Made by a program: the position numbers and the translations under genes. This document shows positions 1 through 64,000 of a DNA stretch of 64,000 nucleotides, piece by piece. The notes beneath the pieces are model-generated. The model was given only the letters and a program-made list of their open reading frames with translations, did not search any database and was not told the origin of the DNA. The stretch covers positions 159,651 through 223,650 of IMG/VR virus record IMGVR_UViG_3300027985_001318; one strand, given 5' to 3'. The stretch is from a virus. How positions within the stretch are numbered: position 1 is the stretch's first letter; each line of letters opens with the position of its first letter.

Positions 1-1
1 G

Positions 2-994
2 ACCAACAACGAACTCCTGATGGCGAAGGGCGTGGACATCTGGAAAGAATGGGCTTTGCCTGAAGAGCAAACCCGGGAAGCTACGGCCCCTAAGAGCCGC
101 GTTCGTTTGATGACCGAACTTGGCCGAGCCAAGGGTGTTTCTGCCGTACGTGCAAACGCCATGATCGGTGAGAAACTTAACATTCTGGAAAGTCAGGGGC
201 TTGGGGAAGAAGCTTTCCATGAATGGCTGCGCGGTGAAGGCGTTGAGCCTTTCATATTGACCACTCACCCCAAAGGCGACTTGGGTCCGATCTACGGCGC
301 TCAGTGGCGTAATTTCGCTGGAGTGGATCAGCTCCGTGACTTGATCCGTGATCTGCGTCTGCGGCCGTTTTCTCGCCGTCACGTAGTTAGTGCGTGGAAT
401 CCCGCAGTACTGCCGGACGAGACTGCAACACATCAGGATAACATCCTGAATGGTCGCGCCGTGCTGGCATCCTGCCACGCGTTCTTCCAATGTCACTGCC
501 GTAAGCTGAACCTGCATCGTCGTGCTGAGATTGCTGATCGTTATCGGCTGTCAGTTGATGTTGATGACTTTATCAAAGTCGGTGCTGATGGCGACGATGA
601 GGAACGTTTCGATGGTTCTTTCGAGAAACTCGAAAACATCCTGGATGCGGCCGGCGTACCGAAGATTGGTCTTAGCCTTCAGATGTACCAGCGCTCCTGT
701 GATATCTGCTGTGGCGCGCGGTTTAATATTGCGTTTTATTCAGCACTGACCATGATGCTCGGTCGCGAACTGAACTACCATCCCGAAGAGTTCATTCACG
801 ATATCGGTAACTTGCACATCTACAAGAACCATATCGCCAATGCCCGCGAGCATTTGAAGCGCACACCTAAGCCGTTGCCGAAACTGCGGATCGCTGTACC
901 GGCAGGTACGAGTATTTTCAACATGAAATACGAGGACTTCAAACTCGAAGGTTATGACCCGATGCCGAAGATCGACTACCCGGTATCTATTTAA
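2..994 (+). CDS. thyA: Thymidylate synthase (ThyA type), 5' end outside window
   Basis: Makes dTMP from dUMP with methylene-tetrahydrofolate. Family signatures are clear: VDIWKEWA near the start, GDLGPIYGAQWRNF, the catalytic cysteine in SCHAFFQ (codon at 473-475), the dUMP-binding stretch QMYQRSCDICCGARFNIA and HIYKNHI. The frame is open to the window edge, and the residues before the ATG at 20 (TNNELL) still match the family (TNIRYL in E. coli), so the true start is upstream and the ATG at 20 is internal. About 70 extra residues lie between WKEWA and GDLGP, where E. coli has almost none. DHFR (19227), dCTP deaminase (15602) and dUTPase (53868) in the same window feed the same reaction. A terminator follows. 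Confidence 0.95.
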   Translation, partial: TNNELLMAKGVDIWKEWALPEEQTREATAPKSRVRLMTELGRAKGVSAVRANAMIGEKLNILESQGLGEEAFHEWLRGEGVEPFILTTHPKGDLGPIYGAQWRNFAGVDQLRDLIRDLRLRPFSRRHVVSAWNPAVLPDETATHQDNILNGRAVLASCHAFFQCHCRKLNLHRRAEIADRYRLSVDVDDFIKVGADGDDEERFDGSFEKLENILDAAGVPKIGLSLQMYQRSCDICCGARFNIAFYSALTMMLGRELNYHPEEFIHDIGNLHIYKNHIANAREHLKRTPKPLPKLRIAVPAGTSIFNMKYEDFKLEGYDPMPKIDYPVSI

Positions 995-1001
995 CGATAA
1001 A

Positions 1002-1030
1002 AAGAAGGAAGGGTTGTCCTTCCTTCTTTT
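1002..1030 (+). terminator. Rho-independent terminator after thyA
   Basis: An 11-bp perfect stem (AAGAAGGAAGG with CCTTCCTTCTT, 5-base loop) is followed by TT. It sits 8 bases after the thyA stop. Confidence 0.75.
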
Positions 1031-1055
1031 AACTCAACTGCGAGCTAAAAAAAAA

Positions 1056-1601
1056 ATGATAGATGTCGAGATGGCCTTTCGAAAACGCAAACAAATGACG
1101 ATACTGTCGCTTTTTACAGTTTTTATGTTCTTAACGGTTTGGCTGTTCGGTGTGACAGTCTTGATCTGGACGGATAGTAACGATAATCAAGTAGAGGCAG
1201 AACTCGTACAGTTTGCCGAGTACAACGGTATTTATTACGGGGTTTTCAATTTCTCTGAGTATTCGGAGTACTTGAATTTTCAACTGACTTACAAACAGTT
1301 CGATCAGCTTCGCTATAACCAGAATAAAGTCTGGCTTCTCAGCAGAGACGTAAACCCATTCCTGTTGGATTCCGGCCACCAGCTCCCGATGTTCTCAGAT
1401 AAAGTGAAATACCCGGACTGGTATCGTACTGTACGGCCATTGGTAGAGTATTGTAGACCGCTGTTATTTTATTTGTTTCTACAATTCATTGTGATAATGG
1501 TATTCATCATGATTGATTACCCGGCAGATGTAGGAGGTGGGTATGAAATCCATAGAAATCTCCAAAGGAACCTTAAACGGAATAGGGAGGATAAATCATG
1601 A
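1056..1601 (+). CDS. Unknown protein with two membrane segments
   Basis: A 181-residue protein of unrecognised family. A basic N-terminus (RKRKQ) precedes a hydrophobic segment (ILSLFTVFMFLTVWLFGVTV), a polar middle of about 90 residues, and a second hydrophobic segment (LLFYLFLQFIVIMVFIM). Two spans with an external middle domain are likely. The frame is open back to 954, but that part runs through the thyA end and terminator, so the ATG at 1056 or at 1071 is the real start; neither has a strong ribosome site. The 3' end overlaps the next gene by 4 bases (ATGA), indicating one operon. Function unknown. Confidence 0.7.
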   Translation: MIDVEMAFRKRKQMTILSLFTVFMFLTVWLFGVTVLIWTDSNDNQVEAELVQFAEYNGIYYGVFNFSEYSEYLNFQLTYKQFDQLRYNQNKVWLLSRDVNPFLLDSGHQLPMFSDKVKYPDWYRTVRPLVEYCRPLLFYLFLQFIVIMVFIMIDYPADVGGGYEIHRNLQRNLKRNREDKS

Positions 1602-2383
1602 ATGAAGATATTGCTCCGAAGAAAATAGCAACCTATTCTACTTGCAGGATTGGCAAAAGACTAACCCAGAGATTATTGGATGTCGTTTTCGAAGACTACT
1701 GGGAGCAAGAAATACCTATAGAAGACCCATTTGAAGTAAGGTTGTTTAAGCGGGAGATGAAAGAATACATCGAAGAAAATAAATTGAAACTCGATGTAGA
1801 AAGCACGACAGAAACAATGGTTGCTGCTTTTAATCACCACAGCCCTTGGCTTTTACGCGAACAGCTTAAATTTATAATCGATGACGATTATAAAGACAGT
1901 TGTCTAATAAGTGGCTATCTCGAGCTAATCTCCTCCAAATATAAAGTAGATAGTTTTGGGCTTAGCCTGATTACGACACTGGAGATAAACGGCGAGGAAC
2001 CTCCTTATTACAGCTTTTCTGGATTTATCAATGGCAATATTTACTTCTATTCGCCGGAATACTTGAAAAAGATAAATAAATCGCTGGAAATGGATTCTGA
2101 AAAATCGGCTCATTTGCAATTAAGTGTTTGCGACGGACCTTACAAAGACAGCTGTGATCGGATAATAAACGCAGTAAAAGCTTTTGCGAAAGAGCACGAC
2201 TGGCATATCTTTTTAAATCGCCAAGTAACTGGACAGAATTGTTCGATCGCGGTATTGAAATGGTTGAGGGTTCTGGACAAATGTGTTTGCGCTAAGATCT
2301 CTGTGGTGTTCGATAACGGTTTAGTGGAGATAGTAACTACCGACAAGAGTAAGGTAGAGAACTCTATCGAATATAAACGATAA
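1598..2383 (+). CDS. Hypothetical protein (261 aa)
   Basis: I do not recognise this 261-residue protein. It is soluble, mixed alpha/beta, and starts with ATG behind a strong ribosome site (AGGGAGGAT) located inside the preceding gene, with which it shares ATGA. No catalytic motif is visible. Together with the membrane protein before it, it forms a two-gene operon closed by a strong terminator. Confidence 0.75.
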   Translation: MNEDIAPKKIATYSTCRIGKRLTQRLLDVVFEDYWEQEIPIEDPFEVRLFKREMKEYIEENKLKLDVESTTETMVAAFNHHSPWLLREQLKFIIDDDYKDSCLISGYLELISSKYKVDSFGLSLITTLEINGEEPPYYSFSGFINGNIYFYSPEYLKKINKSLEMDSEKSAHLQLSVCDGPYKDSCDRIINAVKAFAKEHDWHIFLNRQVTGQNCSIAVLKWLRVLDKCVCAKISVVFDNGLVEIVTTDKSKVENSIEYKR

Positions 2384-2417
2384 AAGAGGAGGGCTTTCGC
2401 CCTCCTTCTTTTTTTTT
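2384..2417 (+). terminator. Terminator, GGAGGGC family, possibly bidirectional
   Basis: Stem GAGGAGGGC / GCCCTCCTTC with TTTC between the arms and a run of nine T. It lies between convergent genes (1598 plus, 2484 minus); the minus-strand copy also ends in a short T run. Confidence 0.85.
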
Positions 2418-2483
2418 GTTATTTTATGACTATCTGAAAAAGCAAAGGAGGACCTAAGACAGCGTACGTCCAGATACTCAGCA

Positions 2484-4034
2484 CTATGCCATACTTTCCA
2501 CACTGATACCGCTGACGTAGCTAGACGTTGATGTACTCTGCGTGGTTACTGTCAGGTAGATGTATCCTATCGGATCGGCTATTGCTTCGAGCACCAGGAA
2601 ATCGGCAGGAAGAACATATTCTGCGTCAATAACGTCCAACAGCGGATAAGTGTTTGCACCGTAATTACCTATCTTTGCGCCACTACCGACCACAGCAGAA
2701 CCAGCTACACAGACCTTGTACTTACCGTACGGGGTCAGTCCATTAATTTCAATCCAAGCCGTGCCAGCGCCCAGATAGATATTGCCCTTCAGCAGATCAT
2801 GGTTAGTTAGAGATACGCTAGTATCTCCCGTGTTGCCTCGACCTGTTGTGAAAAAGCTATTCCACGCTATTGCGTTCACCTTAATGGGAGATTGGTTACC
2901 AGCCGTATCTACAATCAGATCAGGATAAGTAAGTATGATATTTCCCGTAGTTGTAGGCGCCACTACCCGGTTAATGTTCGCCGGCATATTGCCTAGAGTG
3001 GTAAGACTACCGAACCCAAATAATGTTTCAGACACATCTGTTGTGGAAACACCAAGCTCTGGCCAAGTTCGCTTAACTACAGGGTCTGGTATTTGTCCTT
3101 TCGACATAGCGTAAATCCGCTCGAAATTAAACCGTCGCAGCGCAGCTATCCCAACGTTGTTAGGATGGGTGTAGTCGCTGTCGTCGAAGAACCAATTGCC
3201 AAGTCCCCACACGTAGTTATAAACATCAAGTATTGGCCGATCGATACTAGCATCCCAACATTCCGGCATGTTCTCCTTTATCCAAGGGTGGAGATAGGTT
3301 TCATCTACAAAACGCGAACCTATGTTCTCGTCGGCTCGACAAGAATCATTCAGTCCGTAATTACGGTATGAATTATTACCCACGATCACTTTGAATCCGG
3401 CGGCCTGTAATTGAGCAACGCCATCGGCAATTAACTCGATTCGTGTTGTCCAGTAAGATGCTGGCGCTGCATCTGCACGACCATACGTTCCAAAAGCATT
3501 CGTTATGTCGTTCCCTAGAGGATTTGCCAACACTACGACCAAGTTTTCTGTTCCAGCCCTCGCTAGGATAACCGGTAATGTTTTAGTATACCAATCACCA
3601 ATAGCCCGACCTGAAACCGCATCGATAGCGAGAGATACGTCCTCGCCAGCAGCAGAGAACATATGTTCGGTCCATGAACGCTTAGTCGAGGTATCGTATA
3701 AGTATTTATCTAGGGAAGCCATCCCAAAACACAGAGTGCCGATAGTAAACCCTACGGGGTCGGGAATCGAAGACTCACTATCTATCACGGTAATATTCTC
3801 TGACTTATAGCCAGTAAGTAGAGGATATATGATCGTACCAACATCAGCAGCGGTTAATAGGTAAGTTGTTTCCGTAGCTCCTTCGATGGCTACATCGTTC
3901 CGCATCCACTGAATCGCGGTTACAGTGAAACCGGGATCGGCTGAAACAGTTAGCGCCTCTCCTTTCACGCGCTTACCGGTGATTTTGACTTGCTCTTGAC
4001 GTCCTTTGAGCTGTAGCCAGTTACGAATACCCAT
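2484..4034 (-). CDS. Fibre/spike-like protein with Ig-like N-domain and SGNH-hydrolase core
   Basis: A 516-residue protein. The start at 4034 is chosen because AAGGAG lies 7 bases ahead; the open frame up to 4076 has no such site. Residues 1-15 (MGIRNWLQ...) and an Ig-like domain at about 20-95 (ITGKRVKGEALTV, AIQWMRND) match the N-terminus of the divergent spike gene at 4159. The middle (about 105-330) looks like an SGNH/GDSL hydrolase: FGMAS in the block-I position, NPLGND as block III (GxND) and DYTHPNN as block V (D and H of the triad). The C-terminal 180 residues look beta-rich. Likely role: virion receptor-binding protein that deacylates surface polysaccharide. The block-I serine is degenerate, so activity is uncertain. 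Confidence 0.65.
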   Translation of the reverse strand: MGIRNWLQLKGRQEQVKITGKRVKGEALTVSADPGFTVTAIQWMRNDVAIEGATETTYLLTAADVGTIIYPLLTGYKSENITVIDSESSIPDPVGFTIGTLCFGMASLDKYLYDTSTKRSWTEHMFSAAGEDVSLAIDAVSGRAIGDWYTKTLPVILARAGTENLVVVLANPLGNDITNAFGTYGRADAAPASYWTTRIELIADGVAQLQAAGFKVIVGNNSYRNYGLNDSCRADENIGSRFVDETYLHPWIKENMPECWDASIDRPILDVYNYVWGLGNWFFDDSDYTHPNNVGIAALRRFNFERIYAMSKGQIPDPVVKRTWPELGVSTTDVSETLFGFGSLTTLGNMPANINRVVAPTTTGNIILTYPDLIVDTAGNQSPIKVNAIAWNSFFTTGRGNTGDTSVSLTNHDLLKGNIYLGAGTAWIEINGLTPYGKYKVCVAGSAVVGSGAKIGNYGANTYPLLDVIDAEYVLPADFLVLEAIADPIGYIYLTVTTQSTSTSSYVSGISVESMA

Positions 4035-4073
4035 TCGTATCTCCTTTGGTTCATGATATCTGATCGACAGAAT

Positions 4074-4093
4074 CAACGAATGGATATTCGTTG
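4074..4093. promoter_or_regulatory. Palindrome between divergent fibre and spike genes
   Basis: CAACGAAT-GGAT-ATTCGTTG is a perfect 8-bp inverted repeat in the 124-base gap between the two divergent starts. It could be an operator or a leader hairpin for the minus-strand gene. No TATATTAC-like promoter is visible in this gap. Confidence 0.35.
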
Positions 4094-4158
4094 AAGATGG
4101 CGAGGTCTATTCTGTAAAGAATATTTAATTCATCATAATTATTGAATAGGAAAAAAAC

Positions 4159-7100
4159 ATGGCTATTCGTAATCAATTTCAATACCTAGCCGATCTAAGT
4201 GCTTCCAGTGGATCAGGTATCAAAGTAACTGGTCAATATAAAGTAGGAGAAACTCTTACTGTAAAAGTTACTGGTGGGCTTGTAATATCCTCCATTCAGT
4301 GGGTTCGTTTGGTAGACGATGTCGAGGTAGAGATAGCTGGCGCCAACGCTACCAGCTATACCTTGACGTTGGAAGACGGTACTTACAAGATTTACCCAAA
4401 GATCCTGGCCTATACTCTCGTGGATGCAAAACCGGTAGAAATCACCCCGATTCCTCCGGTCGTAGTTACGGTGCCGATGATTATTCGTTCCGTACTTGGT
4501 GAGGAAGTCCAGTATACTCCGGCAAGCTTCACTGGATTTCCGACGCCAGAAGTTACTAATGAATGGACCATCGACGGACAACCGGTCGGTGGTATTACTC
4601 CGATTGCATCTATTGTCGGCTCGCAAATCATCCTTGCTCAGCGAGCTAGCAACTCTGCCGGCGAAGTAGTGGCTCAGAGTGATCCAGCTACCGTTATCAT
4701 CGAAAACCCAGAGGACGCTATTTTCTCGGCAGCAATCGTAGTTCCCATTACAGACTTCCTGACCGCTGGTGAGGTCCTCGTGACCGACGGTAGTGCGGAC
4801 TACGTGCCGATGATTAACGCTGGCTTCGTAACCCTCAACCAAGCCTTCCAAGCCGATGGTATCAGACGTCAAATTGGATTCCCAGAAGGTCTGTTCAAGA
4901 CCACCACCGATAACCCGAATCTGTTCGGATATAATGGTGTCGGTATAAAGGGCGCTGGGGCTGGGAAAACGATTTTCCAACCAGTGCGTTCTTTGTTCCT
5001 AACCAATCCGGATTACGACACCGCTCAAGTTTACCACGAAGACATGCTTCTTAGCGACTTCGAAGTAGACTGCGTGAACCAAGTTATCGAATCTGGATAT
5101 CTCTGGTATACGTATAAAGCATTCTTTATGCGTCGCTGTCGTCGCCAGTATTACAAGAACGTCGTAGCGCATGATAGTCTCGGTACGTTGTTCGGGTTGG
5201 ATTTCATGGACAGCTGTTACTTCTACGACTGTGAAGCTTACGGCAGTGGTCGCTCTACCGTTATTGGGAGTGGTCCTGGGGCCGGCTTTGGTATTTCTGT
5301 CGGTCGTCAAACAGAAGAGATCTGTGAGTTCTATCGCTGTATTGCCCACGGCAACAAGACCGGCGGTTTCTATTTCGAGCTAGTCGGCGGTGCCACTGTT
5401 AAGCCTACCGGTATCAAACTCGTTGACTGTATTGGTTACGAGAACTACATCGGTGTCGATGACTGCGGCTGTAACGCGATCTTGATTGAGAACAACACCC
5501 AGTACAACAACACGCTAGCTGGAGTTAAATGGGGCGCTAATAGCGTTACCAGCAACACCAAGGGTCCGATCAATGGACGAATTGTCGGCGGTGAGTACTA
5601 CGGCAATGGTTATCTCAGTTCCAGTTCCGGACGTAAAAGCTCCGGTGGGGTTGTTTTCGGTTATGCTCTGAGAGAAGACCTGACTAGCAAGTTCGTGGTG
5701 GAAGATGCTGATATTCACGATAACGTTGGTTTGGGCATTGGTAACCAGGTCGACATACCTCCGTCTCTCTGGCTGAAGGGATCTACTAAACTCCGCTTCA
5801 ATGGCGGGTCAGGTATGTACTTCTATCACCCCACGCAGTTGCTGCAGGATTTCTTGGTAGACGATACCGTAGAGCTAACTAGCAACGGTATGAGCAGTAA
5901 CTGGGAACATGCGGATGGCATTACCCTTTGTTGCAATACCGACAACGCTCGGATCAAAGCAAGCGGGGGTGATGCTCAAGCCATACCTAGACAGCAATCT
6001 GTTGTGGCGTTCAGAGGGCCTTGGTTTACTGCCAAAAACGCTAAAGTCTATGGCGATATGACCACACATACCACAATGACCCCGGTTCGTATGGAACATG
6101 TAGTCGATGGTGATTTCACCGATCTGTCCAAGAAAGCCCAAGGTTTACCGACCTCCGTTAATCTGATTAACCGGGCTAAAAACCCCAGTGGGTTAGGTAC
6201 ATTGGTTCCAACCAATGAAAGTAACGCCGATATATCCGTGGTTGATATCACAGACCATCCAAACGGACGGACTAAGGCTTTCCGTATGACTGCCATAGCT
6301 AATGCGTCAGTAAAGGCTAATTTCTTTACTACGACTGATCATAGCGATCTGGCGGTAGGTGACCTTTACTGTCTCACAGCGCTAGTTAAATGCTCTCTGA
6401 CTGGCGTTGAGGTTGGTGGTTCGGTAGTGACCTCACAGTCTGGGTATGGCTACTCCATTACTCCGGACACGATAACTGACGGAACTTGGCAACGTGTTTT
6501 TATTATAGGCCGTGTCAAATCTTCCACTTTCCCTTTGAGCATCACGATGAGTAGTGTCGAAGCCGGAGTCTATCTGGACATCACTGACATCATGGTAACC
6601 AAAGGACCTAACGTCTACGATTTCTTTGATGGTAGCAATAATGGAGGAACCTGGACCGGTACTGCCGACAACAGTACTTCAACTAAGACTGTAAGTCTGG
6701 CTAGTAACATCAAGCAACCACTCAAGGTTGCTACTCAATGGAACCCTGTAAATAACTCGGCAGAAGCCAGGGCTTTGCCTAACGTAGCTATTCGCTGGGC
6801 CCATTATATCGGTAGCGAAGCGCAAGAAGAACTCGTACTTGCATTTCCAAACTGGTATCTTGGTTCTACCTCCACTGGGATGTGTACCGATATCGCGAAC
6901 GATATGCCAATCGAAGCGGTTTCTGTCGAATGTAACTCTGTAGTAACACCTGTTACTTTTAGTGGAGCTAGAGCGGTTACTTTGGCTAGCGGCGAAGCTT
7001 TGGTTCTTTCAGATCCAATTCCTGCTTCTGCTTTCGGAATGGAGTCACTGCCGGTTAATCAACAGCTCTTTATCAAGATGAAGATTAACTTCGCGGACAC

Positions 7101-7923
7101 TACTTCATTGCTTCCGTTTGCTGCTCCTCGTCGAGCTGAGAATGGACAGCAGGTTTGGTGGTATGACTCTGCAGCCACCGAAGTATCGGATGTCGATGTT
7201 GCTGGGGTCTTCACTAGCACTGGGACAGCGGTCAGTACCAGACTCTCCGGTTACTGTCCGTTCGTGTTTGGTCGTGCGGTCCAGGCGACTAAGAGCATCT
7301 GTATTCGTGGTGACTCTATCAGCGCCGGCACTGGTGATTCTTCTAACCCAGTTTCTGGTACTGGTTGGTTCCAACGTATGGTTGGTGGCTTCACTGTTCC
7401 GTTGGCGAGCCTGAACCTCGCTGTTCATGGCAGTGTCGCTTTGGCTGGTATCAATGACCCCCGTATCAATAATCTCTACGATTACTGCACTGACGGTCAT
7501 GTGTTCTATGGAACCAACGATATCTCAGCTAGCGGTGACGGAACGGCTCCAGCTGCTATGTTGCTTCGTTTGCAGAACATCCGTTCGCAGATGTTGGAAC
7601 ATGACCTTGCAGACATCGGTGTATCGAAGATCCTGGTTCGCAGTGCTTCTACTGACCTCTGGGCCACTGAAGAGAATCAGACTATCAATACCGGATGGGG
7701 CGCTGGTGGCTATCCTGACCAGCTGAACGCTCTCTTGGATGCTGATACTGGCTGGGCTTACGTCCTTAACCACGACAGTATCCGCGGGACTGATCCGTGG
7801 AAGTGGAAAACTAACGGTAGTAGCCGTGGCTATTCCTACGATGGTACTCACGCGTCAAACGGAGGCTACGCCGCCATGGCTACAGATGCCGTTGCGGTTG
7901 TACAAGAGTCAATGTTTGGCTGA
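4159..7923 (+). CDS. Tail spike: Ig-like domains, right-handed beta-helix, C-terminal SGNH esterase
   Basis: A 1254-residue receptor-binding protein. The N-terminus (MAIRNQFQ) and first Ig-like domain (about 20-95, KVTGQYKVGETLTV, SSIQWVR) match the divergent gene at 2484, suggesting a common virion attachment module. A second Ig-like domain spans about 100-180. Residues about 205-620 have the short Asn/Gly/Asp-rich turns of a pectate-lyase-like beta-helix, with repeated units such as CYFYDCEAYGSG, CEFYRCIAHGNKTGG and IKLVDCIGYEN. A carbohydrate-binding-like region follows. The last 220 residues are a complete SGNH hydrolase: GDSIS (Ser), YGTNDIS (Gly-x-Asn-Asp) and DGTHASNGG (Asp/His). Expected role: bind and trim, probably deacetylate, host surface polysaccharide. 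Ends in a terminator. Confidence 0.85.
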   Translation: MAIRNQFQYLADLSASSGSGIKVTGQYKVGETLTVKVTGGLVISSIQWVRLVDDVEVEIAGANATSYTLTLEDGTYKIYPKILAYTLVDAKPVEITPIPPVVVTVPMIIRSVLGEEVQYTPASFTGFPTPEVTNEWTIDGQPVGGITPIASIVGSQIILAQRASNSAGEVVAQSDPATVIIENPEDAIFSAAIVVPITDFLTAGEVLVTDGSADYVPMINAGFVTLNQAFQADGIRRQIGFPEGLFKTTTDNPNLFGYNGVGIKGAGAGKTIFQPVRSLFLTNPDYDTAQVYHEDMLLSDFEVDCVNQVIESGYLWYTYKAFFMRRCRRQYYKNVVAHDSLGTLFGLDFMDSCYFYDCEAYGSGRSTVIGSGPGAGFGISVGRQTEEICEFYRCIAHGNKTGGFYFELVGGATVKPTGIKLVDCIGYENYIGVDDCGCNAILIENNTQYNNTLAGVKWGANSVTSNTKGPINGRIVGGEYYGNGYLSSSSGRKSSGGVVFGYALREDLTSKFVVEDADIHDNVGLGIGNQVDIPPSLWLKGSTKLRFNGGSGMYFYHPTQLLQDFLVDDTVELTSNGMSSNWEHADGITLCCNTDNARIKASGGDAQAIPRQQSVVAFRGPWFTAKNAKVYGDMTTHTTMTPVRMEHVVDGDFTDLSKKAQGLPTSVNLINRAKNPSGLGTLVPTNESNADISVVDITDHPNGRTKAFRMTAIANASVKANFFTTTDHSDLAVGDLYCLTALVKCSLTGVEVGGSVVTSQSGYGYSITPDTITDGTWQRVFIIGRVKSSTFPLSITMSSVEAGVYLDITDIMVTKGPNVYDFFDGSNNGGTWTGTADNSTSTKTVSLASNIKQPLKVATQWNPVNNSAEARALPNVAIRWAHYIGSEAQEELVLAFPNWYLGSTSTGMCTDIANDMPIEAVSVECNSVVTPVTFSGARAVTLASGEALVLSDPIPASAFGMESLPVNQQLFIKMKINFADTTSLLPFAAPRRAENGQQVWWYDSAATEVSDVDVAGVFTSTGTAVSTRLSGYCPFVFGRAVQATKSICIRGDSISAGTGDSSNPVSGTGWFQRMVGGFTVPLASLNLAVHGSVALAGINDPRINNLYDYCTDGHVFYGTNDISASGDGTAPAAMLLRLQNIRSQMLEHDLADIGVSKILVRSASTDLWATEENQTINTGWGAGGYPDQLNALLDADTGWAYVLNHDSIRGTDPWKWKTNGSSRGYSYDGTHASNGGYAAMATDAVAVVQESMFG

Positions 7924-7927
7924 CCCA

Positions 7928-7957
7928 AAAAAGAGAGGGGAAACCCTCTCTTTTTTT
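7928..7957 (+). terminator. Terminator after tail spike
   Basis: Perfect stem AAAGAGAGGG-GAAA-CCCTCTCTTT followed by TTTT. Confidence 0.85.
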
Positions 7958-7960
7958 ACC

Positions 7961-8000
7961 AATCCCAAAAAATCTCACACAGATATTACTCAGATGAACT
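7961..8000 (+). promoter_or_regulatory. Early-type phage promoter for TAXI gene
   Basis: Contains GATATTAC (7982-7989), one mismatch from the phiKZ early consensus TATATTAC, followed by TCAGATGAACT. It is preceded by a 17-base box at 7961-7977 (AATCCCAAAAAATCTCA) that recurs exactly at 24123-24139 before the ring-nuclease gene. The gene starts 87 bases after the TATTAC core. Confidence 0.6.
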
Positions 8001-8076
8001 AAAGCCCCTTAGGCTTACGTTAAAAAAGATCTACCACAACTTTCTTTGAACAACAACCCAACTGTAAGGAAACACA

Positions 8077-8967
8077 ATGAAACAATTCTCTCAACCCATT
8101 CACCAACGCGTACATGCGCTGGTATGTTTGGTAATCGTACTGATCGCCGGTTTCTTCTGCAGCCAACTGCATGCCGAAAGCATTTCGGCCGGTGGCGCAG
8201 AAGGCCACTACTACCGTTCTTACGCCCCCAACCTGGCAATGGAAGTCGGCAAGGTCAACCGGACTTACTCCGGTAAGGCTACCCTCCAAGTCACCGAGAG
8301 CGAAGGTTCGCTCGATAACCTGTTCCGCACAGCCAACAACGAAGCCCAATTCGGCCTGACCCAGGCTGACGCCTACATGTACTTCCGCAGTACGCAGCCC
8401 AACGAAACCAACCAGCTGGTGCTGTTGGGTAACGTGCCGGTTGAAGAATGTGTGATGATGGTGGTGGCCGAGAAGTCCAAGATCAAGGAATTCGATGATC
8501 TCGGCAAGGACAATACCGTGAACATCGGCGCGCCCGGCTCCGGTTCCCAGGCTTCCTGGGCTTATTTCAAGAAGCTGATCCCTGGCCTGCGGGACGTTAA
8601 GACCAGTGAGAACTCCAACATCCTGGCACTGGGCGACATCCAGACCGGCGCCGTCGACGCCATGATTTTCGTCACCACCAAGAACCGCAGTTCTGAGGTG
8701 ATGGAAATGGTGAACGCCGAAGACTCCGGGCTCAAGTTCGTCGACGTCGATGACGATCGTTTGAATGAGAAACTCCCCAACGGCAAGCCGGTTTACAGCA
8801 ACGAAAAGGTTCAGGTCGAGTTCGGCACCACCTGGCCGGACAAGGTCCAGGCGCAGTGTATGCGACTCCAGATCGTGGCCAATGTCAACAACGACAAGAA
8901 GCTCAACGAAGCGGTGGTCCGCGCCATCATTCGCAGCGGTCCGTCGGTGGCGACCATTCGCGAATAA
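8077..8967 (+). CDS. TAXI-family TRAP-transporter-type solute-binding protein, exported
   Basis: A 296-residue periplasmic binding protein. The signal peptide is residues 1-33 (hydrophobic ALVCLVIVLIAGFF, cleavage after LHA). The mature part follows the TAXI family: ISAGGAEGHYYR at the start (usual TGGTGGTYY), ESEGSLDNLFRTANNEAQFGLTQAD (usual GGSVEN...A.fAlvQaD), KIKEFDDLGKDNTVNIGAPGSGSQ (usual i.sf.dLkGk.V.vGapGSGt) and GAVDAMIF. TAXI proteins normally deliver ligands such as glutamate or carboxylates to TRAP permeases; no permease gene is nearby. By eye the gene is richer in G+C than its neighbours, suggesting recent transfer from a bacterium. It has its own promoter-like site and hairpin, so it looks like a single-gene cargo unit. 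Its role in infection is unknown. Confidence 0.85.
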   Translation: MKQFSQPIHQRVHALVCLVIVLIAGFFCSQLHAESISAGGAEGHYYRSYAPNLAMEVGKVNRTYSGKATLQVTESEGSLDNLFRTANNEAQFGLTQADAYMYFRSTQPNETNQLVLLGNVPVEECVMMVVAEKSKIKEFDDLGKDNTVNIGAPGSGSQASWAYFKKLIPGLRDVKTSENSNILALGDIQTGAVDAMIFVTTKNRSSEVMEMVNAEDSGLKFVDVDDDRLNEKLPNGKPVYSNEKVQVEFGTTWPDKVQAQCMRLQIVANVNNDKKLNEAVVRAIIRSGPSVATIRE

Positions 8968-8974
8968 ACCCAGC

Positions 8975-9002
8975 TAGAGGAGAGGGGAAACCCTCTCCTC
9001 TA
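8975..9002 (+). terminator. Hairpin after TAXI gene
   Basis: Perfect 12-bp stem TAGAGGAGAGGG / CCCTCTCCTCTA with a GAAA tetraloop. The next bases are AAACCCTATTTTTT, so the T run is delayed; it may be an RNA-stabilising hairpin or a weak terminator. Confidence 0.6.
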
Positions 9003-9028
9003 TAAACCCTATTTTTTAAGGAAAGAAA

Positions 9029-9292
9029 ATGAGTGAATTCGGTGGTATGTGTGACATCCGCTACAAAGTAGCCCAACAGACCCGAGAGTTGGCGATCTTG
9101 CTAACCCTTGGAGTATTTACTGTGCTCAGTCTTTTCATGGTTCCTGACGATATCCTCGAAGGTATTTTCTGGTACATGGCCCTTGGGTTGTGCTTCATTG
9201 CACTGATCTCTCCCAATAAGGCCTTGAAATACTGGCTGGTAGGGATTGCTCTGATCGGTATTATGATAGCTCTGGCTATCCGTGCGCTTTAG
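9029..9292 (+). CDS. Small membrane protein (87 aa)
   Basis: An 87-residue protein of unknown family with three hydrophobic stretches: LAILLTLGVFTVLSLFMV, GIFWYMALGLCFIALI and YWLVGIALIGIMIALAI, separated by short polar turns. AAGGAAAG is the ribosome site. It lies between the TAXI hairpin and its own terminator, so it may be cotranscribed with the exported protein. An inner-membrane effector, for example superinfection exclusion, is possible but only a guess. Confidence 0.7.
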   Translation: MSEFGGMCDIRYKVAQQTRELAILLTLGVFTVLSLFMVPDDILEGIFWYMALGLCFIALISPNKALKYWLVGIALIGIMIALAIRAL

Positions 9293-9293
9293 T

Positions 9294-9323
9294 GGGAGAG
9301 GGCTAAGTCCCTCTCTTTTTTTT
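9294..9323 (+). terminator. Terminator after small membrane protein
   Basis: Stem GAGAGGG / CCCTCTC with loop CTAAGT and a run of eight T. Confidence 0.85.
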
Positions 9324-9348
9324 GCTGAGAACAAAAAGTTTTTGCGAA

Positions 9349-9366
9349 TATATTACCAAATTGAAC
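9349..9366 (+). promoter_or_regulatory. Early-type promoter TATATTAC
   Basis: Exact TATATTAC at 9349-9356 followed by CAAATTGAACT, the extended form also seen at 27839 and 53269. It lies between a terminator and the operon starting at 9446. Confidence 0.7.
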
Positions 9367-9445
9367 TATTATAGCAGAAGTTCTTTTTTACTGCGTAATC
9401 TAACTTATAGGGCTATAAACTTCTCATCACATAAGGAAACCAATA

Positions 9446-10087
9446 ATGCTTTTACGTACTTTCTTTGCCAATTCTAAATTCGATCCTACTTTCTTCACTA
9501 CTGACGGCGCTATTGAAGGCATGGCTGGTGTCCTTGGTTTCAATGGTGACACAGAAGCCACTGCGGCCGAGTTCAGTAAGGAAGGGATTAGTTTCCTGGT
9601 ACGGAACTATCTCGCCAACCAACCCTACGGTGAAGGTATCGAGCTCAAGCCTTCTCCTTTCGACAATACCTACGTCGAGATCGTCGGGATGGACAACCCT
9701 CACGGTTTCTATCTCTTCACTGGCGAAAAGATGGAAGAGCTCTACGACTGGATTTCCGGAGAGCCGGATGAAGACAGTAACGAAGAAGTCCCCCCTCCTG
9801 AAGGGACTGAGCTCGTGCTCGAAGAGATCCGTCGACATATCAACGAAACTAACCAGACGTTCCTGATCGAGCCGGTCATCGGGACCATTGGTCTCAGCGA
9901 CGGTTCCGTCAACGAAACCGCCCTGGTGGTGGTTTTCCCTAGCCTTCACGCATCTCAGCTGAATGCCATGAACGCCGTGGAAGAAAGCGATGTCATCTTC
10001 CAGGAGATGGAAGACGAAACCAAGCAGGAACTGGCCGAGTACATGGAAGCAGAACAGGCTTCGGCTAAAGAAGTAGTCGAGGAATAA
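9446..10087 (+). CDS. Hypothetical acidic protein (213 aa)
   Basis: Unrecognised 213-residue protein, strongly acidic, with Glu/Asp-rich stretches at about 110-125 and in the last 35 residues. It is the first gene behind a TATATTAC promoter, so it is probably made early. The next gene starts 3 bases after its stop. No motif or membrane segment is seen. Confidence 0.75.
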   Translation: MLLRTFFANSKFDPTFFTTDGAIEGMAGVLGFNGDTEATAAEFSKEGISFLVRNYLANQPYGEGIELKPSPFDNTYVEIVGMDNPHGFYLFTGEKMEELYDWISGEPDEDSNEEVPPPEGTELVLEEIRRHINETNQTFLIEPVIGTIGLSDGSVNETALVVVFPSLHASQLNAMNAVEESDVIFQEMEDETKQELAEYMEAEQASAKEVVEE

Positions 10088-10090
10088 AAG

Positions 10091-10420
10091 ATGAATGAAA
10101 AAAACAAGTACAGTTTGGAGGAGTTGGCTCGCATAGTAACCCAGCTGGAAAAGCGCGAGAGCGTGTGTGAAGGCAAAGAGCTTGCTAAAGTGCGCCAACT
10201 TCTGAAGCACTGGCGGTCCCTCTACGTAGAAAAACAAGAATCCATCGTTGCTCGTATGGAGACGTTACTGCGTAAAGGCAAAGATGCCAGTCAGCCGGAT
10301 ATTCTTGACGACCCTCGTTTGTCTGGTTCAGCCCCGCCGCTTGTTCGCGGCAGTAAATTCCACGAATTCGCTGTCAATTTACTGTCGCGGTTCGGCTTTA
10401 AGACCAAACGTCCGAACTAA
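10091..10420 (+). CDS. Hypothetical basic protein (109 aa)
   Basis: A 109-residue protein, helix-rich and basic (about 60% of residues 1-75 predicted by eye as amphipathic helix), following the acidic gene 9446 by 3 bases. An acidic/basic operon pair could form a complex, but nothing in the sequence proves it. Family not recognised. Confidence 0.7.
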   Translation: MNEKNKYSLEELARIVTQLEKRESVCEGKELAKVRQLLKHWRSLYVEKQESIVARMETLLRKGKDASQPDILDDPRLSGSAPPLVRGSKFHEFAVNLLSRFGFKTKRPN

Positions 10421-10429
10421 TAATGTGGA

Positions 10430-10462
10430 GGAGGACCGATTGTTTAGACGATTCGGTCCTCC
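10430..10462 (+). terminator. Hairpin after 9446-10420 operon
   Basis: Stem GGAGGACCGA / TCGGTCCTCC with a 13-base loop, weakly extended by GTGGA. No T run follows, so termination is doubtful. The remaining gap to 10621 shows no promoter core that I can identify. Confidence 0.45.
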
Positions 10463-10621
10463 ACTTCTAACAGCTCCTAACTAAAGCGAGGTAACCTTAA
10501 CTAACGCCGACCGTAGTATGGTCAATTATCTTAGGGAGCGAACAGGAGCAACGCATCCCTCTCAACCCTCCGTAAGTCGTAGTCCAAAAGGACGAAAACC
10601 CAAGCACAAAGGAAGAGCTCA

Positions 10622-11260
10622 ATGAAACTCCAGTATTTTATTGCAACCTTGTTGTTCTGTGTACTTTCTATTTTCGCAGGTACGGTTCAAGCCAGCGGCT
10701 GGACTAAACATCAATCCGTCATCGTAGACGCGGCGCAGTACGCTCCTATCGAGGCCTCTCAGCTGGCCGCTATCGCTGAGATCGAGTCAGGTTTCCGGAG
10801 TCGCGTTACTAACCGCTACGGGAGTAGCGCCGCCGGGTTGTTTCAAGTCACCAAGGGTACTTGGCGAGCCACGGTGAAACGACATGGTTACAAGCATGGC
10901 ATAACCACAAAGACCAGCCGTTTTAACCCCAGAGCCAATGCTCTGATGACGGCCGAACTTCTCAACGACAATGCTCGTTATATTCGTAAGGTTCTGCATC
11001 GTAAACCTACTGGTGGGGAAATGTTCCTCGCCCATCTTCTCGGTGCTGGCGGTGCCAGCAAACTCTTCAAAGCCAAAGGTTCGGCTAAGGCCGCGTATCT
11101 TTTACCTACGGCCGCTCGAGGTAATAAAACCTTCTTCTATACTTCAGCAGGTAAACCGAGAACCGTTCAACAACTTCGCCTGTACGTCGATTGGAAAATC
11201 AATCAACTGGCTCGCAAGTACGAGCCGTCCGTACAAGAATACCAACTTGCGAAACTTTAA
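10622..11260 (+). CDS. Secreted lytic transglycosylase (SLT domain)
   Basis: A 212-residue protein. Residues 1-24 are a classical signal peptide (YFIATLLFCVLSIFAGT, cleavage VQA-SG). The mature domain is SLT-like: AIAEIESGF, with E55 in the catalytic Glu-Ser position, then GSSAAGLFQVTKGTW, the family's second motif. It should cleave the glycan of peptidoglycan in the periplasm. It is not next to the endolysin (59079) or spanins (42690), and its own export signal suggests a role other than holin-dependent lysis, such as local wall remodelling; a virion role is less likely with a cleavable signal. Single-gene unit closed by a strong terminator. Confidence 0.85.
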   Translation: MKLQYFIATLLFCVLSIFAGTVQASGWTKHQSVIVDAAQYAPIEASQLAAIAEIESGFRSRVTNRYGSSAAGLFQVTKGTWRATVKRHGYKHGITTKTSRFNPRANALMTAELLNDNARYIRKVLHRKPTGGEMFLAHLLGAGGASKLFKAKGSAKAAYLLPTAARGNKTFFYTSAGKPRTVQQLRLYVDWKINQLARKYEPSVQEYQLAKL

Positions 11261-11289
11261 AAGAGAGGGGCTAAGCCCCTCTCTTTTTT
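11260..11289 (+). terminator. Terminator after transglycosylase gene
   Basis: Perfect stem AAAGAGAGGGGC / GCCCCTCTCTTT with loop TAA and six T. Confidence 0.9.
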
Positions 11290-11309
11290 ACGCCTAAGAG
11301 GAAATGGAT

Positions 11310-11723
11310 ATGGATTACGTTGATACTAGCAAGATGAGCGATATAGAAACCATCTCTTTGGTGGTATCGTCTGTCGAAGATGGGATCTATAGAACTGAAA
11401 ACAAAAATCTACCGAGCACTACAAGGATTGGCCTGACCAATGATACCGTTATCGAGCTGGTTTCTGTAGTACCGATCTTTCCATCTAAGGGACCCGAACC
11501 TAACCCGATCTCTCGCGATCAGCTAATTTCACTTTTTAACGACTTCGAATTCCTCGGTGAGATTTACGATTTCATAACCGAACGGTATCCTGAGATTCGT
11601 TGTGATCGGATAACAGGTAAAGAGGCCGTGATCTTTTACTGCACTAAATTGACGATCGCAATAGTTAAATATCCAGTCAAAGAATCAAATAACGACATGG
11701 AACAGCCCAGGATACTCCATTAG
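11310..11723 (+). CDS. Hypothetical protein (137 aa)
   Basis: Unrecognised soluble protein. Two ATGs are in frame; AAGAGGA at 11296-11302 is 1 base from the first (11304) and 7 from the second, so 11310 is the better start. It encodes MDYVDTSKMSD..., no motif seen. Confidence 0.65.
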   Translation: MDYVDTSKMSDIETISLVVSSVEDGIYRTENKNLPSTTRIGLTNDTVIELVSVVPIFPSKGPEPNPISRDQLISLFNDFEFLGEIYDFITERYPEIRCDRITGKEAVIFYCTKLTIAIVKYPVKESNNDMEQPRILH

Positions 11724-11757
11724 TTAATTTTTACGAGCTAGATCGTTATATGACCAG

Positions 11758-11785
11758 AGGGAAGGTTTCGTACCTTCCTTTCTTA
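11758..11785 (+). terminator. Terminator
   Basis: Stem GGAAGG / CCTTCC with loop TTTCGTA followed by TTTCTT. Confidence 0.65.
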
Positions 11786-11807
11786 TTTGCTTCGCTGAGG
11801 AAAAGAA

Positions 11808-12164
11808 ATGGAAGAGAAAGAAAAAGAGTTATCAACCGACCCTTCAGTGAATACTGAGGACAAAGTTAATCGGCACCTTGAACTAATTAATGCCAATATT
11901 AAAAAGAAGGCTTTACCTGGAGCTATGTGGCTTGTGCTGGTAATAGAAGGGCGCGAACCAATACGTCCGCTGACGTTCATATTTAAAAATAACCAGTACG
12001 GCAGCTCGAGCGGTATCTATCGCTCCCTCTTCCAGGTAGAGTCTTTAGATTTTGTGTTTGATATTTCTAAAATCAACCAGCGACGGTGCGTTGAGCAGTT
12101 TGCTAATTTCACCAGCAAACTACTGGCTACCGAAAAAAACTTTGTTTGGGGACCAAACCTTTAG
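11808..12164 (+). CDS. N-terminal part of a probable zincin gene, interrupted by a frameshift
   Basis: 118 residues up to a TAG at 12162. It has a good ribosome site (GAGGAAAAG). The coding signal continues without a gap in the next frame (12052-12846), and that frame has no ribosome site of its own. A run of seven A at 12133-12139 sits where the two frames meet: with one A fewer, the protein would read through to 12846 as about 345 residues. Either the gene is broken, the run is a sequencing error, or the ribosome shifts +1 here. Read alone, its function is unknown. Confidence 0.55.
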   Translation: MEEKEKELSTDPSVNTEDKVNRHLELINANIKKKALPGAMWLVLVIEGREPIRPLTFIFKNNQYGSSSGIYRSLFQVESLDFVFDISKINQRRCVEQFANFTSKLLATEKNFVWGPNL

Positions 12165-12846
12165 AGAAAACATTTTTTACTTAGCCGAAACATTTGGGTT
12201 AGTGTGCGACGATATCGAAAAACCGTTGAGAGAATTCATTGCCGAGCTCGAATCAGAACCAGGATATAATAGTCGGGAACCAGTTCGTTGGAAGTTCCTC
12301 TGCGATACTAACGATAGTGAGCATTTAGGAGGGTACGTTAGCATGTTACTTTCCCAATTAGCTATCAGCAGCAGACGGAGAGATTTGCCGAACATCTCAG
12401 CCATTCCCTCATCCAATTTAGCTAATCCACATCAGATGAGTCGTCGAATGGTCGGTATTAAGAGATATGGCCAGTGTAGTCTTGGAATTTTCAAGGATGC
12501 TAGAATTTACTTTGTAGATTCTTTAAAAGGGCTGGTGGATTTGGAATCTGATCTGAAGCGCCAGGATTTGGTGAGATCGGATAAGCGCAATATGAAGCGC
12601 TGGTTCGATTATCCAGAGCTGCGTGGTAAGACTATCCGATTGAACAATTTTGACTTTGCGATCGTACTGAATCCAGCAATGGCGCGCGAAGGGGAACTTT
12701 GCGGAGTGGTTTCGCATGAAGCGTTCCACGTCGTGGCCTCGCTATGTAAACAGATTGGCTACAACCCACTTAACGAGCAAGAGCCAGCAGCTTATCTGCT
12801 AGAATATCTGGTGAGTCAAGCCATGGGCTTCTACCAACCGCGATAG
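12052..12846 (+). CDS. C-terminal part of probable zinc metalloprotease (HEXXH)
   Basis: The frame is open from 12052, but the real protein part probably begins at the A-run at 12133 as a continuation of 11808-12164. The C-terminal third carries GVVSHEAFHVVA (HEAFH at 12715-12729), a HEXXH zinc site, followed about 20 residues later by NEQEPAAYLLEYL, whose glutamates could supply the third ligand. Phage proteins with this HEXXH...E layout exist, usually without known substrate. No signal peptide is visible, so a cytoplasmic or virion role is likely. The next internal ATG is near 12342, too late for the conserved upstream part. Confidence 0.6.
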   Translation: MCLIFLKSTSDGALSSLLISPANYWLPKKTLFGDQTFRENIFYLAETFGLVCDDIEKPLREFIAELESEPGYNSREPVRWKFLCDTNDSEHLGGYVSMLLSQLAISSRRRDLPNISAIPSSNLANPHQMSRRMVGIKRYGQCSLGIFKDARIYFVDSLKGLVDLESDLKRQDLVRSDKRNMKRWFDYPELRGKTIRLNNFDFAIVLNPAMAREGELCGVVSHEAFHVVASLCKQIGYNPLNEQEPAAYLLEYLVSQAMGFYQPR

Positions 12847-12855
12847 GAAATTTCC

Positions 12856-13392
12856 ATGAACAATCTGAACTTATTACTAGTGCCTTGGACTATCGAGAAA
12901 ACAGCAAAGAACATCGCCAAGGCAGAAGTATTGGATTCTAGCTGTATCGTACGCACTGGGGTAAAGACCACGTCAGAGGCTCTAGAAGCCGCTGTAAGCG
13001 AAGTCCTCGTAAACCACAACACTTTGCTCGATAAGTTGCTCAAAGTCATCCACGATGGCGCTAAGGAGGCTGTAACGAAACACCGGATTCCTAAGGAGAA
13101 TTTCGATAACTTCCGTAAACGTGTCTTTGTCGAAGTTAATGAAGAGCCTATTTGTAACGGTAGTCGTTACATCAAGAACTTAGTGTCCGAGGTCTTTGGT
13201 CGTACTAAAGAGATTTCTACGAGTAACATGCTGTTGCTGTTGACTTATTTCTACGTGGCTCTCGAGAAACATCATACAGGCAAACAACCTAAGCAATACA
13301 AGATGCCAGGAGATGGGCTATTAAGCAATCTTCACGACCCGTTTCTTTACCAAAAACTTCAACAGGAGATCTCAAGTGAAACAATTAAGTGA
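12856..13392 (+). CDS. Hypothetical protein (178 aa)
   Basis: Unrecognised, helix-rich, 178 residues. It starts 9 bases after the HEXXH gene and overlaps the next gene by 17 bases, so it belongs to the long 11808-16255 operon ending in dCTP deaminase. No motif found. Confidence 0.75.
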   Translation: MNNLNLLLVPWTIEKTAKNIAKAEVLDSSCIVRTGVKTTSEALEAAVSEVLVNHNTLLDKLLKVIHDGAKEAVTKHRIPKENFDNFRKRVFVEVNEEPICNGSRYIKNLVSEVFGRTKEISTSNMLLLLTYFYVALEKHHTGKQPKQYKMPGDGLLSNLHDPFLYQKLQQEISSETIK

Positions 13393-14026
13393 TTCCTTGT
13401 TACTTAAGCTGTTCCAAGCCATGCGTTATTTGCAAAGAACTGGCAGTGATGTTGCAAGTCTCGATCTCGACAGCCTGGAAGAACTTTGGGAGTTTGATGA
13501 TTTCGTCAAAGATAGCGATCGGTTCTTTAGATACGCCAGTGTTCGCACAGTAATGGTTGACCTGAAAGATAAAAAACTACAATACAACTTTGGGGTATCT
13601 AGTGCCGCAACTGATCGAGCTTTACGTGCCGCTCGAAAGTATCCTGACTTTATCGAGTTATCCATTCGGACAGCTTTCTTTAAACAAGACGGCGTAGAGC
13701 CAGCTGAAAATCTCCACCTACAACTGGCTCGTTCGAGGACCGAGAAAGACCCCGGTATAGGACAGATGTTTATCGAGCACCTGGCGCCGCTAGAAGTACT
13801 TCTCGCAACCGCTTACATCTACAATCAGTTGCGAAACAGACTGATAGGCGATAAACCCACTATGGTGATCGACGGGCTCAGTTCCACTATCGAGCTCTCA
13901 GGTGATGAATTCGAAAAGCTCGCCTTTGTGGCTACTATCGATCCCCCAAAAAACGGATTTCCTAATTCACATACGCTGAGTTTCACTTACGCTGGAACTG
14001 AGCGATCTATTGGAGTGTCCTCATGA
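13376..14026 (+). CDS. Hypothetical protein (216 aa), GTG start
   Basis: Unrecognised 216-residue protein. The GTG at 13376 is supported by AGGAGA 6 bases ahead, within the preceding gene. The first 45 residues look helical; the rest is mixed. The last codons overlap the next ATG by 4 bases (ATGA), so translation is probably coupled. Confidence 0.75.
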   Translation: MKQLSDSLLLKLFQAMRYLQRTGSDVASLDLDSLEELWEFDDFVKDSDRFFRYASVRTVMVDLKDKKLQYNFGVSSAATDRALRAARKYPDFIELSIRTAFFKQDGVEPAENLHLQLARSRTEKDPGIGQMFIEHLAPLEVLLATAYIYNQLRNRLIGDKPTMVIDGLSSTIELSGDEFEKLAFVATIDPPKNGFPNSHTLSFTYAGTERSIGVSS

Positions 14027-14313
14027 CTTTAAACCTACGTAACTTTCATGACGAATTTGCCGCCGAAGTTGAGCAAAAAGCTGAAACTGAAGAGCAAAAG
14101 ATCGCCGGCAAGAAAGTCCTGTGGATGATCATCGAAAGAGGGTTTAGTTTTACGCACTCTACTAAGTCTATGGCCAAAAAGCACGGCATTAAATGCGCGC
14201 CACTGATGCGCTTGATACGTGGTATTTTGCCAGAAGAATACTTCGAGGATCAGCAACGCAAAGGATTGGAAACGGCGCGTGCAATACGCGCAGCCAAAGC
14301 AAAAACAAAATAA
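14023..14313 (+). CDS. Hypothetical small basic protein (96 aa)
   Basis: A 96-residue protein. An acidic helix (residues 8-30) is followed by a basic part with a possible helix-turn-helix (HSTKSMAKKHGIKCAPLMRLI) and a Lys/Ala/Arg tail. A nucleic-acid-binding role is possible but not shown. It is translationally coupled to the preceding gene. Confidence 0.7.
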   Translation: MTLNLRNFHDEFAAEVEQKAETEEQKIAGKKVLWMIIERGFSFTHSTKSMAKKHGIKCAPLMRLIRGILPEEYFEDQQRKGLETARAIRAAKAKTK

Positions 14314-14335
14314 TCCATTCTATCAAGGAGCTTCT

Positions 14336-14737
14336 ATGCTACTGCAACTACTAGACCCTACTACAGAGCAAGAAGCTCTCAGCGGAACCCCAATCGCATC
14401 AGCACGCGTTAGACTGTCGCATAGCGAGCGTGCCGATGCAGAACCTATCGTGTTTGTCAATAGTTTGTCGCCGCGCCTGTTGTATTTCAGGGCGTTCTGG
14501 ACCGACGCTAAAACAGACACCTGCAACGGCAATCCTTTAGGGATTTCTGAAACGGAAGTCTACGAGATTCTCGGAGTGCTTGGACTCACCGCCAGATCAG
14601 TCGAAAAAACCGATGAGTTTACCGACGAACTTTACTATTTCCCGATCATCCGTCCGGAAGAAATCCTGCTGCGTTACGGATGGTGGCAAGTAACCATTAC
14701 AACCGACGTTGACTATGGAGTAATCAATGAAGATTAA
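14336..14737 (+). CDS. Hypothetical protein (133 aa)
   Basis: Unrecognised. The frame is open from 14219, but the ATG at 14336 has AAGGAG 6 bases ahead and lies after the previous stop, so it is the start. It overlaps the next gene by 11 bases. Confidence 0.7.
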   Translation: MLLQLLDPTTEQEALSGTPIASARVRLSHSERADAEPIVFVNSLSPRLLYFRAFWTDAKTDTCNGNPLGISETEVYEILGVLGLTARSVEKTDEFTDELYYFPIIRPEEILLRYGWWQVTITTDVDYGVINED

Positions 14738-15602
14738 ATCAATTCATGTAGAATTGGTGCGAGCCACTGGAGCTGGTGGAGAACCAGCTCCAGTGATCAT
14801 TCAGGTTCGAGAAACCAGAGTACCGCTGGAAGAACTGAGCTTCGATTGGCGTAAATCTATCGGTAAAGGTCCTTTCGATATTGACAGTTTCATTGAACAG
14901 ATGGTGCGGTCAGTAATGGTGACGGCCGGTAAAGGTGAGTGTGAAAATAAGAGCGGGAGAGCTTATCGGCTTGGTAAGTTTCTGCGGCTCTGGAAACAGT
15001 TAATACATCGGCAGTATCAAAACGAACGTTTCCTTGAGCGACGCCACGCAACCATAGTGACGGGCTGCGTTTTTGCAGTATATGTCGAAACGGACACCGA
15101 TAAGTACACTTTCACCGGTTGTATGAACGAGTTTTTCCCTGAAGACCCAGAAGAGCTACTGACACATATCGGTACCTATATTCCGTTACTGATGAAAATC
15201 GGAACTCCAAGGAAAGGCTCCGAGGATCTGGTCCGAACTCGCCGTTCTGTCGGCGACGGTGAGCATTGCATCGATTTCTCGCTAACGGATAGCTACGAAG
15301 TAGTGAGAAACTTTACCAAGGAGCGTTTCAGTGAACCCTGGCAAGGTACCGAGTTGACCGATAGTTGGTGGAACCTAATCAGCGCCTGGAATGAACAGCG
15401 CGGCGAGTACCCGCTCACTGTAGGCGGTAAACTCAAGTATCACCAAACCATCGTAAATGATGTACGTCGAGCGATAGATGCCAAGGAATATCGCGCAGAT
15501 GCTCCAATCGGTTATCTTTGGCGTAAACTCCTTCCCGAGTTTGACTGGGAAGATTTCTTCTACTTTTACAACGATGATATTCATTACTTGGAGCAAGATT
15601 AA
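14727..15602 (+). CDS. Hypothetical protein (291 aa)
   Basis: Unrecognised 291-residue soluble protein, rich in aromatic residues near the C-terminus (FDWEDFFYFYNDD). It overlaps its neighbours at both ends; its TAA shares a base with the ATG of the dCTP deaminase gene, so the two are translationally coupled. A link to nucleotide metabolism is suggested only by this coupling. Confidence 0.75.
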   Translation: MKIKSIHVELVRATGAGGEPAPVIIQVRETRVPLEELSFDWRKSIGKGPFDIDSFIEQMVRSVMVTAGKGECENKSGRAYRLGKFLRLWKQLIHRQYQNERFLERRHATIVTGCVFAVYVETDTDKYTFTGCMNEFFPEDPEELLTHIGTYIPLLMKIGTPRKGSEDLVRTRRSVGDGEHCIDFSLTDSYEVVRNFTKERFSEPWQGTELTDSWWNLISAWNEQRGEYPLTVGGKLKYHQTIVNDVRRAIDAKEYRADAPIGYLWRKLLPEFDWEDFFYFYNDDIHYLEQD

Positions 15603-16255
15603 TGCGCATTTCTGATTCACTTCTAAGACAACAGCTTCTCGGTGTGGAATCTGACGATATCCTTAACTCGGTCTATTGGATTATAAACGGTGAGCAAATG
15701 GAAGCCGTTAATGGGTTGTCAATAACCCCTAAGCCGGCCAGTGAGGATATCAGTGGTGTCACAGTGGATGTACATTTGGATAGCGAATTCCAAGTCCCTC
15801 GTTACAACGATGACTATAGCCTGAATACTACCGAGATCGATCTGTCGCTACCTCGGGCCGAGCTGTCGGCACTAGCTGCACAAGTCTTTCAGAAACATGA
15901 AGGTGACTACGTTCTTCAGCCCGGTGAGTTCTGTTTGGGAAGTACTCTCGAGACTATCAATATCCCACGGACTCTGGTTGGATGGTTGGATGGACGTTCT
16001 ACGTTGGCTCGCTTCGGCTTGTTGGTGCATGTAACTGCCCACCGCATCGATCCCGGTTGGAATGGTAAAGTAGTCCTGGAATTTTACAATGCCGGTAACT
16101 GCCCGGTACGTTTGGTTCCAGGAATGAAAATTGGGGCAGTTAGCTTCGAAACCATCCACGGTGCTGTCGTCAGCGCCTATGGTGAGCGCGCCGATGCTTC
16201 TTACAAAGATCAAGATTCCGTACTGCTTCCTGGTGGTATGAAACAAGAGGCGTAA
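15602..16255 (+). CDS. dcd: dCTP deaminase
   Basis: Deaminates dCTP to dUTP, supplying dUMP for thymidylate synthase through dUTPase (53868). The block GRSTLARFGLLVHVTAHRIDP followed by GWNGKVVLEFYN is nearly identical to bacterial Dcd: S133 and R137 of the GRSSLAR motif and catalytic E160 in VVLEF are present. The protein is 217 residues against 193 in E. coli, the extra length being in the N-terminal half. Last gene of the 11808-16255 operon. A bifunctional DCD/DUT enzyme is possible, but a separate dUTPase makes the plain deaminase more likely. Confidence 0.93.
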   Translation: MRISDSLLRQQLLGVESDDILNSVYWIINGEQMEAVNGLSITPKPASEDISGVTVDVHLDSEFQVPRYNDDYSLNTTEIDLSLPRAELSALAAQVFQKHEGDYVLQPGEFCLGSTLETINIPRTLVGWLDGRSTLARFGLLVHVTAHRIDPGWNGKVVLEFYNAGNCPVRLVPGMKIGAVSFETIHGAVVSAYGERADASYKDQDSVLLPGGMKQEA

Positions 16256-16287
16256 AAGAGGAGGGCTTTCGCCCTCCTTCTTTTTTT
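16254..16287 (+). terminator. Terminator, GGAGGGC family, bidirectional site
   Basis: Stem GAGGAGGGC / GCCCTCCTTC and seven T; it lies between dcd (plus) and 16293-16697 (minus), and probably serves both. Confidence 0.85.
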
Positions 16288-16292
16288 GCCTT

Positions 16293-16697
16293 TTACTTGA
16301 AAAGCTTGGTTACGGCAGCGGTCAGGTTCTTGAACCATACGGACTTGATACCGAAATAGTTCAGCACTACTACTGCAGGCGAATATGCCTTAAAACCAGC
16401 GTATTCTTGACCAGGTTGCTCAAACGGTACGCGCTGGATGTTATCGCAGTAATACCCACCGATCTTCACGACCATATGGCCGACACCGTAGTAGGTGCAG
16501 TGATACAGAACGGCTTTTTTCTGAAAGATTGGTTTCCAGAATTCGCCGAAATGGCGCAACACCAGGTTCAGAGAAAAGCCATCACAGTCATCCTTAACGA
16601 TACCTTTCTTCGGCCAGAGTTTCCAATGGTCGATTTTCTCCGGGGTATAGATGAAGTTGCTTTTCAGGTCAGCAACTGATTTGAACAGGTCCATCAT
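16293..16697 (-). CDS. Predicted transglutaminase-like cysteine peptidase (BTLCP-like)
   Basis: A 134-residue protein. The start at 16697 (ATGATG) has GGAG 7 bases ahead; the frame to 16733 has none. KDDCDGFSLNLVLRHF holds the cysteine of the transglutaminase-like fold (DCDDFA in BTLCP proteins), GVGHMVVKIGG gives the histidine and YYCDNIQ the aspartate, in the right order and spacing. BTLCP proteins are predicted thiol peptidases, often periplasmic; here there is no signal peptide. It is a single gene divergent from ligA and convergent with dcd. Substrate unknown. Confidence 0.6.
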   Translation of the reverse strand: MMDLFKSVADLKSNFIYTPEKIDHWKLWPKKGIVKDDCDGFSLNLVLRHFGEFWKPIFQKKAVLYHCTYYGVGHMVVKIGGYYCDNIQRVPFEQPGQEYAGFKAYSPAVVVLNYFGIKSVWFKNLTAAVTKLFK

Positions 16698-16754
16698 ACG
16701 TTTTCTCCAACAGAGTTTACTCACAGTATGCACAGTAAAGATTTTTTAAAACCT

Positions 16755-16772
16755 ATATCACTCTAGTGGTTA
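16755..16772 (+). promoter_or_regulatory. Early-type promoter before ligA
   Basis: TATATCAC at 16755-16762 (one mismatch from TATATTAC) preceded by AAACC and followed by TCTAGTGGTT. It lies in the divergent gap, 68 bases before the ligA start. Confidence 0.5.
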
Positions 16773-16822
16773 AAGATTACGTTGCGATACAATTTATACT
16801 ACACAGAGATGTGGAGGTGGAG

Positions 16823-18865
16823 ATGACTGAATTGATGAAGAAGCAGGAAGAGCTTACTAAGCTCTTGAAAAAGCACTGTCGTGCGTACTATCGCGACGAC
16901 AACCCCGAACTCTCTGACTGCGAGTACGACCAGCTCTTTCTGGACCTTAAGGCAATGGAAGCAGCTACCGGTGTAGTTTTTCCCGGCTCGCCAACTCAAA
17001 CTGTTGGTGGTGACTGTTTGGAGTTCTTCGAAGAAGTCCGACATAACACCCCGATGCTCTCACTAGATAACGTCTTCAACTCAGAAGAACTGTTGAAGTG
17101 GCTGAACGGACTTAAAGCTACTATTGGTCGAGACGTTGAGTACTTGATCGAACCTAAGCTGGATGGCTTGGCTTTGCGAGTACTTTATCGTAATGGTATC
17201 CTGGAAACCGCAGCTACTCGCGGTGACGGGGTCGTTGGTGAGAACGTAACTGCCAACGCCAGAACGATCTGGAACCTACCGCAACGTTTGGATACCGACA
17301 ACCCACCTGGGGTTTATGAGGTCTCTGGTGAAGTAGTGATGTCCAAGAAACGTTTCAATGCACTTAACCAAGCTCGGGTTGAACGCAGTGAAAAACCGTT
17401 TGCTACTTGCCGCAATGCTGCAGCCGGTAGTATTCGTCAGCTGGACTCTAAAGTAGCAGCTAGTCGCGGTTTGGCGTTTTACGCCTACCAAGTATCTAGC
17501 GGTACAACCAGACTGGAGCATGTGGCGGCGATGGAGGAGGCTGCGTCGTATGGCTTCGAGTTAGCTCTCGATGTAGTTAAACTCCCCATGCGCGATCAAC
17601 TGGGTTGCGCTGATCTGGAAGACTTGCTGGAACTGTGGAATGGCGTCCGCAAAGAAGCGGCGTACGATACTGATGGCTTGGTTTTCAAAGTCAACGAGTT
17701 CGTTGATCAGGAACAGCTGGGTTTCACTGGCCGCGTGCCGCGCTGGGCCATTGCCTACAAGTTTCCGGCCAAAGAAGCTACCAGTAAGTTGCGGACCGTA
17801 GACTTTCAAGTTGGACGTACTGGAGTTATCACTCCGGTAGCTAACTTCGATACGGTGAACATCGACGGAGTTCTGGTAAGCCGCGCGACTATTCATAACG
17901 CTGACGAGTTGGCTCGTCTCGGTATTCGTTATGGCGATATGTTGGTAGTACACCGTGCTGGTGAAGTTATTCCGCAGATACTCAGACGGTACGCAGATCC
18001 TTCAGTGGCGGAGTTGGGAGCGCCGGTGGTGTTTCCGACGAACTGTCCGGAGTGCGGTAGTTTGCTGGAACGAATCCCTGGCGAAGCTGAAACCTACTGT
18101 CCGAATAGCAACGGTTGTCCGGCACAGCAACAGAACTCTCTGATCCATTTCGCTTCACGAAAAGCTCTTGATATCCAGGGCTTCGGTGACCGTACGGTAG
18201 AGACGTTCTACAACGAAGGTCTGTTGGAGACGGTGACTGATTTCTTCACCATCTTCGAAGATGAAGATAAGAAAGCCATCATTCGCGATTTACCTGGTTT
18301 CGGACAGCGTAGTATCGATGTGCTGGAGAAATCCGTCTATCGCGTACAGTCCGATAAACTGGAGCTTGGTAGACTGATCTACGCTCTGGGAATCCATAAC
18401 GTAGGTTGGTCCACTGCCCGCGACTTCGCTCGCTGGGTACTTGCCAACGATCGTTTCGAAGATCTGTTCAAGGTAGGTGGTTTTACAGCTGAAGAGCTGA
18501 TGACCATTAAAGACATTGGTCCAGTAACTTCTCTGGCTATTGTCGACTACCTCAAACGTCCTGAGAACATAGCGATCCTGAAAGACCTGCGTGAGAAGCT
18601 GAATATCTCCTTGGTTAAGGCGGAAGTACAGCCTCTGGCCGGTAAGGTGATTGTTATCACTGGATCGTTTGTCCAAGTGGATCGAGAAGTACTTAAGAAC
18701 CACCTGGAATCGCTGGGGGCTAAGGTAAGTGGTTCCGTGTCCGGTAAAACCGATTTCTTGTTGGCCGGTAACGACGGCGGTAAAAAGCTCAGTGAGGCTT
18801 TGACGCTTGGCGTGACGATACTGCAAGGTGAGGAGTTGTTTAAGCAGGACTGGTGGGTGTTCTGA
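16823..18865 (+). CDS. ligA: NAD-dependent DNA ligase
   Basis: A full-length 680-residue bacterial-type ligase. The start at 16823 has GGAGGTGGAG directly ahead; the open frame to 16766 lies in the promoter region. Domains in order: Ia with CEYDQLFLDL (about 33), adenylation domain with EPKLDG (K112 takes the AMP) and TRGDG, OB fold, Cys4 zinc finger (CPECG...CPNSNGCPAQ), helix-hairpin-helix region (DLPGFGQRS, DIGPVTS) and a C-terminal BRCT domain (VIVITGSF...LGAKVSGSVSGKTDFLLAG). It seals nicks in phage DNA using NAD. Many phages carry the ATP-dependent type instead. First gene behind a TATATCAC element, followed directly by 18865. Confidence 0.97.
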   Translation: MTELMKKQEELTKLLKKHCRAYYRDDNPELSDCEYDQLFLDLKAMEAATGVVFPGSPTQTVGGDCLEFFEEVRHNTPMLSLDNVFNSEELLKWLNGLKATIGRDVEYLIEPKLDGLALRVLYRNGILETAATRGDGVVGENVTANARTIWNLPQRLDTDNPPGVYEVSGEVVMSKKRFNALNQARVERSEKPFATCRNAAAGSIRQLDSKVAASRGLAFYAYQVSSGTTRLEHVAAMEEAASYGFELALDVVKLPMRDQLGCADLEDLLELWNGVRKEAAYDTDGLVFKVNEFVDQEQLGFTGRVPRWAIAYKFPAKEATSKLRTVDFQVGRTGVITPVANFDTVNIDGVLVSRATIHNADELARLGIRYGDMLVVHRAGEVIPQILRRYADPSVAELGAPVVFPTNCPECGSLLERIPGEAETYCPNSNGCPAQQQNSLIHFASRKALDIQGFGDRTVETFYNEGLLETVTDFFTIFEDEDKKAIIRDLPGFGQRSIDVLEKSVYRVQSDKLELGRLIYALGIHNVGWSTARDFARWVLANDRFEDLFKVGGFTAEELMTIKDIGPVTSLAIVDYLKRPENIAILKDLREKLNISLVKAEVQPLAGKVIVITGSFVQVDREVLKNHLESLGAKVSGSVSGKTDFLLAGNDGGKKLSEALTLGVTILQGEELFKQDWWVF

Positions 18866-19215
18866 TGGGAAAACAAGATACCAGTAGAGGTTTTGCCGGT
18901 ATCACCTTAGTGAGTTCAACGAAGACTGAAGGTTTTCATGTAAAGAAAGCTATCAGACAAAAAACTCCGCTTGGGCTCACTAAGGTTAAAATTGTTTTGC
19001 CGGTCGATTTATTCGAAAGACCTTTCAGATGGCAAATCAAGATCTGGGCTAGAACCGCAGACCTAGAGCAGAGTAAGTACGAGACAGAACTCGAAGTAAA
19101 GTCTCCTTCTACTATCACGGAGCTGGAACCAGCTATCGAAGAATTGTTAATGGAATTATTACTCGAAGCTAAAGAAGTAGTCGAGTACGGTTACAATGCA
19201 ACTATTGTTAAATAA
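18865..19215 (+). CDS. Hypothetical protein (116 aa)
   Basis: Unrecognised. The ATG shares a base with the ligA stop (TGATG), so it is translationally coupled. The pattern WQIKIWARTADLEQ...ELEVKSPSTITELEP resembles, by eye, part of the protein at 40272 (WKLEFFVKK...IQIKSAITIEEISP), a weak hint of a shared fold. Between ligA and DHFR in one operon. Confidence 0.7.
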   Translation: MGKQDTSRGFAGITLVSSTKTEGFHVKKAIRQKTPLGLTKVKIVLPVDLFERPFRWQIKIWARTADLEQSKYETELEVKSPSTITELEPAIEELLMELLLEAKEVVEYGYNATIVK

Positions 19216-19226
19216 GGAGAGTTGTT

Positions 19227-19817
19227 ATGTCCGTTTATCTTATCGCCGCTATGGATGACTGTGGCGGTATTGGCAAAGAAGGTAACTTGCCCTGGCGTTC
19301 GTCAATGGATCTGCAATTCTTTAAACACATGACAAAGGGTCAGATCGTGGTGATGGGGCGGAAGACTTACGAGTCTCTTCCTAACGGCCCGTTACCTGAT
19401 CGCATCAACTGGGTAGTTAGTCGAAACGGACCGGAAGGCTTCGATGGTAAAGTTCATTGGTTCCAAAGCCTGGAAGCAATGCTTGGTCATTATTTCTGTT
19501 CCTGTGCCGACCAGAAAGAACTCTGGGTTATCGGCGGCGCTGAGATCTATCGGCAAGCCATCTACTGGCCTTGTCTTGACGGCATTGTGAGAACCTGGTT
19601 CAAAACCAAGGTGGAAGACTGCGATGCTTTTTTCCCGTTCGATGTACAGAAACCTTATCAGAACCTGAAGCAACATGTCTGCGAAGGAGAACCAGAAATA
19701 GTTTTCTCTTTCCTCTACAAAAATCTCGACCAAGCGTTTAAGAGATTCGGTGAGTTCCAAGAAACGCTAGAGCAACTCAACAAAGATCCACTCAAGCGTT
19801 TTAAAGTTAACAACTGA
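19227..19817 (+). CDS. folA: Dihydrofolate reductase
   Basis: Reduces dihydrofolate with NADPH, restoring the cofactor used by thymidylate synthase. Family marks: YLIAAMDDCGGIGKEGNLPWR at the start (Met20-loop and PW), D in SSMDLQFF at the catalytic acid position, VVMGRKTYESLP (NADPH binding) and WVIGGAEIYRQA. At 196 residues it is longer than the E. coli enzyme (159); the extra part is mainly C-terminal. AAGGAGAG precedes the ATG. Operon with ligA and 18865. Confidence 0.95.
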   Translation: MSVYLIAAMDDCGGIGKEGNLPWRSSMDLQFFKHMTKGQIVVMGRKTYESLPNGPLPDRINWVVSRNGPEGFDGKVHWFQSLEAMLGHYFCSCADQKELWVIGGAEIYRQAIYWPCLDGIVRTWFKTKVEDCDAFFPFDVQKPYQNLKQHVCEGEPEIVFSFLYKNLDQAFKRFGEFQETLEQLNKDPLKRFKVNN

Positions 19818-19866
19818 CACCTTTCTGGGCGTATAACAAACAACACCAGAACTAAGGAAATAACAA

Positions 19867-21606
19867 ATGGAAATCAATGCTATTGTGGCTGTTAAAGACA
19901 ATTTCAATTGCGCTGAACACGCTCGTGAAATCGGTGAAATGCTCGATGCGCTGGGCGGGAACAGCGTGGCCTTCGATACTAACTGTAAAGATAAAATCTG
20001 GGAGACCTTTATCGAAGCTCTTCCTGAAGATCTCCGTGGGTACTGGAGCTGTAACTGCTGCAGAGATTTTTTCCGTGAACATGCCAGTAAGATCGTTGTA
20101 ACCGAGATCGCTCTCAACAAGTTGGATGTTCGCCCATTGTTTTTGTTCAAGACAGTAGCATCTACGCTGGACGTCAATATCGACAAAGCGTTCTCTGTTT
20201 GTCGGGAACTAGTGCTGAACGCCAAGATCAACAACTGCACCGGTATTGCAATACCGGGAGCAACCGTTCATGGTCGCGGTGGTAAACCTACTACAGTAGG
20301 TTTACCCTTCCGTGGGATTCGTTCCGCTAGCACCGAAACTGAGCCGGCCGTATATTGGGAACATTTCCACCACCATTCCAACATCCGCGTCCAAATCCGC
20401 GACGACCTTGTCAACAGCGACTGGTCTGAACATATCGCCAAGGCTTACAGTCTGTTCGGTCCCGCCGTTCTAGAAAAGAAGATCAAGGCTACGAACGAGC
20501 TGCGCCGCTACTTGAGTGACGTTAAGAACAGAGGTTCTGGCGAACTGGATCTCTTTGTTGAAAAACTTCAACGATTCAACACCAATGACTCGCTGCTTTT
20601 CAAGTACCGAGCTGTGATAGATCGCCGTTTCGTGATACATTACAACAGCCGTGCGATCACCGAAGTAATTGATAGCCTTATAGAAGCTGCCGAGATCCGT
20701 GGTTTTAACGAAGCTACGCTAGGTATGGCAGCTGGGAGACTTGCGGTCTTAACCAACTTTACGACTTTCCGTCGTAAGGCCGACGCCGACGCCAACCAAC
20801 TCGCTGCCGCTGAAAAGGCGCTTAATGAAATGGGCTATATGCAACATCTGGCTCTGCGGCACATGACCGACGCTGATCTGGACTGGAAACCCATTAATGT
20901 CAGCGAACCAGAGGTTCCTGTTGAGAAGGACTTCTCCCAACTTTTCAAGGAGGCCATCGAGAAGAAAAGCGAAACTGCTTTCGATAAGCCAGTTCGCCGA
21001 CTGGTCGGTCAGCAACGACTGATATCCATGAGTAAGTTTGTCGAATTGTTGGAAGCAGGGGAGGTGGAGGAGCTGTACTGTCGCTCCACTGAGCTGCTGC
21101 TCTCTGAAATGCGCCGCCAGGTCGATAACAGCCGTCCGATCACCAGCAAGACCGATGTCGATGTACATTCGGTTTGCTGGGTCAGAGACGCTACCGGAAT
21201 CGGCAACCATCGCCCGGCATTCAGCACCAAAGACTACGGGATCACTACCACTCGCCTCTACGACATTGAGGTAGTTAAGCCTGTCGGCTATCATGTTTTC
21301 GATAGCTCGAACGGTAACAAAACGGTAATGTTCAAGTACGACGCAACTAAGGCTCCGTTGATCGAAAACGGTCCGTATCAGATCGCTACGGAAACTCTCT
21401 GCAAGGAACTCTACCCGTATCGGGCAGCGATCCGTGCAGTAAGCCTGCGCGTACCTAGCGACGGTAAAATTCCTTGCGTTGTTTACAAGGTCTCTTTGCG
21501 TCCCGGAACAGTCGATGACCTGGAAGTCCCGATTCAGTACGATGAGCGTTTGATCGTTCGTTTCAAGGACTCCGATAGCTACTACATCCTCAAGATCGCC
21601 GGTTAA
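19867..21606 (+). CDS. Large unknown protein (579 aa)
   Basis: I do not recognise this family. It is soluble with no membrane segment; residues 58-65 contain YWSCNCCRDFF, a cysteine cluster that may bind metal, and a histidine-rich stretch (WEHFHHHSN) lies near 160. It follows folA by 49 bases with AAGGAAA ahead and ends in a hairpin terminator, so it is probably the last gene of the ligA operon or a separate one. Confidence 0.8.
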   Translation: MEINAIVAVKDNFNCAEHAREIGEMLDALGGNSVAFDTNCKDKIWETFIEALPEDLRGYWSCNCCRDFFREHASKIVVTEIALNKLDVRPLFLFKTVASTLDVNIDKAFSVCRELVLNAKINNCTGIAIPGATVHGRGGKPTTVGLPFRGIRSASTETEPAVYWEHFHHHSNIRVQIRDDLVNSDWSEHIAKAYSLFGPAVLEKKIKATNELRRYLSDVKNRGSGELDLFVEKLQRFNTNDSLLFKYRAVIDRRFVIHYNSRAITEVIDSLIEAAEIRGFNEATLGMAAGRLAVLTNFTTFRRKADADANQLAAAEKALNEMGYMQHLALRHMTDADLDWKPINVSEPEVPVEKDFSQLFKEAIEKKSETAFDKPVRRLVGQQRLISMSKFVELLEAGEVEELYCRSTELLLSEMRRQVDNSRPITSKTDVDVHSVCWVRDATGIGNHRPAFSTKDYGITTTRLYDIEVVKPVGYHVFDSSNGNKTVMFKYDATKAPLIENGPYQIATETLCKELYPYRAAIRAVSLRVPSDGKIPCVVYKVSLRPGTVDDLEVPIQYDERLIVRFKDSDSYYILKIAG

Positions 21607-21613
21607 CCAAATA

Positions 21614-21641
21614 TAGGAGAGGGTTCCCCCTCTCCTACTTT
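21614..21641 (+). terminator. Terminator after 19867 gene
   Basis: Perfect 10-bp stem TAGGAGAGGG / CCCTCTCCTA with loop TTCC, then CTTTTTA. Confidence 0.8.
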
Positions 21642-21656
21642 TTAAGGAATAAAAGA

Positions 21657-22556
21657 ATGAGAATCTACATTTCAGATAGCTTGGATTCAGTAAAAGAGCA
21701 GTTTCAAATCGAACTCCCGATGACCTATAGCTCAGGAGCTGAACAAGTGTTCATAAGAGCTGTCCCGCACCCAAGTGTTCGGGGCGCTCTGGAGGCTCTA
21801 TCTGCCTCTGGTTGGACAGCTTTTATGTTTATGTTTAAGAAAACACAAGGGTTTCCGAAAAACTGCTTCGAATTCGAGGCTTTCAGCGGAACATTTCATC
21901 CACTGCCTAAAGCGGAAATTACTTCGCTATTCCAGGCAGCCGAACAGATAGATTTTTACTGGCCTGGTGCAAGTCTGTTCTCGTTCCATACAGCGAGTTT
22001 GAAAGCGTTGAGCGAAGAAGAGATCGATATTGCTAAAATCATCGATGACCGTTTCTTCTCTCAACTTTTTAACCTCAAAGGCAGTAAGCTGAGTTATACC
22101 AAACTGCAAAAGGCGGTAATTCTTAGCGGTAGCCATAAAAATGCGGTTACCTTTGCCGGGAAGCTTTATCTGAAGAATCCGACTTTCTGTTTGGATGCCC
22201 AAGATAACGGCTGTGTCTATATGCAGCTAACTCCAAGCCCACAGATGGAAGCTCTTTGTAATATCATTGAGGCAGCTGAAGCACAGGGTGTCGAGGATCT
22301 TGTCAAGACTTGTCTGACTAAAGACGCTTTGAAACTCGTCAACGTAAAAATTGAAGCGTTTGATTCCACCTTGGAACTACAGCCCATCGAAAAGATCGTT
22401 GAAGTACTTCGCAAAGCCACTGAGATCCACGTAGAATACCAAGGGCTGGTATGCAGTACGTTGGAGCTCAAGCGAGAGTGGGCAGCTCTTAACGACATTG
22501 ATTACTTCGATGTAGTTAGCGAGGCTGTAAATAACTGCTTTCTTGAACAACTTTAA
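21657..22556 (+). CDS. Unknown protein with two copies of a phage domain (299 aa)
   Basis: Two tandem domains of about 110 residues. Copy 1 (1-110): RIYISDSLDSVKEQF, VFIRAVPHPSVRGALEALSA, ending QIDFYW. Copy 2 (about 155-270): KAVILSGSHKNAVTFA, VYMQLTPSPQMEALCNIIEA, ending EIHVEY. The same unit occurs twice in 22571 and once in 23637. Function unknown. The run of strand, helix, strand with a proline-containing turn before the long helix is the constant feature. Confidence 0.75.
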   Translation: MRIYISDSLDSVKEQFQIELPMTYSSGAEQVFIRAVPHPSVRGALEALSASGWTAFMFMFKKTQGFPKNCFEFEAFSGTFHPLPKAEITSLFQAAEQIDFYWPGASLFSFHTASLKALSEEEIDIAKIIDDRFFSQLFNLKGSKLSYTKLQKAVILSGSHKNAVTFAGKLYLKNPTFCLDAQDNGCVYMQLTPSPQMEALCNIIEAAEAQGVEDLVKTCLTKDALKLVNVKIEAFDSTLELQPIEKIVEVLRKATEIHVEYQGLVCSTLELKREWAALNDIDYFDVVSEAVNNCFLEQL

Positions 22557-22570
22557 CTAAGGACAAGGAA

Positions 22571-23578
22571 ATGACATTACGTCTTTACATCGGTGCTTCT
22601 ATCGAGGCTGTCCGTGAACAATACGGCGAACTACTTAATGACCTGTCAGGTAAAGGCCTCAGTGAGAGCTACGGTCCTGACGAAACGGACGTGTTCGTAA
22701 AAGCCATTCCTGGACGGTTACTCAAGCAATTCCTTCTACTTCTAGGTAAGGTTAAGGATGAAACCCTGCCTGATTTCGTCAGAGATTTCTTGAAGATAAG
22801 GAAAGATTGTTTCGAGTACGAAATTGTCGACAAAAATGGGAAGGCTTTGTCTGAGGAAGAAACGGATAAAATCTTCACTGAAGCCACTCTGGCGTATTTC
22901 TGCTGGGAGGATGGAACCAAGTTGGAATTTCCTGGGGTAGTTGAAGAAGAACTCTGGCTTGCCCTGCCTTTCTTATACAGGAAAAAACTCATCAGCAGCT
23001 GTTTTATCAGAGATCTACGACGTGAACAATATCGATTGAGGGCTATGAAAGTGGAACAGGCTACTGAAAGTATTGGTAAAGCCAAGAAAATTATCCTGGC
23101 CGGCTGTCATAATGACGCAGTCGATTACGCTAGACGCAATGGACTGAACACTCCGGACTTTTCACATGTCGGCGAGACCGATGTCCTATTCCTACGGTTA
23201 GTGCCAAATAAATCACTGGAAGGCGTCTGTAAGTTGATTCGCCTGGCTAAACTGGAAGGGCTCTACGACCATCTTCGTCTGATCTACAGTGCCACCGAAA
23301 TCGAGCAGTTTCGGTTGGCTATTTGGGTATACGATAACAAGATGGGAACGAAAAGCTGCGTCGATACTGGTTATCTGTTGAAAAACGCCGAGGAGATTCA
23401 CTATTGTTGCTCTGATCTGTTCGAGGGCAAGCTGGCTATCCCAGAGAACTGGCAGACGTTGCCCGACACTGAGGTTTGGCTAGACGCTGAAAGGGTGTTG
23501 GAAAAGATTTTCCTCGGGGAACTGATTACTGTCAACTTCTACGACGATGCTGTTCTAAAGACAGATCTCGGGTCATAG
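22571..23578 (+). CDS. Unknown protein with two copies of the same domain (335 aa)
   Basis: Paralogue of the preceding gene. Copy 1: LRLYIGASIEAVREQY, VFVKAIPGRLLKQFLLLLGK, LAYFCW. Copy 2: KIILAGCHNDAVDYA, LFLRLVPNKSLEGVCKLIRLAKLEGL, EIHYCC. It starts 15 bases after 22556 and ends in a palindromic hairpin. Function unknown. Confidence 0.75.
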   Translation: MTLRLYIGASIEAVREQYGELLNDLSGKGLSESYGPDETDVFVKAIPGRLLKQFLLLLGKVKDETLPDFVRDFLKIRKDCFEYEIVDKNGKALSEEETDKIFTEATLAYFCWEDGTKLEFPGVVEEELWLALPFLYRKKLISSCFIRDLRREQYRLRAMKVEQATESIGKAKKIILAGCHNDAVDYARRNGLNTPDFSHVGETDVLFLRLVPNKSLEGVCKLIRLAKLEGLYDHLRLIYSATEIEQFRLAIWVYDNKMGTKSCVDTGYLLKNAEEIHYCCSDLFEGKLAIPENWQTLPDTEVWLDAERVLEKIFLGELITVNFYDDAVLKTDLGS

Positions 23579-23590
23579 TTCAACTAACGG

Positions 23591-23616
23591 TTAGGGAAGG
23601 AGATCTCCTTCCCTAA
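23591..23616 (+). terminator. Perfect palindromic hairpin
   Basis: TTAGGGAAGGAGA followed directly by its exact reverse complement, 26 bases. No T run follows, so it may be a processing or stabilising hairpin rather than a full terminator. Confidence 0.55.
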
Positions 23617-23636
23617 CTAGAAAAAGGAATAAAGAG

Positions 23637-24092
23637 ATGGTTAAGGAAATTTTTATCAGCACCTCTATGCGCTCTATCAATGTAATGACCCAAAATGTGG
23701 ACATGATACTTTTAGACGGTAAGACGGAGCGTTTGTTTGTTGGTCTACATTTATCTCCCCCAATGAAAGCGATTCTGGAACTGGTGATGAGCTGCCATCA
23801 TTCTGGGCTAGTAAACGAGGTCAGTTTCGCCCTACCTTCACGTAGTTCTCTCTGGGCCAATTTGTTCGTTCTTAATCGCACTGGTCAGGAGGCTATGCGT
23901 GACTTCGCCATGAATGTCTGTTATGAGGCGGAGTCCATTTACTTTGGATATGCCGGCGGGGTATTGCCGTTGCGTAAACTGGAGATAACCGATGACATGC
24001 GTAAATACCCAAGTGATCGTTTTTATCGCACGCTCTGCGGTTTGATAGAGGAGCGTTTGATTAAGGACTTAAAGATTAGCTTCGATTCTTAG
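23637..24092 (+). CDS. Unknown protein with one copy of the 21657/22571 domain (151 aa)
   Basis: KEIFISTSMRSINVMTQ, LFVGLHLSPPMKAILELVMS and SIYFGY match the three landmarks of the domain in the two preceding genes, so this is the single-domain member of a three-gene family. The C-terminal 45 residues are not repeated. Function unknown. Confidence 0.75.
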   Translation: MVKEIFISTSMRSINVMTQNVDMILLDGKTERLFVGLHLSPPMKAILELVMSCHHSGLVNEVSFALPSRSSLWANLFVLNRTGQEAMRDFAMNVCYEAESIYFGYAGGVLPLRKLEITDDMRKYPSDRFYRTLCGLIEERLIKDLKISFDS

Positions 24093-24122
24093 GGCCTAAA
24101 GCTTTTTCTTATGGTAAAATCG

Positions 24123-24161
24123 AATCCCAAAAAATCTCAGACCTATATGCCTTAGGTGAGC
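24123..24161 (+). promoter_or_regulatory. Early-type promoter with 17-base upstream box
   Basis: AATCCCAAAAAATCTCA (24123-24139), identical to 7961-7977, then GACC and TATATGCC (24144-24151) followed by TTAGGTGAGC. GACCTATATGCCTTAG also occurs at 41802. The gene begins 79 bases after the core. Confidence 0.6.
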
Positions 24162-24222
24162 TTAAGGTAGAGAATGGGTTGTCCGCTCTCCTTTAACTCC
24201 TACTCCTTAAGGGGAACGCATC

Positions 24223-24675
24223 ATGAACAACAACCAACACCTGTTCCAAAGCTGGGTTTCTGTCAACATCAACGCCGAAAGCCAGGAAGCTGCTAAGAGC
24301 AACCCTCTGATCGAAGGTGGGCTCCAATGTAGCTTCCAGACCCGTTACAAGGATCTGGAACGTGTAACAGTTACCAACGCGTTCAGCATCAATATGCTGA
24401 GCGAAACCAGTAACCTTAAGTTCATCCAACTGGATGAGTCTGAGGCTAAGTGGGTAGTTAGTAATTTTGGGCACGATAGCGCTGTCGGTCACGCCGATAC
24501 CGCCGCCGTGCTAAGCAGTGTACTCGGCATCGAAGTGCCGATGAACCGCACCACGTTGCAGATGCAGCGCGGTACTGCCCTGCTGGTTGGGCAGTACAAA
24601 GGTCCTCGGTTAGCCGAGGGCACGATGGAGCTTCCGGAAGGGGCTTCCATCGAATGGTGGTTGGTGCGCCACTAA
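24223..24675 (+). CDS. AcrIII-1 (DUF1874) viral ring nuclease, anti-type-III CRISPR
   Basis: A 150-residue protein. Residues about 49-150 match DUF1874, whose archaeal-virus members (SIRV1 gp29) degrade cyclic tetra-adenylate and so switch off type III CRISPR ancillary nucleases. Landmarks: VTNAFSINML (50-59; LANAFSINML in gp29), SAVGHADTAAVLSSVLG (86-102) with H90 at the position of catalytic H47, PMNR (R109), and PRLAEGTM with E132 at the position of E88. Residues 1-48 are an extension not found in the minimal family. It has its own early-type promoter and two terminators, so it is a single-gene unit next to other takeover genes. Assignment rests on the motif match; ligand specificity is an inference. 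Confidence 0.85.
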   Translation: MNNNQHLFQSWVSVNINAESQEAAKSNPLIEGGLQCSFQTRYKDLERVTVTNAFSINMLSETSNLKFIQLDESEAKWVVSNFGHDSAVGHADTAAVLSSVLGIEVPMNRTTLQMQRGTALLVGQYKGPRLAEGTMELPEGASIEWWLVRH

Positions 24676-24702
24676 GAGAAGGGGACCTAGGTCCCCTCTC
24701 TA
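24676..24702 (+). terminator. First of two tandem hairpins after ring nuclease
   Basis: AGAAGGGGACC / GGTCCCCTCTCT around TA. It is followed directly by a second hairpin of the GGAGGGC family. Confidence 0.6.
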
Positions 24703-24708
24703 CAAATT

Positions 24709-24738
24709 CAAAAGAGGAGGGCTTTCGCCCTCCTCCTA
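24709..24738 (+). terminator. Second tandem hairpin, GGAGGGC family
   Basis: Stem AGGAGGGC / GCCCTCCT with TTTC between the arms; weak T run (CCTATA). Confidence 0.65.
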
Positions 24739-24770
24739 TACCCTGGTTTTATTAGATAAGGAGCAATGCC

Positions 24771-25082
24771 ATGTCCCAATTCCGGACTTTGGTAGAAAAC
24801 TCCCTGGCCAATACCGGCCTGGGAGCGCGCGAGTGCTTGGGCAACCCCCAGGTACTCAACGACTTTATCCGTAAAGTCGTGTTGGCCATAAAGACCCCGT
24901 GTCTTTATGGGGCTGACGAAAGCTCTGCTATCTACAGCATTGACTGTGGTAAGAGCTTCGTCATGATGTCTTCAGGGCACTGCGATCTCGGTCGCGACGC
25001 CCTCGACATCAGCACTTTCGACTTCGAGTACGAAGTCGAAAGCTGCCTCGACAGCATCGCTGAAGGTCGAGACGAAGACTAA
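24771..25082 (+). CDS. Hypothetical acidic protein (103 aa)
   Basis: Unrecognised, acidic in the second half (FDFEYEVESCLDSIAEGRDED). AAGGAGCAATGCC gives its ribosome site. It stands between tandem hairpins and a strong terminator, directly after the ring nuclease; small acidic proteins in such positions are often inhibitors of host functions, but nothing here proves it. Confidence 0.7.
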   Translation: MSQFRTLVENSLANTGLGARECLGNPQVLNDFIRKVVLAIKTPCLYGADESSAIYSIDCGKSFVMMSSGHCDLGRDALDISTFDFEYEVESCLDSIAEGRDED

Positions 25083-25119
25083 AAGAATGGGGAGGGTCAC
25101 CTCCCCATTCTTTTTTTAC
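25082..25119 (+). terminator. Terminator
   Basis: Perfect stem AGAATGGGGAGG / CCTCCCCATTCT with loop GTCA, then TTTTTT. Confidence 0.9.
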
Positions 25120-25141
25120 TTAAACCATAGTTTTATAGACC

Positions 25142-25160
25142 TTTATTACTTAGGTGTAGT
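25142..25160 (+). promoter_or_regulatory. Early-type promoter
   Basis: TTTATTAC (one mismatch from TATATTAC) preceded by TATAGACC and followed by TTAGGTGTAG, 65 bases before the gene at 25207. Confidence 0.5.
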
Positions 25161-25206
25161 AATAAAGATAAACTAACTTTTTGTAACGTAACTAAGGAAA
25201 CCAAAG

Positions 25207-25938
25207 ATGGAATTCGAAAGCATTAAAGGTTTTTCTGTGGCTCAGGAAAAAGGGTTTTGTTTTGATATCGACAATATTCACAATATCGATATCTTTGCTA
25301 AGCATCAGTCGATTGCTACAGTAAGTGCGTTCCAAAACAAGCTTAGCTGGATTTTACATTGGCGGAATGTTTATTTTGATAAAACCTGTAACATTCAACA
25401 TTACTTCAAACAAACTGGTAATATTGGCTCATTGCTATCCAGTTATCGAGAACTTCCTAAGTTGTGTGTCGAATCACTCAACGTGCAAGAATGTTTGATG
25501 ATCGAGGCTGTCCGTAAAATCAGATCTTTGTTTGACGATGAAATCGTTCATCGACTTTACGCCACAGTCAGCGATGGAGACATAACCCCTTTACGTCTCC
25601 AGACTTTCCAAGACGGGGAACTGACCTGCGACTGCGTTTATCAGACAAGTAGTGAACGCTGGTTCTATTATCTCGACGAACCCACTGCTATATACGAGTT
25701 GATGTGCCGTAGCAATGGCTTTGTTCGAGCAATTAGCAAAGAGGGTCTACAAGTAGGACATATCGCCGAAATGATCGGTGAAAAACTTATCGAGCAGTGT
25801 CCTGAATTTGAAACATTGAATTACAGGAAAGGTAAGGGCGAACGTATCGTCAAGTCCATCCGTAAGGCTATCGGTTCTGCCTTCTGGCACCAGAACTCTC
25901 TCGCTTCCAAACTCCATGACTTCTGTCAACGTCTTTGA
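25207..25938 (+). CDS. Hypothetical protein (243 aa)
   Basis: Unrecognised soluble protein of 243 residues with several cysteines (for example DGELTCDCVY). It is the first gene of the operon that continues with the SspB-like adaptor and the AAA ATPase, so it could be their client or partner. That is inference from position only. Confidence 0.75.
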   Translation: MEFESIKGFSVAQEKGFCFDIDNIHNIDIFAKHQSIATVSAFQNKLSWILHWRNVYFDKTCNIQHYFKQTGNIGSLLSSYRELPKLCVESLNVQECLMIEAVRKIRSLFDDEIVHRLYATVSDGDITPLRLQTFQDGELTCDCVYQTSSERWFYYLDEPTAIYELMCRSNGFVRAISKEGLQVGHIAEMIGEKLIEQCPEFETLNYRKGKGERIVKSIRKAIGSAFWHQNSLASKLHDFCQRL

Positions 25939-25965
25939 CTTGCAGTTACTAAAGAGGATTAGTCA

Positions 25966-26385
25966 ATGAAAGATCTCGAGCAGCCGCCACTGCTTGGCAT
26001 GGCGGTCTTTAACGCCATTTACAGCTGGCTGGCCGATAAAGGGTATCGTGTCTACGTCTATGTTCCCGATAGCCGTGCTGAAGGTGTGATGGTCCCTGAG
26101 CGCTCCGTGGGCGAGAACGGCAGTATAACGCTCTGCATAAGCCCGAACGCAGTCCTGAAGTTCAGCGTAACGGTTTACGGCATTGGATTCGAGGGTCGCT
26201 TTAATGGCATGGTCTCTCACGTTTCTTTGCCGTGGGGTAGTTTCAGCATTGGCACGCCGGATGCGGACATCAGACCATTCCCATTCCCGGCTTTTCCGTT
26301 CTATGAATTTAACGGAAAAGAACCAATCATTCCCGGTGAAGAACAGCCGCCGAAAGGCAAGCCCAAGCTGTCCGTAGTTAAATAA
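25966..26385 (+). CDS. SspB-like ClpXP adaptor
   Basis: A 139-residue homologue of SspB (165 residues in E. coli), the adaptor that hands ssrA-tagged and other substrates to ClpXP. The fold domain aligns over its length: PPLLGMAVFNAIYSWLADKG (E. coli RPYLLRAFYEWLLDN), VMVPERSVGENGSITLCISPNAV (VQVPMEYARDGQIVLNIAPRAV) and FEGRFNGMVSHVSLPWGSFSI (FNARFGGIPRQVSVPLAAVLAI). A proline/acidic linker leads to a tail KPKLSVVK, matching the ClpX-binding tail RPALRVVK. The linker is shorter than in the host protein. Likely role: steer host or phage proteins to ClpXP, or compete with host SspB. In one operon with 25207 and the AAA ATPase. Confidence 0.85.
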   Translation: MKDLEQPPLLGMAVFNAIYSWLADKGYRVYVYVPDSRAEGVMVPERSVGENGSITLCISPNAVLKFSVTVYGIGFEGRFNGMVSHVSLPWGSFSIGTPDADIRPFPFPAFPFYEFNGKEPIIPGEEQPPKGKPKLSVVK

Positions 26386-26402
26386 CAGGAGTCGATACGG
26401 AA

Positions 26403-27764
26403 ATGGATATTTTTCAACAACTCATTCAACAAATCACGAACTTGGCCGGAGACAACCAGTTCCTCTCCGGGGGTCTGGCCGTTTACGCCATGGGGATGCT
26501 GACCTATCTGGCGCGCAGAGTACCGTCTGCGCTGATTGGCTGGTTCCAACAGCGTTTTATCGCCAGGATGACTTTCGATAACAGTTCTTGGGAGCGGAGG
26601 CAGATTCAAGAACAATTTGACAAATGGTACGGTAGCACCAAATGGATGGCTGGAGTTCGTAACTTCCGGATGATGGCTGATAATGGTAAGGTGGTGATAT
26701 CTCCCGGCGGCTCCTTGAATTTCTTCATGCTTGGTCGCCGTCTGTTCTGGTTTCGGACCAGTCGAGACAATAGTGAGAGAATGAGTCAGGAAACTGTTTA
26801 TGTAACTGACGTTGCCACGTTCTCTCTCTGGGGCAGCCATAAGGTATTTGATAGCTTTGCACGTCAGTTCTCTGAGACTTTCGATAAAAAGCTTGACGAC
26901 GATTCGGTCTGGGTAATGGGTGAGCAGAACGGCGATTGGTTCCGCCGCCAACGCCTCATGCGACGTAAATGGGATAAAGTAGCTTATAGCCATAAGGTGC
27001 GTGAAAGCATCGATAAAGCTATCAATAACTTTATCGTGAACAAAGATAGCTTTCGGGAGTTAGGGCTCTCTCGTAAACTGACGTTTTTGTTCCACGGCGA
27101 GCCTGGTACTGGCAAGACAGATTTGGCTAGGGTCATCGGCTCCATCACTGGCTTCGATATCTACCCTGTTTCACTTGAAAGCCGTTCGTTGAATAACTTA
27201 GAGCGGGCGTTCTGGGGGATGTCTGACGAAGCTATCGTTCTTTTCGAAGATATTGATAGTTTCGTAGGGAAGCGTGCTCTTGATAACGCCAATGAACAGG
27301 AAAGTCAGGTAGAAGTTCCCCTAGGTAAAAACAATCCTACTTCCAAAACCCAACTGAGTCTCTCATCTATCCTCAATATGCTGGATGGTGTTGCTCAATT
27401 GGAAAACAAGATTGTTATCATTACCACCAACGCCATCAAGGACCTAGATGTAGCGCTTTATCGTAAGTCTCGTGTTGACGTCCTGATGGAAATCAAACGC
27501 TTTGACTCGAACGAGGTTTGGGATTATGTAGGTCGTCTGTTCCCGGAACTCAAGCTCGAGTATAAAATTGCTCTGGTACCGGTAGCTGGCTGTGAGCTCA
27601 GTGAGCTGTTGAGAGAACATCTCTACGATGCGGAGGGTTTCGTTAACAGTCTCTGCGAACGTTATGCTGTGCGTGAGGTTAGTCGAGATTTTGTTAATAA
27701 ATGGGGCTGTGACGATACCGAAGTTCTCAGCTTCATTAAGGAACCAGTTGCTATCGACAAATAG
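26403..27764 (+). CDS. Bcs1-like AAA ATPase
   Basis: A 453-residue protein. A hydrophobic N-terminal segment (about 21-45) may anchor it in the membrane, followed by a Bcs1-type middle domain (about 60-210) and an AAA core: Walker A GEPGTGKT (232-239), Walker B IVLFEDID (E282/D283 region), sensor 1 ITTN and the DVALYRKSRVD arginine-finger box in the form typical of Bcs1 (LDxALxRxGRxD). Mitochondrial Bcs1 moves folded proteins across a membrane; phage members have unknown function. It lies 17 bases after the SspB-like gene, suggesting a protein-handling operon. Confidence 0.85.
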   Translation: MDIFQQLIQQITNLAGDNQFLSGGLAVYAMGMLTYLARRVPSALIGWFQQRFIARMTFDNSSWERRQIQEQFDKWYGSTKWMAGVRNFRMMADNGKVVISPGGSLNFFMLGRRLFWFRTSRDNSERMSQETVYVTDVATFSLWGSHKVFDSFARQFSETFDKKLDDDSVWVMGEQNGDWFRRQRLMRRKWDKVAYSHKVRESIDKAINNFIVNKDSFRELGLSRKLTFLFHGEPGTGKTDLARVIGSITGFDIYPVSLESRSLNNLERAFWGMSDEAIVLFEDIDSFVGKRALDNANEQESQVEVPLGKNNPTSKTQLSLSSILNMLDGVAQLENKIVIITTNAIKDLDVALYRKSRVDVLMEIKRFDSNEVWDYVGRLFPELKLEYKIALVPVAGCELSELLREHLYDAEGFVNSLCERYAVREVSRDFVNKWGCDDTEVLSFIKEPVAIDK

Positions 27765-27777
27765 GATGTAAGAAACT

Positions 27778-27809
27778 AAGAGGAGGGCGAAAGCCCTCCT
27801 CTTTTTTTG
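27778..27809 (+). terminator. Terminator, GGAGGGC family
   Basis: Perfect stem AAGAGGAGGGC-GAAA-GCCCTCCTCTT followed by TTTTT. Confidence 0.9.
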
Positions 27810-27838
27810 CTTAAACATATCCCACGTATTTACAGAAC

Positions 27839-27856
27839 TATATTACCAAGTTGATA
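27839..27856 (+). promoter_or_regulatory. Early-type promoter TATATTAC
   Basis: Exact TATATTAC (27839-27846) followed by CAAGTTGATA. It lies in the 307-base gap between 27764 and 28072, which otherwise holds a terminator and one possible short ORF. Confidence 0.7.
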
Positions 27857-27880
27857 TGGCCGTCACCAGGACAAAAAGTA

Positions 27881-27991
27881 ATGAAGAAAAGAACTACAAA
27901 AGATATCCATACACTGGCTCCTCGCTGTGTTGAATCATGCAAGATATTACTCTGGCGCAGCCAATCAAATTACAACCAAGAGAGTTGTTAG
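27881..27991 (+). CDS. Possible 36-residue peptide in leader
   Basis: Starts MKKRTTKDIHT and ends before a TAG at 27989. It is basic with three cysteines, and begins 35 bases after a TATATTAC promoter. There is no convincing ribosome site (CAGGAC 9 bases ahead), so it may be only chance within the leader of 28072. Confidence 0.2.
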   Translation: MKKRTTKDIHTLAPRCVESCKILLWRSQSNYNQESC

Positions 27992-28071
27992 CTCGCTTCT
28001 AGTTCTACCCTTAAGTTTAAAACTACACCAACCACTCTTATATACAGCAAAATGAGACAGGAGATTCAACC

Positions 28072-29166
28072 ATGAAACAAATGACTATTTCTTTCGATAA
28101 CAGTTCTGTAGAGAACGACCACATTCGGTCAGTTGGCTTTGCTAGCATCGAAGCACTGCGCCGTAATTGCGAAGCAGTCATTATCTCACCCGAAGACCTC
28201 TGCGAGTCACTGGTCGGTAATCGGGCATCCTACGGCACTACGATAAGCGAGATCTGTGCCGACTATCTCCGTTTCGAGCTGTTCACGAAAGCTCCGCCTA
28301 AAGAGCTCTTGATTGTTAATCAAGAGCTCTTAAACTATGCTTGTAAATCTACAGAGCGCGGCAGTATAGGCAAGATTCTGGGCGGGTATGAAGTCGCGAA
28401 TGATTCTATCGTGCTTTATTTCTCCGAAAATAACCAACGTCATCATCTCTGTTACCGTGAAAAATCCCCAGAACTGATGAAGTTGGTCGAGGACTGTGGC
28501 GGAAAAGAGCCTGGCTCTGACAGTAACGTAAGCCTTTATTCAATTTCCATCGCCGAGATCCTCGAACGCGGTAAGTTCACCGATCAGCGAGTTAACGATT
28601 ATCTGACCCTGCGGGATATTTTGCGGGAGCAACTGCCGGAAACCAACCTTCTGGTTAAATACGGAGATCCCGATCAACTGCTCTCCGGGTTGACTGTAGC
28701 TATCCGGAAGCTCTACGATAATGAGAAGTGGCAAAAAGGGGTCAGTAAGGAGCTCGTTAGCTACATACTCCACCATTTGTACGACCATTTCAACCAAGGC
28801 AAAAACTGCCAGCAAGTCGGTACTGTCCGTTTTCGGCAAGAAAGTCCTTACACGGGTTTCGGTAACTATTTCATTGGGGTCGACTACGAGCTCTTTTCTT
28901 CAATCAAAGAAGATAACCGCACGAGCCAAGAGTTGCAGCGGCTGAACAAATACAAAAGCTGTATTAAGGTGCTGGAATATTATTACTCTGAGGCATCTAG
29001 TCGGCCGATGAAGTACATGCTCGGCGATCAAGATACTCCTGCAGTACAAAAACTGCTTAGCGGTTTTGTGGAAAACGGGAGAATCTCTGATGAGAACTGG
29101 GAGAAGTTCAAAAAGATTCGCATCTTCGCGGCTATCAGCGAACCCATCGAGTTCATCCAATGCTAG
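28072..29166 (+). CDS. Hypothetical protein (364 aa)
   Basis: Unrecognised soluble protein of 364 residues, no membrane segment or known motif. ACAGGAGATT lies just ahead of the ATG. It probably uses the TATATTAC site 233 bases upstream and ends in a GGGAGGACTAGTCCTCCC palindrome. No clear domain boundary is visible. Confidence 0.75.
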   Translation: MKQMTISFDNSSVENDHIRSVGFASIEALRRNCEAVIISPEDLCESLVGNRASYGTTISEICADYLRFELFTKAPPKELLIVNQELLNYACKSTERGSIGKILGGYEVANDSIVLYFSENNQRHHLCYREKSPELMKLVEDCGGKEPGSDSNVSLYSISIAEILERGKFTDQRVNDYLTLRDILREQLPETNLLVKYGDPDQLLSGLTVAIRKLYDNEKWQKGVSKELVSYILHHLYDHFNQGKNCQQVGTVRFRQESPYTGFGNYFIGVDYELFSSIKEDNRTSQELQRLNKYKSCIKVLEYYYSEASSRPMKYMLGDQDTPAVQKLLSGFVENGRISDENWEKFKKIRIFAAISEPIEFIQC

Positions 29167-29169
29167 GCT

Positions 29170-29192
29170 TAGGGAGGACTAGTCCTCCCTAT
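29170..29192 (+). terminator. Palindromic hairpin
   Basis: TAGGGAGGACT / AGTCCTCCCTA, an almost loopless inverted repeat. No T run. Confidence 0.5.
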
Positions 29193-29239
29193 TACTACCA
29201 CAACGTTAATTAGAAACAACCAACAAGGAAATGACAGCA

Positions 29240-30301
29240 ATGAAAAAACTGACCTCTAAGGAAGTTATCCTGGCTGCCCCCGGTACCGCCGCGCTCATCT
29301 TCCCCCAACTGAATCTGATCAAGGCTCTGCGTAACTTGGACCGCGAAGCTATCGGTGAGTACGAAAAGAAAGTGATCGCGATCCCGGCCGTTGAAGTTGC
29401 TATGGCGCGCAGCAGTAAAACGAAGTACTTGGGCTTCGATATTTTGCCCAGCATGGATGACATGGTCGAACAAATGGAAATCTTCGATCTGGAAACTTTG
29501 GACTCTATGACTCTCAATGGGCTCGTCTGCCAAAAACTTGGGCTTCAATTACATCCGTTTTTACCGATCCCGTTGGAATTCCAGCTGGTTGGCGATAACG
29601 TCCACGTTAAATATCCTGTCTGGATGCTGGACCTCGATACTGCGCTGAAAAACAGTATCTTACAACGAGTCAGCGATACCGAGGTAGGTTATACCACAGG
29701 TACTGTGCACAAGTTGGGCGATCTGGTGTTTGGAGGATGGTGTGCAGATCCTGCCTATGATCGCGAAACTTTGCTGAAAGAAGCCAAGCAGCTTTTCTGC
29801 AATATCGCCACACTGACCACTGGTGTTGAAAGCGTGGAAGATCTTCAATCGGACACTCTGTTTCACGAGCCGGGGCTGGTCAAAACGATACTCAATTCGG
29901 CTGTCGATGCAGTGAAGTCGATTACCGGGCGAGACGATATCGACGCCGACCAAATTATTTCGGTCGCCTACAGAGCCATGGGCGAAATGGTACTCCGTCT
30001 AGAGCCCTATGATCTCTCCAACGAAAAGGTCATTGAAAACGTCGGGGATATGTTCTATCAGCTCATTCATTTCAGCGACAACGAAAGCCGTTTCGTTAAC
30101 GTAAAAAATGGGATCCCGCGCTGGCCGGTCGCTGTCGGCGTAAACGAACAGGAACAGCGAATTCTGTTCAATTACCGTAAGGGCATTTACAACGAGACCG
30201 ACAAAATCACGATCGGAGATAAGACCGGGCTGGTCAAGCAGTGGTATGACTCACTAGTCGAGCGAGTGGTCAATACCGAAGTTATGATCTTCGAGTTGTA
30301 G
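29240..30301 (+). CDS. Hypothetical protein (353 aa)
   Basis: Unrecognised, 353 residues. Two ATGs (29231 and 29240) follow AAGGA; the second has the usual spacing. The 32 bases 29214-29245 around these starts are identical to those of gene 56108, although the proteins differ, so the translation start region itself is duplicated. Confidence 0.7.
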   Translation: MKKLTSKEVILAAPGTAALIFPQLNLIKALRNLDREAIGEYEKKVIAIPAVEVAMARSSKTKYLGFDILPSMDDMVEQMEIFDLETLDSMTLNGLVCQKLGLQLHPFLPIPLEFQLVGDNVHVKYPVWMLDLDTALKNSILQRVSDTEVGYTTGTVHKLGDLVFGGWCADPAYDRETLLKEAKQLFCNIATLTTGVESVEDLQSDTLFHEPGLVKTILNSAVDAVKSITGRDDIDADQIISVAYRAMGEMVLRLEPYDLSNEKVIENVGDMFYQLIHFSDNESRFVNVKNGIPRWPVAVGVNEQEQRILFNYRKGIYNETDKITIGDKTGLVKQWYDSLVERVVNTEVMIFEL

Positions 30302-30310
30302 TCGGTAGAA

Positions 30311-30334
30311 AGGGGGCGGTCTTTGCCGCCTCCT
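30311..30334 (+). terminator. Imperfect hairpin
   Basis: GGGGGCGG / CCGCCTCC with one G-T pair and a short TTTG loop. Weak T run. Confidence 0.4.
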
Positions 30335-30356
30335 TAATTAATCAGAGAGTGAAAAA

Positions 30357-30596
30357 ATGGAAGAATATCCAAGCGCTTTGCATGGCTTTGATTTCACTGG
30401 CGATGTTTTGCTCGGTAACTATGTTTACAAAGGGGTTAAACTCCAGCGAAAGCGCGGTATCGGTAAGCGACGCATCTCTCGGCCGCGGACGTATGTTCCG
30501 ATAATTTCAAACTCAGTGGTAGATCTGGTAAACAAAAAGCTAAGTAATGCAAGTATGTTAACCACCACTGCCGTAGACAATACCATTTATTTTTAG
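30357..30596 (+). CDS. Small basic protein with RGIGKRR motif (79 aa)
   Basis: A 79-residue protein whose centre is highly basic (LQRKRGIGKRRISRPR). The seven residues RGIGKRR are coded by 21 bases identical to those in gene 34369 (30453-30473 and 34597-34617). Nucleic-acid binding is likely from charge; family unknown. Confidence 0.65.
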   Translation: MEEYPSALHGFDFTGDVLLGNYVYKGVKLQRKRGIGKRRISRPRTYVPIISNSVVDLVNKKLSNASMLTTTAVDNTIYF

Positions 30597-30607
30597 GAAG
30601 ACCAACA

Positions 30608-31261
30608 ATGAATACTTTTCGTTATACGCTGGCGGCTACTTCAGCCAAACCTTTTGAACTACACCTACCCGCTAATATTTTCACCCTCCATCCCGATCAC
30701 CTGACCGCAGCCACCGCCATCCTCTTGAAGGATAAGCTCAGTGCTAAAGAAAGCAGCGATTTGCAGAACTGTTACTATCTGGACTTTACCAACCAGACGG
30801 TTCTCAGCACAGTCAACGAAGCTATCGTTGACCAAATCGACCTGGTACGTTACAAGACTGAAGTGGTCGGGAACCGGAGCAAGAATCCGTTCCCATTCAA
30901 AGCACTCTGGTGGCATAATCGCCCAGTAACTGAAACCCCGGAAAATCCAACTCGGCCGGAAAATCTCTACGACACCAAGTACTCACTGAACATCCAGGTT
31001 TCCGCTCGACTGGAATACCTCGTAGCTAAGTACGGAATGGATGCTATCGTACTGGATGGTAGCCAGCTCTGCACTATCTACAAAGCTGGTTATCGCCACT
31101 TCAACATGCACTACAGCAAGTCTCCGAGGAAAGATCTTGGTTATATCGCCAAGTTCTTTCCTGATGCAATGGCGGAGATCACTAAGGGGGTTATCGGTAC
31201 CGAACCGCGTTATAAAGAACCGCAGTTCCTGTCCCTTCAACTGCCAGTACAAGTAGTCTGA
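30608..31261 (+). CDS. Hypothetical protein (217 aa)
   Basis: Unrecognised 217-residue protein, rich in aromatic residues, no clear motif. It follows 30357 by 11 bases and is closed by a strong terminator. Confidence 0.75.
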   Translation: MNTFRYTLAATSAKPFELHLPANIFTLHPDHLTAATAILLKDKLSAKESSDLQNCYYLDFTNQTVLSTVNEAIVDQIDLVRYKTEVVGNRSKNPFPFKALWWHNRPVTETPENPTRPENLYDTKYSLNIQVSARLEYLVAKYGMDAIVLDGSQLCTIYKAGYRHFNMHYSKSPRKDLGYIAKFFPDAMAEITKGVIGTEPRYKEPQFLSLQLPVQVV

Positions 31262-31292
31262 AAAAAAGAGGAGGGCTTCCTCCTCTTTTTTT
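31262..31292 (+). terminator. Terminator
   Basis: AAAGAGGAGG-GCTT-CCTCCTCTTT and four more T. Confidence 0.85.
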
Positions 31293-31350
31293 AGTTCACC
31301 ACAATCAATAAATATGAACTAAGTCTTCTTTTTCATAAGGGCGAAATACG

Positions 31351-31641
31351 ATGGGTAATCCCACACTCAAGAACGTGACTGTTCCAGCAGGAAAATGGTT
31401 TTCTTTGTACGATCTCGTTAATAGCGTGAGCGAATCTCCGGTTGCTGTTGGTACACCCTTGGGTGTGTCTGCTATCGAAGGAGTTGGTATCATCAACGTA
31501 GGTGCCGATGAACCGACCGACGAATCGGGTTGGGAGTGGTTGCGTCAGTATACCTATGCTGAAAACGAAACTGGCGATGCTGGTTTCTGGATCAAGGCTC
31601 CGTACGTGAATGCGGTGATCAACATCAAGGTGTTGTCTTAA
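31351..31641 (+). CDS. Small probable virion-type protein (96 aa)
   Basis: A 96-residue beta-rich, acidic protein (NPTLKNVTVPAGKWFSLYDLV...), flanked by two terminators and thus a single-gene unit. Its composition, rich in Val/Gly/Asn, resembles capsid decoration or structural proteins, but no family match is recognised. Confidence 0.6.
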   Translation: MGNPTLKNVTVPAGKWFSLYDLVNSVSESPVAVGTPLGVSAIEGVGIINVGADEPTDESGWEWLRQYTYAENETGDAGFWIKAPYVNAVINIKVLS

Positions 31642-31672
31642 AAGAGGAGGGCTTTCGCCCTCCTCTTTTTTA
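31640..31672 (+). terminator. Terminator, GGAGGGC family
   Basis: Stem AAAGAGGAGGGC / GCCCTCCTCTTT with TTTC between the arms and further T. Confidence 0.9.
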
Positions 31673-31733
31673 CGCCTTTCGTTAAAAATAATTTTGTTCA
31701 CCAATCTTTAGTAAACCAATAGAGGATAGAGAA

Positions 31734-32876
31734 ATGGCTTTTATGAAAATGCTTGGTTTCGGCTTTTTTACCAAAAAAGAACTTACGGCCACCGAACCTA
31801 CCGCAGACGATACACTCATAAACGAACTAACTAAGGTAGTAAAAGATCTAGAGCTCCGTCATGATTGGCGAAGACTCAGTCCTTTCGATATCCTCAAGCT
31901 CATTTCTCCTAAATTTGAACTTCGTGTTCGTTATGATGTACTGAACGGTTCTTTTCACTTTTATATCGGTTATAAAGTAGAACAATATAAAAGATATCAG
32001 ATCCTATCCCGTTCTAAAGCTGAGCTGGAGGTAGAGCTGATTTCAACACCAGTAAATGAAAAATGCATTAACGATATCTGCTCCGCCACTCCCTCCAGTA
32101 TCCTTGAAACTATGCACAACTCAGAGTTTGAAGATCTTGGTTTCGTAAGAGCAGCTAATCGTTTAATTCTAAATGGTGGTGTTCCTGTAAAGAAAAAGAA
32201 CTACATGGTTTTACCTGACCAGAACCACCCGAACTTTAAGGATCTGGTGGAGAAAGCAGGTTTGGGTGGGTATTACGGACGCTTCGTTAAAGAATCTTTC
32301 TTACGTGAAGATATACCCTTCCACTATTTCATACCGCTTGGAGTTAATGTTCTCTCAGAAGCTATTTTGAAAGAGAAGGAACTTCACGACTGGTTCTCAG
32401 CAGAGAACGGTAAGATTCTTCTTTACGTTTTTCAAGACGACGCTTACGAACAACGTAACTGTAGAACTGAACTTCTAGACCGGGTTGACTTTACTTCTAT
32501 CTATGCAAATTTAGATTTCAGCTGTATCGAGCAAATCATTGCCGATAAGTTGGCGTTGGAAGTTAAAAACTGGTTCAGTGAAACAGCGGTCAGGATCTAC
32601 TGGAGAGGAGAAGGTTTTGTTGGGCGGGTGCTTCTCGAGGATAACGAACTGGTTTTCCTGGCTAGTTGTAAGCCGGACGGCGACGAATTCTATCGAAGGG
32701 TCATTGTCGATAAAGACCTTCGTTCGATCTTTATTGAACGAAAGTTACCAACCAAGCGCGGTTCTATTGACATCCTAGATAAAATAATTGATTACTACTT
32801 GGGTAGCGAGTTTTTTCTCCCGGTAGATTTCAGCGACGATGATTTTGCAAAGGTTAGCTTTATCAAGCGAGGTTAG
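31734..32876 (+). CDS. Hypothetical protein (380 aa)
   Basis: Unrecognised 380-residue protein. First gene of the operon 31734-36379; AGGATAGAG precedes the ATG. It looks like two similar halves of strands and helices (for example RYDVLNGSFHFYIGY and RIYWRGEGFVGRVLL), possibly an internal duplication. The next gene follows after 2 bases. Confidence 0.75.
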   Translation: MAFMKMLGFGFFTKKELTATEPTADDTLINELTKVVKDLELRHDWRRLSPFDILKLISPKFELRVRYDVLNGSFHFYIGYKVEQYKRYQILSRSKAELEVELISTPVNEKCINDICSATPSSILETMHNSEFEDLGFVRAANRLILNGGVPVKKKNYMVLPDQNHPNFKDLVEKAGLGGYYGRFVKESFLREDIPFHYFIPLGVNVLSEAILKEKELHDWFSAENGKILLYVFQDDAYEQRNCRTELLDRVDFTSIYANLDFSCIEQIIADKLALEVKNWFSETAVRIYWRGEGFVGRVLLEDNELVFLASCKPDGDEFYRRVIVDKDLRSIFIERKLPTKRGSIDILDKIIDYYLGSEFFLPVDFSDDDFAKVSFIKRG

Positions 32877-32878
32877 TT

Positions 32879-33538
32879 ATGCAGATAGTTGAGTTAAAAA
32901 GTTTTGAGCTTGGCGGTAAGAACTACCGCCAGGATGACTTTTACCGACTCATGACAACGGAGCTCCCCAATGAAGGCGGTACGTTAGTCGCCGTATCTGT
33001 AGAAGAAGGTAATGTATGCCTGATATTCCAGGTGAGTAAAGCTGGGGATTTAGAAGTACCGCATTCAGTTACTAACTTGGTCGTTAATGTTTTTAACAGC
33101 AGACTCGCCGTAACTGTTAACTATTTGTTCCATAAAGGACTTATTGTTCTCAGAGATGGCGATTCTAAAGCCCCATCGGACATAGAAGATCTAATGGTCG
33201 CTGGTAGAACTGTAATGTGTGAGTATTTCTATCGCACGAGAGACGACCTAGACGGTTACGAAATCGTAATGCGGGCAGACCAAGGGCGGTTGGAAGATCG
33301 CGTGGTCTTAGAAATCAACCACGGTACTGGAGTTATTACTTTAAAGAATGATCCTCCGTGTTTTGTCGACGTGGAGATGAACTTTTCTGTAAATATCAAC
33401 CAAGACAGACTTGAAAGCACCACGGTCGAAAAAATAACCCATAGTTATCCCGGAGGAAGGAATGGCAGTAAATACTTTCGTGAGATCAGTAAAAGAGATT
33501 CTAAGGCTGCGCAAAGAGCCTCGCGGAGATCTCGCTGA
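32879..33538 (+). CDS. Hypothetical protein (219 aa)
   Basis: Unrecognised. Mostly beta-strand by eye, with a very basic C-terminal tail (RDSKAAQRASRRSR). It overlaps the next gene by 77 bases, unusually long for this genome. Confidence 0.75.
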   Translation: MQIVELKSFELGGKNYRQDDFYRLMTTELPNEGGTLVAVSVEEGNVCLIFQVSKAGDLEVPHSVTNLVVNVFNSRLAVTVNYLFHKGLIVLRDGDSKAPSDIEDLMVAGRTVMCEYFYRTRDDLDGYEIVMRADQGRLEDRVVLEINHGTGVITLKNDPPCFVDVEMNFSVNINQDRLESTTVEKITHSYPGGRNGSKYFREISKRDSKAAQRASRRSR

Positions 33539-34355
33539 ACAGCCGACCATTAACGCTGTCAGATACCTAAACTTTACCGAGTTCATGGTTCGTAAGGAAG
33601 GGATTTCTATTCCAGTTCGTTTCCAGGTTATTCGTACACAAGACCACAAGCTAGGTAAGCGGCTAGATGGTTACTACATCCGGAAGGTGGACCAGGTCGA
33701 GTGGCTCGATATTTTGCTTAACGAACTCGGTGAATCCATTGAGAAATTTCTGGTTTCCGAACTGGCCGGGTTCCTGGCTAAATTTCCGGACATCGCGTCT
33801 ACCGCAAGCTACGCCGTGATGCTGCGGGCCGGTAGTAAACCAACCCCTTACGGGGCCATGATTGAACTGGAAGGTGCATCTAAGCCTATGTTGTTGGTTA
33901 GTATCGGATCACGTAAGCCGCGCTACGATTTGACGATCGAGCGTCTCAAGAAAGATTGGCTGAAGTGGCGAGTCAGTGAGAGGGTTAACTTCCAGAAGTT
34001 TGTAAGTCGAATCGGTGCCGGTGAGCGAGCAATAGCTATGCGGGCTGTTTACGGACACCGACCGGCCCTTACGATACTCGATAGAGTAAACTCAGCTAAA
34101 GTGATCAGTAAAACCTTTATGGTACCAGAGAACTCAGTGAAGGAAGTGGTACTGGCGCGTTATTGCGAGGAAGAGCAAGCTCTGGATGAGTTTATGCTTT
34201 ACCCTGAGTCTCGTGCTGTAATAAAAGCAGCGATCAGTGAAGAGCTTTGGTCGGATTACTTTGCTGACCTTACTGAAGAAGAAAGTTCCACGCTAGCGGC
34301 TCAGTTATGCGCTTATATCGACACTAAACTAAAGATACGCAGTAAGCGTTATTAA
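33462..34355 (+). CDS. Hypothetical basic protein (297 aa)
   Basis: Unrecognised. The ATG at 33462 is preceded by a very strong ribosome site (GGAGGAAGG), so the 77-base overlap with 32879-33538 is real. The N-terminal 65 residues are basic. No motif seen. Confidence 0.75.
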   Translation: MAVNTFVRSVKEILRLRKEPRGDLAEQPTINAVRYLNFTEFMVRKEGISIPVRFQVIRTQDHKLGKRLDGYYIRKVDQVEWLDILLNELGESIEKFLVSELAGFLAKFPDIASTASYAVMLRAGSKPTPYGAMIELEGASKPMLLVSIGSRKPRYDLTIERLKKDWLKWRVSERVNFQKFVSRIGAGERAIAMRAVYGHRPALTILDRVNSAKVISKTFMVPENSVKEVVLARYCEEEQALDEFMLYPESRAVIKAAISEELWSDYFADLTEEESSTLAAQLCAYIDTKLKIRSKRY

Positions 34356-34368
34356 AAGGAGATTTGTC

Positions 34369-34743
34369 ATGGATAACGTAATTGACCTGGGTAAAGTGAA
34401 AATGATGGACTCTGTAGATAAATCGATAGATGTTGATGTAGAGGCCATCTGGCCCTATCGTGACTACAAGGCTCTGATTGATACATGGGGAGATCTTGCT
34501 TGCGATCAAGATCAGTCTGTAGAGCCCTGCAAATTCATCAGAGATATCCGAGGGATCCAGATACCGTCTTACAAGCATCGAAAGATCAAGAAAATCCGCG
34601 GTATCGGTAAGCGACGCTCTATCATTTACCGAAAGGGACGCTACAAGGAATTTATGTTCACCAACTGCTACCCTCTCTCCATGCCGACAAAAAACACAGA
34701 CGGTACGACGTCAGTAGAGTTCCGGGTTGGCGTCACTAGCTAG
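34369..34743 (+). CDS. Hypothetical protein with RGIGKRR motif (124 aa)
   Basis: A 124-residue protein, acidic N-terminal half, basic C-terminal half (KHRKIKKIRGIGKRRS). The RGIGKRR codons are identical to those of 30357. It may be a longer relative of that gene. Confidence 0.7.
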   Translation: MDNVIDLGKVKMMDSVDKSIDVDVEAIWPYRDYKALIDTWGDLACDQDQSVEPCKFIRDIRGIQIPSYKHRKIKKIRGIGKRRSIIYRKGRYKEFMFTNCYPLSMPTKNTDGTTSVEFRVGVTS

Positions 34744-34760
34744 CTAGAAGGAAAGATAAC

Positions 34761-35099
34761 ATGTACGTTTTTAGTCAAGAAGAACGCAAACTAATCCGTC
34801 AATGGAAAGTAAATGCTTTCAAGAACAACGCATTGGAGTATCTAGAAGCCGTGATACTCTGCGGTACCGATACCGCTAACTCCCCTGATATAGTTGTCTG
34901 TCGCCCTAACGGTTACATGACGGAAGAAAACGATGGGGTTTGCGATGTCGCTGCTATTGCGGAAAGTTTGCAGGAAATGACAGAACAGCTAAACGCCAGT
35001 GTTTCTAAAACTCACGCTGGCTTGCCGTTTGGTTTGCGGCTGATCTGTACCGAAGCTGAGCTTCGGCTCTCTATCCTGAATAAAGAATCTAGGGAGTAA
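34761..35099 (+). CDS. Hypothetical protein (112 aa)
   Basis: Unrecognised 112-residue protein with a helical N-terminus (SQEERKLIRQWKVNAF). It stands 18 bases after 34369 and 3 before 35103. Confidence 0.7.
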   Translation: MYVFSQEERKLIRQWKVNAFKNNALEYLEAVILCGTDTANSPDIVVCRPNGYMTEENDGVCDVAAIAESLQEMTEQLNASVSKTHAGLPFGLRLICTEAELRLSILNKESRE

Positions 35100-35102
35100 C
35101 TG

Positions 35103-35822
35103 ATGCTAACAGCGTATAAAGTAAAGCTGGTTCGCGATCTGCGGGAATTGAATGGGGTAGTCAAATCTGAGCTGGCCGGTAACTTATCGTTATCTGAAAA
35201 TTTTCAGACTAAGTTGGGGAGACTTATCGATAAGTGCTTGGCTACAGAAAACGATGACTTCGAGAAACTGAAAGTAATAGATAAGATCAAAACTTCGCTC
35301 AATTATAACTATCGAGTTCGACTCGATATTTACCTTAACAAGCTATATCGGCAATCCGAAGAGCTAAGAAAGCCGAAGCTGGTAGCTGAAAGACCTAAAG
35401 CTAAATTCGTCACAGTTAGCGAGGAGGTTTTAAAAGAAGTTAAGAGTCGCACTGTAAATACAGATGAAAAAGACCTTGATCCATTTATTCGCGGTGCCGT
35501 TAAGGTACTTAATTCAGTACCCTGGTTGGCTACCGTCTGGAGTTGTCAAGGTCATGTAAAACTAGATAGTTACGAAACAGCCTATATTCAAGTAGTCGTA
35601 CTTGAAGGTAACTTAGATAAGTTGATGACGCTCTGGGGCGGTTTATTAAGTAGAATAACGATGAGTCATTACGCTAAACTTGTTCAGTGGGTATCGCGAA
35701 TAAGTTTTTATGACCTAAGTTCTAGTCCGCTATGGATTATGGACTTTGGTTATCGGCTAGATTCGTTTGAGGATGGTGAACATCTGTCAAACGTTCTAAA
35801 AGCGATACTGAAAGAAACCTGA
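35103..35822 (+). CDS. Hypothetical protein with SCQGH motif (239 aa)
   Basis: An N-terminal helical part (1-110) is followed by FIRGAVKVLNSVPWLATVWSCQGH, a signature seen in small bacterial and phage hypothetical proteins (TVFSCQGH followed by a strand), function unknown to me. GGGAGT precedes the ATG. Confidence 0.7.
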   Translation: MLTAYKVKLVRDLRELNGVVKSELAGNLSLSENFQTKLGRLIDKCLATENDDFEKLKVIDKIKTSLNYNYRVRLDIYLNKLYRQSEELRKPKLVAERPKAKFVTVSEEVLKEVKSRTVNTDEKDLDPFIRGAVKVLNSVPWLATVWSCQGHVKLDSYETAYIQVVVLEGNLDKLMTLWGGLLSRITMSHYAKLVQWVSRISFYDLSSSPLWIMDFGYRLDSFEDGEHLSNVLKAILKET

Positions 35823-35830
35823 GGTAAGCA

Positions 35831-36379
35831 ATGCACAAAGTAGTTTTCATCGCAGACGCCCACCTAGCTCACGGTGGAGTGCGATCAGATGGTAGTCCGC
35901 GAGGAATACTGGCTGCCAGAAAGCAGTTCAAGACAGAAGCAGAACATGACAGTGAAATCATCGCTAATATCGATGCTGTAGCTAATCCGACCGATACTCT
36001 TGTACTCGCTGGAGATATCGTTATTGGTACTGCCGGATATGAGCTGATCAAGAATCTACAATGTCGTAATAAGATCTTGGTTGCAGGTAATCACGACGGC
36101 GAGCGTGCTCGTATTGAGCATTACGTTTATCAACAGATACGAGGCGCTTATGAGTTTAAGTATCAAGGGCTCTGGTTCGTAGTTACTCACATCCCGGTAC
36201 ATCCGTCGCAACTTGATCGCTGGGATGTGAACGTTCACGGTCATTTGCACGAAGATGAAATTGATGACTGTCGTTACATTTGTATCAGCGCTGAACAGAC
36301 GGACTACCAGCCAGTTACTAAGGAGTGGATCTACCAGCGTTACCTCGCAAAAGGGGGTGTAAGAAAAGAAGAGGGTTGA
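35831..36379 (+). CDS. Metallophosphoesterase
   Basis: A 182-residue calcineurin-like phosphoesterase with all metal-site motifs: FIADAHL (D9, H11), LAGDIV, VAGNHDGE, VVTHIPVH and NVHGHLHED. The family hydrolyses phosphodiester or phosphomonoester bonds with two metal ions; this short single-domain type is common in phages and its substrate is unknown. Last gene of the 31734 operon. Confidence 0.88.
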   Translation: MHKVVFIADAHLAHGGVRSDGSPRGILAARKQFKTEAEHDSEIIANIDAVANPTDTLVLAGDIVIGTAGYELIKNLQCRNKILVAGNHDGERARIEHYVYQQIRGAYEFKYQGLWFVVTHIPVHPSQLDRWDVNVHGHLHEDEIDDCRYICISAEQTDYQPVTKEWIYQRYLAKGGVRKEEG

Positions 36380-36395
36380 GCCCTCTTCTTTTTTT
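36362..36395 (+). terminator. Terminator
   Basis: GAAAAGAAGAGGG / CCCTCTTCTTTT with loop TTGAG, then TTTTT; it overlaps the end of the metallophosphoesterase gene. Confidence 0.85.
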
Positions 36396-36447
36396 TGCTC
36401 TCTTTATATGACTCTTAAACAGCATTTGTTTTTTTAAGGAATTAGCT

Positions 36448-37668
36448 ATGGCTATTAAAGTAACTAACCCGATAGGTGGTTTCCTTACGGCAGCTTTGGA
36501 AGGGGCTGAGGTAGAAGAACAGGATCCGTACTACATGGACGCGGTGGACGCTGACTACGATATCGATAGCGACGATGAACGGGAAGGCAAAGAACTGCTG
36601 GATGGAATCGAGAAGGCCGATGAATTTCTGACTGGCATGGAATCTTTGATTGCCACTATGGAAGCCGCACAGGCCGATCCGCAGTTTGGTAAGTACAACT
36701 TGCCGCTCTACCATAAAGAGGCGGTGAGACTCCACAAACTCATGGGCCTTTCTACCTTTGGCATGTCTACGGAGAACTTCGAGTCCGAGTACGTACTTTC
36801 CACTGAAGGTTTCAAGGAGACCGCCAGTAAAGTCTGGGAAGCCTTCAAAGCCATGGTTAAGCGTTTTCTCGACTGGCTCCTCGGTAAGTCAGGTAAGGAG
36901 TCCAAGGCCGAGAAAGCCAAAGCTTTGGCTGAGAAAGAAAAGCAAGCCGTCGAAGAGCAGGTAAAGAAACCTGAGTTTATCAAGATGGTCAAGGAAGTAC
37001 ACAAGATCGATTTTGAGGTTACTCTGAAGGGTGTTCTTGGTGAACATGTTCGCGACCATGACAGTTTCGAGAAAGTAAAGACTGCGGTGATGTTCGCCGA
37101 AGACGATCTCCAGAAATCTTTCGAGAAAGTTGCTGACTTCTTTTCAGATATCGCAAAAGCCGAATCTGAAGAAGAAGTCGATGGAATGGTCGTCGGCCAT
37201 GGTCTGACCAAAGATCCTAAAAAGACCATTGATAAAAAGAACGTGAAGTTTAGCTGGGAGCCTAAACTTGGCCAAGTATTGGATGGGACCTTGGGTGAGG
37301 TCGGTAAGTCCGTTACAGTGGACCTGTATCTGACCGCAGTTAAGGAGAGCAGAGAGAAACTCGAAAAAGTAAAAGATGATATCGAGAAACGATTCATTGC
37401 TGCAAACAAGGAGTTCTCTGGCGAATTTAATACCCAGCTATCTAAGTTCGGTGATCCCAAACAACAGATGTCCGCTGCTAAAACAGATGAGCTTCATGCC
37501 GAGATAAAGTTACTCGCCGCTCAACGAAAAGCTATCGTAAAAGCTATCGGTTATCTTTCGAAGACCGTACACGACTACGATCTGTTTGTTAATGACTGCA
37601 CCAATATCTACCTGAAATACAAACAGGCGGTAATTGATGCACGTAATGAAATCAATAAAGCCGACTAA
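36448..37668 (+). CDS. Inner-head-type virion protein, paralogue A (406 aa)
   Basis: A 406-residue helical, highly charged protein. Layout: very acidic N-terminal part (about 20-55), then LMGLSTFGM, then a stretch with candidate head-protease sites of the S/A/G-x-E type known from phiKZ (STE in MSTENF and LSTEGF, near 110-125), and a Lys/Glu-rich helical body. It shares the order and the LMG[LI]S landmark with the next gene. In phiKZ-like phages abundant inner-body proteins have cleaved N-terminal propeptides of this kind. Assignment is by architecture, not by a direct family match. Confidence 0.55.
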   Translation: MAIKVTNPIGGFLTAALEGAEVEEQDPYYMDAVDADYDIDSDDEREGKELLDGIEKADEFLTGMESLIATMEAAQADPQFGKYNLPLYHKEAVRLHKLMGLSTFGMSTENFESEYVLSTEGFKETASKVWEAFKAMVKRFLDWLLGKSGKESKAEKAKALAEKEKQAVEEQVKKPEFIKMVKEVHKIDFEVTLKGVLGEHVRDHDSFEKVKTAVMFAEDDLQKSFEKVADFFSDIAKAESEEEVDGMVVGHGLTKDPKKTIDKKNVKFSWEPKLGQVLDGTLGEVGKSVTVDLYLTAVKESREKLEKVKDDIEKRFIAANKEFSGEFNTQLSKFGDPKQQMSAAKTDELHAEIKLLAAQRKAIVKAIGYLSKTVHDYDLFVNDCTNIYLKYKQAVIDARNEINKAD

Positions 37669-37680
37669 ACGAGGTTTATC

Positions 37681-38904
37681 ATGGCTATTTTTGTTGAAAC
37701 GCTGCTTAATGGCGGTAATGTTAAACAGGCACTGGAAGATCAAGCTATTCTGGATGAGTTGGATGGAGACTCCGGTGTTGATAACTCCACAGCGCTGGCG
37801 CTCGCTAAGGCTAAGGCCGATCAATCCGAAGACCCGGTAGTTACTACCGCTCAGAACGTACTCACGGTCTCTCAGGAGTTCGAGGACGAACTCGAAGGTG
37901 CTGAGATCGCCCGTAACGCCGTAGCGGCTCTGGAGGCTCTTGAAGTCACTATGTCCAGAGACAAGACTGCTGTTGGCTTTGCTGCTGACTATCAGCAGTA
38001 CCAAGCTATTCGTGGCTTGATGGGTATCTCTCCCGCCCGTAAAGTCTCTGTGGAGGATATCGATGCGGATCTGGAAGCCCAGCGTAAACTGGCACTGGAA
38101 GACATATCCGCAATCAAGGAAAAACTGAAGACTTTCCTGACTGGCACCTACGAGCGCGTAGCTAAGCTGCTGACTAAGTCCGGTAGTGCCGTTGCGATCG
38201 CCGGTAAAGAGCAGTCAATTCGTAGCAAATCGTTGCTAGGTAGCCTGTTTGGTGGCCGTAAGTGGAACTCGGAAGCAATCGTCGTTATCCCGAAGGATGG
38301 CCTGGAAAAGTACGGTGAGGCGGCAGCCAACCCCATGGAGTTCTCAGCCGTGGCAGTAGGAGCAATCGCTGGACTGTTCAACGGCGAGGGTTCTCTGTGG
38401 AATGATTTCGTGGCCGACTACCTGGGCTGGATCAAGGCTGGTGGACCGGCAGATCCCGACCGCTTTGGTCGTTACGTAGTTCCGGATAAATTCACTGCTA
38501 AGTTGCCGCTGCGTCCTCGCGTAGAAAACAACAAAGTGGTGTTCGACAAACCGAAGCCCTATAGTGGCGACGGTACCACTAAGGTTGGCGATAAGAACGC
38601 CATGAAGACTCTGCTGAGTAACACCAAGGTTCTCGCTAACATGCTGGCCAATATGGACAAATACTTCGGCAACTTCGATGAGCACTACGCCGAAATCAAG
38701 AAAAACCTGGACGCGCATGTCGAGAAACGTTCCGCTGAAGACGAGTACTTCAAGTCGCGGACAGCTGAAGACTTCCGGGAAATCGAACGCCGGATTGAAC
38801 GAGCCGTTGAGTTCTTCATTTCTCTGGCTAAGTACTTCACTGAAGTCAACAAGTTCCTCCTGGACTTCGCTACGGCCGCTGTAGCCGCTGCCGAGGAAGC
38901 TTAA
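37681..38904 (+). CDS. Inner-head-type virion protein, paralogue B (407 aa)
   Basis: Same length and plan as 36448: acidic N-terminal part, RGLMGISPARKVSVEDID with an S-V-E candidate cleavage site, then helices (LALEDISAIKEKLKTFL). The C-terminal 290 residues are a more globular region with helices at the end. It starts 13 bases after its paralogue; both end at a strong terminator. Their codon use, rich in C-ending codons, suggests high expression. Confidence 0.55.
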   Translation: MAIFVETLLNGGNVKQALEDQAILDELDGDSGVDNSTALALAKAKADQSEDPVVTTAQNVLTVSQEFEDELEGAEIARNAVAALEALEVTMSRDKTAVGFAADYQQYQAIRGLMGISPARKVSVEDIDADLEAQRKLALEDISAIKEKLKTFLTGTYERVAKLLTKSGSAVAIAGKEQSIRSKSLLGSLFGGRKWNSEAIVVIPKDGLEKYGEAAANPMEFSAVAVGAIAGLFNGEGSLWNDFVADYLGWIKAGGPADPDRFGRYVVPDKFTAKLPLRPRVENNKVVFDKPKPYSGDGTTKVGDKNAMKTLLSNTKVLANMLANMDKYFGNFDEHYAEIKKNLDAHVEKRSAEDEYFKSRTAEDFREIERRIERAVEFFISLAKYFTEVNKFLLDFATAAVAAAEEA

Positions 38905-38936
38905 AAAAAAGAGGAGGGCGAAAGCCCTCCTCTTTT
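38905..38936 (+). terminator. Terminator, GGAGGGC family
   Basis: AAAAGAGGAGGGC-GAAA-GCCCTCCTCTTTT. Confidence 0.9.
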
Positions 38937-38970
38937 ACGCTTTGTGAAATATTTAAAATTATCACAAACA

Positions 38971-38988
38971 CATATTACTAGAGTGAAC
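38971..38988 (+). promoter_or_regulatory. Early-type promoter
   Basis: CATATTAC (38971-38978) followed by TAGAGTGAACT, 53 bases before 39024. Confidence 0.6.
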
Positions 38989-39023
38989 TTACTACAACCA
39001 CCTACTTAAAGGTTCCGATTAAG

Positions 39024-39896
39024 ATGGATATTAAAGAATACGGGGATAGATTTAAAGCGTACTACAGTGAGATCATTGATGGTCTTTTTGTCAATATTCA
39101 TCCTGGTTTTATAAAACAAGTTATCGAAATACTCGGTAGTTACGGAGCAACTCTCTGGATAAGCTCGAAACAAATCGACTTGGGATTTAAAAGTTTCCTT
39201 TTTGAACACCCTGTATTTCCAGACTTTGTGATGAAAGAACTGGTTTTAGCTCGCCAGTTACGTTGGGAGGATTTCATAGCTAGGTACGGGGAATTGGTCG
39301 GAGGTAAGCCGTTCCCTAACACGAGTCTGAATGTAGGGAGGGAAACCTACGCGATGACTCCAGCGGCTTCCAATGACAGCATTCAAGACGCCATAGAGGA
39401 AAAAGTAAAGATCATTATCGAAAGAATTAGTATTTTTATTAAGTCTAGGTTACAAGGCAATAAGGTTAAACAACTTAGTTTTCCGTTATCAGGCTTTGCT
39501 GGGGAAAAAGCAAACGTTCGTTTGAGTTGTAGAGTAGGTCCCACACTCCCATACGTTTTGGGAGACGTTGAAGATCGAACGATAGATACCACACGCTATC
39601 CTTCTGACTTTAGTTTTAACGCAGCCAAACAGTTCGCTTATTTGATCTTAAATGAACTGAAGAGAGCGTTGGAAATAGAGGACCAAGACAGCGTCTACAG
39701 TTTCGATTTTGAACCACTCCCTCCAGAACCTAGGGGTTCTCGCGGGATAGTACGTTATCGCGAAGTACGCTTGCAGTGGTATACGTGCCTTTCTAAAAAA
39801 TTAGAACTGGCTCTCTACCTAACGTTGAAGTTTGAGCTAAAGGACAGTCTGGCCTTTGATTTCACCATTGTTGATAGAAACGGAAGATTCTGCTAG
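39024..39896 (+). CDS. Hypothetical protein, paralogous N-domain with 39907 (290 aa)
   Basis: The first 100 residues (IKEYGDRF, LFVNIHPGFIKQVIEILGSYGATLWI) match the protein at 39907 (IKEYDQGNRF, SYNNISPEITSLIYGYLGEYGAGLWI). The remaining 190 residues form a separate strand-rich part. First gene behind a CATATTAC promoter. Function unknown. Confidence 0.75.
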   Translation: MDIKEYGDRFKAYYSEIIDGLFVNIHPGFIKQVIEILGSYGATLWISSKQIDLGFKSFLFEHPVFPDFVMKELVLARQLRWEDFIARYGELVGGKPFPNTSLNVGRETYAMTPAASNDSIQDAIEEKVKIIIERISIFIKSRLQGNKVKQLSFPLSGFAGEKANVRLSCRVGPTLPYVLGDVEDRTIDTTRYPSDFSFNAAKQFAYLILNELKRALEIEDQDSVYSFDFEPLPPEPRGSRGIVRYREVRLQWYTCLSKKLELALYLTLKFELKDSLAFDFTIVDRNGRFC

Positions 39897-39906
39897 GGAG
39901 AAACAA

Positions 39907-40272
39907 ATGAGCAAAGTAGTTACAATTAAAGAGTACGACCAGGGGAATCGTTTTAGTATTGCTGGGACTCTTTTCTACAGTTACAACAATATATCGCCGG
40001 AGATCACTAGCCTCATTTACGGCTATCTTGGCGAGTACGGCGCCGGGCTTTGGATAGATAAGAAATTTGGCTTTGTTGAACAAATTGCTGTACTGACTCC
40101 AGACGACTTTATGGAGCTTCAAGAAGCGGCGATGATGGACCATACGGAGTTCAAGGCCAAGTATTTCTCTAAGGAGTTGGTGAGGGTTTGTCTGGTAGCG
40201 AAAGAAACACCCGAACTCTTTCCTGGGGTAAAGACCGACATCGATACTACTGACTGGATGGTGAGCTTCTGA
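39907..40272 (+). CDS. Hypothetical protein, paralogue of 39024 N-domain (121 aa)
   Basis: The ATG at 39907 has AGGGAGAAAC ahead; the open frame back to 39856 overlaps the previous gene. The protein consists of the domain shared with 39024. Its TGA overlaps the next ATG. Confidence 0.75.
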   Translation: MSKVVTIKEYDQGNRFSIAGTLFYSYNNISPEITSLIYGYLGEYGAGLWIDKKFGFVEQIAVLTPDDFMELQEAAMMDHTEFKAKYFSKELVRVCLVAKETPELFPGVKTDIDTTDWMVSF

Positions 40273-40652
40273 TGGACTTGCGAAGATTAGCTGTTGGACT
40301 GACTGTAGAACACTGGGATGACAAAGATATCGACAGTGAAGGTATGCCAACCAGTCGGTATTGGAAAAGTTATTGCGGTACTCGGCTATTTGTCTCACCA
40401 GACCACTACCAAGCTATTCTCCAGAAACCCTGGTTCTGGAAGCTAGAGTTCTTCGTAAAGAAATCAGAGGACGAGACAGTTCGTCAGGAGATCCAGATCA
40501 AATCTGCGATTACTATCGAAGAGATCAGCCCTAATCTGGCCATCTACCGGAAAGAACTACTCGAAGAACATCCGGAACGTATCGCCACCGGTTGGCGTTT
40601 GACGATAATCAAAGCCCCTGGAGTATCTAAACAAAAGAAGATACGCAAATAA
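40272..40652 (+). CDS. Hypothetical protein (126 aa)
   Basis: Unrecognised. It is translationally coupled to 39907 (TGATG). It contains KLEFFVKK...IQIKSAITIEEISP, weakly like part of 18865, and ends in a basic tail. Confidence 0.7.
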   Translation: MDLRRLAVGLTVEHWDDKDIDSEGMPTSRYWKSYCGTRLFVSPDHYQAILQKPWFWKLEFFVKKSEDETVRQEIQIKSAITIEEISPNLAIYRKELLEEHPERIATGWRLTIIKAPGVSKQKKIRK

Positions 40653-40676
40653 AAAAATCTTTTTAGGAGTAAGGCC

Positions 40677-41024
40677 ATGGACCAAGACGAATTTGACGTT
40701 AAACTAGCTTATCTGTTCGGTAGTATTGCCGGATGGCTGTTTCGTAATAAAGCCGATACCAATGAGTTCTTCAGTAAGGACGGCGCACATCAGCAAGAAT
40801 TTACGAGGAAAATCATGGAACAGGAACCAGAAACCTGGGTAGAGGAAGAAGCCCGTGGGTTACTGGAGCATATGGACGAGCTGGCACTACAACCAGCTAT
40901 CTCGGTAATATTCGAGAACTGGTTTGAACGCTATCCTGACGAAAGCGATTATCCCGAACTCTATCTGGCGATTCGCCAGAAATATAGCCAACTTTTTGTA
41001 CTACAACAACCTCGACTTCATTAG
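40677..41024 (+). CDS. Hypothetical protein (115 aa)
   Basis: Unrecognised acidic helical protein of 115 residues with TTTTTAGGAG upstream of its ATG. Same operon as 39024-41315. Confidence 0.7.
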   Translation: MDQDEFDVKLAYLFGSIAGWLFRNKADTNEFFSKDGAHQQEFTRKIMEQEPETWVEEEARGLLEHMDELALQPAISVIFENWFERYPDESDYPELYLAIRQKYSQLFVLQQPRLH

Positions 41025-41033
41025 GAGTTAAAG

Positions 41034-41315
41034 ATGACCAACCATACCGTGAAAGGAAGCGGTTATATCACGCAACGTGATATAGACGATGCCGAGAAAG
41101 TTTGCGAACACCTGTCAGTAGGTAATCTCGCTCACTTCGTCGGTGAGCAGGACTCCTTTGGTCCTGTTACCAGATACTGGTACTGCACTGAATGCTACAA
41201 GGAATTCATACGGGGACAACTGGCTCAAGACCTTGACAGCGTCGAGTCAGATCCCGAAGAAATCGATGAATTCGAACCGGCTTGGGGATGTGAAGATCTA
41301 CTGGACCTTGATTAA
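41034..41315 (+). CDS. Small probable zinc-binding protein (93 aa)
   Basis: CEHL near residue 23 and YWYCTECYKEF near 50-60 give a C-x-H...C-x-x-C pattern suitable for one zinc; the last 30 residues are very acidic. Function unknown. GGAGTTAAAG precedes the ATG. Confidence 0.65.
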   Translation: MTNHTVKGSGYITQRDIDDAEKVCEHLSVGNLAHFVGEQDSFGPVTRYWYCTECYKEFIRGQLAQDLDSVESDPEEIDEFEPAWGCEDLLDLD

Positions 41316-41443
41316 GGAATGTAACCAAAAGAAGGGGCTGGTCTTCGGTTTGCTCCTAATTGGAGAATCTTCTTACCAATGATCTTGGTAAACAAGCAGA
41401 TACCTTGCAATAAAAATACTTCTACACCTCGAGGTAAAGAACC

Positions 41444-41734
41444 ATGGAACATGTAGCTAAGATCAAACGTCTCGCTAACGTACTACGCGATCTGAACCAA
41501 TGGAGCGGACAAGACCAGTTGAGTGGGGTCTATAAACTGGCCACCGAGTTACTCAATGAGATTGGGGTAGATCGTTTTATCGACGATGTCTCTGAAGCAA
41601 GCGGTTTTAAGATCTCGGCTAAGGAACATGAAACTCGTTTCGATGTAGGAATTAACCTCGGTCGGCGTGGTTGGAAGGATTTGATATTTACCTTCCAGAC
41701 TATCAAGACCAAGAAGAAAATCAACATCGTTTAG
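41444..41734 (+). CDS. Hypothetical protein (96 aa)
   Basis: Unrecognised 96-residue protein: N-terminal helices, C-terminal strands with a basic end (KTKKKINIV). GAGGTAAAG lies ahead. The 128-base gap before it shows no clear promoter. Confidence 0.7.
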   Translation: MEHVAKIKRLANVLRDLNQWSGQDQLSGVYKLATELLNEIGVDRFIDDVSEASGFKISAKEHETRFDVGINLGRRGWKDLIFTFQTIKTKKKINIV

Positions 41735-41737
41735 CTT

Positions 41738-41770
41738 AAAAGAAAGGGTCTTGAGACCCTTTCTTTTTTT
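41738..41770 (+). terminator. Terminator
   Basis: AAAAGAAAGGGTCT / AGACCCTTTCTTTT with a two-base loop and more T. Confidence 0.85.
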
Positions 41771-41790
41771 GACCCTAAAAGTTAAAACTA

Positions 41791-41820
41791 GAATATCTCA
41801 GACCTATATGCCTTAGATGA
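41791..41820 (+). promoter_or_regulatory. Early-type promoter, TATATGCC form
   Basis: ATATCTCAGACC then TATATGCC (41805-41812) and TTAGATGA; the run CTCAGACCTATATGCCTTAG is also present at the ring-nuclease promoter (24136). It precedes the zinc-ribbon gene by 66 bases. Confidence 0.6.
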
Positions 41821-41870
41821 AGTAGAGAAGAGAATCTTCTTTACAATTACCCTTAAAAGAGGAAATGAAC

Positions 41871-42041
41871 ATGGAAACTATCAACCCAGAAGAACTCGTG
41901 TATTGCGCTTCATGCGATCGTCAGTTTAAGCGCAAGGAAATGGTCAGCTGGTTTTCGACAGATACTCGTGAGGAGCATATCTGTCCGCATTGTGCAGAAG
42001 CGGAAGCGAGCTACGTTGATGGAGACGGTAAGGATGAATAG
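41871..42041 (+). CDS. 56-residue zinc-ribbon protein
   Basis: METINPEEL... with two CxxC pairs (C12/C15 in YCASCDR and C38/C41 in ICPHCAE), a typical small zinc ribbon. The ATG at 41871 lies 8 bases after AAAAGAGG; the ATG at 41865 is too close to it. First gene behind a TATATGCC promoter. It overlaps the HD gene by 8 bases. Small zinc ribbons often bind nucleic acid or RNA polymerase; here that is a guess. Confidence 0.7.
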   Translation: METINPEELVYCASCDRQFKRKEMVSWFSTDTREEHICPHCAEAEASYVDGDGKDE

Positions 42042-42645
42042 TGAGATCGTTGAGATACTGGGCTGGTTGCCAGTTGGGTTTGTGTCGAAAGTATGCTCTT
42101 ACATAGAGCGCAACGATGCTGGCCATCAACACGACCATGTCTTTGACGTGGTGATGGAAGCGGCACGATTGAGTGGTGGTAATAGAAATGCAACACTCGC
42201 AGCATTTCTACATGACATTGGTTGCGGTTTTGATCGTGACCGTCATCATGAAATCGGTGCCGAGTTATCGGAAGGGTTGCTGCGATATAATGAGATCGAG
42301 TGCGACCTGGACATGGTCGTGAAAGCCGTGCTGGAGCATCGTGCGAGCTGGAAGGGTGGTTATAGTAGTAAGGTATCTGAATGGGTATCTGCTGCTGACC
42401 GAGGTAAGCCGGATGCAGATCGTTACTTGAAGCGGAGTTATCTTTACGCTAAGAGTAAGTTGGGTAAGAACCATGAGCAGTCTATTCAGCATGCGCTGGA
42501 AACGATACGCGGAAGGTTTTTGCTGAAGACTCCGGAAGCTCCTGAGTGGTACTTTGAACTTTACGCGGAAGAGTGGAAGCAAATGCGTGAAGATCTGGCG
42601 AACGAGACCTTGGAACGTACCGCTGAGCGAATGCGTTTTATGTGA
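42034..42645 (+). CDS. HD-domain phosphohydrolase
   Basis: A 203-residue HD protein: AGHQHDHVFDVV (first His), AAFLHDIGCG (HD pair), RHHEIGAEL, LEHR and WVSAADRGKP (last Asp) in the family order. HD enzymes hydrolyse nucleotides or signalling nucleotides. The ATG at 42034 (GGAGACGGTAAGG ahead) is used, not the one at 41968 inside the zinc-ribbon gene. It is early-type by its promoter, so host nucleotide or (p)ppGpp breakdown is possible. Confidence 0.83.
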   Translation: MNSEIVEILGWLPVGFVSKVCSYIERNDAGHQHDHVFDVVMEAARLSGGNRNATLAAFLHDIGCGFDRDRHHEIGAELSEGLLRYNEIECDLDMVVKAVLEHRASWKGGYSSKVSEWVSAADRGKPDADRYLKRSYLYAKSKLGKNHEQSIQHALETIRGRFLLKTPEAPEWYFELYAEEWKQMREDLANETLERTAERMRFM

Positions 42646-42662
42646 TGTTGGGAGGAGTCGAA

Positions 42663-42693
42663 TAAGAGGAGGGCTTTCGCCCTCCTCTTTTAT
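42663..42693 (+). terminator. Terminator, GGAGGGC family, bidirectional site
   Basis: Stem AAGAGGAGGGC / GCCCTCCTCTT with TTTC between arms; serves the HD gene (plus) and probably the spanin pair (minus). Confidence 0.85.
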
Positions 42694-43022
42694 TTGCCTA
42701 ACGCTTTCTTTTTTTGCTCTTCGTTGAACGCCCGGACCTTTTCGACAGTATCTTCAACAGCCAGCCTGTAAGCCACCAGTTCGTTATTGATACGTCTGAG
42801 TTCCCCACGTAGGGAGTTGTTCAGCATCAGAGAACCGGTGTAGGTATTGTCAACTGCTTCGATGTCAAGGTTTGGTACTGGTAAGAGTTCCAGAGGTACC
42901 GAGATCATCTCCTTTTCCTTCACCACCACGACACTTTGATGGTTGGAGCACGCAGATAGCAATATCAGGCACAGGCTCGTTAGCACAAGGTACGGTACTG
43001 AGGGCTTTACGGAGGTCTTCAT
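42690..43022 (-). CDS. Rz1: Outer-membrane spanin (Rz1-like lipoprotein)
   Basis: A 110-residue lipoprotein. Signal PYLVLTSLCLILLSAC with C25 as the lipidated cysteine of a lipobox, then a proline-containing linker and a helical C-terminal part (RGELRRINNEL...EKVRAFNEEQ). It overlaps the Rz-like gene out of frame by 158 bases, the classical spanin arrangement. The start at 43022 gives a correct signal; the frame extends further to 43067. Acts with Rz to fuse inner and outer membrane in lysis. Confidence 0.85.
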   Translation of the reverse strand: MKTSVKPSVPYLVLTSLCLILLSACSNHQSVVVVKEKEMISVPLELLPVPNLDIEAVDNTYTGSLMLNNSLRGELRRINNELVAYRLAVEDTVEKVRAFNEEQKKKALGK

Positions 43023-43296
43023 TTTGTTTATTAACTCCCTGTTGAAGTGCTTGCAATGAAGCTGCATTCTCGGCAGCTACTTTAGCGAACCCACTGGAGA
43101 GTTTACCCTGCAACTCTTCTAAGGCGCTCGCGTACTCGTTTGCTTGGGTAGCGACTTTGAGGTCTCCTTCCAAGCTACCGATTTCTTTGTTGAGGGATTG
43201 GATCTGTTGCTGTTGAAAATAAACACCCAAACCAAGACAGATGATCACAGCAGCTACGACTGCCAGACCTATCAATTTCATGTAAATCTCTTTCAT
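42865..43296 (-). CDS. Rz: Inner-membrane spanin (Rz-like)
   Basis: A 143-residue protein with one N-terminal membrane span (LIGLAVVAAVIICLGLGVYF) followed by a long coiled coil (QQQQIQSLNKEIGSLEGDL to about 95) in the periplasm. GGGAG lies 7 bases before the ATG. Rz1 begins inside it in another frame. The pair lies 16 kb from the endolysin (59079-59717), so lysis genes are scattered. Confidence 0.85.
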   Translation of the reverse strand: MKEIYMKLIGLAVVAAVIICLGLGVYFQQQQIQSLNKEIGSLEGDLKVATQANEYASALEELQGKLSSGFAKVAAENAASLQALQQGVNKQNEDLRKALSTVPCANEPVPDIAICVLQPSKCRGGEGKGDDLGTSGTLTSTKP

Positions 43297-43344
43297 AGTC
43301 GAACTCCCATGAATCCTATGACTTTTGGCTAAGGATTTATTAAA

Positions 43345-45405
43345 ATGAGCAGCATCTTGAAACGATTGCTAGGTACTATTGAAGTAGAAGAGAAACGCGG
43401 TTTCATTAGCGTTACTGGCTTCAATATGCCAAATACTGGGAGACTCATAACTGAGTTATGGAGTACATCCAGGGTGAACGCGCACATGTTCACCAAGTTC
43501 TCGAAACGTGAATTCAGGTTCGAGAGCTTCTTTGCTATTGAGGTACGCTATATAATCGAGAAGCTTCTCGAGAAGTGTCCTCGCCAGGTGAACCAAAGAG
43601 CTTTACGTAGAATCGTCGAGCTACTGAACGAAAACACTTGGCTGAAAAATATCGAATCGGATCACAAACCGATCCTTAACCGCGCTAGACTGAATGACTT
43701 TACCGTCAAGCCTTTAGATTCTCAGCTCGAGTTTCTGAACACTTACGATACGTTGGTGCCGAAACTTAATTTGAAAGGCTATATGTTGGCTAGCCCAGCA
43801 GGCACCGGTAAAACTCTGACGTCTCTGTTTACTGCAAGATGTATCGAAGCGGACGCTGTGATTGTGATCTCCCCTAACAATGCCGTGCGTAGAGTCTGGG
43901 GCGCTACTTTTGATAGTCGCTTCAAAAACAAACCGGAATATTGGATTTCTGATCAATCTGGAGTACCGGCTAAAGCTTACGATTACGCAGTGTTCCATTA
44001 CGAAGCCTTGGATCGCGCTCTGGTTTATGCTGACTACTTGGTTAAAGAAACCAATAAGAAAGTGTTCATTATCCTCGACGAGTGTCATAACTTCAACAAC
44101 GAGGAATCTCTTCGTACTCAGAAATTCGTTGATCTCTGCAAGTTAACCAAACCACTTGGGATCATCTGGATGTCTGGTACTCCGATTAAGGCGGTGGGTA
44201 GTGAGTGCGTGCCGTTCTTGCGCACTGTCGATCCTCTCTTTACCGATAGTGCTGCAGTGGCTATGTACAAGATCTTCGGGAAGTCAGCTTCCCGAGCTAC
44301 CGACATTCTCGCCCATCGGATTGGTCACATTAGCTTCAAGATAGAGAAGGCTACTGTGGTAGCCAACGTCTCCGATACGGTAGAATATAAGTTTGGTTTC
44401 AAAGGAGCCGAGCGCTTTACTTTGCAGGTAATCAGAGAAGAGATCGTTTCGTTTATCATTGAGCGAAGCGAGTATTATCGCCGTGAACGGCCGATGTTCC
44501 AGGCCATTTACGACAAGGCTATCGCTGAGCATAAAACCAGGATAGAAAGAAACCCTGCCCTACAGAGGGATTTCTTGAAGTATCAGTCTTACGTACGTAC
44601 TATCTCTCGTGGATTCGATCCAGTGCAACACAAAGAGATGGCTAAGTTCTGCAACATCTACGAGAAAACTCAGATTATTCCATACCTCTCTAAGGAGCTC
44701 AGAAAGCCGTTTGGGGAGGCTCGGTCGGTAATCAAGTACGTACAGCTCAAAATACGTGGAGAGGCTTTAGGACGCGTTCTAGGCCGCCGTAGAATCGAAT
44801 GCTTTGTAGAGATGGCGCAGCATGCTGACTTGACTGGTTATATTGATAACTCTGAAAAGAAAACAGTGATTTTCACGAGTTATGTCGAGGTATTGGAACA
44901 GTTGCAAAGAAAGGCAGTGGCCGATGGCTACAAGCCGCTAGTGGTCTATGGAGCTACTAACAAGAACCTCGGCTCTATTATTCAGCAGTTCGACAGAGAT
45001 CGCGACGCTAACCCGTTGATCGCCACCTACGATTCTCTTTCTACTGCCGTGCCATTGATCATGGCTAACACTGCGATTATGTTCAACCAGCCCTTCAGGC
45101 AACATGAGATCGAGCAAGCTCAAGCTCGTATCGATCGTCTAGATCAAGACTCTCCAGTACATTTCGTAAATGTACTGCTAGATACCAATGGGGTGGAAAA
45201 CATTTCTACTCGTAACTTGGATATAGTGGAGTGGTCTCGCCAGCAGGTTGATGAAATCATGGGTAATGGCGACGGTATTGATAACGTTACTGTCGAATCT
45301 TTCTTGGCTGAGTTTGGTCTTTCCTTCTCAACTGAAGCTATTGATTTGTCTAGTTTTAGAAAGAAGATCGATAGCTCTACCTCATTCTTCTATTTCAAGG
45401 AGTAA
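43345..45405 (+). CDS. SF2 (SNF2-like) helicase
   Basis: A 686-residue DNA-dependent ATPase. Motif I SPAGTGKT (about 152), Ia ISPNNAVR, II DECHN, III MSGTP, IV-V region VIFTSYVEVLEQL and VVYGATNK, and VI QAQARIDRLDQ near 590. The N-terminal 140 residues are not a known domain. The C-terminal half fits the SNF2/type III restriction branch rather than DEAD RNA helicases. A role in phage DNA replication, repair or transcription is likely. Confidence 0.85.
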   Translation: MSSILKRLLGTIEVEEKRGFISVTGFNMPNTGRLITELWSTSRVNAHMFTKFSKREFRFESFFAIEVRYIIEKLLEKCPRQVNQRALRRIVELLNENTWLKNIESDHKPILNRARLNDFTVKPLDSQLEFLNTYDTLVPKLNLKGYMLASPAGTGKTLTSLFTARCIEADAVIVISPNNAVRRVWGATFDSRFKNKPEYWISDQSGVPAKAYDYAVFHYEALDRALVYADYLVKETNKKVFIILDECHNFNNEESLRTQKFVDLCKLTKPLGIIWMSGTPIKAVGSECVPFLRTVDPLFTDSAAVAMYKIFGKSASRATDILAHRIGHISFKIEKATVVANVSDTVEYKFGFKGAERFTLQVIREEIVSFIIERSEYYRRERPMFQAIYDKAIAEHKTRIERNPALQRDFLKYQSYVRTISRGFDPVQHKEMAKFCNIYEKTQIIPYLSKELRKPFGEARSVIKYVQLKIRGEALGRVLGRRRIECFVEMAQHADLTGYIDNSEKKTVIFTSYVEVLEQLQRKAVADGYKPLVVYGATNKNLGSIIQQFDRDRDANPLIATYDSLSTAVPLIMANTAIMFNQPFRQHEIEQAQARIDRLDQDSPVHFVNVLLDTNGVENISTRNLDIVEWSRQQVDEIMGNGDGIDNVTVESFLAEFGLSFSTEAIDLSSFRKKIDSSTSFFYFKE

Positions 45406-45408
45406 AAA

Positions 45409-48243
45409 ATGGCTGAGGATATTCAATACGTAGAAGAGGCTCCAGAGAGTCAGCCCTCGGTACGTGAGTCTGGCACCTGGGTACCTGGTATCCCCAGAGA
45501 CCGTCTAGACGAGTTTCTGGATGATATTCAGCTGTTGCTGAACCAATGCCGACTGCAGGCCGAACTGGCCGCCACTCGTGCCACTCAGGCCACTCTGGAA
45601 GCAACCAACGCAGCGGCTTCCAGACAGGCCGCTGAACTAGCCTCAGTGGAAGCAAGTGGACATCGTGTTGCAGCTGGAGCTTCGGCCACCTCAGCTTCTA
45701 GCTTCGCTGGTGACTCTGCTAATTCCGCCTTGGATTCCAGCGAAGAAGCCGATCGCGCTAAGGAGGAGGCAGATCGGTCGGTTATGGTGATGGAAGATCA
45801 CTTGAATGCCGAGGATCCACATCCGCAGTATATCAAGAAAGCTCTTCCTAGCGAAGCTACTGAAAGTGATCAGTTCGTTTTCACTCTGAATGGGCTGCAG
45901 CTATTATCCAGCGAAGGCTCCATCAAAATCACTACTTACACCGAAGCAGATCTCGACGGTGGTCTGGGCTGGAATGATCCAAAGCTGGCATTTACTGGCG
46001 ATTATATCTTGCAGGTAAATGGTATTGCAAATGGTCCGGAAGTCAGCTCTGGGATTGTCAAGGCCTCTACCAAGTGGTATCTCTCCGTTCGCGCTATGGG
46101 TAATGGAACTTACTTGCAGTTTGCTTACAGTGAGAAAGGTGACTTGGTTAGCCGATATATCGATACTGTTCAGGGAACCTATAGTCACTGGTTGGTGTTC
46201 GCCAACGGTTCCGCTTACAACAAAAGCAGACAAAAGAACATCACTGGACCAAGTGTTGGTTTCACTAGCACCTATCAGCTTTCCAGCATCGATATGGTTT
46301 ACAACCACTTGATCGTAAGTGCGGACATTGATGGCTTTACTGTACGGTTGCCGGTTTCAGTTGGTGGCGTTAATGAAATTGAGACTGCCAGTAAGTTCTT
46401 GGTCACTAACGATACCGCAAACCAGCTGCTGATTGAAACACCATCAGCTGACGTGAAACTGAACGGCGATAATGTGGCGGTTAGTATCCCCGCTTACAGC
46501 ACCGCTGTGTTGATCAACTATAACGACACCGTAACCTGGACTATCTTTGGTTTCGGTTTGGGTGGGATCAATAAAGCTCGTTTTCTCAATAACGTTGAAG
46601 TTGGTGTTCGTAACTACACCAAACACCGTATCATGCGCTCGAGTGCTGATGTGGAAGGTACATGGCACGTTTATGAACTGCCTGCCGATAGCGATGGTTG
46701 GATTGATTTCTCGGTAGATCACCTTTGGGAAACTGACGCCACCGGCAAATTGAATACTCCTTTGGTGCTGAAGGCACCGGGCGACGAGAAGATTTCTACC
46801 GGCGACGGTGAGTTCGAAGCCGTTAGAATCCTCTACCGTGTCGACTTCACTGCTTTCCGCTACCAAAGTCAGTGGCGCGTCAATGACTGCATTGAATTCT
46901 CCTTGGAAGAACCGGATAATACAGTCTATAACCTGTTAACCTTCGAAGCCCAAGAAGAAGTTTCAGCTACCAAAGCCAAAAATGTGGTACAAATTCCACA
47001 TCCTACCGGCATGTATACCGATGCTGTTGGGTTCATCTGGTGGAACGACACCACTTATTGCGTACATCGAATAGTTCCGCTAGATATCAATGTCGAGACC
47101 CATTCAGCACAAGGGCTCTACATAACGAGCTTAGGTCAGTACGCTGCAAAGATCCACTGCATCTCTGCTGGTTATAGTGGCGGCGTTATCAAGTATGCGG
47201 CTATCGTTACGACTACCAACGGTAAACACTATTTAGTAAAAGGTTACGACAATCCTAGCGGTTATTTTATTTGGATGCCTCTGGCTGAGCTTAGCTACCC
47301 ATACGGAATCATGGGGACTGATCGCAAATCTAACTTTGTAGCCCTTTATAGTGATGGCGGTGACCTCAAGACGGTTCGTTACCATATGGCCACCGAGGCT
47401 GTTACTGAGCAAACTTGGGCCGGTACCGCTTCAGCTAACTCCAACAATAAGTGGGAGCTCTATACTCCGCTTAGAGGCGTCTATGGCTCTAGTTCGATAA
47501 CCAGCCCACTTAGCGATGGTAGTACGGTTACTTGGGCAGTTGCTAGCACAGATAGCATGATTTTTGCCACCACTGACGGTATTGCGGTGATGATGTTATA
47601 TTTCAGTCACCTTGGTACCGACGATTTGTTTGGTTTGTTCAATGAACTTACCACCGAACAGATCTCTCAAGCTGAGAGTGAAGGATGGCTTGGTAACGGT
47701 ATTGAATTTAGCAGTATGATTTTCGATTACTACACCCCAGGTAAACTGCTACTTGGTCGCAATGACGATACCACTACCTTAGTGGCAAGAGCGCACAATA
47801 CCGAAGAGGCGTCCGTCGTGCCGTTCCCGGCCAGTCGAGGAAAGAAAGGTTTGAAGTTGGTGGATCTTTCTTACTGGTCTCCAATTACTACCGACGCGCC
47901 GCTCTATGCCGCAATGATCGGTAACGACATGGTGGTTGGTCTCAGCCCCCGAATGACTGAGCATTTCTGCTACAATCGTGGGCCTGCTGACTACTATTAC
48001 CGTAGTGTGGAAAATAAGTCCGAGACCAGAAACTTCCCGTTCTATCAAGCAGACGGTAGCCTCGAAGATACTCCGTTCTTTATTGTAGCGACGTACTATG
48101 GCCCGAACAGCACCGAAAGAATAGCCAATCCTCTGTTCTATATTGGCTTCCCTACCGACGCAGATCCGGTTAGTTATGCGTTTCGAATCGGGGCCGATGC
48201 TGTAGCTAATTCGGCATATACTCAAATTGGTCTTATCGTTTAA
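45409..48243 (+). CDS. Tail fibre protein (944 aa)
   Basis: N-terminal virion-attachment part (1-45), then an alanine-rich trimeric coiled coil (about 45-120: LAATRATQATLEATNAAA, ASATSASSFAGDSANSA), then NAEDPHPQYIKK, a fibre motif seen in many phages, then about 800 strand-rich residues for receptor binding. It starts 3 bases after the helicase stop, with AAGGAG. First of a set of adhesin-like genes to 53210. Confidence 0.85.
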   Translation: MAEDIQYVEEAPESQPSVRESGTWVPGIPRDRLDEFLDDIQLLLNQCRLQAELAATRATQATLEATNAAASRQAAELASVEASGHRVAAGASATSASSFAGDSANSALDSSEEADRAKEEADRSVMVMEDHLNAEDPHPQYIKKALPSEATESDQFVFTLNGLQLLSSEGSIKITTYTEADLDGGLGWNDPKLAFTGDYILQVNGIANGPEVSSGIVKASTKWYLSVRAMGNGTYLQFAYSEKGDLVSRYIDTVQGTYSHWLVFANGSAYNKSRQKNITGPSVGFTSTYQLSSIDMVYNHLIVSADIDGFTVRLPVSVGGVNEIETASKFLVTNDTANQLLIETPSADVKLNGDNVAVSIPAYSTAVLINYNDTVTWTIFGFGLGGINKARFLNNVEVGVRNYTKHRIMRSSADVEGTWHVYELPADSDGWIDFSVDHLWETDATGKLNTPLVLKAPGDEKISTGDGEFEAVRILYRVDFTAFRYQSQWRVNDCIEFSLEEPDNTVYNLLTFEAQEEVSATKAKNVVQIPHPTGMYTDAVGFIWWNDTTYCVHRIVPLDINVETHSAQGLYITSLGQYAAKIHCISAGYSGGVIKYAAIVTTTNGKHYLVKGYDNPSGYFIWMPLAELSYPYGIMGTDRKSNFVALYSDGGDLKTVRYHMATEAVTEQTWAGTASANSNNKWELYTPLRGVYGSSSITSPLSDGSTVTWAVASTDSMIFATTDGIAVMMLYFSHLGTDDLFGLFNELTTEQISQAESEGWLGNGIEFSSMIFDYYTPGKLLLGRNDDTTTLVARAHNTEEASVVPFPASRGKKGLKLVDLSYWSPITTDAPLYAAMIGNDMVVGLSPRMTEHFCYNRGPADYYYRSVENKSETRNFPFYQADGSLEDTPFFIVATYYGPNSTERIANPLFYIGFPTDADPVSYAFRIGADAVANSAYTQIGLIV

Positions 48244-48245
48244 GA

Positions 48246-48265
48246 AGGAGGGCGAAAGCCCTCCT
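48246..48265 (+). other. Intercistronic hairpin carrying the next ribosome site at its foot
   Basis: AGGAGGGC-GAAA-GCCCTCCT followed immediately by AGGAG and the ATG at 48280. There is no T run. The same layout occurs on the minus strand at 63051-63070. It may protect or process mRNA, or tune translation. Confidence 0.5.
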
Positions 48266-48279
48266 AGGAGTTTACTAAC

Positions 48280-48735
48280 ATGAGAGACGTAATTGAATTT
48301 TTACGAGAGGCTTTGGCTAGCAACCAAGTCAAACCAGCTGAGATAGCTGCTTTGGTGGTTGAGGTATTACCGAGAGCGATATCGTTTAATACTGTCAACG
48401 ATAACGGTTATGTGGCAGGTAATGTGGTGGGGTGGTGGATTCCTGAAACGGCAGTAGTACTGAAAGCTGATTTGCCGGGAGCAAAAGCTCTCTATAAGCT
48501 CGATGCGCTACATACAGTTTTGCCGACCACAGCACGGATCGGTATTCGTAAATACGACACGGCCGAGCTGTTGGGTTATTTGCGCTTCGATACAGATGGT
48601 AGTGCTATGGTCCCGGAGTTTACTAATGATGTGACACTCAGTGCTGGCGAATCTATCGAATTCTACGTGGAGTCTATGCCTGCAGTGGTGGCTATTAGTG
48701 TCACCATCCCGCATTTTATTCAGCTCTCTAACTAG
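48280..48735 (+). CDS. Probable tail-associated protein (151 aa)
   Basis: Strand-rich 151-residue protein in the tail fibre operon; no family recognised. It begins right after a hairpin with AGGAG at its foot. The N-terminal 35 residues are helical, the rest beta. Confidence 0.65.
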   Translation: MRDVIEFLREALASNQVKPAEIAALVVEVLPRAISFNTVNDNGYVAGNVVGWWIPETAVVLKADLPGAKALYKLDALHTVLPTTARIGIRKYDTAELLGYLRFDTDGSAMVPEFTNDVTLSAGESIEFYVESMPAVVAISVTIPHFIQLSN

Positions 48736-48745
48736 GATAATTACC

Positions 48746-49861
48746 ATGGAAATTTTTGCTAACGCCTGCGAGCCGCATAGCTGGCTTAAATATATCTTAG
48801 ATGAAGGAACCGATTACGCAGTTTCTAATCTAGGATTTTTCGAGAGTGGTTTGATGAACCCGGGTCTCTTGAAACAGAAATTGCCGAGTAATCCTATCAC
48901 CGTTGACGTTACTGGACATTCTGTCTTTTCTAAACTCTTTATACAGTTCATACGGATGCATAGATCGTATTACCAGGATGGCGATTACAGGCAGTTCATT
49001 AAAATCTTAAATAGTTCAGGGGTTTTGTTGGTCAGTATTGGTTACAATGGTACAAGCAACACGACAGACGCTCAGCCGCTAGCGGTCTACAGTTATAATG
49101 CTGATGGTAGCCAGAAAACTAAGGTGGTAGAAACAGCTCTATATCGACCACTAGCCGTCGACTACGATTATGGATCAAAAAACCCAGATCGCGCTCTGTC
49201 TTTTCAATACACGAACGATCCAAACGATTCAACTTTGAGTAAGTTCGATGTTTATTACGGAACTGAGCTGATCGCCACGATGTCCGGCTCAGAACTAGGC
49301 GAACACGTAGATGCAGATCCTGCAAAAATTGTGTTTTTCTCAACAGTGGCTAATCTCAGCGGCGCCGAGACTTACAAACATCTTTTATCTTACATAATCG
49401 TTACTGACGAACTGGACTTTTCTCTAGAGCCAAGAATTCTACGACCAAGTTCGCTAATTACTACCGGAGAATTTACCGGCACTGTTTCAGCGCTGGCTGA
49501 AATTTTACAGGACGACGTTTACATGTCTTGTTCTGCGGAGAGCGATCAGTATATCGAATTTACTTTAGCAAGTAGCTCAATATACGGGACTAATTCTGCC
49601 AATAACAGCGTAGCTATAGAAAGTTCGTTCATTAGCTATTTCGGCAGATATTTGGAGATTGGTGCAGAATCAGCTACGTTCGAAATCACGCTTTATAACG
49701 GATCGGAGATTTTCTATTCCGAGGACGTAGTGGTAGCGGCCAACGAGGACTCTAGCTATTATAAGACAAAGGTTCTGGAATCAATTAATTCAGGTCTTCT
49801 CGGGACTGAGTTCTCTGTTTTAAAAACGTTTACTGTACGCATATCTTTAAAGGCGGTCTAA
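48746..49861 (+). CDS. Probable tail adhesin (371 aa)
   Basis: The frame is open from 48641, but the ATG at 48746 follows AGGAT and the previous stop. The middle part (SKFDVYYGTELIATMSG...LLSYIIVTDE) resembles lectin-like jelly-roll domains found in jumbo phage virion proteins. Acts presumably in host binding. The next gene starts 1 base after the stop. Confidence 0.65.
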   Translation: MEIFANACEPHSWLKYILDEGTDYAVSNLGFFESGLMNPGLLKQKLPSNPITVDVTGHSVFSKLFIQFIRMHRSYYQDGDYRQFIKILNSSGVLLVSIGYNGTSNTTDAQPLAVYSYNADGSQKTKVVETALYRPLAVDYDYGSKNPDRALSFQYTNDPNDSTLSKFDVYYGTELIATMSGSELGEHVDADPAKIVFFSTVANLSGAETYKHLLSYIIVTDELDFSLEPRILRPSSLITTGEFTGTVSALAEILQDDVYMSCSAESDQYIEFTLASSSIYGTNSANNSVAIESSFISYFGRYLEIGAESATFEITLYNGSEIFYSEDVVVAANEDSSYYKTKVLESINSGLLGTEFSVLKTFTVRISLKAV

Positions 49862-49862
49862 T

Positions 49863-51044
49863 ATGACTATTTTAGCTTATGTTTACCCAGCAGACATTGC
49901 TGGAACAGACAACCAGCTTGCACAAACCACCGAGCCTAAATTTACTAACGATCCGTATTCGACTCCATTGGCGTCGAATGTCGCCAACACTACTTATACC
50001 ACTAACTGGTATCGGCAAATAGCCTACGACCAGAACGATGCGAATGGTTTGGGTTTCTTTAACGAAAGTTCTAATGCTTACCCTATTGCGGTTGCCGAAA
50101 TACCGTCAGATAGTACGGAAATTTGGTTACGCTGCTTAGATTTTGGTGGGAGTACCTATAAAGCCTATTGGAGTGGGTCTGATAAAAATCTTCTTGCTTT
50201 TTATAACATCCAAGATGGCGTTAAGAGGTTGGTTAGTAAACTCTACTTCCCGTCTGGTTCTGGCACGTTAACGTTTGCAGTATATGACGATGCTGGGACC
50301 AGTATAGTTAAAAGCCATGCTGTTAGCGCAGCGGATAACTTTAGAGCCGATGCTACCAGTAAAGACTGTATAGCAGATTTTCGCTTTGTCTTTGATCAAG
50401 TGGCTGGTTTTATACAGCATTATGATTATAGCACAGAACTGAAATCCGAGGTATTAGGTAAAACCATAGGAAATTACCCAGTAACTCATGCGGTACTCTA
50501 CGACGCGTTCATAATACCGCAACAAGCTGTATATGGGCCGAAAGTAGTGTTTAGAATACTGGCCAATGAGCCAACTTTCGGCATGTACGTAATGCCCTTT
50601 TTAGCCAAGGGTGAAGGTAGTGATCAGGACCACAAATACGGCACTTACGCTAGATTTGCAAAGTGCCGTAAAAACTTTGCGCTCTCTTACGGGATCGCTT
50701 TAGAAAAAGCCGAGGAAGGGATCGATTATCGCTATAGCTATCTACCGAATAACCTGACCGAACAAGGCCTGCCGGAAAATCATACGGTGCTCTCTTTGTC
50801 TATTAGTTCGATCATTGCGACCACAGCACCAACGGCGGACTTATTATACCCAACTACCTACTTGAAGGACATAGCTACTGGCGAGTACTACGAGCAGACA
50901 ATGGTACCTACCAAAAATAACGTGGATTATGCGACAGGTAATAATCCGGCGGTTCGTAGGGAGCGTTGGGATAAGAACCCAGTTACTGGTCAGAACTGGG
51001 AACCTACAGACCTATCTAATTTCGAGATCGGTTTCAAGATCTAG
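49863..51044 (+). CDS. Probable tail adhesin (393 aa)
   Basis: Same size and strand-rich composition as 48746, with a similar order (EIWLRCLDF, LTFAVYDDAG, HAVLYDAFIIPQQ), so probably a diverged lectin-like paralogue. The C-terminal 100 residues (TYLKDIATGEYYEQTMV...) differ. No catalytic motif. Confidence 0.65.
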   Translation: MTILAYVYPADIAGTDNQLAQTTEPKFTNDPYSTPLASNVANTTYTTNWYRQIAYDQNDANGLGFFNESSNAYPIAVAEIPSDSTEIWLRCLDFGGSTYKAYWSGSDKNLLAFYNIQDGVKRLVSKLYFPSGSGTLTFAVYDDAGTSIVKSHAVSAADNFRADATSKDCIADFRFVFDQVAGFIQHYDYSTELKSEVLGKTIGNYPVTHAVLYDAFIIPQQAVYGPKVVFRILANEPTFGMYVMPFLAKGEGSDQDHKYGTYARFAKCRKNFALSYGIALEKAEEGIDYRYSYLPNNLTEQGLPENHTVLSLSISSIIATTAPTADLLYPTTYLKDIATGEYYEQTMVPTKNNVDYATGNNPAVRRERWDKNPVTGQNWEPTDLSNFEIGFKI

Positions 51045-51056
51045 GGAGTACAGGAC

Positions 51057-51536
51057 ATGGCCGTAGTCCCACCAGGAAATAAACAGATAGGGTCGTTTGG
51101 CCTGGTTAGTTTGACCTCAGCTAAAACGACCCTAGTGGTAGAGTCTCAGCTAGGTTTAGCGCTAGTTAAAGACCCCAACACCTACACGCCAAGAGAACCG
51201 TATAATGTTTCCATTGGTAGTTTCGGAATAGTGGGTCTTTCTAGTGCAAAGAAGACGGTAATCGTAGAATCGGTAATCGGGTTGGCAGTCGTTAAATACG
51301 TACCGCCAACCGTGCTCTTTGTGGAATCAGCTATTGGGTTGGCTGCTGTAAAGAACAACGACACCACCTACAGCCTAGCTCTACCACTCTCAGTAGGTAT
51401 TGGTTCTTTTGGGATCGTCTCTCTCACTAAAGCCAAACCCACTGTACTGTTCAACTCAGTTATTGGATTAGCAGTTGTACAGAACTTTGTACCTCGCAAC
51501 GAATCCGTAATTCATTCTCTCAACTACGGTCTTTAA
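51057..51536 (+). CDS. Repeat protein of tail operon (159 aa)
   Basis: Four repeats around the core VESxIGLAVVK: VVESQLGLALVK, VESVIGLAVVK, VESAIGLAAVK and NSVIGLAVVQ. Three of them are preceded by IGSFGxVxLxxAK. The repeat is about 40 residues. No membrane segment of normal length, although the repeats are hydrophobic. Probably a structural strand-rich protein of the tail. Confidence 0.7.
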   Translation: MAVVPPGNKQIGSFGLVSLTSAKTTLVVESQLGLALVKDPNTYTPREPYNVSIGSFGIVGLSSAKKTVIVESVIGLAVVKYVPPTVLFVESAIGLAAVKNNDTTYSLALPLSVGIGSFGIVSLTKAKPTVLFNSVIGLAVVQNFVPRNESVIHSLNYGL

Positions 51537-51545
51537 GGAGCCTGT

Positions 51546-53210
51546 ATGAAAGAGGTTTTTGATAGGTTGTGGGAGGCTATCAATAGCCTTCGCCCCATAA
51601 CCGTGCCAGCCAATGGCGATACTGTTAAGTATCGATCACTAAATCTTCTGCTTGACAACCAGGGAGAAGAGGAGCTCATTTTCTACCTCCCTCCCGTAGA
51701 GGGAGTTACAGAGCCATCTCTCTGCGAGTTCCAAGTAGACCATGAATTTTCAAGGCTCGAAAATAAGGATCTCGAGAAAAAGGTTTTTCTCGCCACCAAT
51801 GACGGAACCCAGATATCTTGCTGGAGCGGCTTAGGTAATAAAGTTCTCTTGCCTATGGTAAGTCACTACAATGCCTTTTATGTGCCAGGAGGTACCTGGC
51901 ATATCTCCGATGCCATATTAGATACGTTGGTACTTCAGGGTTATGCAATAACCTGGCTTGGTGGGGCTAGTCCAAACCAAAATCCTGGAATGCGCGACTA
52001 TATCGGCAATCCAGATCGCCTATGGTTGATGGATGCCTTAGTTCCATCCTATCATCCAGACGCCCATCGCTTCTTTATCAGTAGCGATGACGACGGATGG
52101 TACTCAACAGAAGACGAAGGTAATTCCACCGATCCGATACAGATCAAGTACTTCCAATACGACAGCAGTATATGTTCTATAGAACATATTTGGCCGCACT
52201 ATTCAGCTAATGCTGCACCTGAAGTACATGGTGCCGGTGTAAATGCAAGCAATCAGCGGTTTTTCTTTAGTTTTTACCCAACAAACACTGCTGCCTTCGT
52301 AGGCCCTACCGTAGACACTAGCGGAGAGACCCCCTACGTGTTCGCAGATGCCGTTAGTAGGTATTATTACTACAATGATGGCAGCAACGACTGCGCAGCT
52401 ATTCTGATGTTAAAGGATCAGAGTACCGATACTTTCTCTATACGCTATCGAGATGGGGATGTCGAAGGTACTGAGTTTGGTTCAATGCAGAGCTTTACGT
52501 TTACTGATGTCGCCACACAAGGCATTTGGGACGAGCTCGCACTGGATCGTAAGAAGAAAGGCGTCTTTGCGGCCATGAACTCGACTCGTAGTAAATTGGT
52601 CCTGGGGTTCACTAAAGATACAGTGGTGCGGCTCACTAGCGATACGTTTACGACAATGTTGGCCGGTAGTGCTTTCGAGATAGATATTTCTCTGAACATT
52701 GCCCCGGTTGGTTGGGAGTGGAAGATTGCAAGATACGACTCTTATGATGGCGTTGTTTGGTTTAGTCTTAAACGTGATGCATCGCAACACGATGTAGATG
52801 AAAGCGAAGTACCTCTCTCTCAATTGTTCGTTTATCAGCGGTTGAATGGCGGGGTGGTTAGCGAAGTACTCTATTGGGATGATACGGACTCTACGGTCTA
52901 TTTGGACTACGAGTACTATTACGACCCACATCTCGCCAGAGGTTTCTGGCTATCTAGAGCAATAGAACCAATCACCGGTAAGATGTCTATTTTTGTTCAG
53001 GAGGGGTTCGGTAACTTTGAATCCAATATCACTTACGATAAGCCGATTTTGGTTGCTGACCAAACCAATTACGACTTCGACGTTGCATGTTTTAAATTCA
53101 TGCCTAAGTTGGAAGTGAGTGGTGGATTTTTGGGTATGAAGTCAACGACTGGTCAATGGGCTGTGGCTGATTTCGATGTCAGCGTCTTGATGCCGATAGT
53201 GGAAGTATAA
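51546..53210 (+). CDS. Probable tail-associated protein (554 aa)
   Basis: Strand-rich, acidic and aromatic-rich 554-residue protein, last gene of the fibre operon. It has no recognised motif; its composition (YYYNDGSND, many Asp/Tyr/Trp) fits a surface-binding protein. AAGGAG lies 6 bases before the ATG. Confidence 0.65.
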   Translation: MKEVFDRLWEAINSLRPITVPANGDTVKYRSLNLLLDNQGEEELIFYLPPVEGVTEPSLCEFQVDHEFSRLENKDLEKKVFLATNDGTQISCWSGLGNKVLLPMVSHYNAFYVPGGTWHISDAILDTLVLQGYAITWLGGASPNQNPGMRDYIGNPDRLWLMDALVPSYHPDAHRFFISSDDDGWYSTEDEGNSTDPIQIKYFQYDSSICSIEHIWPHYSANAAPEVHGAGVNASNQRFFFSFYPTNTAAFVGPTVDTSGETPYVFADAVSRYYYYNDGSNDCAAILMLKDQSTDTFSIRYRDGDVEGTEFGSMQSFTFTDVATQGIWDELALDRKKKGVFAAMNSTRSKLVLGFTKDTVVRLTSDTFTTMLAGSAFEIDISLNIAPVGWEWKIARYDSYDGVVWFSLKRDASQHDVDESEVPLSQLFVYQRLNGGVVSEVLYWDDTDSTVYLDYEYYYDPHLARGFWLSRAIEPITGKMSIFVQEGFGNFESNITYDKPILVADQTNYDFDVACFKFMPKLEVSGGFLGMKSTTGQWAVADFDVSVLMPIVEV

Positions 53211-53213
53211 ATG

Positions 53214-53246
53214 AAAAGAGGAGGGCTTTCGCCCTCCTCTTTTTTA
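53214..53246 (+). terminator. Terminator, GGAGGGC family
   Basis: AAAAGAGGAGGGC / GCCCTCCTCTTTT with TTTC between arms and more T. Confidence 0.9.
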
Positions 53247-53268
53247 TGACACAAAACTTTTACAAACA

Positions 53269-53286
53269 TATATTACCGAGTTGATA
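53269..53286 (+). promoter_or_regulatory. Early-type promoter TATATTAC
   Basis: Exact TATATTAC (53269-53276) followed by CGAGTTGATAA, 37 bases before the acetyltransferase gene, the shortest distance in this window. Confidence 0.7.
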
Positions 53287-53305
53287 ACCTATCGAAGAGG
53301 GTTGT

Positions 53306-53788
53306 ATGAAAAGTTTTAAAGAGTTGATCGATCATCGTTTCTTGCCTGAGTTAGTCGAGTACGATCCCAACAAGCGCTTACATAAAGTCGCTTTACGAAA
53401 GCTGATCCTCGATTTTCTCGACATCGATAAAGACGATCAAGAGAGCAAGAAATACTCTTCTACTAAAACGGCTTACCTTTTGCAAAAGAAAGGCGAGTTT
53501 GTAGCTGCTCTCATTTACAGAGATCTTCCTGAAGACAGTACTGTGGCATACATCCGAGCACTTACGGTGCTAAGTACTGAACGACGCAAAGGCTATGGTT
53601 ATGCGTTGCTGTTAGGTTTCATTGGTAGTTGTCAGCGTAAGGGCACTTATCGCACCATTCAGTTAGCTGCCAATGCAGATAACTTCGCCGCCATCGCTCT
53701 TTACAAGCAACTCGGGTTTATTGTGGTGAAGGAAGGGGTAGATGAGGGGAGGAAGTTTCTTTGCATGGAACTAACCCTTACGAAATAG
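53306..53788 (+). CDS. GNAT-family N-acetyltransferase
   Basis: A 160-residue GNAT. Motif A (acetyl-CoA binding) is ALTVLSTERRKGYGYALLLGF with the R-x-x-G-x-G/A loop, and the C-terminal motif is ANADNFAAIALYKQLGFIVV. The family transfers acetyl groups from acetyl-CoA to amines; here the target is unknown, and a host protein is possible because the gene is first behind an early-type promoter. Confidence 0.85.
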   Translation: MKSFKELIDHRFLPELVEYDPNKRLHKVALRKLILDFLDIDKDDQESKKYSSTKTAYLLQKKGEFVAALIYRDLPEDSTVAYIRALTVLSTERRKGYGYALLLGFIGSCQRKGTYRTIQLAANADNFAAIALYKQLGFIVVKEGVDEGRKFLCMELTLTK

Positions 53789-53867
53789 AAAAAACATAAA
53801 AAAATACGAAACAGTTAGAACCTATGAAAAAACAACAATCTTTCTTAACTAAACAAGGATCTTTCAG

Positions 53868-54329
53868 ATGTCTCCTCTTTATGTACAAGTAAAAACTCTG
53901 GATAGCGAAGTGGCTAGATTCGGCCGTCTTTCCCAGGGCAGTCCTGACGCCGCCGGTTACGATCTGCGCGCAGCTATCAAAGAGCCGCTGGTTCTCCAAC
54001 CTGGTCAAGCCGAGCTGCTCTCTACTGGGCTCTCCGTATACATCAAGGACCCTGGCGTCTGTGCTACTATCCTGCCGCGTTCTGGTCTGGGTTCCAAGCA
54101 AGGGATTGTGATCGGTAACTTGGTGGGTCTGATCGATGCCGACTATCAGGGTCCGCTGAAGATGTGTATCTGGAATCGCTCCGACGTACCTTTTACTATC
54201 CAGCCGTACGATCGCTTGGCTCAACTGGTATTCCTGCCGGTTATCAAGCCGGTATTTGTTGACACCAGCGAATTCGACACCACCAGTCAACGCGGTGAGG
54301 GTGGTTTTGCCTCCAGCGGTATTCAGTAA
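53868..54329 (+). CDS. dut: dUTPase
   Basis: Hydrolyses dUTP to dUMP and pyrophosphate. All five trimeric dUTPase motifs are present: DAAGYDLRA (1), PRSGLGSKQGI (2), GLIDADYQG (3), RLAQLVF (4) and RGEGGFASSG (5, usual RGxGGFGSTG). At 153 residues it has the usual length. It prevents uracil incorporation and delivers dUMP to thymidylate synthase, linking dCTP deaminase (15602) with thyA. Confidence 0.96.
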   Translation: MSPLYVQVKTLDSEVARFGRLSQGSPDAAGYDLRAAIKEPLVLQPGQAELLSTGLSVYIKDPGVCATILPRSGLGSKQGIVIGNLVGLIDADYQGPLKMCIWNRSDVPFTIQPYDRLAQLVFLPVIKPVFVDTSEFDTTSQRGEGGFASSGIQ

Positions 54330-54340
54330 GGACCTGTAAG

Positions 54341-54883
54341 ATGTATAGTGAAAAGGATTTTTTCACAGTAAAAGCCAGAAAGTCTTCTCGTATCGAGCCG
54401 GGGACCGAAAAACTTTTGAACGATCTTTCTTCAGATCTGTCAACTGAAATGCTGGCCTTGACAGCCCTCGTTGCAGAAGCTTATAAGGAAGAGCGTGCTC
54501 CTGACGGTACTCCTCTCACCTGGCGGCTTTGTTCGGATCCAGTTAAGGCCGGTTGGATCACTCATGATAAAACCGAGGTTTTGTTGGAGTTGGTTGTTTA
54601 CGAGAAAGTTCCGTCTCCCAAGAACCAAACCAGCGCCGAAACTATGGTAGCTCTGTTATCCAAACCGATCGGGCAGTTGGTTGATCTCAATCAATTGCGA
54701 CACATCGATCATGTTTTCGGGAAGCCGGCAGTATGGTCTTCCTATAAACTGGTTTCCAGTAAGAAGGGTTCTGCTGAGGTAGAGTTCTTGGTTGATTTCC
54801 CAGCTATGAAGTTTGGTTTCAAAGTAACCATTCGTCAACTGCCACTGAAAGCCAAACTTCCGGCGATAGTTCTGGAGGAATAA
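54341..54883 (+). CDS. Hypothetical protein (180 aa)
   Basis: Unrecognised 180-residue protein following dut by 11 bases; helical first third, strand-rich rest. Same operon as the acetyltransferase and dUTPase by spacing. Confidence 0.7.
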   Translation: MYSEKDFFTVKARKSSRIEPGTEKLLNDLSSDLSTEMLALTALVAEAYKEERAPDGTPLTWRLCSDPVKAGWITHDKTEVLLELVVYEKVPSPKNQTSAETMVALLSKPIGQLVDLNQLRHIDHVFGKPAVWSSYKLVSSKKGSAEVEFLVDFPAMKFGFKVTIRQLPLKAKLPAIVLEE

Positions 54884-54888
54884 GTAGG

Positions 54889-55443
54889 ATGGAATCTACT
54901 TTATCTATCGAGGATGGGGTAAAACCCATCCTTTCTTTCGAGCTTGTGGAAAGACTGAAGAAACGTCTATATCACGCTAGGAAGAAAGGCGAGATTGATC
55001 CTGAATGGCGCGATTCTTCTAAGTTCGTCGATTGGGCTGTTCGTCGTGGTTTTAAACACTACGACTGGCTAATACCTAACCTCTATTCTGTCGGTAATAA
55101 GCTATATGGTCCTGAGACAGCGGCTATAGTTCCTCCTGAGGTGGGTGAGTGGCTTAACCCACTAAAGAAGGAAGGTTTTTATCTCGGAGTTAGACTACGT
55201 AGACGCAATCCTAGCGGTTTTGATGTCTTTATGACCAGCTCTAGTCTATGTAGAGAGAGTATAGTAAAAGCTACGTTCTATACTCAGATAGAAGCCCATA
55301 TGAAGTTTTTGGAATTTCGTCTGGAAATTGGTTACGAGTTGGCTAAGAAAATTAGCAATTATAATGATCGAGTCGCGTTCTTAAAGCGAGTGGAACGCGT
55401 AGCTCAAGCCTTGCAAGACCGGAAGGTCTTAGTGGATCTCTGA
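54889..55443 (+). CDS. HNH/AP2-like protein without visible catalytic motif, paralogue A (184 aa)
   Basis: WAVRRGFKHYDWLIPNLYSVGNKLYGPETAAIVPPEVGEWL has the N-x-x-Y-x-P-x-x-x-x-x-V/I-P pattern that follows the catalytic core in phage HNH-AP2 proteins. The following FYLGVRLRRRNPSGFDVFM...TQIEAHMKFLEFRLE resembles a degenerate AP2 DNA-binding domain. The usual HH of the HNH site is not seen. It could be a domesticated DNA-binding relative of homing endonucleases. Confidence 0.55.
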   Translation: MESTLSIEDGVKPILSFELVERLKKRLYHARKKGEIDPEWRDSSKFVDWAVRRGFKHYDWLIPNLYSVGNKLYGPETAAIVPPEVGEWLNPLKKEGFYLGVRLRRRNPSGFDVFMTSSSLCRESIVKATFYTQIEAHMKFLEFRLEIGYELAKKISNYNDRVAFLKRVERVAQALQDRKVLVDL

Positions 55444-55452
55444 GGGTTTGAA

Positions 55453-56121
55453 ATGGAACTGAAAACTTTGAGAAGAATGGATAACGTTAGACGGGTAGAT
55501 GACTGCGGTTATCGTGCCGCTAACGGTAAAGGTGAAGATCCAGCTCTGATTCTTTCTAAAGAACTTTTGGCTAAAATCCGCAAGTGGTTGGAAACCAGAA
55601 AGGAACTGCGGGCTGTTTTTAAAGGCGCCTTTAAAAATCAAATGGCGTTTCATCGTTGGAGAATGGAGCGCTATCCGCACCCTCGTTCTGATTTCAGATT
55701 CTTTCACCTTTGCACTCCGGAACAATTCTGTCCAGTAAACGTAAATAGCTTTTACTGGATACCTAAAGACTTGGTCGACTTTTTTACCATGATAGGTAAA
55801 CAGCCATCCGATGGCTGCGAATATCACGGAACTGTTAAAAGTAAGAATGGTGAGAGTTTCTATGCTACTATTAGTTATTTAAAAACGCGCAGTCATTTAG
55901 GGACTATGTCTACCGAACTGGGCGCTCACTATCTTTGGCAAGAAGCCAAACTTAAAGCCCTCCGTGACTTACATCGTCGCTACCGCCACGAGGTTCACGA
56001 ATGTGTGGCTGTCTGGATCGAGAGTTGGATAATAACTTTCGAGAATGACATCTACCATAAACGCCCCACCCTATTTAACCAAAACAACCAACAAGGAAAT
56101 GACAGCAATGAAAGTATTTAA
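55453..56121 (+). CDS. HNH/AP2-like protein, paralogue B (222 aa)
   Basis: Same plan as 54889: FHRWRMERYPHP..., then FCPVNVNSFYWIPKDLVDFF, then CEYHGTVKSKNGESFYATISY...LGTMSTELGAHYLWQEAK. Again no HNH catalytic pair. Adjacent to its paralogue; the stop overlaps gene 56108. Confidence 0.55.
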   Translation: MELKTLRRMDNVRRVDDCGYRAANGKGEDPALILSKELLAKIRKWLETRKELRAVFKGAFKNQMAFHRWRMERYPHPRSDFRFFHLCTPEQFCPVNVNSFYWIPKDLVDFFTMIGKQPSDGCEYHGTVKSKNGESFYATISYLKTRSHLGTMSTELGAHYLWQEAKLKALRDLHRRYRHEVHECVAVWIESWIITFENDIYHKRPTLFNQNNQQGNDSNESI

Positions 56122-56602
56122 CCTGATCGCCCACGTACTCCCACGTACTCCCGCTGAAACCAAGCCGCTGGCCGTGTTCAGTCTGCTTCGCACCATGGTA
56201 CCGCAAATTGAACTGGCCGACTCGCTGACCGCTCTGCTGAGCGAGATGTCCGAGATCCCCTACCAAATGGTCCTGCGCAACGCGCTCTATGTCCAAGAAG
56301 ATCAGTCCAATGAAGACATCGATCTGCTTTGCTTCGCCGCGTTCATGGCCACGCAGAAGCTGAACAGTTACGGTATCGAAGATACCAAACTGATCGAAGG
56401 TGATGTAGTTGAAGTCGACGTTAGTGAAAGTCAGTACAAGGTTGTTTTCACCATCGAAGATCTGACCGCCAAGTACGCGGCCGAGGACTACAGTTCTCCG
56501 AAGCCGAGCTACTTCATCTTCTGCAATCTCCGCAATCCGAACGTCTCCGGCGAAGTAGCCGAGTATCCGGAAGAGTTGCCTGAAGAAGGCATCGACGAGT
56601 AA
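56108..56602 (+). CDS. Hypothetical acidic protein (164 aa)
   Basis: Unrecognised. Start region 56082-56113 is identical over 32 bases to that of 29240; as there, the second ATG has the better spacing to AAGGA. The protein ends in a very acidic tail (EYPEELPEEGIDE). Its codons are more C/G-ending than those of its neighbours, suggesting high expression or a different origin. Confidence 0.7.
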   Translation: MKVFNLIAHVLPRTPAETKPLAVFSLLRTMVPQIELADSLTALLSEMSEIPYQMVLRNALYVQEDQSNEDIDLLCFAAFMATQKLNSYGIEDTKLIEGDVVEVDVSESQYKVVFTIEDLTAKYAAEDYSSPKPSYFIFCNLRNPNVSGEVAEYPEELPEEGIDE

Positions 56603-56626
56603 GTTAACGAAAAGGGAGGTTTCGTT

Positions 56627-56971
56627 ATGGATCTGGAAGGATTGTCGTTATTTGCAGAATCTGTAGCGGAAGCCGTTACCTGTCGTTTGCAATCCTGGAA
56701 AATGGAGGACATAAAGTCCTCCATGCTTTATGCTCACTGTTACGATAAGGACGGGACTATTCGAGTCGATATCTATCGACCTCTCGATAAACCACTTTTT
56801 CGTTTGGGGAGCATGCGATTAGCTGAATGTGATCTCATAAACGGAGTTGGGCTGAAACTCATGCCTGATGGTAGCTGGCGTCCGCTTTACGATGAGTTCG
56901 AACGACTGTTTGGGAAAGAGTTCGATCCAACTTTTCCTGATTTTGAACGCATAGCTTACGTCGACTTGTAA
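56627..56971 (+). CDS. Hypothetical protein (114 aa)
   Basis: Unrecognised 114-residue protein; GGGAGG precedes the ATG. No motif. Closed by a GGAGGGC-family terminator. Confidence 0.7.
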   Translation: MDLEGLSLFAESVAEAVTCRLQSWKMEDIKSSMLYAHCYDKDGTIRVDIYRPLDKPLFRLGSMRLAECDLINGVGLKLMPDGSWRPLYDEFERLFGKEFDPTFPDFERIAYVDL

Positions 56972-56975
56972 AAAA

Positions 56976-57004
56976 TAAGAGGAGGGCGAAAGCCCTCCTC
57001 TTTG
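56976..57004 (+). terminator. Terminator, GGAGGGC family
   Basis: AAGAGGAGGGC-GAAA-GCCCTCCTCTT, then TGTT. Confidence 0.8.
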
Positions 57005-57049
57005 TTCAGTCCTCAATTTTATGGTTGTTTATGAAGCTTTGAGGCCATG

Positions 57050-57940
57050 ATGTACGAAGAATATCTGAAAAAGAGAATGGACTCACATGGCAATGGAATC
57101 ATTACCCAAATAAGTCCATCCACACCATTCAATACGCCGCACTCGACGACAAAGGTGCGTTTTGAAATATATAACAAAGAAGGGGGTTATGAAATTACCT
57201 TCGGTAACTTACAGCCTTTGCTGGTTACCGAAACTAGCCGAGCCAATGCTATTTCTAGCGTGGTTGGCTATGGTTGGGAACTGATAGGGATGGGCGCAAC
57301 CTGCGTAATTGTTGACATTCTTGACTACAGATTTTTCTGTGTTCCAGAACACAAACTTAAGCCCAAGATCGATTACCTACAATACGTACTCGGAGCTCTC
57401 AGCGAGCGTATTAACTTTGACGTACCTGGAGCTAAAAAATCCGTAAAGATTTGGGCCCCAGATCTCCCATTCGATGGCATCGAACTGCAGTACTTGCCTC
57501 CGGAAAGGCAGGGTTCGGTAAATCCTTATCTGGGAAACCTTGGTAAGTATTTGTCGGCGGTGTTCGACAAGCCAATCCAACTTAACCATAAATCGACAGA
57601 GAACCTGGCTGTCGTTAATAATCAAGTTTTACCTGGCTATACAACTATAACACATTTCGAGCAACTGGAAGGTTTTGTTAAATATAGAAATCCTACCTAC
57701 AAGATCGCGATATCCAAGTTGGGTTTTGTTGATCTGGTAGAGTCCAGACGCTTGCGTATTACGGGGCCCTCAACAGCTTATTACGATATCTCTATCGCCG
57801 ATCGAACTTACCGACTACATCTCTGGTCGGTCGAGACCCCTGCTCCGGAAACTTTGGAGAAGGTCCGTAAAGTATTGGTGGAGATGTTACGGGACTTTAT
57901 CGTACATGTATCTGTACGGTACGAGTCTTCGTTAACTTAA
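57050..57940 (+). CDS. Hypothetical protein (296 aa)
   Basis: Unrecognised 296-residue protein with alternating strands and helices, possibly two similar halves (RFEIYNKEGGYEITFGNL and KYRNPTYKIAISKLGF). GAGG lies 2 bases before the ATG at 57047 and 5 before that at 57050, so 57050 is preferred. Confidence 0.7.
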   Translation: MYEEYLKKRMDSHGNGIITQISPSTPFNTPHSTTKVRFEIYNKEGGYEITFGNLQPLLVTETSRANAISSVVGYGWELIGMGATCVIVDILDYRFFCVPEHKLKPKIDYLQYVLGALSERINFDVPGAKKSVKIWAPDLPFDGIELQYLPPERQGSVNPYLGNLGKYLSAVFDKPIQLNHKSTENLAVVNNQVLPGYTTITHFEQLEGFVKYRNPTYKIAISKLGFVDLVESRRLRITGPSTAYYDISIADRTYRLHLWSVETPAPETLEKVRKVLVEMLRDFIVHVSVRYESSLT

Positions 57941-57973
57941 AAAAAGGAGGGGCGTTCGGCCTCTCTTTTTTTT
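57939..57973 (+). terminator. Imperfect terminator
   Basis: AAAAAAGGAGGGGC-GTTC-GGCCTCTCTTTTTT with mismatches in the middle of the stem; long T run. Confidence 0.65.
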
Positions 57974-58024
57974 GCTTGAGAACACTAACCTATGAAGCGC
58001 AATTAATTTTATCGAGGGGTTCGA

Positions 58025-58828
58025 ATGACTAACTTTATTGCTAGCTATCTTAGCAAAGTATTGTCGGTGGAAGATAACGCGCCAGTGAATCAGGAGATTG
58101 AGCACGTTAGCTATTATCGACTTACTGACCTAGGACAGCTTCTGACGGCTGCTCGAATGATCGAGCAGGAACAGTGGGAAATTAAAGTACCTAAAACCGA
58201 ATTGAATAAATACGCGGCTAGCGTCCGAGTAAGACGTGAAGAACGTCGCGATGGCTGTAATCGTGAATTTACACTAACCATCAAATTACAAATCCCAGGT
58301 AAGGCCGGGCGTTTAGAAGTAAATGAACGCATTAATGACGTAACCTTCGATGCTTTTAAATCTCTTAGCTCTAAAGGGATGTTGAAGCTGCGCTGTACTG
58401 TGCCGGTACCTGGGACTGAGAACACCTGGCCTGAAGGTAAATTTGATGATTTCGACCGGGCTCTCTGCTGGGAAATAGATGTTTTCTACGCAGAGGACAA
58501 CAAGACGTTGTTCCCCTGGGTAAAAGTAGATCTTGAAGTACCCAGTCAGGATTATCTGCAGAACCTACCGGAATTCCCATTCTCCCATGAACGGGCCATT
58601 ACTGCCCCTTATGGGCAGCGTACTGAAGAAGACGAAGCGTTGGTTTCCAGTTTCTATAACGGTCCGTTTATCTACACCCACGAACGTGAGGCAATGATAG
58701 CGGCATCGGCTGAAAAGAAAAAGGAACCGGCAGAAAATCCTGAAGGGTATACCGCTACTGCGGTGACCGAACCTACTGAACCGACCACTACCGACGAGGC
58801 GGGTAAGCAAGATGAAATCAGCAGCTGA
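58025..58828 (+). CDS. CYTH-like triphosphate tunnel protein (predicted)
   Basis: A 267-residue protein. Residues about 55-185 follow the CYTH order: charged strands WEIKVPKTE, AASVRVRREER, FTLTIKLQIPG, EVNERI, MLKLRCTVP, CWEIDVFY and WVKVDLEVPS followed by FSHERAIT (family: EiEl...EVT). The alternating Glu/Lys/Arg strands fit the basic tunnel that binds inorganic triphosphate or nucleotides. The C-terminal 55 residues are acidic, Thr/Pro/Glu-rich and disordered. The match is by pattern only. Confidence 0.5.
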   Translation: MTNFIASYLSKVLSVEDNAPVNQEIEHVSYYRLTDLGQLLTAARMIEQEQWEIKVPKTELNKYAASVRVRREERRDGCNREFTLTIKLQIPGKAGRLEVNERINDVTFDAFKSLSSKGMLKLRCTVPVPGTENTWPEGKFDDFDRALCWEIDVFYAEDNKTLFPWVKVDLEVPSQDYLQNLPEFPFSHERAITAPYGQRTEEDEALVSSFYNGPFIYTHEREAMIAASAEKKKEPAENPEGYTATAVTEPTEPTTTDEAGKQDEISS

Positions 58829-59003
58829 GTTTTTCTATCAAACGTTTCAGCGTAACCGTACTGAGTTGTCTTTATACCGCCTCAGACACTCGTCCTGCGC
58901 TTTCTGTAACACTATCTATGCGAAGCTACTGGCCAGGATTGAAAGCGCCGCTAGCTCCGCTACGGAGCGTTTACTGGCCTTCGTGAAATCTAGCGCCATC
59001 TGA
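58812..59003 (+). CDS. Hypothetical small protein (63 aa)
   Basis: Overlaps the previous gene by 17 bases; helical and basic with one CAFC pair. The ribosome site is weak (GGGTAAGCAAG). It fills the space before the operon terminator, which supports it as a gene. Confidence 0.5.
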   Translation: MKSAAEFFYQTFQRNRTELSLYRLRHSSCAFCNTIYAKLLARIESAASSATERLLAFVKSSAI

Positions 59004-59016
59004 GAGCAACCACGAT

Positions 59017-59045
59017 GGGAGGCTTCGGCCTCCCTCTGTTATTTT
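59017..59045 (+). terminator. Terminator of plus-strand operon
   Basis: GGGAGGC-TTCG-GCCTCCC then TCTGTTATTTT. Confidence 0.75.
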
Positions 59046-59052
59046 GCAAAAT

Positions 59053-59080
59053 AAAGGAAGGGCCGAAGCCCTTCCTTTTT
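59053..59080 (-). terminator. Terminator of minus-strand fibre/lysis operon
   Basis: AAAGGAAGGGC / GCCCTTCCTTT; read on the minus strand the loop is TTCG and the tail TTTATTTT. It overlaps the endolysin stop by 2 bases. Confidence 0.75.
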
Positions 59081-59717
59081 AGGCCTTATTCAGCAAACCA
59101 ACATAAAACTCATTGGCTCCCAGTACACGTTCGGCCCAGCCGTTAGTGAAACGCTCGTTAGCTTTGCGCTTACGAGAGATCTCGACGTAATGGTGCGAGT
59201 GTTCGCCGATCACCAATTGCAGTAACCGCAACAACCCACGCTGACCGTTTTTCTTGTAAAAAGCATTCAGTGCCTTCACCGTCTCTCCGGTGGCCGACAA
59301 CTTGCCATCTTCAGTAACATCCGGATAGTCTTTCTCTTCTCGATTCAAGACGTTCAGGACGATCTGCAGAGACAGGGCAGCGTTGCTTCGGCCGGCGTTG
59401 ACACCAAAGTCAAAGATACGGTCTGCGATAAACGGATGGATTTCGTGCAAAGCGTCGCAAGCCAAGCGATCCCACCAACTAACCTTGAAAATCCAGATAG
59501 CCATTTCGGTAGTGAGATCGATCATCTTGCCGTTCCAGCCGAACAACTTCACCAGATCTGCTTTGTGTTCGGCAGCAGTTGCGGCGGTAATACCACATTT
59601 GGTTTCACCACCCAAGTCGTTGGGGTCGTTTACATACCCGGCTTCGACGTTAACACAACGACCGATGATTTTATCTCGAACGAGATCTGCAACTTTGGTG
59701 ATTACGATTTGTGCCAT
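59079..59717 (-). CDS. Endolysin, glycoside hydrolase family 108
   Basis: A 212-residue peptidoglycan hydrolase. The start at 59717 has GGAGGAAAT ahead. CVNVEAGYVNDPNDLGGETKCGIT carries the family signature (usually EGGYVNDPxDxGGxTxxGIT), with E25 as the catalytic acid. The C-terminal part (ALNAFYKKNGQRGLLRLLQLVIGEHSHHYVEI and later) fits the family's peptidoglycan-binding end. No signal peptide, so a holin would be needed; none is recognised in the window. Overlaps the preceding gene by 16 bases. Confidence 0.92.
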   Translation of the reverse strand: MAQIVITKVADLVRDKIIGRCVNVEAGYVNDPNDLGGETKCGITAATAAEHKADLVKLFGWNGKMIDLTTEMAIWIFKVSWWDRLACDALHEIHPFIADRIFDFGVNAGRSNAALSLQIVLNVLNREEKDYPDVTEDGKLSATGETVKALNAFYKKNGQRGLLRLLQLVIGEHSHHYVEISRKRKANERFTNGWAERVLGANEFYVGLLNKA

Positions 59718-60109
59718 AATTTCCTCCACCAGCTCTTCGGCCCAAACCAGACCACGCTGTAATACATCGCGTAAAGATATTTGTTGGAAATACCACAACG
59801 TTTAAGGTTTGTTTTAAACGTAGCTCTGGCCTCTTCGACTGGAAAACTTATGTCATAAACACACATGTAGTCGTGAATAATGACTGCCGGCAAATAACGA
59901 CCAAAGCTCGGGACGAGGTTTTGAAAGAGACGGGGCACGGTGGCCCCGTCGGTGATAAACCCAGCAGGTATCGTAACCTCTGGGCTGTAGAGATCCATCG
60001 ATAACTTAGCTTTCTTTTTGGAGCGCAAGAAAACCAATGGAATCTCTTCTGGGAACTCGAAGACGTCTATGCTTTTACCCTCCAGGCTACAGCCATCTAT
60101 CAGCAGCAC
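59702..60109 (-). CDS. DUF1353-family protein
   Basis: A 135-residue protein (if GTG at 60109). VTIPAGFITDGATVPRL and LPAVIIHDYMCVY are the DUF1353 signatures (IPxGFxTDgaSxP and AaxiHDylc). Phage members often stand next to lysis or tail genes; function unknown. The start is odd: the GTG at 60109 has no ribosome site, whereas GGAGGG (60083-60078), right behind the fibre stop, sits 7 bases before an ATA codon at 60070-60068. An ATA start would give a 122-residue protein. Confidence 0.8.
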   Translation of the reverse strand: MLLIDGCSLEGKSIDVFEFPEEIPLVFLRSKKKAKLSMDLYSPEVTIPAGFITDGATVPRLFQNLVPSFGRYLPAVIIHDYMCVYDISFPVEEARATFKTNLKRCGISNKYLYAMYYSVVWFGPKSWWRKLWHKS

Positions 60110-63038
60110 TTACGATCTCAACGCTAACTGAGATACTACCGGCCGCCGTACCAGTTTTGATATTGCCATCACTACCCATGGCAGTATTACGATATACGTA
60201 GAGACCACCAGGGAACAACGCCAACCGGCACACCTCACCGTAAGAACCTGCTCCGATAACTACACAACCTTCAGTCCCGGCAGTAGATCCTGATGGAGAA
60301 GCCAATTGCAACCCAGTAGCGTCACCGGTGGGAAATACGCCGTATTTAGGGTTAGATCTACCAGTTATGCTACCGAAAGACAACATACCAGCGAAGTAGC
60401 TCCACCCACCAGTAGACGTACTACCACCCCACTTTACTTTAGCGTGATAAAACGAACCGTCACCGATGACGTTGGTGACGAAGGTCCACTCCCCAGCCAT
60501 TGCGGTAACAGAGCCAGAAAACTTAACGCGCCGGGCTAGCATCTTGTTCAACATCTGATAAACGCCACGCACTGTAGCGTACTGGAGACTTTGGGTCGGG
60601 TAGCCATCTGGGCTGTCTAGATAATCGTACATGTCGCTATTACTAGCCTGAGCGACGTTGACCACACTACCCAATCCCACTTGAGCCTTAGTAACCGAGT
60701 GCGGGTTGTCAGTTCTGGATACGTGAGCAGAAACTGTGCTCCACCCTACGTTGTTCAGGTAACGGGCAATCGCCTGGAAGGTACGCAGTGGGGTCATGTA
60801 GAGCCCGTTACTGGTACCAGCCTCGGCGTCGGTCTGAGCTGCGATGCCGTAGTTAGCGACCGAGCCCAGACCAACCTGCGCCTTAGTAACCGAGTGGGGG
60901 TTACTGGTGTTGCTCAAGTGGGCGGTTACACTACTCCACCCTACGTTGTTCAGGTAACGGGCAATCGCCTGGAAGGTACGCAGTGGGGTCATGTAGAGCC
61001 CGTTACTGGTACCAGTCTCGGCGTCGGTCTGAGCTGCGATGCCGTAGTTAGCGACCGAGCCCAATCCCACTTGAGCCTTAGTAACCGAGTGCGGGTTGTC
61101 AGTTCTGGATACGTGAGCAGAAACTGTGCTCCACCCTACGTTGTTCAGGTAACGGGCAATCGCCTGGAAGGTACGCAGCGGGGTCATGTAGAGCCCGTTA
61201 CTGGTACCAGTCTCGGCGTCGGTCTGAGCTGCGATGCCGTAGTTAGCGACCGAGCCCAATCCTACATGTGCTTTAGTGGTGCCATGTGGATTGCTGGTAT
61301 TGTTGATGTGGTTTACTGCGGACGTCAGCACTGAAGCAGCGTCGGTACGGCCTAGATGTGCCGTTACGGCATAGTAGGTCGACCACGGAGTCATGTAGAC
61401 CGCATTGCTAGCACCGGAAGTCATGACTTGCGCTTGAGCCTGACTTGCTAACCCGTAGTTTTGCACAGAACCCAACCCAACGTCGGCCTTGGTGGTGCCA
61501 TGCGGGTTGGTGGAGATGCTCTGGTTAATGTGGGTAGCGAAATCATTGTAAACGCGTTTGTCAATCGCTTGCAATACCCGCAGCGGCGTCATGTACTTAA
61601 CGTTGGACGAGCTTCCGGTGGAAGTGACTTCAGCCTCGGCCTGGGTAGCAATGCCATAGTTAAGTACGTTACCTAGTCGGTTAATCACATACTCGACAAG
61701 CCTCAGCGGAGTAATATACGCCGCGTTGGAAGCCGTGGATGTGGTTTGTGCCGCAGTTACTTGGGCGCTGGTAGCAATCCCATAGTTTTCCACACTACCC
61801 AGACCCACCTGCGCCTTGGTGACGCCATGCGGGTTGCTGGTGTTGCTAACGTGTGCTTGTAACTGAGTCCCGCCACGAGCATCGATCATTTCAGCCACAC
61901 GGCGAATAGTCATGAATTTATTCGTCGGTAACGTAGAAGTCGCTGCAGTTGCCTGCGCTTCGGCTTGGGATGCCGTGGCGTAGTTATCGACATCAGAAAG
62001 ACCAACCTGAGCCTTAGTAACTGAGTGCGGGTTATCGAGTCGATTAACGTGACTGGAGATCAAATCTCCAGCTAAGGTATTGATAGCTTGCTTGGTCAAA
62101 TACGGGGTCATGTACTTGAGATTAGACGCGCCAGCGGTAGCTTCGGCTACGGTAGCAATGCCGTAGTTTTCCACACTACCCAATCCCACTTGCGCCTTAG
62201 TAACCGAGTGCGGGTTGTCGGTCCTGCTACTATGGCTAGAAACTATCCCACCAGCCAGTACCTGAATTGCAGCAAACGTGTTGTACGGGGTCATAAACAA
62301 AGTTTGCGACAGACCGGCGCTGGCTTCGGCGACAGTGGCAGTTGCAAAGTTATCTACCAGATCCAAACCGATTTGGGCTTTGGTTACTTTGTGGGGGTTC
62401 GCAAAATCTCCCAAATGTAACGTAAGTGCCTCAGCCTGGTCGTCGATAAGTTGCTGTAGTTCAACACGTAAGTTAGATATCCGCTGTCTGAGCAGTTCGT
62501 GGTCGTAGTAGTCGCCATGCATGATCGCGCCAGTCATGCGATCAATGGCAGCTATCATGTACTCGAACCCGTAAAAGTCATCCAGGTCGTGGTAGTGAGG
62601 TGATGGCGGGAAAGCCTCCAGCTTACCGATAATGTCACCCCAGGCGATAGCGCGATCATCAATCTCAAGTGCAGCCACAAGTTCTTGGATAACACTAACA
62701 GAGCTACTGAAACCGCCACCAACTACTTGGTAGTCTACCAGCAGTTCACCTTCGATATCGGCATTGGTGATCAGCACCGCGGCACAGATTTCCTGACCAG
62801 CTACCAAGGTGGCTTCTTGATACTGATGGAGGGCAATGTAATCGACATGCGCTATCAGAGCTTCGCCATCGGAGGCTTTACGAATAACGAGAGACTTGGT
62901 GTAAAAAGGACCGTAGTCCAAAGCAAACCCTCGAGAAGTGTCTCGAGGGACCGTATGAGATTCATTACCGATAGCGTTGCTGGAAGCACTACCGGTAAGA
63001 TCTAACGGATATTTGATAATGATTGGGGTCGCACCCAT
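60087..63038 (-). CDS. Repeat-built tail fibre (983 aa)
   Basis: Strong AGGAGGATA before ATG at 63038. The N-terminal 210 residues form a unique virion-attachment part, including SPHYHDLDDFYGFEYMI. From about 210 to 800 there are ten or so units of about 65 residues with the core NPHSVTKAQVGLGSVENYGIAT and YMTPLRTFQAI. Three units (60671-61255) are nearly identical at the DNA level with exactly 195 bases each. The C-terminal 140 residues are a unique tip. The NPHxVTKAxVGLGxVxN unit is widespread in phage fibres. It overlaps the DUF1353 gene. Confidence 0.88.
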   Translation of the reverse strand: MGATPIIIKYPLDLTGSASSNAIGNESHTVPRDTSRGFALDYGPFYTKSLVIRKASDGEALIAHVDYIALHQYQEATLVAGQEICAAVLITNADIEGELLVDYQVVGGGFSSSVSVIQELVAALEIDDRAIAWGDIIGKLEAFPPSPHYHDLDDFYGFEYMIAAIDRMTGAIMHGDYYDHELLRQRISNLRVELQQLIDDQAEALTLHLGDFANPHKVTKAQIGLDLVDNFATATVAEASAGLSQTLFMTPYNTFAAIQVLAGGIVSSHSSRTDNPHSVTKAQVGLGSVENYGIATVAEATAGASNLKYMTPYLTKQAINTLAGDLISSHVNRLDNPHSVTKAQVGLSDVDNYATASQAEAQATAATSTLPTNKFMTIRRVAEMIDARGGTQLQAHVSNTSNPHGVTKAQVGLGSVENYGIATSAQVTAAQTTSTASNAAYITPLRLVEYVINRLGNVLNYGIATQAEAEVTSTGSSSNVKYMTPLRVLQAIDKRVYNDFATHINQSISTNPHGTTKADVGLGSVQNYGLASQAQAQVMTSGASNAVYMTPWSTYYAVTAHLGRTDAASVLTSAVNHINNTSNPHGTTKAHVGLGSVANYGIAAQTDAETGTSNGLYMTPLRTFQAIARYLNNVGWSTVSAHVSRTDNPHSVTKAQVGLGSVANYGIAAQTDAETGTSNGLYMTPLRTFQAIARYLNNVGWSSVTAHLSNTSNPHSVTKAQVGLGSVANYGIAAQTDAEAGTSNGLYMTPLRTFQAIARYLNNVGWSTVSAHVSRTDNPHSVTKAQVGLGSVVNVAQASNSDMYDYLDSPDGYPTQSLQYATVRGVYQMLNKMLARRVKFSGSVTAMAGEWTFVTNVIGDGSFYHAKVKWGGSTSTGGWSYFAGMLSFGSITGRSNPKYGVFPTGDATGLQLASPSGSTAGTEGCVVIGAGSYGEVCRLALFPGGLYVYRNTAMGSDGNIKTGTAAGSISVSVEIVSAADRWL
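60671..61255. repeat. Three tandem 195-base repeats inside tail fibre gene
   Basis: Units 60671-60865, 60866-61060 and 61061-61255. The parts from CCACCCTACGTTGTTCAGG to the unit end are almost the same in all three; units 1 and 3 are also the same in the NPHSVTK part. In frame, 65 residues each. Confidence 0.9.
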
Positions 63039-63050
63039 TTTATCCTCCTA

Positions 63051-63070
63051 TGGGGAGGTTACCCTCCCCA
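63051..63070 (-). other. Intercistronic hairpin before fibre gene
   Basis: TGGGGAGG / CCTCCCCA with a 4-base loop, followed on the minus strand by TAGGAGGATAAA and the ATG at 63038. Same hairpin-then-ribosome-site layout as 48246-48265. Confidence 0.5.
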
Positions 63071-63076
63071 GAACCC

Positions 63077-64000
63077 TTAAGAAATCCGCCAAACGCCGTC
63101 CCAACAGTAGAACACGTATTCTTTACCAACGACGTCGCAAGTATAACTGCTAGCCGGACCAGCGTCACCGCTGCTGGTCGAGCCACCAACCTCAATACTC
63201 TGTTCAGCAGGAGGCATTACTATCAGATCGCTGGTAGCATGGTCAACGATTACTCGAATCTCACCTTCAGTGGCTACTGGCAGAGTCATTACAATACCTG
63301 AATACAGGATCCGGTATTTGGCGATGTTTTCTGCTGTAAACGACTCGACTGGCTTCAGTGGCAACGTATTGGCTTTATGTACCACCTGGGCTGCGTACAT
63401 AGCTACTGCCGGAGTAACGAATTTATCGGTTGCGCTAGAATCGACATCGGCATCTACCGCCGTGGCGTAGTTATCGACATCCCCCAACCCAACTGCTTCT
63501 TTCGTGATGCTGATAGCGCCAACGATAGCATCGACGATACGTTTAACTCCATACGGCGATACGTATACGTCTGTGGCGGTACCGGCATCGAGTGTTTCGT
63601 CATCAGCAAAGCCAGCGTTTACTACATCTCCCAATCCAATATCGGCTTTGGTCAGAGAGAATGCGGCCAGTACGTTGTCGATAATTCGCTTGACCCCGTA
63701 CGGCGATACGTTATAGCTGTTGGAGGTAGCCTCGTCCAGAGTGGCGTCGTCGGCAAAGCCTGTATTAACGACATTACCCAACCCGATAGAGGCTGAGGTA
63801 ATACCGTGCGGGTTGTTGGTGTCATTAACGTGATCGGCCAAGGCGATAGTAGTGCTTTGCACTGTGGCGCTAACCAATGCCATGGTGGTAGCCGGCGACA
63901 TGTAAAGATCGTCGGCCGATCCAAGAAGGGCTTCTTCTTGGGTGGCCATTGCATAGTTCTGTACGTTACCTAGGCCCAGTTGAATTGCAGTTACACCGTG
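63077..64000 (-). CDS. Repeat-built tail fibre, 5' end outside window
   Basis: At least 307 residues, open to the window edge; the first visible residues HGVTAIQLGLGNVQNYAMAT belong to the same repeat family as 60087, so the ATG at 63949 is internal. Further units: NPHGITSASIGLGNVVNTGFA, LTKADIGLGDVVNAGFA and ITKEAVGLGDVDNYATA with NVSPYGVKRIID and YVSPYGVKRIVD. The C-terminal 110 residues (LPVATEGEIRVIVDHATSDLIV...CWDGVWRIS) are typical of a phage fibre end. Cotranscribed with 60087. Confidence 0.85.
   Translation of the reverse strand, partial: HGVTAIQLGLGNVQNYAMATQEEALLGSADDLYMSPATTMALVSATVQSTTIALADHVNDTNNPHGITSASIGLGNVVNTGFADDATLDEATSNSYNVSPYGVKRIIDNVLAAFSLTKADIGLGDVVNAGFADDETLDAGTATDVYVSPYGVKRIVDAIVGAISITKEAVGLGDVDNYATAVDADVDSSATDKFVTPAVAMYAAQVVHKANTLPLKPVESFTAENIAKYRILYSGIVMTLPVATEGEIRVIVDHATSDLIVMPPAEQSIEVGGSTSSGDAGPASSYTCDVVGKEYVFYCWDGVWRIS

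Follow-up and report, generated by a model that had tools for sequence, protein, structure and literature searches.

A DUF1874-family (AcrIII-1-type) ring nuclease gene with an extended N terminus in a divergent, chimallin-encoding phage

The ring nuclease gene, its promoter-like element, and its neighbors

The DNA analyzed here (the window) is the final 64 kb of a 223,650-base IMG/VR virus record. At 24223-24675 on the plus strand it carries an open reading frame of 150 codons, running from ATG to TAA, whose product was assigned as a DUF1874/AcrIII-1-type ring nuclease on the basis of the reading frame, profile matches, residue mapping, and fold, the domain comprising residues 49 to 148. The first 48 residues (24223-24366, plus strand) form an N-terminal extension, and a strong Shine-Dalgarno-like sequence, AAGGGGA (24209-24215, plus strand), lies about 8 nt 5′ of the ATG and would serve this extended start.

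The intergenic region 5′ of the gene contains a 27-base promoter-like element, AATCTCAGACCTATATGCCTTAGGTGA (24133-24159, plus strand). The phage genome holds seven copies of it and one weaker copy, all on the plus strand, and the other copies (at 47146, 58968, 96541, 136430, 152068, and 201450 of the genome, G000) share its core. This core reads AGACCTATAT and comes in two flavors, AATCTCAGACCTATATG... and AGACCTATATCACT....GTGG. Six of the seven copies sit 45 to 168 nt 5′ of a predicted gene, mostly small genes of unknown function and one HD-domain gene. The element is interpreted as a phage promoter that probably serves early or accessory genes. The HD-domain protein in the window is encoded at 41968-42645, 3′ of the same element as the ring nuclease.

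On the 3′ side, a GC-rich hairpin (24675-24701, plus strand) that is terminator-like, with a clear U run absent, is found right after the stop codon, and a second strong hairpin (24714-24735, plus strand) is predicted before the next gene. Because two strong hairpins lie 3′ of the gene, it is likely expressed as a single-gene transcript.

No CRISPR-Cas gene was matched among the neighbors of the ring nuclease gene in PADLOC or Pfam. Two upstream genes (21657-22556 and 22571-23578) are paralogs sharing 25% identity, and each looks internally duplicated. They were examined for a shared DUF1874 fold, but the model was of low confidence (pLDDT 63) and gave no significant match, so that no link to the ring nuclease emerged. 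Together with the gene at 23637-24092, for which no relatives were found in viral contigs, they make up a run of three orphan genes (21657-24092) with no family or fold match. Farther along, 24771-25082 and L015:4504-4806 encode two paralogous proteins of the phage, of ~100 amino acids and with no assigned function (E = 5e-11), and 25966-26385 encodes an SspB-like (ClpXP adaptor) protein of the phage (PHROG 8945, E = 7e-8, with a weak Pfam match).

Family membership, catalytic residues, and predicted fold

The original prediction had placed the protein in the AcrIII-1 (DUF1874) family and had proposed a profile search and a structure prediction compared with SIRV1 gp29 as checks; both were run and both agreed with it. 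The Pfam profile PF08960 (STIV_B116-like, that is, DUF1874) matched residues 50 to 134 with an E value of 8.2e-11 and 42.4 bits, exceeding its curated cut-off of 26 bits, and PHROG 5063 matched the protein at 1.5e-17. Its sole sequence relatives in the PDB were DUF1874 proteins, namely, AFV3-109 (4e-9), STIV B116 (7e-5), SIRV1 ORF114 (8e-5), and the 6SCF chain (7e-4). In the alignment the 6SCF chain has an Ala at the position of the catalytic His of SIRV1, which is consistent with this entry being an inactive mutant, and the window protein has a His there.

All seven of the SIRV1 gp29 residues that were checked proved identical in the window protein in a computed alignment (N52 = N8, S55 = S11, H90 = H47, R109 = R66, Q124 = Q81, R129 = R85, and E132 = E88). 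Both catalytic residues, H90 (codon at 24490-24492, plus strand) and E132 (codon at 24616-24618, plus strand), are thus kept as had been claimed, and so are the arginines R109 and R129. Across 82 distinct family members, a set that was drawn from viral contigs and phages and includes the window protein, the catalytic His is present in 82/82, the Glu in 77/82, and R109 and R129 in 81/82 each, while the Asn at the N52 position is found in 80/80 ungapped members. As a matter of sequence comparison, the family match and the conserved residues are far beyond chance.

An AlphaFold2 monomer model, built from an alignment of 63 sequences, had a mean pLDDT of 92 to 97 in the blocks of the domain. Searched against the PDB with Foldseek, this model matched 2j85, 6scf, 2j6b, 2x4i, and the Csx1-Crn2 entries 8y7f and 8y7g at a probability of 1.00, and the significant matches were DUF1874 proteins only, including the cA4-bound Csx1-Crn2. 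The TM scores (target normalized) for the SIRV1 gp29 chains 6scf and 2x4i were 0.68 to 0.82. These sequence and model data indicated that residues 49 to 148 of the window protein are a DUF1874/AcrIII-1 ring nuclease domain.

A Foldseek search against viral predicted structures also returned, at a probability of 1.00 and with 11 to 16% identity, uncharacterized proteins of Kwan and phiEaH2, two Erwinia phages that are nucleus forming. Judged by length, two of the Kwan matches appear to be gp256 and gp263 of vB_EamM_Kwan (L145:1516-1917 and L145:6261-6671), which were the top, but weak, DUF1874-profile matches among 18 Kwan proteins scanned and in which both the RLxEG motif and the catalytic His seem to be missing. 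Proteins of this type possibly represent a family of fold-only, noncatalytic DUF1874 relatives.

The N-terminal extension

Between codons 1 and 58 of the ring nuclease reading frame there is no in-frame ATG, GTG, or TTG, so that the extended start is forced unless a nonstandard start codon is used. In the other DUF1874 members the start codon lies no more than a few residues from the NAFS strand and in most cases has its own ribosome-binding site. Among ~85 relatives, with a handful truncated at contig ends disregarded, a start codon near this strand is absent only in the window protein and possibly in L070; the extension, earlier described as unusual, is nearly unique in this set. Its codon usage fits the frame (0.21 in frame versus −0.20 and −0.11 out of frame), and the 48 residues are real coding sequence.

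No homologs of the extension were found in phages, PHROGs, or Pfam, and no similar sequence is present in the open reading frames of the window phage or of its nearest DUF1874-bearing jumbo phage. In the AlphaFold2 model, residues 1 to 16 are disordered and residues 20 to 41 form low-confidence helices that are not packed on the domain. The extension may steer the location of the enzyme, e.g., near sites of mRNA export or ribosomes. The tripeptide SQE at residues 20 to 22 was considered as a phiKZ-type prohead protease site (for virion packaging), but no similar N terminus was found in the genome, and the idea is no more than a guess. Crn4 ring nucleases, which have an unrelated fold, likewise carry unexplained N-terminal extensions in some cases from phages and plasmids (PMC12830947).

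The phage belongs to a divergent nucleus-forming-like lineage

The record encodes a homolog of chimallin (ChmA) at G000 76099-77967, which aligned with phiKZ gp54 over its full length (E = 1.9e-28, 26% identity). In addition, ~22 phiKZ proteins from one 40-kb stretch were matched in the record in a mostly collinear order, and this phiKZ-type block includes RNA polymerase (RNAP) beta/beta′ pieces, a DNA polymerase, SbcD, homologs of gp66 to gp70, and a helicase. An RNAP subunit is ~33% identical to those of the closest nucleus-forming phages in GenBank, which infect Gram-negative hosts, and 44% identical to that of one metagenomic contig. No tRNAs were found in the phage genome. These gene contents support the view, taken in the original prediction, that the record derives from a nucleus-forming (Chimalliviridae-like) phage, of a divergent lineage, and the chimallin gene points to the formation of a nucleus.

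Intact DUF1874 proteins in other chimallin-encoding phages

In GenBank, no overlap was seen between 290 phage records with the RNAP subunit and 45 with a DUF1874 match, as judged from the organisms listed for the 45 records, which include no phiKZ-type jumbo phage; a second DUF1874 query of GenBank phages likewise returned no jumbo phage. Among uncultured viral contigs, in searches from which records near the window may be missing, two others encode both a chimallin and a DUF1874 protein with intact His and Glu. The first, G016 (109,752 bases), has the DUF1874 gene in L066 and a chimallin match of E = 1e-16, its chimallin gene being directly followed by a gp55-type RNAP gene in the order seen in phiKZ, and the second, G018 (163,977 bases), has it in L151, with matches of 1.7e-40 for chimallin and 3e-113 for RNAP. 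Five further contigs of 179 to 306 kb (G001, G011, G012, G019, and G020) combine a DUF1874 protein with intact His and Glu with a phage multisubunit RNAP, and chimallin was undetected in them. The closest relative of the window phage by RNAP, G005, which has a chimallin, carries a degenerate, sub-threshold DUF1874 relative.

In a tree calculated from a short alignment and with weak support, the three chimallin-phage DUF1874 proteins were not grouped, and a single clade was disfavored in the AU test (p = 0.028). Because the tree does not group them, the sequences suggest that chimallin phages have acquired DUF1874 more than once. A DUF1874 gene was also seen on L025, a 245-kb contig of a GTDB metagenome-assembled genome (JAFVGA010000001.1, labeled Eubacterium), with what seem, by eye, to be terminase-like and tail sheath-like genes nearby; this contig could thus represent a jumbo phage that was assigned to a bacterial genome during binning.

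Discussion

Nucleus-forming phages are the textbook case in which CRISPR is evaded by hiding DNA, with exposure to RNA-sensing type III systems remaining. We consider it probable, at roughly 0.8, that the window protein is an AcrIII-1 ring nuclease that would rapidly destroy cyclic tetra-adenylate (cA4) and shield exported phage mRNA from type III CRISPR. The phage DNA would be concealed in the chimallin shell while its mRNA is exported to the cytoplasm, where a type III system would read it and produce cyclic oligoadenylate. A homodimer of the enzyme would bind cA4 in a pocket at its interface, and H90, as the general acid, together with E132 and the arginines, would promote an in-line attack by the 2′-OH, converting the ring into linear A2>P. 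In this way cA4 would be cleared before ancillary effectors of the Csx1, Can1, or Cam1 type could fire. Dimerization, cA4 cleavage, the anti-CRISPR effect, its timing, and a host type III system that signals through cA4 are what we infer here. Since members of the DUF1874 family are also found in hosts (as Crn2) and in integrative elements, e.g., one carrying B. subtilis yddF, the fold alone is no proof of an anti-CRISPR role.

The mechanism proposed is that of the family, in which a dimer binds cA4 at its interface and an in-line 2′-OH attack, with a His as the general acid, yields A2>P (PMC7213978, PMC7293037, PMC12830947, PMC13148439). The H47A mutant of SIRV1 gp29 is inactive, with a KD for cA4 of about 25 nM (PMC7213978), and the H495A mutation of Crn2 abolished cleavage (PMC7293037). 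The DUF1874 family is cA4 specific (PMC12409355, PMC12830947). Nucleus-forming phages evade DNA-targeting systems and are hit by type III systems and Cas13, their mRNA leaving the shell, and spacers that target chimalliviruses are overrepresented in type III arrays (PMC12908238, PMC13282480).

The prediction is specific and falsifiable, because a system using NucC (cA3) should stay unaffected. NucC is a nuclease activated by cA3 (consistent with PMC12830947). Of all type III systems, that of Serratia, which stops phage PCH45, is the only one shown to halt a nucleus-forming phage, and it works via NucC (PMC13282480, PMC7854544). Since the messenger in that case is cA3 and the DUF1874 family is specific for cA4, we do not expect the window enzyme to interfere with this system.

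The window protein has its domain and fold in common with SIRV1 gp29 (PDB 2X4I and 6SCF), AFV3-109, and STIV B116. Those proteins, however, are from archaeal viruses and are without the extension, while the window protein, of a bacterial nucleus-forming phage, has 48 extra N-terminal residues and, unlike them, a C terminus of the bacterial type (LPEGAxIxWWLV). Its closest relative in the GenBank phage set, with 42% identity over residues 50 to 148, and the best viral structure match to its model is the DUF1874 protein of Thermoanaerobacterium phage THSA-485A, a small phage whose protein lacks the extension. Crn2 and the Csx1-Crn2 fusion of Marinitoga share the catalytic domain, the predicted chemistry, and the structure match, but they are encoded by hosts, as part of a type III locus or as a fusion within one, and belong to the other side of the conflict. 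The ring nuclease Crn4b, found in phages and plasmids, is viral as well but has an unrelated fold and a broad cyclic oligoadenylate specificity. Tad1 of phiKZ also represents counter-defense against cyclic nucleotide signaling in a nucleus-forming phage, but it is a sponge for CBASS/Thoeris messengers and belongs to an unrelated family.

The extension could alter the activity or specificity of the window enzyme. By reshaping the pocket, it might have turned the protein into a DUF1874-fold enzyme or sponge of shifted specificity (e.g., for cA3, cA6, or a CBASS/Thoeris cyclic nucleotide) that acts against another second-messenger defense. Apart from the near uniqueness of the extension, this reading is favored by the fact that nucleus-forming phages face cA3/NucC type III systems and CBASS, by the action of phiKZ Tad1 against cyclic nucleotides (PMC13282480), and by the finding that some phage and plasmid Crn4 proteins are N-terminally extended, with Crn4b acting on both cA3 and cA4 (PMC12830947). 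Yet every mapped residue of the cA4 pocket is unchanged, all characterized DUF1874 enzymes are cA4 specific, and the predicted disorder or low confidence of the extension, unpacked on the domain, also counts against this reading; we regard a shifted specificity as unlikely.

A phage-carried, Crn2-like regulator tuning a phage-borne or coresident type III system, or a housekeeping nucleotide role, in place of an anti-CRISPR, appears less probable still. Crn2 homologs are present in some type III loci (PMC7293037), but PADLOC and Pfam searches of the surrounding genes returned no CRISPR-Cas match, and a published survey found the family in 36 phage genomes versus 7 type III loci (PMC12409355). 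Least probable of all is a ring nuclease of the Csx16 type. The PADLOC Csx16 model did match the protein (1.8e-11), and Csx16 and DUF1874 have a distant fold in common (PMC12409355), but the same model also matches plain DUF1874 proteins, PF08960 was the only Pfam match, and the PDB matches were all DUF1874. Csx16 is already disfavored on these grounds, and as both families are cA4 specific, the choice between them would hardly change the prediction.

No verified anti-CRISPR turned up among the chimallin-bearing members of a jumbo phage survey (PMC11448039), but divergent proteins could have escaped it, as its BLASTP criterion was an identity above 30%. According to a 2026 review, Tad1 is the sole anti-defense protein described in jumbo phages (PMC13282480). 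The enzyme family itself is known, and in the literature searched, we found no earlier report of DUF1874 in chimallin-encoding phages. New here are the repeated 27-base promoter-like element 5′ of the gene and the intact DUF1874 proteins in two other chimallin contigs and in several related jumbo phages.

We put at slightly under even odds the broader proposal that nucleus-forming phages have acquired cA4 ring nucleases more than once and escape in two layers, with the shell hiding the DNA and an enzyme expressed from a phage-specific promoter element, shared with other small accessory genes, silencing the RNA-triggered alarm. If it is true, the ring nuclease would be the cytoplasmic half of this escape. 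From the intact cA4 ring nuclease in chimallin phages, we predict that a part of these phages has closed the type III gap, and only against systems that signal through cA4; such closure would bear on the question of why different messengers are used by type III systems.
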